Source: a virus. Taken from it: a stretch of 23,660 bases of DNA. Of the stretch, positions 1 to 23,660 are shown in pieces (positions within the stretch are counted from its first letter, which is position 1; the number at the start of each line of letters is the position of its first letter). The stretch is taken from IMG/VR virus record IMGVR_UViG_3300020395_000107, positions 1 through 23,660 of that record. The stretch is one strand, 5' to 3'. The notes under the pieces are model-generated. The model worked only from the letters and a program-made list of their open reading frames with translations, was not told the DNA's origin and did no database searches. Made by a program: the position numbers and the translations under genes.

Positions 1-134
1 TAATCCATACAAGGAACTAGGTACTTGGGTAAAGGATTCTTCGTTGCGATTGTTGTTCCTATACCTGATGGATGATCAACAACTTTGTTAAATTCAAAGT
101 TTTCGTATATTACTATTTGTGCTGGTATTGTCAT
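1..134 (-). CDS. Partial structural gene, N-terminal 44 residues
   Basis: This reading frame starts at an ATG (134-132) nine bases after the stop of the collagen-like fibre gene and runs off the left edge, so only 44 codons are visible. The peptide begins MTIPAQIVIYENFEF and contains the short motif SGIGTT, which resembles the GVGIGTT motifs in the neighbouring fibre and structural proteins. No family is recognisable from so short a piece. Its position at the end of the fibre block suggests another virion or fibre-associated protein, but that is inference from context. No promoter-like octamer precedes it, so it is probably read through from the gene upstream. Confidence 0.6.
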   Translation of the reverse strand, partial: MTIPAQIVIYENFEFNKVVDHPSGIGTTIATKNPLPKYLVPCMD

Positions 135-143
135 TTTTTTTAA

Positions 144-1265
144 TTAACTATCAAATCCTACAAAAGATATCCTATTTGGATAATAATTCACCATTTGAGC
201 ACCATCATCTCCAATATAAGATGCAATTCTACCTTGTAATTTAAAACTACCCGAACTAATTGAATATGCATGTAATGTAGTTATATATTTCACACTTGGT
301 GAATCTTCACCCCAGGGATTATTATAATCATAACCACCAGCAGTTACATATCCAGAAACAACAACTGGCCAGTTACTTGCACCTGTACCTGATGATAGAT
401 TTACTGTAATTCCACCATCATAACTATCATTAAAGTTATCATTACTACCTAAATTACCACTTTTGCTGCTGACATTATATGTTCTAGAAAGAGAACCAGA
501 ACTATTTCCACCACTAGTTCCAGATAGATATCCGTGACAAACTAGATTACTAGGTCCTTGAGGTCCTGGATTACCTTGTGGTCCTTGATTTCCTTGTGGT
601 CCTTGGTTTCCTTGTGGTCCTTGGTTTCCTTGTGGTCCTTGACCACCTGGATTACCTTGATTTCCTTGTGGTCCTTGTGCTCCTTTATTACCTTGATTAC
701 CTTGGTTGCCTTGATTTCCTGGATTACCTTGATTTCCTTGTGGTCCTTGTGCTCCTTTATTACCTTGATTCCCATCATTGCCATCATTACCAGGATTTCC
801 TTGAGGACCTTGGGCTCCTTTATTACCTTGTGGTCCTTGTGCTCCTTTATTACCTTGATTCCCATCATTGCCATCATTTCCATCATTACCAGGATTTCCT
901 TGAGGACCTTGGGCTCCTTTAGTACCTTGATTTCCTTGATTTCCTTGTGCTCCTTGTTCTCCTTTTTGTCCTTTTTCTGCTTCTCCTTTTTGTCCTTTTT
1001 CTACTTCTCCTTTTTGTCCTTTTAAGGATTCACCTTTTTGACCTTTTTGCCCTTCTTGTCCTTTTTGACCCTTATTACCCTGTGCTTCTACTTCACCTTT
1101 TTGACCTTTAACCCCTTTTTGACCTTTAACAGATTCACCTTTTTGACCTTTAGTGCCAGCAGATGGATCTTTTTTCCATACAGTTCCATTCCAAATCCAA
1201 GTTATACCATTATCAGTATAAGTGTCATTGATATTGGGACTATTTGGAAAATCAAATGCTGCCAT
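144..1265 (-). CDS. Collagen-like tail fibre protein (373 aa)
   Basis: This is a probable fibre or adhesin subunit on the virion surface. Residues 1-37 form a short non-repetitive head (MAAFDFPNSPNINDTY...) with the aromatic pattern W-W-N-G-V-W seen in small phage fibre head domains. Residues about 38-240 are Gly-X-Y collagen-like repeats, first of the GQKGE type and then of the GPQGNQG/GNDGND type. Residues about 241-373 are a unique Ser/Gly/Asn-rich C-terminal domain, probably the trimeric tip that binds the host; I do not recognise its family. Collagen-like repeats in phage fibres form trimeric helices. A late-promoter-like octamer lies 22 bases before the ATG. Long stretches of the repeat DNA are identical to the 1400-residue fibre gene upstream. 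The fibre role is inferred from composition and position. Confidence 0.8.
   Translation of the reverse strand: MAAFDFPNSPNINDTYTDNGITWIWNGTVWKKDPSAGTKGQKGESVKGQKGVKGQKGEVEAQGNKGQKGQEGQKGQKGESLKGQKGEVEKGQKGEAEKGQKGEQGAQGNQGNQGTKGAQGPQGNPGNDGNDGNDGNQGNKGAQGPQGNKGAQGPQGNPGNDGNDGNQGNKGAQGPQGNQGNPGNQGNQGNQGNKGAQGPQGNQGNPGGQGPQGNQGPQGNQGPQGNQGPQGNPGPQGPSNLVCHGYLSGTSGGNSSGSLSRTYNVSSKSGNLGSNDNFNDSYDGGITVNLSSGTGASNWPVVVSGYVTAGGYDYNNPWGEDSPSVKYITTLHAYSISSGSFKLQGRIASYIGDDGAQMVNYYPNRISFVGFDS
545..1155 (-). repeat. Collagen-like Gly-X-Y repeat tract
   Basis: Nearly every third residue is Gly over about 200 codons. The promoter-proximal half uses GQKGE and GEVEKGQKG blocks, with interruptions at ESVKG and EVEAQG. 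The distal half uses charge-poor GPQGNQG, GNDGND and GNQG blocks. The DNA is a patchwork of near-identical 9-36 base units. Confidence 0.9.
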
Positions 1266-1287
1266 TTAAAGTATTACCATTATATTA

Positions 1288-1295
1288 GTATTTAG
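1288..1295 (-). promoter_or_regulatory. Late-promoter-like octamer CTAAATAC
   Basis: Read on the - strand the octamer is CTAAATAC. It overlaps the TAA stop (1294-1292) of the 75-residue gene and ends 22 bases before the ATG of the collagen-like fibre at 1265. It matches the core of the T4 gp55-dependent late promoter (TATAAATA) and shares its spacing with five other copies in this window. No -35 element is expected for this class. Confidence 0.6.
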
Positions 1296-1519
1296 ATTGT
1301 AGTTCCATACCCTATTTGAGGTATCCACATTTTAGTAGTATCCCCAGATGTGGTTCCAATACCAACACCTCCACTATTATATTTCCAACCTATACATCCC
1401 TCTGTTGAAGCTACTCCAACAAATCCAGTATCTGGCCTCCACTTACTGGTGTCTCCATCCCATTCTACTGAATTGTCAACAATATTAGTTGTTGTGTCTA
1501 TGATTTGATAACTAGCCAT
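1292..1519 (-). CDS. Small structural protein of unknown function (75 aa)
   Basis: I do not recognise this protein. It begins MASYQIIDTTTNIVDN, has W-D-G-D and K-W-R-P-D patches, and ends with GGVGIGTTSGDTTK followed by an aromatic tail. The VGIGTT motif also recurs in the N-terminal third of the 1425-residue fibre, so a virion or fibre-accessory role is plausible. It sits between two collagen-like fibre genes, starts 20 bases after the upstream stop, and its own stop overlaps a late-promoter-like octamer. The region before the start is A/T-rich and lacks a good Shine-Dalgarno sequence. A fibre assembly chaperone is possible by position but has no sequence support. Confidence 0.65.
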   Translation of the reverse strand: MASYQIIDTTTNIVDNSVEWDGDTSKWRPDTGFVGVASTEGCIGWKYNSGGVGIGTTSGDTTKMWIPQIGYGTTI

Positions 1520-1539
1520 TTTTTTACATTTTATTATAA

Positions 1540-4500
1540 TTATACCACAATAACTCTACATTCTCCTCTACCACCTGTGCCGCCACCGCCGCCACCGCCG
1601 CCGCCACGAACAGAACCATTACTTCCATTACCAGCACCACCATTTCCTCCTCCACCATAAGAACTTCCACCAGACTGACTAGTATTATTCTTTCTTCCAC
1701 CACCACCAGCACCAGCTATCCATGCATCAGCACCAGGATCATGACGATCCCATCCACCGCCGCCACCGCCGCCGCCATTACCACCAATACCATCCTCTGG
1801 AGGACCAGTTGTACCTGCTTCATCTCCTGATCCAGCAGCACCACCTGTTCCAACTCCAAATACTGCTCCACCAGCTCCTCCATCACCACCTAGATTACTA
1901 TAGTTATTAGAATAACCACCTTGTCCACCTCTTACAGAATAAACATTAGTACCAAATTTTGTTCTTCCACCAGATCCACCACGTCCTCCATTACTACCTC
2001 CTCCTCCACCTGATCCAATAGTTACCGCAACTGTACTTCCTAAGTCACTAAGTGGAATAGTACATTGCAAATAACCGCCGCCACCGCCGCCACCTTTATA
2101 ATCACCGCCGTTGCCGCCACCGCCACCGCCAGCCCATAGATGAACAATAGCCATAGTACCTGTAGATGGTTTAGTCCAAGTTCCAGATGATGTAAAGACC
2201 TGAATACTATTAGTAGCACTTGATCCTTTATTACCTTGTGGTCCTTGGTTTCCTTGTGGTCCTTGGTTTCCTTGTGGTCCTTGGTTTCCTTGTGGTCCTT
2301 GTGCTCCTTTTTGTCCTTTATTACCTTGTGGTCCTTGGTTTCCTTGTGGTCCTTGGTTTCCTTGAGGACCTTGTGCTCCTTTTTGTCCTTTATTACCTTG
2401 AGGTCCTTGGTTTCCTTGTGGTCCTTGGTTTCCTTGTGGTCCTTGTGCTCCTTTTTGTCCTTTAGTGGAATTATCGGCTCCAGTTTCACCTTTTTGACCC
2501 TTGGTTGAGTTATCGGCTCCTGCTTGACCTTTTTGTCCCTTGGTTGAATTATCTGCTCCAGTTGCTCCTTTTTGACCTACTTCACCTTTTTGACCCTTGG
2601 TTGAATTATCTGCTCCAGTTGCTCCTTTTTGTCCTTTAGTTGAGTTGTCAGCTCCAGTTGCTCCTTTTTGACCTACTTCACCTTTTTGACCCTTGGTTGA
2701 GTTATCTGCACCTGCTTGACCTTTTTGACCCTTGGTTGAATTATCTGCTCCAGTTGCTCCTTTTTGTCCTTTAGTTGAGTTGTCAGCTCCAGTTGCTCCT
2801 TTTTGACCTACTTCACCTTTTTGTCCTTTAGTTGAGTTGTCAGCTCCAGTTGCTCCTTTTTGACCCTTGGTTGAGTTATCTGCACCTGTTTGACCTTTTT
2901 GACCTACTTCACCTTTTTGTCCTTTAGTTGAGTTGTCAGATCCAGTTGCTCCTTTTTGACCTTTAGTTGAGTTATCTGCACCTTTCTGACCTTTATTACC
3001 TTGATTTCCCTGTGCTCCTTTTTGTCCTTTAGTTGAGTTGTCAGCTCCAGTTGCTCCTTTTTGTCCTTTATTACCCTGTGCTTCTACTTCACCTGTTTGA
3101 CCTTTTTGACCTACTTCACCTTTTTGACCTTTTTGACCACCTGAAGGTCCTTTTTCACCTTTAATTCCTTTTAAAGCACCAGATGTTGTAATTGAAACCC
3201 ATTGTGAACTATCACCATCATCATAATAAACATGTAAATCTGCATCATCACTATCCCACCATAAATCACCAGCAGCTGCTGATCCTGGTGGATTTATACC
3301 TACCGAAATTGACTGTCCTGATCCCTTTATACCTTTAGAACCACCTTCACCTTTTTGACCCTTTTCCCCCTTTTCCCCCTTTTGACCCTTAACAGATTCA
3401 CCTTTTTGACCCTTATTACCCTGTGCTTCTACTTCACCTTTTTGACCTTTATTACCCTCTTGTCCTTTCTGTCCTTTCTGTCCTACTTCACCTTTCTGTC
3501 CTTTTTGTCCTTTAGTTGAGTTATCTGCTCCATCTTGCCCTTTCTGCCCTTTCTCACCTACTTCACCTTTCTGTCCCTTATCACCTACTTCACCTTTTTG
3601 CCCTTTAATACCTTTATCACCTTTTTGCCCTTTAATACCTTTATCACCTGTTTGACCTTTTTGACCTTTATTACCCTGTGCTTCTACATCACCTGTTTGA
3701 CCTTTTTGACCTACTTCACCTTTTTGACCTTTCTGTCCTTTCTCACCTACTTCACCTTTTTGCCCTTTAATACCTTTATCACCTGTTTGACCTTTTTGAC
3801 CTTTATTACCCTGTGCTTCTACATCACCTGCTGAACCTTTTTGTCCAAAATCACCCTTTTCACCTTCTTGACCTTTCTGTCCTTTATCATTCTGCTCACC
3901 TTTTTGTCCTTTTTGACCACCTGAAGGTCCAATATCACCTTTACTTCCCTTATCACCAGTATTTCCTAAACCACCCGCATTAGCAAGAACCCATTGAGCA
4001 CTAGTACCATCATCATAATATATGAATAAATCTCCAGTATCACTCTCCCACCAAAGTTCTCCTGTTTTAGGACTTAAAGGAGGTTCATCCTGCACAGTAG
4101 CAGGAATGATTGTCATAGTAGCAGCAATTCCTAGAGGTTGAGCAGCAGCAGTAACAGCAGCCCCAACAAAATTTAATTGAGTAATACTATCAGCAGTACC
4201 AACTAAAGTTCCTTCATCATAAATGCTAATAGCACCTGGAACTAATCCACCACCTTTAGGAACCCAATATCTTCTACCAGGATGACCAGGTACAGATATT
4301 ATTTGATATTGATTACCAATTGGTGGAGCTTCATTGTTTATACCAGTATACTTAGATCTTCTTTGTATAGAATTATTAGAAGAACCAACAAAAACATGTG
4401 GATTTACATTAGTAGATGGTACATTATCTAAAATCTGTAAACTAAAAGTATTTGCAGTTACACCACTAATTTTAACAAATTTTCCACTAATAGGATCAGT

Positions 4501-5742
4501 AGATCTTGGATATGTTTTAGTTTGACCTCCAGAAGCAGGACCAACATAAGCAGTAACAGTAGTTCCTGTAGTTTCACTAACTGCTATTGGAGTATTATAA
4601 TACGGATCAGTTGTTCTTGGATAAGTATGACTTGTTTGATTATTATCAGCAGTACATGTAAATGATAACTTATTAGCACCAATAGTAATAGTGGTTTCTG
4701 CGTGTTTAATAGAATTTGGTGCACTAGTAACATAAGTATGAGTACTAGTATTAGTAGAAGGGATTGTATTTAATACTTGAATATCAAATGTATCTGTCTG
4801 AACATTAGAAATTTTAACCCACCTATTACTAATAGGATCAGTAGATCTTGGATATGCAGTTGTTACATCACCACTTACAGCACCAACATCACATGTAATA
4901 GTACCACCAGATTGATCTACAGCAGTTATTGCAATAGCAGTATTATATGCAGGATCAGTTGAACGAGGATATGTCTTAGTAGCAGTATCACCATCAGCAG
5001 TACATGTAAATGATAACTTATTAGCACCAATGGTTACTGTGTCACTAGTTGTAAAACTATGCGATCCAATGGTCATTACACAAAGACCAGTATCAGGATC
5101 ATATACTGCATTCGTTACATCTTTTTGAACACTACCAGCAGTAATTGTAATAGCATTAGTTGATGTTCCACCAACCCACGTATGTACTGAACCTACACCA
5201 TATTGACATTTAAACGTAACTGCACCATCATTAAGATAAACCCAATCATCATTACTAAAATTATGACCTGTAATCTTTAAGGTCATAATACCAGTAGTTG
5301 GATTATAACTAGTACCCGATTCTGCCTGATGAGTAGTAGGAACAGGTAAAGTATGAGATCCAATAGTTAAAGTTGTAATACCTGCTATAGGATCATATAT
5401 GGCATCAGTAACATCATAATTACTACCACCAGTTACAGTAACAGCATTACTTGAAGTTCCACCATTATAAGTATGTTCTCCACTACCATAATTACAACTA
5501 AAAGAAAGTGAATTATCAGCAATCTTTATAGTATCACCATTAAAAAATTTATGATCATTAACAGTTAATGTGAGAACACCTGTATTAGGATCATATGTAG
5601 CAGCAGATGGTGTATGAACACTAATTATATTTGGATCACCTAAATTAGGTTCAGCTTGCTCTAATCCAAGATACTGATACCTATCATCTGTAATTTTATC
5701 TTGCGGGTTTTTGGGAACCCTTCCACTAAGATATTTTACCAT
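1540..5742 (-). CDS. Giant collagen-like tail fibre with glycine-rich tip (1400 aa)
   Basis: This is a probable long fibre and host-binding protein, built from several modules. Residues about 30-470 hold repeated beta-rich units with the phrases TYDP..G, [10 protein letters not shown] or GANKLSFTC, and YPRSTDP. Residues about 551-585 and 818-853 are two copies of a small domain with G-(E/D)-LWW-(E/D)-S-D and YYDDG-(T/D)-S-QWV. Residues about 593-806 and 859-1176 are two collagen-like tracts rich in GQKG. Residues about 1180-1400 are a glycine-rich domain opening with [10 protein letters not shown], as in Gly_rich tail-tip domains, followed by GGGGGG runs and ending in CRVIVV. The ATG lies two bases after the preceding stop, so the gene is probably cotranscribed. 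Such glycine-rich tips are known to be receptor-binding in other phage fibres; the assignment here is by resemblance. Confidence 0.85.
1577..2133 (-). repeat. GC-rich polyglycine islands in the fibre tip
   Basis: Four short islands (about 1577-1608, 1751-1778, 2071-2096 and 2101-2133) consist almost wholly of GGC and GGT codons for glycine runs of five or more. They stand out sharply from the AT-rich surroundings and from the GGA/GGT glycine codons of the collagen tracts. On the - strand they form G-rich runs. Confidence 0.8.
2215..3170 (-). repeat. Distal collagen-like tract with NSTK interruptions
   Basis: Gly-X-Y repeats run over about 315 codons. Most are built from a unit containing [11 protein letters not shown], in which NSTK breaks the triplet register; other units are GEVGQKG and GPQGNQG. 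I count 13 DNSTKGQKG copies here and one more in the proximal tract. Confidence 0.85.
3330..3965 (-). repeat. Proximal collagen-like tract
   Basis: Gly-X-Y repeats of [15 protein letters not shown] and [14 protein letters not shown] type run over about 210 codons. The [11 protein letters not shown] cassette occurs several times in nearly identical DNA and is also present in the 373-residue fibre gene. Confidence 0.85.
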
Positions 5743-5744
5743 AA

Positions 5745-6740
5745 TTATGTTGTACTATTCTCCAGTATACTTGCTATAAATTCCATCTGTAGTGGAGCAG
5801 CATAACCACCAGCAGAACTTACTCCAACATTAACTGTAAACGAATTTGCTGCTGCTCCACTAACTATTAAATTTGCTCCTGAAGCAGGATCAGTAGATCT
5901 TGGATAAGAATGTTCTGTTCCCCTATTATCCATAGTACATGTAAAGAACAAACTATTATCAGTAATCCTTACTGTATTTCCATTTTGAAGAGTATTAGCA
6001 ACTGTTACTACCAAATTTCCATTATCGGGATCATAAGTAACAAAATCTGGGGTATATTTTGTTCCTGGTGCAGATCCAGTTATTTGTTCAATCGATCTAT
6101 ATCTCGATCTAACATAAAAATGTTCTGCACGTTTATAAACATGTGGATATCCTTTTGATGTACCTACAATAGCAGAAAATGTCTTTGATACTCCAACATT
6201 AGCATCATTAACATCATCTACTATAGTATCAACCATAAAAGATTGTTGAGGATCAGGGAATATTGTAGTTGTAATACCAGTACTTCCAGTACAATTAAAT
6301 TTCATACCACTCATACATATAGGATTACCAACATCAAAATTATGTGGAGATGCTGTAGTTACAGTAGCAATTCCTGAAACTACATCATAATCTACATTAT
6401 TAATAATACCAACATTTTCTTGCGTTGATTCTATATAAACCCTATCTAAAACTAATGGTGTTTTTTCTAAAACTAATCTACCATCAACTAATATTACAGC
6501 ATCATTTGGTGGTATTTCAACATCCTTTATTACTCTTACATCTCTAGTATTTTTTGTACTTCTTGATTCTCTTCTCTGAATAAGTGTTACGGTTGGATAA
6601 GTAGTTCCAATACCAACATTTGCAACCTGTGCATAAAGTAATAATGAAGAAACTCCTGTAGGAACTTCATACAATTTTTGTAAACCTGGTGCTACTGGAA
6701 CAGCGACAGATATAAATTTATTTACTGGTGCAATTGCCAT
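5745..6740 (-). CDS. Virion structural protein, fibre-associated (331 aa)
   Basis: Residues 1-110 ([16 protein letters not shown]...) form a beta-rich N-terminal domain with [22 protein letters not shown] and a predicted strand-rich stretch ending [15 protein letters not shown]. The C-terminal third carries the unit [26 protein letters not shown], which is clearly related to the repeated N-terminal units of the 1400-residue fibre immediately downstream. The protein may therefore be an adaptor or proximal fibre segment that joins that fibre to the baseplate; this is inference from the shared domain and adjacency. The ATG lies three bases after the stop of the 1425-residue fibre and the stop lies two bases before the next ATG, so the three genes look like one transcription unit. 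No T4 homologue is recognised. Confidence 0.75.
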
Positions 6741-6743
6741 CTT

Positions 6744-9700
6744 TTATCTTAATGCTAATATCAGTGGTGTTAATTGTGCTTGTATTGCTCTATTGAAATC
6801 CCGTCCTCTTATAGTAGATGTAGTTTGATCAATAGTTAAACCATCGCCAATTCTAAAATTACCTTTTTGATCCGTGCTAGTAAATGGACATTGACCACCA
6901 TTAATAGCAACAACTTCCTGTTCAGGAATAGGTTTTCCACCTTGGAAGGGGTTAGCTGTATTTAGGTCTACACCAGCACCAATATATTCAAATGAATGTG
7001 AACTAGTTATAATCCTACTTAACCTAACAAGTTCAACTTTTGTGCCCGCTTTTACTTCATAAGGAATAAATTCATTCATTGTAATCGCAGTAAATCCAAC
7101 ATTATCATGTCCTGTTGCTTCACTAACAGTATATAAAATCGGATCTGTATCAACATCTGCAGTTGCAGAACCAGGAATAGTTATAGTTATGTTTTGAGTT
7201 GGTAAATAATTTCTACCACTATTAATAACATCAATAGAAGTTATAGTTCCTGCTGCACTCACATTTGGAGAAAATTCTGGTAATATTCCCTCTGGACCTA
7301 ATGGTCCCTGATCCACAGTAATAATTGGTGGTGCAGATGCACTATATTCACCAGGATTACCACCATTAGTAATTTTAAGAGATCTAACTAATTGTAATGG
7401 TTGTGTTATTGTAGCAGTAGCAGGGGTATCCTCAAAATCAGTCATATCTAGATGAAAATAAACACCCTGTCCATCAAATGGAGTTCTAAATTGTCTAGGT
7501 GAATTAAAATCACGAACATTAGTTACTTCAAAAACATCTGATTCTGCAATAGATGTAGTTTGCATTACACCATCAAATTCTACAGAACCATATCCATTAG
7601 AATATAAACCATAATTACCAAATGATGAGTTAGAGTTTGTTAAATCACATTGCCCACCTGTATCACAATATATTCCTTTATCACATCCAATAGTAAATAT
7701 AGAAACTAATTGAGCATAAGCATTATTTGTAAGAGATACTCCAATACCAGATTCATTATATTGTGTAAATGAATCACAAACCATACTCTTAATATCTTGT
7801 CCTAGATTATTAGTGCCACTAAAATTAGCATCACAATGATCACCATTAATTTTCATACCAACACTAGCAGTCATAAAGTTGGTACAATTCCTAACATATG
7901 GACTCTTATATCTACCAGTAGAACCTTCATTTGCAGGACCAAGAGGAGTATATCCATCTACTGCTTGAAAATCTGTTCCAGCATTTACAGATGCTAGTGT
8001 TGGTGGGAAAGCAACAGCACCGCATCCAACGTGTGTTGTTGCAAGAGTTTCTCCAGAAAAACTAAGATTTTCAACCAAACATCCTCTTCTAACATGGAAG
8101 AAATCTTTATTAGTATTTTTAGGTATTAATGTAACTAATCTCAAATCTTCTCCAGATACTGCAACATCAGTTCTTAATCCAATTGGATTATTTTCAACAT
8201 AAATTCCAGAACGTACTTTAATAGTATCTCCTTCCTGTGCTATTGCTGCAGCAGCACCAATTGTATGCTTTGCATCACCCTCTAATAATCCACTATTTGT
8301 ATCACATCCATTCTTTGTGACCCATATAGTTCTCTTTGTTTGAACACCAGATGGTCTCCAAGATACACCAGCACCAACACCATCATTAAATGATGATAAT
8401 CTATAATCAGTTTTACATATTCCAACACCATTACTATTAAAATAATCAATTATATGATTTTCTAATTCTAAAGTTCCTATAAGTTTGGTATTTTCTCCTA
8501 CGTTTAAATTCTTCTCAATACCAACTCCACCTTCTACTACAAGAGCACCAGTGTCTTTGTCATCCGACTGTGTATCACCCCAAATCTTAGCGTCATCACC
8601 AACATTTAACTTCTTCTCAATACCAACTCCACCTTCTACTACAAGAGCACCAGTATCTTTGTCACTAGATTCTGTAGTTCCAAATATCTTAGCGTCATCA
8701 CCAACATTTAACTTCTTCTCAATACCAACTCCACCTTCTACTACAAGAGCACCAGTATCTTTATCAGTTGATTCTGTAGTTCCAAATATCTTAGCGTCAT
8801 CACCAACATTTAACTTCTTCTCTATACCAACACCACCTTCTACAACTAAAGCACCAGTATCTTTATCAGTTGATTCTGTAGTACCTAAAATCTTAGCATC
8901 ATCACCTACAAATAGTTTCTTCTCAATACCAACTCCACCTTCTACAACTAAGGCACCAGTATCTTTGTCACTAGATTCTGTAGTACCTAAAATCTTAGCA
9001 TCATCACCTACAAATAGTTTCTTCTCAATACCAACTCCACCTTCTACTATAAGAGCACCAGTATCTTTATCGGATGCATCAGTTTGATCCCATACTTTAG
9101 CAACACCACCTACATTTAACTTCTTCTCAATACCAACTCCACCTTCTACAACTAAAGCACCAGTATCTTTATCAGTTGATTCTGTAGTTCCAAAAATATG
9201 TTCATCACCACATACATTCAAATCTCCCTGAATACCAACACCACCAGCAAAAATACCAGAACCAGTTGTACAATCAGTAGATACTGTTGTTGAATCTACC
9301 TTTAAAGCACCGCCAATATTAACATTCTTCTCTATACCAGCACCACCATCAACTATTAAAGCACCACTATCTTTATCAGTTGATTCTGTAGTTCCTTCAA
9401 TTATAGTATCATTACCTACATATAATTTTTTAACTATTCCAAGACCACCATCAATCTGAACAGAAGCATTGTTAGGACTACTAGCATCAGTAGTATCATT
9501 AAAAGTTGTTAATCCATCTACATCAAGTGTATTATTAAGTGTTGTAGCACCATCTACATCAAGTGTATCATTAAGTGTTGTAGCACCATCTACATCTAAT
9601 GTACTATTAAGAGTTGTAGCACCATCTACATCTAATGTACTATTAAGAGTTGTAGCACCATCTACATTTAATGTAGCATCTAAATCAGTTGCTTGATTTA

Positions 9701-11021
9701 CAGTTAAGGTTCCTTTAAGTAAAGTATTACCATCAACTGTCAACTGTGAATCAAATTGTACATTATCAGTAGCATGAAGAGTTCCTGTTATGTCTAAATC
9801 ATATGATGGACTACTATTCTTAATACCAACCTGAGTCATCCTATAGATGTCACCACTACCATTATGACCCCAGAAATCCTGAGTTTGAATCTTTGCAATA
9901 GCAGTTGGATTTGCTGGATCAGGTATTGGTATTAAATTGTCTGTTCCAGTACCTTGGCTGTTTATTTGAGTAAAATTTAACCACTGAAATAATTGTGCTG
10001 TTCCATTCGTAGGTAAATCAACACCTTCATCCTGAACATACATTCCATCCAAAGAGATTGGAGATGCTTGTACCCAACGGATACCATTCCCATCTCTATT
10101 CAAATAATATCCATTTACACCTGCAGAATTAGCAGAGTCAATTATATTTCGATCAATCTTGATTGTTCCGTCTACATTTAATCTTAATTTACCATCACCA
10201 GAACTATATCCAGGTATATTACCAGGATCTGTACTACCAATACCAACTACACCATCATCACTAATAACAACAGATTCATCACCAGCACCAACTTGAACTC
10301 TAGAATAAGGTTGTGTAGTTCCTATACCAACTGAAGTTACTCCAGTGATAGGATCAGAAGCAAAAACAATAGATTTTTCTCTATATCCAACTTGGAATTT
10401 AGCATCAGGTAAGGTTGTTCCAATACCTACCCTACATGGATCTACTCTAACAGTTAAACATTTATTACCTAACCAATTAGTTCCCTTAGATTCAAAATCA
10501 ACTGCAGGTTGAGTAGTTCCTATTCCAACACTACCATTATCAGTAATTGTAAAATAATTATCACCAACTTGGAATTTAGCATCAGGTTGTGTAGTTCCAA
10601 TACCAACCAGACCATCATTAGTAACAACAAAAGAAGTATCAGCAACACCAACTTGGAAAAAAGCAACTGGTTGTGTAGTTCCTATACCAACCCTATTACC
10701 AGTTGTATAGTCTGTTGAAGTAGATATTGCAGTAAAAACAGTACCAGAAGCACCAACATTAAATCTCTGATAAACCGTCAAATAGTCCATATTGACTGGA
10801 CCATAGAAAGTCGAAACCCCTGATACGAAAAGATTCTTGACTGATAGATCACTACCACCCAAATCTATATTTGAATTATCACCAGTAGTACTTCCAAATA
10901 CATCAGCATATAACTTACCATAAACGTAAACATCATTAGTAAATTCAGTTACACCACTAATGGCATTTACTTGATCATTTTCATATTCGGGAGAAGGCCA
11001 GGTTTGGGAACTATCGGTCAT
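6744..11021 (-). CDS. Large repeat-rich tail fibre/baseplate protein with beta-helix domain (1425 aa)
   Basis: I choose the ATG at 11021-11019. It overlaps the upstream stop by one base (TAATG) and has GGAGG nine bases before it, whereas an in-frame TTG at 11030 lies within that ribosome site. The protein begins MTDSSQTWPSPEYENDQ. Residues about 105-270 carry VGIGTTQP...FQVG repeats, about 447-510 carry 12-residue DGATTLNSTLDV repeats, and about 510-850 carry ten 34-residue STDKDTGALVVEGGVGI units. Residues about 900-1200 begin TIWVTKNGCDTNSG and look like a pectate-lyase-type parallel beta-helix. A domain with GxYxxxxPP and SGRNY follows, and the end, GRDFNRAIQAQLTPLILALR, looks like a conserved C-terminal module of marine T4-like structural proteins. 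It probably forms a long fibre; enzymatic activity of the helix is not supported by visible catalytic residues. Confidence 0.8.
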   Translation of the reverse strand: MTDSSQTWPSPEYENDQVNAISGVTEFTNDVYVYGKLYADVFGSTTGDNSNIDLGGSDLSVKNLFVSGVSTFYGPVNMDYLTVYQRFNVGASGTVFTAISTSTDYTTGNRVGIGTTQPVAFFQVGVADTSFVVTNDGLVGIGTTQPDAKFQVGDNYFTITDNGSVGIGTTQPAVDFESKGTNWLGNKCLTVRVDPCRVGIGTTLPDAKFQVGYREKSIVFASDPITGVTSVGIGTTQPYSRVQVGAGDESVVISDDGVVGIGSTDPGNIPGYSSGDGKLRLNVDGTIKIDRNIIDSANSAGVNGYYLNRDGNGIRWVQASPISLDGMYVQDEGVDLPTNGTAQLFQWLNFTQINSQGTGTDNLIPIPDPANPTAIAKIQTQDFWGHNGSGDIYRMTQVGIKNSSPSYDLDITGTLHATDNVQFDSQLTVDGNTLLKGTLTVNQATDLDATLNVDGATTLNSTLDVDGATTLNSTLDVDGATTLNDTLDVDGATTLNNTLDVDGLTTFNDTTDASSPNNASVQIDGGLGIVKKLYVGNDTIIEGTTESTDKDSGALIVDGGAGIEKNVNIGGALKVDSTTVSTDCTTGSGIFAGGVGIQGDLNVCGDEHIFGTTESTDKDTGALVVEGGVGIEKKLNVGGVAKVWDQTDASDKDTGALIVEGGVGIEKKLFVGDDAKILGTTESSDKDTGALVVEGGVGIEKKLFVGDDAKILGTTESTDKDTGALVVEGGVGIEKKLNVGDDAKIFGTTESTDKDTGALVVEGGVGIEKKLNVGDDAKIFGTTESSDKDTGALVVEGGVGIEKKLNVGDDAKIWGDTQSDDKDTGALVVEGGVGIEKNLNVGENTKLIGTLELENHIIDYFNSNGVGICKTDYRLSSFNDGVGAGVSWRPSGVQTKRTIWVTKNGCDTNSGLLEGDAKHTIGAAAAIAQEGDTIKVRSGIYVENNPIGLRTDVAVSGEDLRLVTLIPKNTNKDFFHVRRGCLVENLSFSGETLATTHVGCGAVAFPPTLASVNAGTDFQAVDGYTPLGPANEGSTGRYKSPYVRNCTNFMTASVGMKINGDHCDANFSGTNNLGQDIKSMVCDSFTQYNESGIGVSLTNNAYAQLVSIFTIGCDKGIYCDTGGQCDLTNSNSSFGNYGLYSNGYGSVEFDGVMQTTSIAESDVFEVTNVRDFNSPRQFRTPFDGQGVYFHLDMTDFEDTPATATITQPLQLVRSLKITNGGNPGEYSASAPPIITVDQGPLGPEGILPEFSPNVSAAGTITSIDVINSGRNYLPTQNITITIPGSATADVDTDPILYTVSEATGHDNVGFTAITMNEFIPYEVKAGTKVELVRLSRIITSSHSFEYIGAGVDLNTANPFQGGKPIPEQEVVAINGGQCPFTSTDQKGNFRIGDGLTIDQTTSTIRGRDFNRAIQAQLTPLILALR
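8478..9492 (-). repeat. Ten tandem 34-residue (102-base) repeats
   Basis: Ten in-register units of 34 codons are visible. The consensus contains TTES-(T/S)-DKDTGAL-(V/I)-VEGGVGIEKKL followed by (N/F)-VGDDAKI. Central units are nearly identical at DNA level, while the first three translated units (at the right end) and the last one have diverged, as expected if the array expands and contracts from its middle. Confidence 0.9.
9493..9680 (-). repeat. Five tandem 12-residue (36-base) repeats
   Basis: Five units related to DGATTLNSTLDV precede the 34-residue array in the protein. Two of them are identical in protein and nearly so in DNA, with the eighth residue varying between S, D and N. Confidence 0.85.
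10220..10705 (-). repeat. VGIGTTQP repeat region in the fibre N-terminal third
   Basis: Six spaced copies of VGIG-(T/S)-(T/D)-xP are present, most followed by a FQVG or VQVG phrase. Spacing varies with inserted loops, so this is a degenerate beta-repeat rather than an exact tandem array. Confidence 0.75.
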
Positions 11022-11563
11022 TAACCCCAACCTCCAAGTACTTTATCGAGTCCATCAACACCAATTTTAGTTCCTTTAGCAACAAGACCAGCAAAAGTAA
11101 CATCTCTTGGTGCTAGATTACCTGCAAGAGCATCACAATTAGCAATTGCAGACCTAAGTATTATTTTATTGCAAGCAGATAAATTAATATCACCACCAGC
11201 ATTTAAATCAATATCTTCATCAGCATCAATTATAATATTTTTACCAGTTATTCTAATATCACCATTTGATTGAGCAGTAATTGTTACATCACCATTTCTA
11301 CCAATAATATTAATAGAGCAACCATTACTCATTTTTTCTCCACCTACAAGATCAATAGTTTGATCATTGTAAACATTAAGAAGTCCACCATCATTCATTG
11401 AAATGGTACTTGTATTATTATCTTTACCTTGTCCAAAAATAGAATAAACGGTAGCACCATTCTCACCCATTTCTGGATTTCCTGATTCTATCCTAAAGTG
11501 AGGTCCATATGAGTCATATTGCCTCAGTTGCCAATTTTGTTTGTCAGCTGGTCTTTCTGCCAT
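11021..11563 (-). CDS. Baseplate central spike, beta-helix needle protein (180 aa)
   Basis: The probable role is the needle below the baseplate hub that first touches or punctures the host envelope. Residues about 95-140 show a regular alternation of small, hydrophobic and Gly/Asp residues (NGDVTITAQSNGDIRITG, then DADEDIDLNAGGDINLSA). This is the pattern of the intertwined triple-stranded beta-helix in the C-terminal part of T4 gp5 and of VgrG proteins. The N-terminal part (MAERPADKQNWQLRQYDSYG) is unlike T4 gp5. The gene follows the gp5 gene, which lacks such repeats, so the two together would equal one T4 gp5 spike. A GATAAATA octamer lies 21 bases before the ATG. No PAAR-type cap motif is visible. 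A gp5.4-like label is possible but not demonstrated. Confidence 0.75.
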   Translation of the reverse strand: MAERPADKQNWQLRQYDSYGPHFRIESGNPEMGENGATVYSIFGQGKDNNTSTISMNDGGLLNVYNDQTIDLVGGEKMSNGCSINIIGRNGDVTITAQSNGDIRITGKNIIIDADEDIDLNAGGDINLSACNKIILRSAIANCDALAGNLAPRDVTFAGLVAKGTKIGVDGLDKVLGGWG

Positions 11564-11584
11564 ATTTTAAAGTCCTGTATTGAT

Positions 11585-11592
11585 TATTTATC
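11585..11592 (-). promoter_or_regulatory. Late-promoter-like octamer GATAAATA
   Basis: Read on the - strand, GATAAATA begins directly after the gp5 TAA stop (11595-11593) and ends 21 bases before the spike ATG at 11563. It matches seven of eight positions of the T4 late consensus TATAAATA. It would give the spike and the downstream fibre genes their own late transcript. Confidence 0.65.
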
Positions 11593-13650
11593 TTAACTAA
11601 CACAATCAATAACTTGCTTGACTTCACCTTGGAATGGTGGTCTTGGCTTTAATTGTGGTTTTAATATAGCACCATAACCATTTTTAGTATTAATCGTCAA
11701 TTCTGGAAGATCCTTAATACCATTTACATTTGCTACTGCAGAATCTGGAGGAAGAACATTCAAAATTCTACCATCATCATCAACATAGATTGTGTATGGA
11801 TTTCCATCACCATCACTAATAGTATCATTTCTATCATAATCCTGACCAGGATTAACAACTATCACATGATCAACTGCTAATTGATCTGTTACTTGAGGAC
11901 CTTTTATAGGATAGTTTTCACCCTCAGAAACAACATAAATGTCAGTTACTTGTTGATATGTAGGAGAAGATTCATCATAATCAATAACTGCTCTAGCTAT
12001 TCCACCATACCCTTGACCACACTCATCAGTGATTTCTACAAATGGTGGAGTATTATATCCAGATCCACCACTTTCCATATCAATACCAATAAGACTTCCA
12101 GTTGCTGCAGCACCTTCACCAACAATAGAACCCAATATTGCTTTACCAATAGCACCTTTACCATTACTTCCAAATATATTAACTTTTACTCCAGCACAAC
12201 TTAATGGAGGACCTGCATAACATTCCCCAAGTGGACTCTTAAATCCAGGAACAGAAACACTTGGATTTAAGAAATCAAATACACCTAAAGACCCACCAGC
12301 AATACTTAAATCCTGAACACCACCAACTAAACTTTGAGTTAAACTATCTGCAGTATTTGCAGCACTTAAAATTTTATCAACAGAAATACCAAGAATATTT
12401 TTTGGACCTTTACCAATTACCCATTCATTCGTCTTCGCCTCAAGAGTCTTCTGTGGTTTATCACATTGTCCAACCTTAGCAATTGCTAACAAACCCTCTG
12501 CTTTTGATCTAAGGAATCCACCTAGACTAAATCCACCTAATATTTTACTTACACCACCTAAAAGAGGACCAAGTGCTTTGGTAATACCACCAATAATTTG
12601 ATTCATCAATCCACCTACAAATTGATCACCAATACAAGAAACAAAATTCTTCACATTATCCATCATACCTTTCAATAATCCTTTAATTGCATCACCCAAA
12701 CCACCAACTATATTATTAACAGCACATCCTAAGAAATTTTGAATAGCACCGATACCAGGAACCATAGCAGTTTGTGCTGCTGCACCTGCCCTTGCAGCAA
12801 TTGATCTACTCTTAGTAGCAGCAAGAACTTTTCCATAAACAGATTTATATAATTTATCTAATCCACCATTTAATTTAGGAGCTAATCCCTTGTAAGTTGA
12901 ATTAACCATATTACCAACTAAACCAGATGCTAATCCACTAATCTTATCAACCTTTTCACTAAGCATACCCATCTTTTGAGTTGCTGTTGAAAATGGAATT
13001 TTACTAACAAGAGATTCAACTTCTGCCTTTACTTTAGAAATTGTAGCAGATCCAGATGAACTACCAAATACAACAGTTTGACCTATAGCAGTACTAACTG
13101 CCCTTTCAGCAATTCCCGTTGCTTCTTCAATTTTCTTTGCTAATTCTGGAGAAACTGCTCTAGGTGATTTCTGTGCTTTCTTACCTGATTGATCTCCTAC
13201 TTCATTCTTAAGAATATATGTATTATCATTTTTAATTTTACTTGTATATCCAGTAAATGGAGTAAATGGACCTTTGTATTCATCACTAGGAGAATATGCA
13301 GTATTACCAAATATACCTATAATAACAGGTAATTGTGCATCATCACCATCTAAAAAGAATCCTAATACACTATCACCTGGTGATAATCTAAGTGATTTTG
13401 CACGATTCGCTTTACCAGATCCTGCTTGAGGTGATAATAATACTTGTGCCCAGGGAAGATCTTCATCTTTAAGTTCTACAGTATTTTGAGGATGATACCC
13501 CATAATACGAACTTTAACTCTATTTCCCCACGCAGCAGCAGTCTGGTTTAATTGATCCTCTTGAGCTTTCTCAGGTGCTACTTGACCGATCCACCATCTG
13601 AATCCGTCCCTACCAATAAAATTACTTTGTATTATAGATTCTTCTATCAT
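11593..13650 (-). CDS. gp5: Baseplate hub gp5-like protein, OB-fold, no lysozyme domain (685 aa)
   Basis: This is a hub subunit expected to bind the gp27 ring. Residues about 10-120 resemble the gp5 OB-fold: GQVAPEKAQ, VKVRIMGYHP, DLPWAQVLLSP, a loop, then LRLSPGDSVLGFFLDGDDAQLPVIIGIFGN. This pattern is shared by gp5 and VgrG-type spike proteins. T4 gp5 continues with a lysozyme domain and a beta-helix; neither is visible here. Instead residues about 150-480 are Ala/Gly/Ser-rich with several hydrophobic stretches. From about residue 530 there is a Gly-rich domain with GGSGYNTPPFVEI and GYGGIARAVI, then SEGENYP and NPGQDYDRND. The spike is encoded by the next gene. The first bases overlap the gp27 stop as ATGA, indicating translational coupling. 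Confidence 0.85.
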   Translation of the reverse strand: MIEESIIQSNFIGRDGFRWWIGQVAPEKAQEDQLNQTAAAWGNRVKVRIMGYHPQNTVELKDEDLPWAQVLLSPQAGSGKANRAKSLRLSPGDSVLGFFLDGDDAQLPVIIGIFGNTAYSPSDEYKGPFTPFTGYTSKIKNDNTYILKNEVGDQSGKKAQKSPRAVSPELAKKIEEATGIAERAVSTAIGQTVVFGSSSGSATISKVKAEVESLVSKIPFSTATQKMGMLSEKVDKISGLASGLVGNMVNSTYKGLAPKLNGGLDKLYKSVYGKVLAATKSRSIAARAGAAAQTAMVPGIGAIQNFLGCAVNNIVGGLGDAIKGLLKGMMDNVKNFVSCIGDQFVGGLMNQIIGGITKALGPLLGGVSKILGGFSLGGFLRSKAEGLLAIAKVGQCDKPQKTLEAKTNEWVIGKGPKNILGISVDKILSAANTADSLTQSLVGGVQDLSIAGGSLGVFDFLNPSVSVPGFKSPLGECYAGPPLSCAGVKVNIFGSNGKGAIGKAILGSIVGEGAAATGSLIGIDMESGGSGYNTPPFVEITDECGQGYGGIARAVIDYDESSPTYQQVTDIYVVSEGENYPIKGPQVTDQLAVDHVIVVNPGQDYDRNDTISDGDGNPYTIYVDDDGRILNVLPPDSAVANVNGIKDLPELTINTKNGYGAILKPQLKPRPPFQGEVKQVIDCVS

Positions 13651-14960
13651 TTTTTCTTAGGTCCGAATGTATCTCTTAATAAAGTTAATGAAGTATAAGA
13701 TCCAGTACTATCAAAATAATGACATAGTTCCTTAATCATATATAGTCCACTTTGCTCATTATCAACTTTAACACTCTTCTCCAAATTAACACTAGAAAAT
13801 TTGCATTTTATTAAATCACCAGCTTTTAAATTAGTATTTGAAGGAATCATCATACTTATAGTTTGAGTTGTTATTAATCCATACCTCATCATAGTTTGAG
13901 ATTGGATTTTAGCTGGATCTGCATTACTCTTTGTAGATGCATTCTTCTCTAATGTTCCAATATCAAGTACAGCAGTAATATTTCTACTAGGAACATCACC
14001 TAAAGTCTTATCACTATCATTATCTAATCCTGGTAAGGATACTTGTTTACCTAAATTTTCTGCCTTTCCTGCATAATTTTCTAATTTAAATAACCCCTTT
14101 TCAGGATTAGTGTATGTAAAATTAAGTGGATTAAAAAATATTCTATGACTACAAAATGCACCATGTTTTAATTTTCCCATCATATCTTGATTTTTATCTG
14201 TAGCATATTTTAATATTCTATAATCGTTAATTGGATTATTGTGGTCAATATCACCAGGAGTAAAAATATACTCCTTTTTATATGGTTTTTGAGCAATTAA
14301 TTGATCTATAGATTTAAACTTATATCCATCTTTAGTTTCAAAAAATACATATCCTGCTGTTGCATCTTGACCAGAAATTGTACCTGGTACAGATTTTGAT
14401 GCCAACCACATTAAAACTGTAAATGGTTTTCTCAAATTACCAAGAAATCCGTATGGATTTTCAGTTTTATCACACTCAATATTCTTTTTTGATTTTAAAT
14501 AATTTGTAACTATATCTTTTACACTATCAGAGATTGAAAAAGATGCTGGATATTTTTTACCAACTCTAGATGTTTCATTAGATAATGCTTCTCTTGGAAC
14601 TAAATTTAAAGTAAATGCCTCCTTTTCATTATCAACAATAACATTTGTAATACTAGAAACAAACCAAGGAGATTTAATAAAATCTAATCCTGGATTATCA
14701 TTAGAATTACCTGCTATTTTTAAAGATACTCTTTCCCCACCTCTAAGAGGTAATCCATTATATATGGATTGCATATTACCGTCAGGTCCTTTAATACTAT
14801 TTCCAGTATTAGAAACTACTATTTTAGCGGTTAAATTTGGTGAAAATATATCTTCATAATAAAAAACACCAATCGTACCTCTAGATATATCTACCGATTT
14901 TGATCTATCAGCAGACTCTATTACAACTTCTTCGTAAATTGATTTATCTATAGCTGACAT
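13647..14960 (-). CDS. gp27: Baseplate hub subunit gp27
   Basis: gp27 forms the trimeric torus at the centre of the baseplate that holds gp5 and continues into the tail tube. The 437-residue length is somewhat above T4 gp27 (about 390). Near the N-terminus VDISRGTIGVFYYEDIFSP and LTAKIVVSNTG fit the first tube-like barrel, and PWFVSSITNVIVDNEKEAFTLNLVPREAL fits a continuing strand pair; PFTVLMWLASKSVPG lies in the middle. The late motif SGLYMIKELCHYFD is typical of hub proteins in which the last strands close the second barrel. The position directly before gp5 with a four-base overlap, and directly after the tape-measure-like genes with no gap, matches marine T4-like order. Identification rests on these motifs and strong context. 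Confidence 0.85.
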   Translation of the reverse strand: MSAIDKSIYEEVVIESADRSKSVDISRGTIGVFYYEDIFSPNLTAKIVVSNTGNSIKGPDGNMQSIYNGLPLRGGERVSLKIAGNSNDNPGLDFIKSPWFVSSITNVIVDNEKEAFTLNLVPREALSNETSRVGKKYPASFSISDSVKDIVTNYLKSKKNIECDKTENPYGFLGNLRKPFTVLMWLASKSVPGTISGQDATAGYVFFETKDGYKFKSIDQLIAQKPYKKEYIFTPGDIDHNNPINDYRILKYATDKNQDMMGKLKHGAFCSHRIFFNPLNFTYTNPEKGLFKLENYAGKAENLGKQVSLPGLDNDSDKTLGDVPSRNITAVLDIGTLEKNASTKSNADPAKIQSQTMMRYGLITTQTISMMIPSNTNLKAGDLIKCKFSSVNLEKSVKVDNEQSGLYMIKELCHYFDSTGSYTSLTLLRDTFGPKKK

Positions 14961-16472
14961 TTATGTAAAAGATAACTCTGATAATTGTACAAGTTCTACC
15001 ATATTTAATGAACTTCCAGAACTGGGTATAGATTTTTTAGATGATGTTGTCATTTGAGGTGGAGATGAAGATCCACCACGATTAATGGTATTATTCATCA
15101 TTATTACTGTTGTTTTTGGTTTTCTTTTACCACTGTTTATTTTCTCCAATTTAGTTTTCGCTTCATCAATTTTTGGTCTAATAATCTCCCCTATAGATTC
15201 AATATCTTTAGTAAATTCATCAATAGGAAAATCATTTAATTTATCAAACGGTAATTTACCAACCTGATCCATAGCAGCATTTATACCAGACATCATCTCA
15301 TCTGATTTAAAATTAGAAATAGCATCCTTAAAAGAATCTAAATCAATACCCTGTTTTGCTTCATTTAGCGATTCTTTTATTGAAGATAATTTACCACTAT
15401 TAAACATTTTTAAAAATTCTTTATTCTTTTCTGCTATTTCTTTTTGAATAACAAATTCACCTTTAGTTAATTTTGCTGGAATTTGATCAATTCCACTTAC
15501 ACCTTTAACTTCACCACCCTTATTGAACATAGTGAATCCACTCTGATCAAGAGCCTTATCTTGTTCTGCATCTATTTCACCAGAAGTATCTGAACCATCT
15601 AATCCTCTTACATCTGGACCTTTATCTAAATCTTCAGGTTTTGGTGCAACTTCAACTCCTTCAATATTTTCTTCAGGTTTATTTTGTTCTGATTCATCTT
15701 CTTCAACTTCATTCTTCTCATCAGTAGAAGGTTCTTCTTGTTGCTCTTCTTCAGGTTCTGGATTTGGAAATAAATCAAGAACATCCCACCATTGATTGTC
15801 ACCACCATCAGGATCAATATCAAAAGATGGCAAATTAAAAGTCTTTGGATCCGATAGTTCTTTGTATGCACCTAAGAATTGTTTATTTAATTTGAAAAAT
15901 CCAGACTCCGTTTTTTCTAATTCTTCTTTTAATTTCTTTTCTTCACTATCAATCTCAATTCCAGTTATTTGTCTTAAAACTCCACCTAACTGTTCACCAA
16001 ATCCAAGAAGTACATCTCTAACATTACCAATAAAATTAGTTAATACTGAAACTGTTTTTTGAATATTTGTAATTAATTGAGTTACACCTCTAATTATTGA
16101 AGGTAAAGTTCTAATTAACCATCCAATTAATATAATTCCAAAGAAGTCTAATATTCGACCAAGAAATCCTTTAGTACTAGTAGAAAGTATACTTCCCTGC
16201 TTTTTAATAACTCCTCCTGCTGTTGCTGACTCAATTTCATCTTCTCTTTGTCTTCTTCTAACAGCCTCTCTTCTCTTTCGGAAGAACTTATTGTCATTCC
16301 CTATAAGAGTTCTCTTAAACTGATTTGATTCACCCGTTTGTTTAACAATATCAGACGCATTTTTTCCAGCATCACGTAAACCTTTACCAAAATTACCAAC
16401 AGATTCCCTTATACCCTTAATACTAAGAGATGATTTAAATAAAGAATTTCTAACTGCTTGCTTATTTGACAT
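14961..16472 (-). CDS. Tape-measure-like tail protein, second of a pair (503 aa)
   Basis: The probable role is a tape measure or hub-associated protein inside the tail tube. Residues 1-65 are polar, 64-78 are very basic (RKRREAVRRRQR), and 102-135 form a hydrophobic segment with GFLGR and GWL that could span a membrane. Residues about 235-272 are strongly acidic. Residues about 318-360 contain GGEVKGVSGIDQIPAKLTKG followed by EFVIQKEIAEKN, close to the G-x-D-x-(V/I)-PA-x-LT-x-GEFV motif common in tape measure proteins. The short C-terminus ends in LVQLSELSFT. Composition and hydrophobic core resemble the 528-residue protein encoded just upstream, separated by one base. The start directly follows that gene's stop, and its own stop abuts the gp27 ATG. 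T4 places gp29 in a similar gene neighbourhood. Confidence 0.7.
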   Translation of the reverse strand: MSNKQAVRNSLFKSSLSIKGIRESVGNFGKGLRDAGKNASDIVKQTGESNQFKRTLIGNDNKFFRKRREAVRRRQREDEIESATAGGVIKKQGSILSTSTKGFLGRILDFFGIILIGWLIRTLPSIIRGVTQLITNIQKTVSVLTNFIGNVRDVLLGFGEQLGGVLRQITGIEIDSEEKKLKEELEKTESGFFKLNKQFLGAYKELSDPKTFNLPSFDIDPDGGDNQWWDVLDLFPNPEPEEEQQEEPSTDEKNEVEEDESEQNKPEENIEGVEVAPKPEDLDKGPDVRGLDGSDTSGEIDAEQDKALDQSGFTMFNKGGEVKGVSGIDQIPAKLTKGEFVIQKEIAEKNKEFLKMFNSGKLSSIKESLNEAKQGIDLDSFKDAISNFKSDEMMSGINAAMDQVGKLPFDKLNDFPIDEFTKDIESIGEIIRPKIDEAKTKLEKINSGKRKPKTTVIMMNNTINRGGSSSPPQMTTSSKKSIPSSGSSLNMVELVQLSELSFT

Positions 16473-16473
16473 A

Positions 16474-18060
16474 TTACGCTAACGATACTCCATAGAATTT
16501 TGATGCTAAAACAGTTGGATTGTCAAGATTTTTAGACATTATAAAGGGAAGAGTATTTCCTTGAGATCTAGGAGGTGGACTAGCAGAAGCACCACCACCA
16601 TCATTCCCACCACCAATTTGTTGATTACTTGTAATTATATTTGGTGATGGTTCTTCCAAAGAAGATATATTTTCTGCAACATTAACTTCTCTTTTCTTAC
16701 CTTCAAATAAACCACCTTTCTTATCAAAATCAAATGCATCACCAGTAACAAAATCAGCAGTTCCTTTAACAATTCTCTGTCCTGTAGAATCTCCTCTCTT
16801 ATCAAAATCAGTTAATCCACCAGTTAGAAAATCACCAAATCCAGCAAGACCTCTCATAAACCCTTGTGGTTTATTTGATTCATTTGCTAATTCTCTTTCC
16901 CTGATAAGATCTTCTTCTGTTATTGGAGTCATCATTGATGGCATAATATTTCCATCACCAACTTCAGAAGATATATTTTCATCAGTAGATTGACTGGTAT
17001 TCTCACCACTAATATTAGAACCTTTACTCTTAGGTTCTCCAATAAGTAAACCACGAGTAGTTGAAAATACTAAAATATCTGATAATATTTTTCTAATAAG
17101 ACTAACTTTAGGACCCATAGCCCTATCAACTATTATAGATGCACTACCAGCCATAATATTTGCTAGAGCTGCATTTTCTCTTCCCTCAGCCGCATCAAAC
17201 ATATATGAAATTCCACCACCCAAAACACCACCAGTTATCCTAGATCCTGTTTTCCCTCCAATTGCTTGAGTAACTTTATTTCCACTTTGTTGTGCTGCAG
17301 TTCTCGTAATATTTTGAGTAGCAGCATTAGTAAGACCTGTAGCACCTCTTGTAGCAATTCCTTTAAAACCCCGCTTTAAAACATTAATTAAAGCTTTAAC
17401 TGGTGCCAATATTAAATTACCAGCAACTGCCCTAAGAACATTACCACCTAAAAGTCCTACACTCTGAACTAATCTACCAAATGCTAATTTAGTAGCAATA
17501 AGAGCACCACCTACTATTAATAATCCTTTTATAGTATCATTTCTTATCTTTTTGAATAGAGTAATATTACCATCAGATCTCGCTATGAGCATCCGAACAA
17601 TCTTATTACTCAACCATCCACCAACCATTATAAAGAGGAAATTAGATAATCTACCTAATATTCCCTGTGCCTTTGCTGCTATTCTTTTAGCTGGAGAAAG
17701 TAAAGCATTTTGTATCTTTGCTTCTATCTGACTTTCCTTTCCTTCTCTTAATCCTTGTTCTGCTAATTGTCTATCTCTTGCTTGCTTCGCTGCTTCTCTT
17801 TGCTGCTCTATCCTATCAGCAATTTCTAAATTAGATTTAATTACAGATAATGAAAAATTTAATCTACCTACATTCTCACTAATAGAAGATAACTGTTGTG
17901 ATACAGTGCTTAATGTTAAGGAATTTTGAGATATTAAATTCGTTGTTATTGTATCTGGTTCAGTTGTTGGGGGAGTAGGTCGTCCCGCAAAGACACTAGA
18001 AGATACCGTATTCCTAACGGCACTAATTCCTCCTGATATTGGTGATGCTATTTCAGCCAT
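16474..18060 (-). CDS. Tape-measure-like tail protein, first of a pair (528 aa)
   Basis: The probable role is a tape measure or hub-linked internal tail protein. Residues about 40-115 are helical and coiled-coil-like with many Q, E and R. Residues 133-158 are a hydrophobic core with the pattern GxLGRxxxFxxIxxxGWL, matching residues 102-119 of the next protein. Further hydrophobic stretches follow around 178-215 (GLLIVGGALIATKLAFG). The C-terminal part has two related phrases, DFLTGGLTDFDKRGD and DFVTGDAFDFDKKGG, then a Gly/Ser/Pro-rich linker and a short hydrophobic end. The ATG overlaps the end of gp51 by eight bases (ATGGCTGA), which implies translational coupling. No close T4 counterpart is recognisable; gp29 is the functional analogue by position and composition. 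Confidence 0.7.
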   Translation of the reverse strand: MAEIASPISGGISAVRNTVSSSVFAGRPTPPTTEPDTITTNLISQNSLTLSTVSQQLSSISENVGRLNFSLSVIKSNLEIADRIEQQREAAKQARDRQLAEQGLREGKESQIEAKIQNALLSPAKRIAAKAQGILGRLSNFLFIMVGGWLSNKIVRMLIARSDGNITLFKKIRNDTIKGLLIVGGALIATKLAFGRLVQSVGLLGGNVLRAVAGNLILAPVKALINVLKRGFKGIATRGATGLTNAATQNITRTAAQQSGNKVTQAIGGKTGSRITGGVLGGGISYMFDAAEGRENAALANIMAGSASIIVDRAMGPKVSLIRKILSDILVFSTTRGLLIGEPKSKGSNISGENTSQSTDENISSEVGDGNIMPSMMTPITEEDLIRERELANESNKPQGFMRGLAGFGDFLTGGLTDFDKRGDSTGQRIVKGTADFVTGDAFDFDKKGGLFEGKKREVNVAENISSLEEPSPNIITSNQQIGGGNDGGGASASPPPRSQGNTLPFIMSKNLDNPTVLASKFYGVSLA

Positions 18061-18232
18061 TGTTTGATTGTTGTGCCTTTAAATTTTCTTCCTCAATGTA
18101 ATTTTGTAAAAGTGAAAGATAAATTTCCCTTTCCCACGGAATCATATTCTCAAGCTCTGTTAAACTATATTTATGGTGTTGCATTAAGGCAAAATTTATC
18201 TTGTAGTATGACGCAAGATCTTCATGAGCCAT
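18053..18232 (-). CDS. gp51: gp51-like baseplate hub assembly protein, very short (59 aa)
   Basis: This small frame starts at an ATG two bases after the gp26 stop and ends with a TGA inside the first codons of the 528-residue gene. It encodes a peptide beginning MAHEDLASYYKINFALMQHH. The central phrase HHKYSLTELENMIPWEREIY is the recognisable conserved part of T4-like gp51 proteins. In T4, gp51 is needed to build the baseplate hub but is not found in the finished particle, and it is much longer (about 250 residues from memory), so only a core helix region remains here. Position between gp26 and the tape-measure-like genes repeats the T4 order 26-51. The tight junctions on both sides and the conserved phrase make it a real gene despite its size. 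Confidence 0.8.
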   Translation of the reverse strand: MAHEDLASYYKINFALMQHHKYSLTELENMIPWEREIYLSLLQNYIEEENLKAQQSNNG

Positions 18233-18234
18233 AC

Positions 18235-18954
18235 TTATCCGAAAAAACTCTGTAATCCCTCCAATACAACTTCATTTTCCTTTTTAGTATTAGGATTAAT
18301 AACCTTTACTGTATGTGATAATTTAGGCATAGTTTCAAAGAAATTTTCAATTTCCTTAAATTGCTTAGAACTTAATTGTTCAACAAATTGAGACAATTCT
18401 TTCTTAGTGCAATCTTCCGCAGTCCAAGATTCTTCTTCAGAATAAACTTGTTCAATACAAGATGCAATCAAATCAAAAGTATCATCAACATTCATCTCTG
18501 TTGCAGAAGCAAAATTATTTTTAATAAATTCATCTAATGATGGATACTTCATCCTTAAGGTTAATGTATCATCTAACTTAATATCTTGAGAATGATTTTT
18601 ATCAATCTTTATTTGAATATCATCTAAGTTAATAAGTGCTGGTACTTGAGTCTTGCCATCATCAGGACAAGTTACCATAACTTCAACATCTTCTCCCACA
18701 GATTTACCTCTGATATTAAGGAATAGATATTCAATATCAAATGTAGATAATGCAGAAATTTTAACTCCTCTTGTTGTAATACAAGATGAAATTACATCTT
18801 TCACAGCATTTGCTATCATTTTAGTATCTTCGCTTTCCATCGCCAAGATAAGTATTTTTTCTTCCTTAACTAAAAAAGGTCTAAATTTAATTTTCTTTTT
18901 TGTAGAAGGAATAACCAACTCATAAGATGGTGTTGCAATCTTTGGTAAAGGCAT
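18235..18954 (-). CDS. gp26: Baseplate hub subunit gp26
   Basis: This is the T4 gp26 family baseplate hub component. The signature near the N-terminus is PSYELVIPSTKKKIKFRPF followed by LVKEEKILILAMES. Further along are CITTRGVKISALSTFDIEYL, LNIRGKSVGE and the phrase VTCPDDGK. The 239-residue length is slightly above T4 gp26 (208). It has no signal peptide or membrane segment. The gene opens a hub transcription unit: a perfect TATAAATA lies 22 bases before the ATG, and the gp51, tape-measure-like, gp27 and gp5 genes follow with gaps of two bases or less. The ATG at 18954 gives the canonical N-terminus. Identity is firm from motif and gene order; the exact biochemical role within the hub is known only for T4. 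Confidence 0.9.
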   Translation of the reverse strand: MPLPKIATPSYELVIPSTKKKIKFRPFLVKEEKILILAMESEDTKMIANAVKDVISSCITTRGVKISALSTFDIEYLFLNIRGKSVGEDVEVMVTCPDDGKTQVPALINLDDIQIKIDKNHSQDIKLDDTLTLRMKYPSLDEFIKNNFASATEMNVDDTFDLIASCIEQVYSEEESWTAEDCTKKELSQFVEQLSSKQFKEIENFFETMPKLSHTVKVINPNTKKENEVVLEGLQSFFG

Positions 18955-18976
18955 AATATGCTTATTTCAGTAATTT

Positions 18977-18984
18977 TATTTATA
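18977..18984 (-). promoter_or_regulatory. Late promoter TATAAATA before gp26
   Basis: On the - strand this is a perfect match to the T4 late consensus TATAAATA. It lies in the 44-base gap between the gp54-like stop (18999) and the gp26 ATG (18954), 22 bases before that ATG. It is the strongest of the six octamers and should drive the hub genes. Confidence 0.8.
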
Positions 18985-18998
18985 GGGGTTATTTGAAG

Positions 18999-19859
18999 TT
19001 ATAATGCCCTACCTTCACTTATAGTTTTCCAAGAAAATTGTGAGGGTCCTGGATCCTTAAAATAATTAGTCTTTGATAATGCTTTTGCTATATCTTGATT
19101 CGCTCCACTATTAAGAATAGAAACATCACTAAGAAAAGCCTGCTTAGTAGTAAGAGTACCAAGATCTTTTGAATCAAGATTGTAAGCATTAGATTTGTCA
19201 GATGCTTTATTATTAAGATGAACTCCCCTATCTCTCTGTGCTGATAAGGTTCCACCTGCAACGTGTCTATCATAACTAAAAGTTGCAGATGCTTTTAATA
19301 CTTGAGAATTTTGATAAGTTACTTGAGTGGAATTTAAACTTAAAGGGAATAATCCTTTAAATGTATATTCAACATACTGTCTATAATTCTTTTCAAATTT
19401 TATTATTTTAGTTTGATTTGATTTATAATCTTCAGGATACCTCATTCTAATATGATAATTAGTATCATTTAATGGATCTGAAGTTCCACCATCACTAATA
19501 TATTCCATCCAATGCTCTAAAAACTTAAGGGATTTATAATCATTATCAACATAAAATTCAAGATCAATTACAGTATAATTTTTTGTATGTGCCATTTTTT
19601 CAACCATACCCTGATATTCTCCAACAGCATTCACAGTTGCATGAGAACTTCCTGGTAATGATGCAGAAGAACATAATAACCCGATAGTTTCAGTATGAAA
19701 TCTCATATCAACTCCTTTACGTTGAAGATGAGATCTTAGATTTTCACCACCACCTGCTCCTGTCGGAAGAGCAAACTGAACATAATAATTAGAAGTTTGA
19801 GCAACATTTTGGAATGTTGGTAATATCTGGGATATTTTCTTTGGTATTGGGCGTGTCAC
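18999..19859 (-). CDS. gp54: Baseplate tail tube initiator, gp54/gp19-type (286 aa)
   Basis: The protein belongs to the T4 gp19 tail-tube fold group. Visible features are NYYVQFALP near the start, then GLLCSSASLPGSS, KNYTVIDLEFYVDNDYKSL, FLEHWMEYI and FKGLFPLSLNSTQVTYQNS. Length (286) is nearer to T4 gp54 (320) than to the tube protein gp19 (about 160), and hub and gp48 genes flank it, so I call it the gp54-like initiator that sits on gp48 and starts tube assembly. I choose the GTG at 19859-19857 (MTRPIPKKISQ). An ATG at 19925 would extend the gene by 22 residues across the divergent promoter pair and into the gp4 coding sequence, which is unlikely. No in-frame ATG exists between them. A second gp19 paralogue is the alternative. 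Confidence 0.75.
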   Translation of the reverse strand: MTRPIPKKISQILPTFQNVAQTSNYYVQFALPTGAGGGENLRSHLQRKGVDMRFHTETIGLLCSSASLPGSSHATVNAVGEYQGMVEKMAHTKNYTVIDLEFYVDNDYKSLKFLEHWMEYISDGGTSDPLNDTNYHIRMRYPEDYKSNQTKIIKFEKNYRQYVEYTFKGLFPLSLNSTQVTYQNSQVLKASATFSYDRHVAGGTLSAQRDRGVHLNNKASDKSNAYNLDSKDLGTLTTKQAFLSDVSILNSGANQDIAKALSKTNYFKDPGPSQFSWKTISEGRAL

Positions 19860-19860
19860 T

Positions 19861-19868
19861 CTAAATAG
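19861..19868 (+). promoter_or_regulatory. Late-promoter-like octamer CTAAATAG before gp4
   Basis: CTAAATAG on the + strand ends 24 bases before the gp4 ATG at 19893. It forms an exact inverted repeat with the octamer at 19885-19892, separated by 16 bases. Confidence 0.7.
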
Positions 19869-19884
19869 TTTTACTATATCATTT

Positions 19885-19892
19885 CTATTTAG
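19885..19892 (-). promoter_or_regulatory. Late-promoter-like octamer CTAAATAG before gp54-like gene
   Basis: Read on the - strand this is CTAAATAG, 25 bases before the proposed GTG at 19859. On the + strand it directly abuts the gp4 ATG at 19893, so gp4 translation begins inside the opposing promoter region. Confidence 0.7.
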
Positions 19893-20327
19893 ATGGCTTA
19901 TAAAGGAAAATATCGACCATCTCACCCACGAAAGTATAAAGGTGACCCAACAGAAATAACCTTTAGATCATTATGGGAAAGAAAATTTATGATTTACTGT
20001 GATTCCAATGTTAATGTATTAGAATGGGCAAGTGAAGAAATTGCTATTCCATATCGTGGTCCTGATGGAAAACCACATCGATACTTTCCAGACTTCTATA
20101 TGAAAGTAAAAGAAAGTAATGGTTTAATAAAAAGGTATATTATAGAAGTTAAACCACTAAAACAATGTGCTCCACCCAAAAAACCAAAAAGACAAACTAA
20201 AGGATATATTCGTGAAGCGTTTGAATATGCTAGAAATCAAGCAAAGTGGAAAGAAGCGAGAGAATGGTGTGCTGATAGACAATGGGAATTTAAAGTGGTT
20301 ACTGAAAAAGAATTAGGTATAAAATAA
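19893..20327 (+). CDS. gp4: Head completion protein gp4, nuclease-fold
   Basis: T4 gp4 is added to the DNA-filled head before tail joining. The 144-residue length matches T4 gp4 (150). The sequence has the nuclease-like core found in this family and in TnsA-type enzymes: E29 in WERKFM, D67 in YFPDFY, and E85-x-K87 in YIIEVKP, in the right order and spacing. The opening MAYKGKYRPSHPRKYKGDPT is basic and typical of the family. A late-promoter-like octamer lies 24 bases before the ATG, and the stop overlaps the next ATG by one base (TAATG). Catalytic activity is not proven for the family as far as I recall, but the acidic residues are intact here. Confidence 0.9.
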   Translation: MAYKGKYRPSHPRKYKGDPTEITFRSLWERKFMIYCDSNVNVLEWASEEIAIPYRGPDGKPHRYFPDFYMKVKESNGLIKRYIIEVKPLKQCAPPKKPKRQTKGYIREAFEYARNQAKWKEAREWCADRQWEFKVVTEKELGIK

Positions 20328-20725
20328 TGGCACAAAGAGAAACTTTTCTACAAAGTCAAAAAAGAAAATTAGCAGCACAAAATAGAATTACACCAGTTTT
20401 AGATGGATTATATGGAACAGAAAATCCTGATGATTTAGCAACTGAAGTATTAGATGTATTAACTGAAGGTGGTAAAGTTCCTGAAGTAGGAAACTATTAT
20501 GTATTCATCTATAAACCAAAAACACCAAACATACAATATGATCAACATCCACTAGTTGCTGTATTTGATGTATTTGAATGGGGATTTCGTGGTTTAAACT
20601 ATCATTGGGGTGAAGTCAGACAATATACTTGGAATGAAATTATAGGTGGGTTATATAAAGTGAGTTCTTTAGAACTAAGGTCACTAAGGACAATTCCTTT
20701 CGCTAGATTTCGTCTAAATAGTTGA
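20327..20725 (+). CDS. Unassigned protein between gp4 and gp48 (132 aa)
   Basis: I cannot name this gene. After a polar, basic N-terminus (MAQRETFLQSQKRKLAAQNR) and an acidic helix, residues about 59-120 hold GNYYVFIYKPKTPNIQYDQH, then PLVAVFDVFEWGFRGLNYHW and a final PFARFRLNS. The pattern of Y-x-F-x-Y-x-P-K, Y-D-x-x-P-L-V and F-x-G-L-N-x-H resembles a small beta-barrel motif that I associate with uncharacterised proteins of marine T4-like phages. It starts by a one-base overlap with the gp4 stop, so it is translationally coupled to gp4, which hints at a role in head or neck completion; it could equally be a baseplate accessory. The promoter of gp48 overlaps its last codons. It is not gp53, which is the gene at 21956. 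Confidence 0.75.
   Translation: MAQRETFLQSQKRKLAAQNRITPVLDGLYGTENPDDLATEVLDVLTEGGKVPEVGNYYVFIYKPKTPNIQYDQHPLVAVFDVFEWGFRGLNYHWGEVRQYTWNEIIGGLYKVSSLELRSLRTIPFARFRLNS
20714..20721 (+). promoter_or_regulatory. Late-promoter-like octamer CTAAATAG before gp48
   Basis: CTAAATAG lies within the last codons of the 132-residue gene (Leu-Asn-Ser-stop) and ends 26 bases before the gp48 ATG at 20748. An AAAAGG ribosome-site-like run follows it at about 20736-20741. Confidence 0.65.
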
Positions 20726-20747
20726 TAATCCATATAAAAGGTCGATA

Positions 20748-21956
20748 ATGGCAACCTGGCGGGTAGATCCACAAGAGAATAGAGAACTACAAATAAAAAG
20801 TGGTGTTGATAAGAAGAAACTTTTAGGATCGACCAAACAGACCACAAAAGATGGTGCTAAAAAAGATAAAGATAATGGTAATTCAGAATCATCTTATCTT
20901 ATGTACCCAATGGGTGAGGCTAATAAGGCGACTTTTGATAGAGATTCATTACTAATAAAAGCAATAGAATATCTACCACCAGGAAAAGGTAGTGGTGGTG
21001 CAAAAGATGAAATGATGTTTGATAAGGGTGCTAGTGGATCAGATGCTGTATATAAAACAGAAGGTGGATTTTTAGGTATAGGTGGAAAGAAAGTATTAGA
21101 AAAAGCAGCTATACCAAAAAGGAATCTAAAATGGGAGATGGGAACAGATGCTAGTGATAGATTTGCAAGAGACGCTGGCACATCTTGGGGGGAGGAAGGA
21201 AAAAACCAAAAAATAAAATATTATATTGAACTACCAATACCTCAACAAATAAATGATAGTAATTCTGTTACTTGGGGAGAAAATTCTATGAATTTATTCC
21301 AACTAGCAGGATTAACATTTGCAAAAAATATGGTAGAACAACCTGGTAAAGGTCTTCAGGATGTAACTCAATTTGTTCAAGAAAATGTTTTATCAAAGGA
21401 TGGAGCAAAAAAACTTGGATTAAATGAAGATGTTGCAAATGCCGTATCAGGAGGAATTGCTGGTGCAGCAGTTAATACTTTTGGTGGAAATGTGAGTCCA
21501 CGATCAGTTATATCAAGAACAACTGGTCAAATTTTAAATTCAAATAAAGAATTATTATTTGAAGGTGTGAATATAAGACAATTTCCTTTTAATATATCAT
21601 TTACTCCTAGAAGTTCTGGAGAAGCAGATCTTGTTAGACAAATAATCAGAAAATTAAAACAATCTATGGCACCAAAAAGAACAAGTGGACCTGGAGGTGC
21701 TTCTGGTGGATGGCTTATAAAGGCACCAGATGCATTTATATTAGAATATAGAAGAGGTACGCAAATACATCCATTCTTAAATAGATTTAAACCTACAGTT
21801 TTAACAAGTATGTCTGTTAACTATACTGGAGCAGGTACTTATGCTTCATATGCTGATGGAAAACCAGTTAGTTTACAAATGTCATTAGTATTCAAGGAAT
21901 TAAATCCAATTTACGCAGAAGATTACGACAAAGTTAACGGAGGAGTAGGATACTAA
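20748..21956 (+). CDS. gp48: Baseplate tail tube cap gp48
   Basis: gp48 sits on the hub and carries the tail tube together with gp54. The 402-residue length is a little above T4 gp48 (364). The N-terminal third is polar and lysine-rich. The middle has an Ala/Gly-rich amphipathic stretch around NLFQLAGLTFAKNMVEQPGK. The C-terminal half has the gp48 signature region: a strand after NSNKELLFEGVNIRQFPFNI, then SFTPRSSGEADLVRQIIRKL, APDAFILEYRRG, and finally FLNRFKPTVLTSMSVNYTG with YADGKPVSLQMSLVFKEL. This C-terminal half is a tube-protein-like fold. The gene has its own late-promoter-like octamer and overlaps gp53 by one base (TAATG), so cap and wedge are coupled. Confidence 0.9.
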   Translation: MATWRVDPQENRELQIKSGVDKKKLLGSTKQTTKDGAKKDKDNGNSESSYLMYPMGEANKATFDRDSLLIKAIEYLPPGKGSGGAKDEMMFDKGASGSDAVYKTEGGFLGIGGKKVLEKAAIPKRNLKWEMGTDASDRFARDAGTSWGEEGKNQKIKYYIELPIPQQINDSNSVTWGENSMNLFQLAGLTFAKNMVEQPGKGLQDVTQFVQENVLSKDGAKKLGLNEDVANAVSGGIAGAAVNTFGGNVSPRSVISRTTGQILNSNKELLFEGVNIRQFPFNISFTPRSSGEADLVRQIIRKLKQSMAPKRTSGPGGASGGWLIKAPDAFILEYRRGTQIHPFLNRFKPTVLTSMSVNYTGAGTYASYADGKPVSLQMSLVFKELNPIYAEDYDKVNGGVGY

Positions 21957-22780
21957 TGGGATACTTTAGAGAACTACCAAACGTAGCATATAAATCTCCA
22001 CTATCACATACAAATTCTTCTGGAGATTATATATTTGTTAAAAATATTTTTAGAAAAACTAAAATGATGGATTGGTTATCAACCAATGCCACATTGTTTA
22101 ATAAATTTCAAATAGGAGATGGTGATAGACCAGATACAATTGCAGAAGCAATGTATGGAGATCCAACTTTAGATTATGTTGTGATATTAACTGCTGGTAT
22201 TACAAATATTAGAAATCAATGGCCATTAACAGACAATGATCTTTATGACTATGCTCTAGAAAAATATGGTTCTGAAGCAAATCTTAATGCAGCACATCAT
22301 TATGAAACATATGAAATTAGGGATGAAAATCAAAATCTAGTTATGCCTGAAGGATCTATGGTAGATGATAAATTTAAAATAGATGGTCCAGGTAAAAGAT
22401 CTAATAATTCTTCAGCACAAATTCAATGGACACTTATAAAAGATTCTGGTAATGAAACAATAACTCAAGATGAAATAGGTATGGTTAATGCAACAGCAGG
22501 GGAAATAACAACTTTTAATTCTGAGAAAGATAATAATGGAGATGAAATTGGAGAATATAGTACAGGACCTGCATCAATATCAAATAGTTTAGGATATGCA
22601 GTATCAAATTTAAGTTATGAAATTCTTGAAAATGAAAAGAAAAGATCTATAGATGTTTTACGTGAAGGATATTTACAACTATTCTTAAGTAATTTACGTG
22701 AAATAATGCAATATGATAGAAATTCACAATATATACATTCTTCACTAATAGGTTCTCAGAACATTAGTATCGTAGACTAA
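21956..22780 (+). CDS. gp53: Baseplate wedge subunit gp53
   Basis: gp53 joins neighbouring wedges around the hub in T4. The family signature is clear: KFQIGDGDRPDTIAEAMYGD, then PTLDYVVILTAGITNIRNQW and PLTDNDLYDYALEKYG, the LysM-like segment shared with T4 gp53 at residues about 50-105. The 274-residue protein is longer than T4 gp53 (196). The extra length lies in residues about 120-210, an Asn/Asp/Glu/Ser-rich region with little predicted order. The C-terminus (EKKRSIDVLREGYLQLFLSN) is a helix. The ATG overlaps the gp48 stop by one base. A hairpin terminator begins two bases after the stop. Confidence 0.9.
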   Translation: MGYFRELPNVAYKSPLSHTNSSGDYIFVKNIFRKTKMMDWLSTNATLFNKFQIGDGDRPDTIAEAMYGDPTLDYVVILTAGITNIRNQWPLTDNDLYDYALEKYGSEANLNAAHHYETYEIRDENQNLVMPEGSMVDDKFKIDGPGKRSNNSSAQIQWTLIKDSGNETITQDEIGMVNATAGEITTFNSEKDNNGDEIGEYSTGPASISNSLGYAVSNLSYEILENEKKRSIDVLREGYLQLFLSNLREIMQYDRNSQYIHSSLIGSQNISIVD

Positions 22781-22781
22781 A

Positions 22782-22805
22782 AAAGGGGTTCGTTAGAACC
22801 CCTTT
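22782..22805. terminator. Bidirectional rho-independent terminator
   Basis: A perfect 10-bp stem (AAAGGGGTTC pairing with GAACCCCTTT) closes on a four-base GTTA loop. On the - strand it is followed by a run of six T, an excellent terminator for gp32. On the + strand the tail is TTTCTC, weaker but adequate for gp53. It fills the 31-base gap between the two convergent stop codons. Confidence 0.9.
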
Positions 22806-22811
22806 CTCGTG

Positions 22812-23660
22812 TTACTCAGCAGCGAGTTTAGCAAAGTACGATAACGTTTCGTCATCATCTTCAGTTGCTGAAGGTGTAGGTTCTGCAACAGTAGGAGAAG
22901 ATGCTTTAACCTCTTCAAACTCTTGCTCTACAGTTTCAGCATCGTTACGAACTTGCTTGTTACCAAGAACATAACCAAGACGAGTCTTAAGTTCATCATA
23001 AGACTTGAACTGATCAGCAGCTACATGCTCTTCTAGAGAATATTCTTTCTCCCAAATTGCTTCTAGTGCCTCATCATCTTTAAGAAGAGGACTTACAGCA
23101 GCAAACTCTGAAGAGTCATAGTTACGATAACCAGCAACGTTCTTTGCCTTCAACTTGAAGTTAGCACCTTGCCAGAAATCGAATGGATCAATTGCTTCCT
23201 CATCCTCAAACTCAGGCTGCATTGCTGCAGTTAGTTTGTCAAAGATCTTCTTACCATACTTGTATAAGAATGACTTGCCTTCATTTTCAGGATTAGCAGG
23301 ATCCTTTACGACATAGATGTTGCTAATATAGGTAAGTTTACGCTTCTGCTTACGAGCAGCATCTTTACCTGCATCTGTGCCATTGTTCCAGAGTAAAGTA
23401 TTGTGCTCTGAAACTGGATCTTTTTGCCCTAAAGTAGTAAGGGAGTTTTCAATGTACCAACCGCCAGGACCTTGAAAGGCATGGGAGTATAGTTTTACAA
23501 ATGGTAGATCCTCACCATTTGGTGCGGGTAGGAAACGGATAACGGCATAACCATTGCCTGATTTATCACATTCTAGTTTCCATAGACGGTCATCACCTTG
23601 ACCACCTGTGTTATTCATTTTCTCAACTTCTTTCACAAGTTTTTGTGTAAGAGAGCCAAG
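22812..23660 (-). CDS. gp32: Single-stranded DNA-binding protein gp32, 5' end outside window
   Basis: gp32 coats single-stranded DNA in phage replication, recombination and repair. The frame is open to the right edge; the last visible codons read LGSLTQKLVKEVEKMNNTGG, so about ten N-terminal residues are missing, and the GTG at 23636 is internal. Family motifs include LWKLECDKSGNGYAVIRFLP, GGWYIEN, ISNIYVVKDPANPENEGKSF, YKYGKKIFDKL, FDFWQGANFKLK and FKSYDELKTRLGYVLG. The C-terminus is acidic (EDDDETLSYFAKLAAE), like the T4 tail that recruits partner proteins. The cysteines of the T4 zinc site are absent: the stretch after WYIEN reads SLTTLGQKDPVSEHN. The codons look less AT-biased than in the tail genes, which fits a highly expressed early gene. 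Confidence 0.93.
   Translation of the reverse strand, partial: LGSLTQKLVKEVEKMNNTGGQGDDRLWKLECDKSGNGYAVIRFLPAPNGEDLPFVKLYSHAFQGPGGWYIENSLTTLGQKDPVSEHNTLLWNNGTDAGKDAARKQKRKLTYISNIYVVKDPANPENEGKSFLYKYGKKIFDKLTAAMQPEFEDEEAIDPFDFWQGANFKLKAKNVAGYRNYDSSEFAAVSPLLKDDEALEAIWEKEYSLEEHVAADQFKSYDELKTRLGYVLGNKQVRNDAETVEQEFEEVKASSPTVAEPTPSATEDDDETLSYFAKLAAE

Follow-up and report, generated by a model that had tools for sequence, protein, structure and literature searches.

A split T4-like tail tip with no recognised peptidoglycan hydrolase in a putative P-SSM2-like cyanophage fragment

How does a phage cross the peptidoglycan of its host if the proteins at the tip of its tail carry no recognisable wall-cutting enzyme? 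In T4, a single gp5 chain joins an OB domain (residues 1–129), a lysozyme domain (174–339) and a beta-helix (389–575), as given in the available text of PMC7650644. The DNA analysed here, hereafter the window, is a stretch of 23,660 nt in which a sequence-only reading saw these parts divided between two genes, with no lysozyme among them. As judged on the baseplate genes of a record of only 23.7 kb, the window is probably a fragment of a P-SSM2-like cyanomyovirus (Kyanoviridae); family matches, relatives and a gp27 tree revealed a Kyanoviridae-type baseplate gene order and homologous proteins. All features described below lie on the minus strand. Alignments included the window, and truncated, near-duplicate and some other sequences were dropped by hand, leaving 56 of 81 loci for the gp5-type protein (57 sequences with the window), 40 of 81 for the gp27-like protein, 43 of 56 for the spike, 40 of 77 for gene Y and 38 of 76 for gene X.

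A gp27-like hub, an OB-fold adaptor and a separate needle gene

Adaptor and spike are indeed two genes, each an intact ORF, encoding proteins of 685 aa (11593–13650) and 180 aa (11021–11563). The larger product, a relative of P-SSM2 PSSM2_019, had been called the hub; it corresponds instead to the gp5 adaptor, and the gp27 hub is the 437-aa product of the gene that adjoins it on the upstream side (13647–14960). The model of this protein matched T4 gp27 (1k28_D) with Z 25.6 over 339 aligned residues (Foldseek E 7e-17), and we therefore assign T4-GC 15, labelled no more than 'tail protein' or hypothetical in the records consulted, to gp27 on the basis of predicted fold. Because 339 of its 437 residues align to T4 gp27, there is little room for an inserted enzyme, and an insertion in the style of Anabaena phage A-1(L) is unsupported. 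The proteins detected in S-SM1 virions, according to the accessible part of PMC3037559, include both gp5 and T4-GC15.

In the 685-aa protein, Pfam returned Gp5_OB alone (residues 58–159, 20.6 bits against a cut-off of 25). The OB fold proposed earlier was nevertheless supported by the fold model, in which residues 15–152 (13195–13608), the sole part matching T4 gp5, aligned to 1k28_A residues 6–128 (Z 8.9, rmsd 3.2, 94 aligned), and by a profile match of the OB domain to 9f4a_BB (E 1.2e-4). Residues 151–480 contain 14.5% Gly and 10.3% Ala, in keeping with the Ala/Gly-rich middle that had been described, and the model places helices at 200–220, 223–279, 282–332, 338–365 and 376–393; this predicted helical middle (residues 168–393, 12472–13149) stands where T4 gp5 has its lysozyme. 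The C-terminal part, modelled as beta-rich (residues 488–669, 11644–12189; pLDDT block means 60–89), carries GSGYNTPP, an instance of the GSGYxxPP motif assigned to it, and its residues 594–669 bear a weak, borderline likeness to a T4 gp18 domain (3fo8, Z 7.6).

Database labels suggest otherwise. Residues 1–587 match phrog_1922 ('baseplate hub subunit and tail lysozyme'; E 1e-140), and three further lysozyme-labelled PHROGs match only within residues 5–203. A T4-type lysozyme domain (PF00959), sought in the 685-aa protein by Pfam, profiles and a catalytic-residue pattern, was not found, and the model is helical there; nor did Pfam and profile searches detect a hydrolase domain of any kind in this protein or in the 180-aa spike. 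The fold prediction that had been proposed as a check was run and yielded no hydrolase fold that stood out, at a mean pLDDT of 67.5, a middling confidence that would allow a small unusual fold in residues 150–480. No enzyme stood out among the structure matches listed, and the lysozyme chains among them were only gp5 proteins aligned through the OB domain; we rejected a lysozyme here. Across the 57 sequences, a single His is kept at 85% or more, H53 in the OB domain (the next, H595, is kept in 39), E150 and D459 are the only conserved acidic residues between 150 and 480, and in the helical middle 168–393 no His or acidic residue reaches 85%. Family searches, the fold model and residue conservation thus all bear out the claim that no lysozyme-like stretch is present. 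Of T4 gp5, the 685-aa protein appears to retain just the OB adaptor domain, and its 'tail lysozyme' label has no support.

The 180-aa product (phrog_3363) is a predicted triple-stranded beta-helix spike, the needle, encoded by a gene of its own. It has 15 hydrophobic lag-8 pairs against 7.1 expected, a number that none of 2,000 shuffles reached and that reflects the octad of a triple beta-helix, and its profile matches spikes (VgrG 8gra, E 8.6e-4; All3320, E 0.006). Matches to xylanase chains (E 0.62) were treated as noise. The gap of 29 nt ahead of the spike holds GATAAATA (11585–11592); the promoter ascribed to this gene therefore stands as a T4-late-type motif. Its core, ATAAATA, has three copies in the window where shuffles gave 13.3, one hit (18168–18174) lying inside the gp51-position ORF, and is found in 35 of 44 gaps between gp5-type gene and spike, namely every gap of at least 24 nt. 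These 44 were drawn from 56 spike loci by leaving out some near-duplicate or cut loci and the three (L026, L029 and L032) in which whole other genes are inserted between the gp5-type gene and the spike.

Could misassembly or a frameshift error have made a fused gp5 look split? We found nothing in favour of this and regard it as practically negligible: P-SSM2 has the same two-gene arrangement, a spike ORF was located in 56 of 81 loci, separate-spike relatives are present in 58 phage records, and neither the conserved promoter motif in the gap nor the whole genes inserted at three loci fits such an origin. The adaptor/needle split is thus widespread among cyanophages and not special to the window virus, although it is not evident in every one of them; in P-SSM4 and S-RIM2 the gene following gp5 is too short to be a spike. 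A PAAR tip protein was matched in 2 of 24 records (S-CRM01 and, below the cut-off, MED4-213), with no match among those of the window's clade, whose records are fragments except for P-SSM2.

Hydrolases on two genes upstream of the hub

Upstream of the gp27-like gene lie gene Y (503 aa, 14961–16472, T4-GC 14 position), gene X (528 aa, 16474–18060, T4-GC 13 position), a 59-aa ORF at 18053–18232 that is gp51 by position only, as in P-SSM2, and a gp26-like baseplate hub protein (18235–18954; PF12322 E 4e-77, phrog_150 E 9e-83), ahead of which stands a second late-promoter motif, TATAAATA (18977–18984). Among 14 named cyanophages hand-picked from relatives of the gp5-type protein and spike, ten carry a recognisable peptidoglycan hydrolase in one or both of X and Y, the genes between gp51 and gp27. 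In many relatives, the hydrolase gene sits two or three places upstream of the gp5-type gene, Y is the commonest carrier, and the types met on X and/or Y are M23, lysozyme, glucosaminidase, M15/VanY and amidase. One member of A4 matches PF00959.

No peptidoglycan hydrolase was recognised in the window's own X and Y by Pfam and seven-profile searches; a tripeptidyl-peptidase match of Y (E 0.015, half its cut-off) was treated as noise. At 69 of the 77 loci that have gene Y, the seven hydrolase profiles likewise had no match. A genome-wide family search can miss such domains: it found no PF00959 in L072, yet a profile made for this analysis finds a match in the L072 Y. Window Y has a hydrophobic helix at 102–120 and a tape-measure-like stretch, DQIPAKLTKGEFV, and X has hydrophobic stretches at 141–159 and 180–198, which hint weakly, from sequence features, at a tape-measure role. 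A strict D-IPA-LT-GEFV motif occurred in 4 of 41 Y proteins, but in no X protein (0 of 39) and no named Y-position protein (0 of 12).

The distribution of the enzyme follows the phylogeny of the hub. In a gp27 tree of 53 rows, from which L075 was left out as its Y lies off the contig, the window's clade lacks a recognised hydrolase in 33 of 33 rows and the neighbouring clade has one in 8 of 8, two of them by weak matches. Hydrolase presence requires three changes on this tree, against a shuffled mean of 14.5 and with none of 500 shuffles as low. These negatives rest on known families.

P-SSM2, a cultured member of the clade, allowed a wider search. Nine families (PF01551, PF18013, PF01832, PF00959, PF01464, PF05257, PF08291, PF02557 and PF00877) had no match over the whole record. 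When 109 P-SSM2 proteins, mostly un-named or structural, were compared with all of Pfam, no peptidoglycan hydrolase was among the best 25 of 33 families; a second scan of 68 of the 84 of these proteins with at least 150 aa gave 13 families, again with no peptidoglycan hydrolase, and in the 41 proteins outside it seven of the 33 families ranked below a one-member family at E 1.3e-7. The scans covered P-SSM2 apart from CDSs to which the record already gives an enzyme's or another function's name, most ORFs below 100 aa, and, at region borders, PSSM2_298 and the greater part of PSSM2_028. In the part searched we recognised no endolysin, and since lysis of the host is obligatory for a lytic phage, hydrolases of unrecognised type probably exist. 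The earlier suggestion of another enzyme proved right for many relatives, where X, Y or both carry it; in the tail module of the window's clade, the window's X and Y included, and in the searched part of P-SSM2, none was recognised.

Crossing the wall with and without a recognised enzyme

Taken together, these observations favour the following model, to which we assign a probability of roughly 70%. A gp27 trimer made from the 437-aa gene would hold the OB domains of a trimeric 685-aa adaptor, the separate beta-helix protein, for which a late promoter of its own drives transcription, would form the needle, and none of these tip proteins would have a peptidoglycan hydrolase. Many relatives instead have the hydrolase on one or both of the X and Y proteins, perhaps tape-measure-type proteins with hydrophobic helices that leave the virion along with the DNA or ahead of it. 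For the window's clade, the model has X/Y losing this domain, or exchanging it for something unrecognised. Displacement of the enzyme from the gp5-type protein is well supported, and its loss in the window's clade is likely. For the wall itself, our first guess would be an unrecognised enzyme elsewhere in the virion, and our second passage without a tail enzyme.

The first of these guesses, an enzyme on another virion protein outside the module such as a fibre or giant baseplate protein, is a serious possibility that we still put below even odds. P-SSM2 offers candidates: PSSM2_297, an S8 subtilase-type protein among the tail-fibre genes (Peptidase_S8 match), a CBM_5_12-bearing protein, and PSSM2_150, annotated as a peptidase. 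PSSM2_150, however, matches nothing in Pfam at E 0.05, the usual substrates of S8 enzymes are proteins, and gp7 (5195 aa), PSSM2_113 and PSSM2_033 showed no peptidoglycan hydrolase. Passage without any tail-borne enzyme, in which the contracting tube and needle force their way through or host remodelling enzymes or gaps are used, would explain an otherwise complete tip module with no recognised hydrolase in the clade members examined; we consider it rather unlikely, as the neighbouring clade and the ten named cyanophages keep an X/Y hydrolase, which argues that it is useful in similar hosts, and a missing match does not equal a missing enzyme. The fuller history in which the enzyme moved in the P-SSM2/window clade from the adaptor to ejected X/Y proteins and was then dropped, with the wall crossed mechanically or with host enzymes, is likewise rather unlikely. 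An unrecognised hydrolase within the same module, whether in the 685-aa protein (its helical middle or beta-rich end) or in the variable end of Y or X, seems improbable. That no endolysin was recognised in P-SSM2 suggests that this clade probably uses hydrolases outside Pfam, and seven cysteines of the gp5-type protein are shared by 56 or more of the 57 sequences; against this stand the His and acidic residue pattern of the adaptor and the lack of an outstanding enzyme among its listed structure matches, and the later parts of Y and X hold hardly any conserved residue (two at 80% beyond residue 137 in 35 Y of the window's side, five beyond residue 180 in 33 X).

The model bears on annotation, as gp5 is named 'tail lysozyme' in many cyanophage records and this label is unfounded for the gp5-type proteins checked; for 10 of the 14 cyanophages examined, it indicates where the wall enzyme is instead. 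In several records Y or X already bears the name peptidase or endolysin, and this half of the picture is not in itself new. In the accessible text of the open PMC literature, to which the S-PM2 and Syn9 genome papers, among other subscription articles, do not belong, we did not find a lysozyme-free split gp5 or the X/Y placement stated. The analysis also marks an ocean-virus clade with an unexplained wall-crossing step, and neighbouring clades that share this tip but differ in whether they have the enzyme provide a natural comparison.

A variant of a known cell-puncturing device

The window's tip module is a variant of a known cell-puncturing device. It shares the gp27 fold, OB adaptor domain and beta-helix needle with the T4 gp5–gp27 complex (1k28), but its needle is a separate gene and its adaptor lacks the lysozyme domain. 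Its order of gp26, gp51, X, Y, gp27-like, gp5-type, spike and fibre genes is that of PSSM2_014 to PSSM2_021 in P-SSM2, whose baseplate module likewise has no recognised hydrolase and whose gp5-type protein (PSSM2_019, 'T4-like baseplate hub and tail lysozyme') is 48% identical to the window's; that protein is longer (752 versus 685 aa), and X and Y have diverged. S-PM2, ACG-2014f, S-RIM2, S-SRM01 and others have the same neighbourhood, but with a hydrolase in X/Y, and the S-PM2 gp5-type protein also shows Gp5_OB alone in Pfam. VgrG combines gp27, OB and needle parts in one chain; the adaptor and gp27-like models both match one VgrG chain (for example, 8gra), and the needle of VgrG/DUF2345 spikes of type VI secretion systems and eCIS resembles the 180-aa spike. 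The tip of Anabaena myophage A-1(L), as described in the available part of PMC10966104, also pairs a separate gp27-fold hub with an enzyme-free OB-plus-needle spike; there, lysozyme, endoglucanase and peptidase domains sit on the hub, gp15, whereas none was seen on the window's gp27-like protein.

Hub, adaptor and needle genes

The window is probably a genome fragment, although its 23,660 bases form a complete record, and a tRNA search of it found none. The baseplate genes are arranged as in Prochlorococcus phage P-SSM2: gp26, gp51, X (16474-18060, 528 aa), Y (14961-16472, 503 aa), a 437-aa gene (13647-14960, minus strand), a 685-aa gene (11593-13650, minus strand), a 180-aa gene (11021-11563, minus strand) and fibres. 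By the same synteny, a 144-aa open reading frame (19893-20327, plus strand) that matches the TnsA-like endonuclease N-terminal family (PF08722, E = 1.5e-24) occupies the gp4 head-completion position. Over its full length, the 685-aa protein is 48% identical to P-SSM2 PSSM2_019; contig L002 (44.5 kb) encodes a copy with 99% identity.

The sequence-only reading had taken the 685-aa protein for the hub, which was not borne out. The good model of the 437-aa protein (pLDDT 79.7, pTM 0.82) aligns 339 residues with T4 gp27 (Z 25.6; Foldseek E = 7e-17), so on this predicted fold the hub proper is the 437-aa gene and the 685-aa protein is the gp5-type adaptor. The 437-aa gene corresponds to T4-GC 15, which the consulted records annotate as 'tail protein' or as hypothetical; gp5 and T4-GC15 were detected in S-SM1 virions by Sullivan and colleagues (PMC3037559).

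The same reading saw no lysozyme-like stretch in the 685-aa protein, and this held. Although phrog_1922 ('baseplate hub subunit and tail lysozyme') matches residues 1-587, three more lysozyme-labelled PHROGs are confined to residues 5-203, and the sole Pfam match is Gp5_OB (residues 58-159, below threshold). Against the PDB, a 57-sequence profile matched the gp5-like chain 9f4a_BB (E = 1.2e-4) at profile positions 44-143 only; the three remaining rows had E values of 0.4 or worse. The AlphaFold2 model from the 57-row alignment (mean pLDDT 67.5, pTM 0.46) has strands within 19-115, long helices within 168-393 and strands at 488-669. Foldseek ranked T4 gp5 first (1pdl_A, E = 3.7e-5; 1k28_A, E = 9.8e-5), with model residues 15-152 aligned on T4 gp5 6-128 (Z 8.9); PMC7650644 and PMC3004832 place the T4 lysozyme domain at 174-339, with catalytic E184, D193 and T199. 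Across the 57 sequences, the only histidine conserved at 85% is H53, in the OB domain (the next best, H595, is found in 39), and the conserved acidic residues within 150-480 are E150 and D459 only. Because the T4 gp5 match is confined to the OB region and conserved histidine and acidic residues are so few, we read the chain as being without a hydrolase, although its helical middle is only moderately well modelled; the 'lysozyme' label has no support here. Seven cysteines (309, 339, 396, 477, 485, 544 and 683) are each shared by 56 or all 57 of the sequences and may form disulfides or bind metal.

For the 180-aa protein, no Pfam match exceeded the cut-off, the best weak one being DUF2345 (E = 0.0024), a VgrG needle domain. 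A 44-row spike profile matched 8gra, a VgrG spike (E = 8.6e-4), and All3320 of an Anabaena injection system (7b5h, E = 0.006). In the 180-aa sequence, hydrophobic residues are spaced eight apart more often than expected (15 pairs at lag 8 versus 7.1; none of 2,000 shuffles as high), as is typical of triple-stranded beta-helices. These sequence features point to a separate beta-helix needle. The 29-nt gap ahead of its gene holds GATAAATA, whose core ATAAATA is rare in the window (3 observed versus 13.3 in shuffles); the other sites lie ahead of gp26 and within the gp51-position open reading frame. Of 44 hub-spike gaps, the 35 that span at least 24 nt all contain the motif, whereas the nine of 0-4 nt all lack it; at eight of the latter loci the Y position gave a hydrolase match, and the ninth, L075, has Y off the contig. 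The proposal of a separate spike gene with its own promoter is thus upheld, the promoter as a T4-late-type motif.

Relatives of the spike occur in 58 phage records. They directly follow the gp5-type gene in P-SSM2, S-CAM7, ACG-2014f and S-SRM01 and, in S-SKS1, the gene in the gp5-type place. The split is therefore widespread among cyanophages but not seen in all of them: in P-SSM4 and S-RIM2 the gene that comes next after gp5 is short. Three loci carry whole genes, including collagen-like fibre genes, between gp5-type gene and spike (L026:8608-12705, L032:6182-11170, L029:8442-9191). Judged by place, directly after gp5, the annotated Galactose-3-O-sulfotransferase of P-SSM7 (L105:11520-12110) and tail lysozyme of MED4-213 (L104:11817-12686) are probably misannotated needles. 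S-CRM01 encodes a PAAR-motif protein three genes after gp5 (L106:12765-13058, E = 1e-7); the window's clade, represented in that search by P-SSM2 and fragments, gave no PAAR match.

Hydrolases in X and Y of relatives

X and Y of relatives bear varied peptidoglycan hydrolases. Among 14 hand-chosen named cyanophages (with Y alone scanned in S-CAM7), 10 have one: S-PM2 (X Phage_lysozyme2, E = 7e-25; Y M23, E = 1e-15), S-CAM7 (Y Amidase_5, E = 2e-5), ACG-2014f (Y Phage_lysozyme and M23), S-B05 and S-SRM01 (Y M23), S-CRM01 (Phage_lysozyme, in the single such gene annotated), S-SKS1 (Phage_lysozyme2, in a gene placed by position), P-SSM7 (Y M15), S-RIM2 (Y glucosaminidase and M15) and MED4-213 (X VanY). 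None was found in X or Y of P-SSM2, P-SSM4, S-CAM9 or S-8S56. Pfam searches of the window's Y protein and those of 40 loci (41 in all) gave Phage_lysozyme2 and M23 twice each and glucosaminidase, Phage_lysozyme and SLT once each; 39 X proteins gave no hydrolase. Records already label some of the hydrolase-bearing genes peptidase or endolysin; P-SSM4 X bears an endolysin label without a Pfam match. Lysozyme-type frames outside the tail module, perhaps endolysins, occur in S-PM2, S-CAM7, S-8S56, ACG-2014f and S-CRM01; both lysozyme families, tried in P-SSM2 and P-SSM4, found no separate one.

The S-PM2 X protein (S-PM2d207, L091:4813-8313) matches ADP-ribosyltransferase at its N terminus (PF01129, E = 1.3e-5, residues 66-218) and has its Phage_lysozyme2 domain at the C terminus; it may be an enzyme that enters the cyanobacterial cell by ejection, as T4 Alt does in its own host. 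In Sinorhizobium phage phiM19, gp98 (L088:6542-8101), directly after the gp5-type gene, matches Peptidase M15 (E = 8e-19), a predicted further placement of a wall enzyme in a T4-like tip.

No hydrolase recognised across the window's clade

Seven hydrolase profiles, built from cyanophage domains with one M15 seed from phiM19, were run against 2,748 open frames of 110 sequences (regions, and the whole P-SSM2 genome). Every match fell in X or Y or in phiM19 gp98, seed proteins matching their own profiles by construction. Besides named phages, the X/Y matches were in L059, L061, L062, L063, L066, L072, L081 and, weakly (E = 6e-6 to 2e-5), L065, L067 and L071; 69 of 77 loci with a Y gene had none, nor did any member of the window's clade. 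In a 53-row gp27 tree, the window, P-SSM2 and 31 contigs form a 33-row clade (support 95/97) with a recognised hydrolase in 0 of 33 rows, against 8 of 8 in a neighbouring clade, two (L065 and L067) by weak matches. The label requires three changes on the tree, versus a mean of 14.5 after shuffling (none of 500 shuffles as low). This pattern fits three losses, one in the window's clade, one in S-CAM9 together with S-8S56 and one in P-SSM4; other three-change combinations of gains and losses are also possible on this tree, which is unrooted, gives no order of these clades and has very long branches for several named rows. On the window's side, only two residues of Y beyond residue 137 (n = 35) and five of X beyond residue 180 (n = 33) are conserved at 80%, so these parts show no evident conserved enzyme domain.

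The suggestion that another enzyme opens the wall therefore stands for many relatives; in the window's clade none was recognised. Nine hydrolase families found no match in the whole P-SSM2 record. Pfam searches gave no peptidoglycan hydrolase among the best 25 of 33 families for 109 P-SSM2 proteins, nor among all 13 families for 68 of the 84 proteins of at least 150 aa, so that all but seven weaker families were covered; gp7, PSSM2_113 and PSSM2_033 yielded none. The whole-record family searches are not exhaustive, since such a search missed the L072 Y match picked up by one of the seven profiles. The negatives also cut both ways: a lytic phage has to lyse its host at the end of infection, yet no endolysin was recognised in P-SSM2, so hydrolases of an unfamiliar kind may be present. 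The wedge protein gp7 of P-SSM2 (L098:6-15593; 5195 aa) contains a YHYH domain (PF14240, E = 1e-24).

A tip without a recognised hydrolase

We favour, at roughly 70%, a tip made of gp27 hub, OB adaptor and separate needle, with no hydrolase, the clade's X/Y enzyme having been lost or replaced by something unrecognised. The short genes after gp5 in P-SSM4 and S-RIM2 and the enzyme labels already in records slightly weaken this reading. By analogy with T4 (PMC3004832), the contracting tail would carry gp27, OB trimer and needle across the outer membrane. X and Y contain hydrophobic segments with Kyte-Doolittle peaks of 1.8-1.9 and may be ejected, which in many cyanophages would bring a hydrolase to the wall; in the window's clade this step would be empty or filled by something unrecognised. 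The original observation is confirmed and its interpretation supported in part, and how this clade crosses the wall is a fair question raised by our analysis. In Anabaena myophage A-1(L), PMC10966104 locates the enzyme on the hub, not the spike, so a tip whose enzyme has been displaced is already known in kind; what is new here is that X and Y act as its apparent carriers in many relatives and that this pattern is absent from the window's clade.

Follow-up and report, generated by a model that had tools for sequence, protein, structure and literature searches.

Two adjacent minus-strand genes, X and Y, located in a virus record of 23,660 bases (hereafter the window), probably code together for the tail tape measure of the phage, two paralogous proteins being used in place of one (probability of about 0.55). 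X (528 aa; 16474..18060, minus strand) is transcribed ahead of Y (503 aa; 14961..16472, minus strand), and the positions and sizes reported for both ORFs in an earlier note on this DNA agree exactly with the ORF calls. On the basis of its genes, the window was identified as the tail cluster of a Kyanoviridae-type T4-like cyanomyovirus. Its minus strand successively codes for a tail-tube protein in a gp54-like position (18999..19925; PHROG 45, 1e-36; Pfam Phage_TTP_2, 6e-17), a gp26-like baseplate hub protein (18235..18954; Pfam T4_baseplate, 4e-77; PHROG 150, 9e-83), a gp51-like hub assembly protein of 59 aa (18053..18232), X, Y, a tail hub protein in the gp27 position (13647..14960; PHROG 350, 1e-99), a gp5-like baseplate hub and tail lysozyme (11593..13650; PHROG 1922, 1e-140) and the fibre proteins; the plus strand carries gp4, gp2, gp48 and gp53. 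The gp51-like gene was assigned by its position and size, which are those of the annotated gp51 of P-SSM2 and other phages; it follows gp26 and shares the 8 bases at its 3' end with the start of X. With 59 aa it is under the usual length cut-offs and is absent from gene lists using one. Past the hub genes, several large collagen-repeat or fibre-like proteins (373, 1400, 331 and 1428 aa) are encoded between 144 and 11030. The same gene order was found in P-SSM2, in which X (529 aa) and Y (516 aa) are both annotated as hypothetical. X of the window is 46.9% identical to PSSM2_016 (T4-GC 13) over residues 1-194, and Y is 40.8% identical to PSSM2_017 (T4-GC 14) over residues 10-166.

Judged by sequence comparison, X and Y are paralogues of common ancestry. 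A direct BLASTP comparison gave an E-value of 7e-5 with 51/196 identities. Profiles of X and Y were built separately, each from its own relatives, and their alignment by HHalign, the profile-profile check proposed in the earlier note, revealed a highly significant similarity (99.0% probability, E=8.3e-18) over 167 almost gap-free columns, which pair residues 41-207 of X (17440..17940, minus strand) with residues 7-174 of Y (15951..16454, minus strand). The similar region is therefore longer than the one on which the earlier note had based the relationship. Furthermore, the X profile matched 74 of the 133 Y proteins at E<1e-3 (best 2e-21), for one match each among 266 reversed and 266 locally shuffled sequences, and the Y profile matched none of either control set (0/266 and 0/266). 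The profile alignment and these nearly negative controls place the similarity well beyond chance. A chance or compositional resemblance between two unrelated coiled-coil, hydrophobic proteins could be argued from the low pairwise identity and from the helical, repetitive composition; in view of the essentially negative controls, the collinear 167-column match and the reciprocal profile matches, it can be regarded as already refuted, with a negligible residual probability.

The GWL-type core motifs were found at the residues given by the earlier note, as GILGRLSNFLFIMVGGWL at X133-150 (17611..17664, minus strand) and as GFLGRILDFFGIILIGWL at Y102-119 (16116..16169, minus strand). G148 and W149 are nearly invariant among 57 X proteins; among 37 Y proteins, R106 and G117 are invariant and G102, L104, G105 and W118 nearly so. 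A regular-expression scan located a GG-V-G---DQIPAKLTKGEFVI module at Y313-342 (15447..15536, minus strand), with the GEFV motif at Y332-341 (PAKLTKGEFV). The assertion that only the second gene carries this motif holds within the window but not in the family, in which the motif is commoner in X (41/133) than in Y (13/133). GEFV was consequently rejected as a marker of the true ruler, and the use of this motif as a sign separating a ruler from a plug falls with it.

The gp26 neighbourhoods were collected from IMG/VR and GenBank, and the 185 loci with a gp27-like gene downstream were compared. Exactly two genes separate gp51 from the gp27-like gene in 176 of these loci, one gene in 8 and three in 1, and the order gp26-gp51-X-Y-gp27-like-gp5 is conserved in the window and in the 176 loci. 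X and Y thus sit in the slot beside the hub genes, a positional trait of the tape-measure class, and show the traits of the Kyanoviridae X-Y pair, i.e. adjacent genes, a homologous N-terminal core and X before Y. Of the 206 proteins that the X or the Y profile detected, 203 scored higher with the profile corresponding to their position, and a core tree in which X and Y were held as separate clades reached a likelihood above that of the free search. X and Y have different C-terminal tails, which are found again among relatives. X and Y behave like sister families of ancient origin, and the simplest account of them is a single old duplication, after which each family evolved separately. The S-PM2, S-CREM2 and P-RSM6 groups lie outside the reach of the window-centred profiles and were equated with X and Y by position and by intermediate profiles, some matches of the latter being shared enzyme or motif modules rather than the core. 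In one IMG/VR locus (L319:5706-14164), three tandem genes (827, 950 and 1039 aa) code for one X-type and two Y-type proteins, the latter 29-33% identical to each other, indicating that the ruler cluster has expanded again. The Y gene of S-SKS1 (NC_020851, L014:8987-10628) is annotated as two ORFs in different frames, its reading frame being interrupted in the record, and the GWL core falls in the unannotated stretch separating them.

Relatives of both X and Y, although a minority of them, match tape-measure PHROGs; PHROG 3547 (tape measure) is matched by 7/57 X and 5/37 Y relatives. For X and Y of the window, no tape-measure profile passed in the PHROG, Pfam and NCBIfam searches, NCBIfam returned no matches, and no match to PF25671 (T4_Tape_measure), against which T2 gp29 scores 1363 bits, was obtained at E<=0.1. 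Profile searches of the PDB with X and Y gave only weak coiled-coil or chance matches. AlphaFold2 predicted helices at 37-163, 166-216 and 218-240 in X and at 2-84, 96-170 and 175-207 in Y, the remainder being of low confidence and roughly half of each model having a pLDDT <50; the N-terminal helices of both models are in register with the sequence alignment. In fold comparisons with predicted viral structures, for which the models are too uncertain to be of use, the sole match of X was an S-T4 protein (7.9e-7), and none below 0.001 was obtained for Y. Hydrophobic segments of membrane-spanning character were observed at X176-198 and Y102-127; among the relatives, 79% of the X and 72% of the Y proteins have such segments.

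The presence of X and Y in the virion was seen in relatives only, namely S-CREM2 and S-SCSM1. In S-CREM2, ORF208 and ORF209 (X and Y) were detected by mass spectrometry with 73 and 71 unique peptides, counts which, at similar protein length, are consistent with a similar abundance and do not represent a stoichiometry. The records of S-SCSM1 label both X and Y as virion protein. The 30 proteins listed in the virion proteomics of S-SZBM1 do not include its X and Y. Cell-wall hydrolases are frequent on X and Y relatives, usually with a different enzyme on each partner: X carries GH19 and Y lysozyme in S-N03 and S-CREM2, S-SCSM1 has glucosaminidase and VanY, and the record names of S-CREM1 indicate M15 and NlpC/P60; in S-SRM01, M23 is found on Y only. 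No enzyme domain was detected on X or Y of the window by PHROG and Pfam profile searches, which indicates that the enzymes are optional additions to a constant rod, so that lysis cannot be the conserved function. Names such as 'endolysin' on these proteins stem from the passenger domain. In OR473000 (154483-163554), NC_070959, NC_048049, MK867354 and OP535465, this domain accounts for the public names of X and Y proteins (endolysin, chitinase, lysozyme, M15 or VanY peptidase); PHROGs 7, 90 and 3572 are labelled endolysin yet include X and Y proteins.

Among 132 non-redundant pairs, the length of X varies between 412 and 1565 aa and that of Y between 350 and 1456 aa, and the logarithms of their lengths are correlated (Pearson r=0.78, n=132). 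With phylogenetically independent contrasts the correlation was r=0.61, a value reached by none of 10,000 permutations; the length of the gp27-like neighbour is weakly correlated with that of X or Y (0.30 and 0.24). When the short and the long class are taken separately, the X/Y correlation drops to rho 0.26 and 0.40, so part of the covariation corresponds to the split between small and large forms, and another part may come from shared gains of enzyme domains. The Y/X length ratio extends from 0.75 to 1.32 (5-95%), and unequal pairs exist, such as those of S-PM2 (1167/749 aa) and of a further locus, L192 (759/439 aa). Taken with the common ancestry of the two proteins, their joint length change suggests one two-part ruler inside the tail.

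The earlier note had also proposed to compare tail length with the length of each gene across relatives. Reported tails are about 100 nm (sheath) for S-SRM01 (X/Y 536/636 aa; PMC8557907), 113.6 nm for S-SZBM1 (893/780 aa; PMC9146016), 124 nm for MS29 (932/990 aa; PMC10436341), 129 nm for S-H34 (936/735 aa; PMC7472177), 138 nm for S-N03 (933/722 aa; PMC7472177), 165 nm for S-CREM1 (1016/991 aa; PMC9964418), 173 nm for S-SCSM1 (950/1131 aa; PMC9602691) and 418 nm for S-CREM2 (1565/1456 aa; PMC10665884), which has the longest X, Y and tail of the set. Both genes appear to track tail length: without S-CREM2, the tail increases with the mean of X and Y by 0.145 nm/aa (intercept 9 nm, r=0.84, p=0.019, n=7), these seven tails having been measured by different groups, S-N03 and S-H34 being close kin, and S-PM2 and syn9 being left out of the regression. 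With S-CREM2, which is off this line, r is 0.93 and the slope 0.36 (n=8). The rise of an α-helix is 0.15 nm per residue. The similarity of this value to the 0.145 nm/aa slope is the reason for preferring that X and Y probably run side by side and not end to end, the mean and the sum of X and Y being statistically a single predictor (slope of 0.072 nm per residue against the sum, without S-CREM2). Applied to the window phage, the n=7 line gives an expected tail of ∼84 nm (0.145 x 515.5 + 9). The 418-nm tail of S-CREM2 is about 1.8 times the mean of its X and Y multiplied by 0.15 nm (227 nm) and nearer to the sum (453 nm); unlike the other tails compared, it exceeds the single-helix span of either paralogue (X, 235 nm). 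In response to the suggestion that tail length might follow another gene, the sole candidate examined was ORF124 of S-CREM2, the 2668 aa of which would span 400 nm at 0.15 nm per residue. It was rejected as an alternative ruler, since it belongs to a different conserved family (PHROG 358), has a strand-leaning and not helix-like composition, and lies in the baseplate-wedge region.

Scattered Kyanoviridae lineages (L098, L108, L142-L146 and L282) have a single gene in the slot. In the one-gene relatives S-CRM01 (864 aa), S-WAM2 (about 855 aa) and HTVC008M (687 aa), the length of the gene is close to that of one partner and not to the X+Y sum. The tail of S-CRM01 measures 140-170 nm, as expected if a single full-length ruler is enough. 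The HTVC008M gene, I899_gp020, has been deposited as putative tail tape measure and matches seven tape-measure PHROGs at E<1e-7 (best 8e-12). Like X and Y of the window, it occupies the slot after gp26 and gp51, and it is matched by the P-RSM6 X profile (3e-7); unlike in the window, there is one gene, and the gp27-like and gp5 genes are on the other strand. S-CRM01 and the L142-L146 group have segments in common with X and Y of other phages but only one gene. A simple X-plus-Y fusion was not supported as the origin of the one-gene form, S-CRM01 being a mosaic of X-like and Y-like pieces. The S-WAM2/L142-L146 group was unmatched by the window-centred X or Y profiles but shows a weak N-terminal match to Y of the S-PM2 group.

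Outside this family, the single 590-aa gp29 that the earlier note had cited for T4 was confirmed in its sibling T2. The T4/T2 gp29 (PF25671) resembles X and Y by its place in the late hub cluster near gp26, gp51 and gp27, by its comparable size and by its helix-rich character, which in X and Y is predicted, but it is a single gene with no detectable sequence similarity and a different local gene order. In the siphophage TP901-1, the tape measure has conserved ends, a variable middle and hydrophobic regions, and its length tracks tail length (PMC5099701). These features recur in X and Y, the tracking of tail length less certainly, whereas the TP901-1 protein is encoded by one gene, serves a non-contractile tail and has no core in common with X and Y according to the tools used. 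Tape measures with tail-associated lysin domains have been described, for example in enterococcal phages (PMC10194240); there, as in relatives of X and Y, a cell-wall hydrolase domain forms part of the ruler, but that ruler is single, whereas in the relatives of X and Y the enzymes are often spread over two paralogues, and the window copies carry none. The pair probably works like a tape measure and occupies the slot of one, but it does not belong to the T4 gp29 sequence family.

The earlier note had left two options for the pair, a hetero-oligomeric ruler or one ruler with a hub plug or channel protein. The paralogy, the tape-measure slot, the tape-measure matches and virion presence of relatives and the apparent tail-length tracking support the proposal in part, and the choice between the two options leans by inference towards the hetero-oligomer, because the lengths of X and Y covary. 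A division of labour, in which only one paralogue would act as ruler while its partner, serving as hub plug, pilot or channel protein, would occupy the same lumen but not determine its length, is unlikely but the most probable of the alternatives: X and Y became separate families at an ancient duplication, their C-terminal tails differ, their enzymes are usually not the same, and the Y/X ratios and unequal pairs given above leave room for it. Yet the length of a plug restricted to the hub would not have to follow that of the other protein, the covariation survives phylogenetic correction, and tape-measure profiles are matched by relatives of both X and Y.

Much less probable is an end-to-end ruler, in which X and Y would act in series and their sum would set tail length. 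It is retained because S-CREM2 fits it (3021 aa x 0.15 nm = 453 nm for a 418-nm tail); as a general rule it was rejected, the seven other pairs being over-predicted by ∼1.75- to 2.3-fold (log2 error -0.81 to -1.21), and the 864-aa protein of the one-gene S-CRM01 argues in the same direction. We give marginally less credit still to X and Y as virion-associated lysins or other internal tail proteins, with another gene as the true ruler. The many relatives annotated as endolysin, lysozyme, chitinase or peptidase, the window proteins without family match and the calculated span of S-CREM2 ORF124 speak for it, but X and Y of the window bear no enzyme domain, enzyme domains within tape measures are a known arrangement, ORF124 has the family, composition and location described above, and in HTVC008M the slot beside the hub holds an annotated tape measure.

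If X and Y form a hetero-oligomeric ruler, they would be in contact, side by side along the whole tail lumen, perhaps as a 3+3 complex; they would be present in equal numbers and both would set tail length. By comparison with other tape measures, their C-terminal tails may anchor them on the gp27-like/gp5 hub, and the stacking of tube rings around them would stop once the N-terminal helical ends are enclosed, thereby fixing the length of the tail. During infection both proteins would be ejected, and the hydrophobic core segments could aid the crossing of the inner membrane; where hydrolase domains exist, X and Y would each deliver an enzyme. At slightly less than even odds, this organization extends to the whole family as an ancient, duplicated heteromeric ruler made of two non-identical strands of matched length running the whole tail, with different enzymes on the partners in many members and hence two hydrolases per tail, and with lineages that collapse to one gene or expand to three.

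Our search for a paper on paired tape measures found none in the open-access literature, most subscription journals being outside its scope. The report on S-CREM2, which describes the longest cyanomyovirus tail reported, never mentions a tape measure (PMC10665884). In the records of T4-like cyanophages, the tail ruler has so far gone unnamed, its candidates appearing as hypothetical protein, endolysin, chitinase or peptidase. These phages are among the commonest viruses of the ocean. With the X/Y pair named, hundreds of genomes acquire a candidate ruler, and tail length can be predicted from sequence. Furthermore, with a natural two-protein ruler made of distinct partners, it could be asked how many strands the ruler contains and which strand stops the tube, questions that are hard to address with a homo-oligomer.
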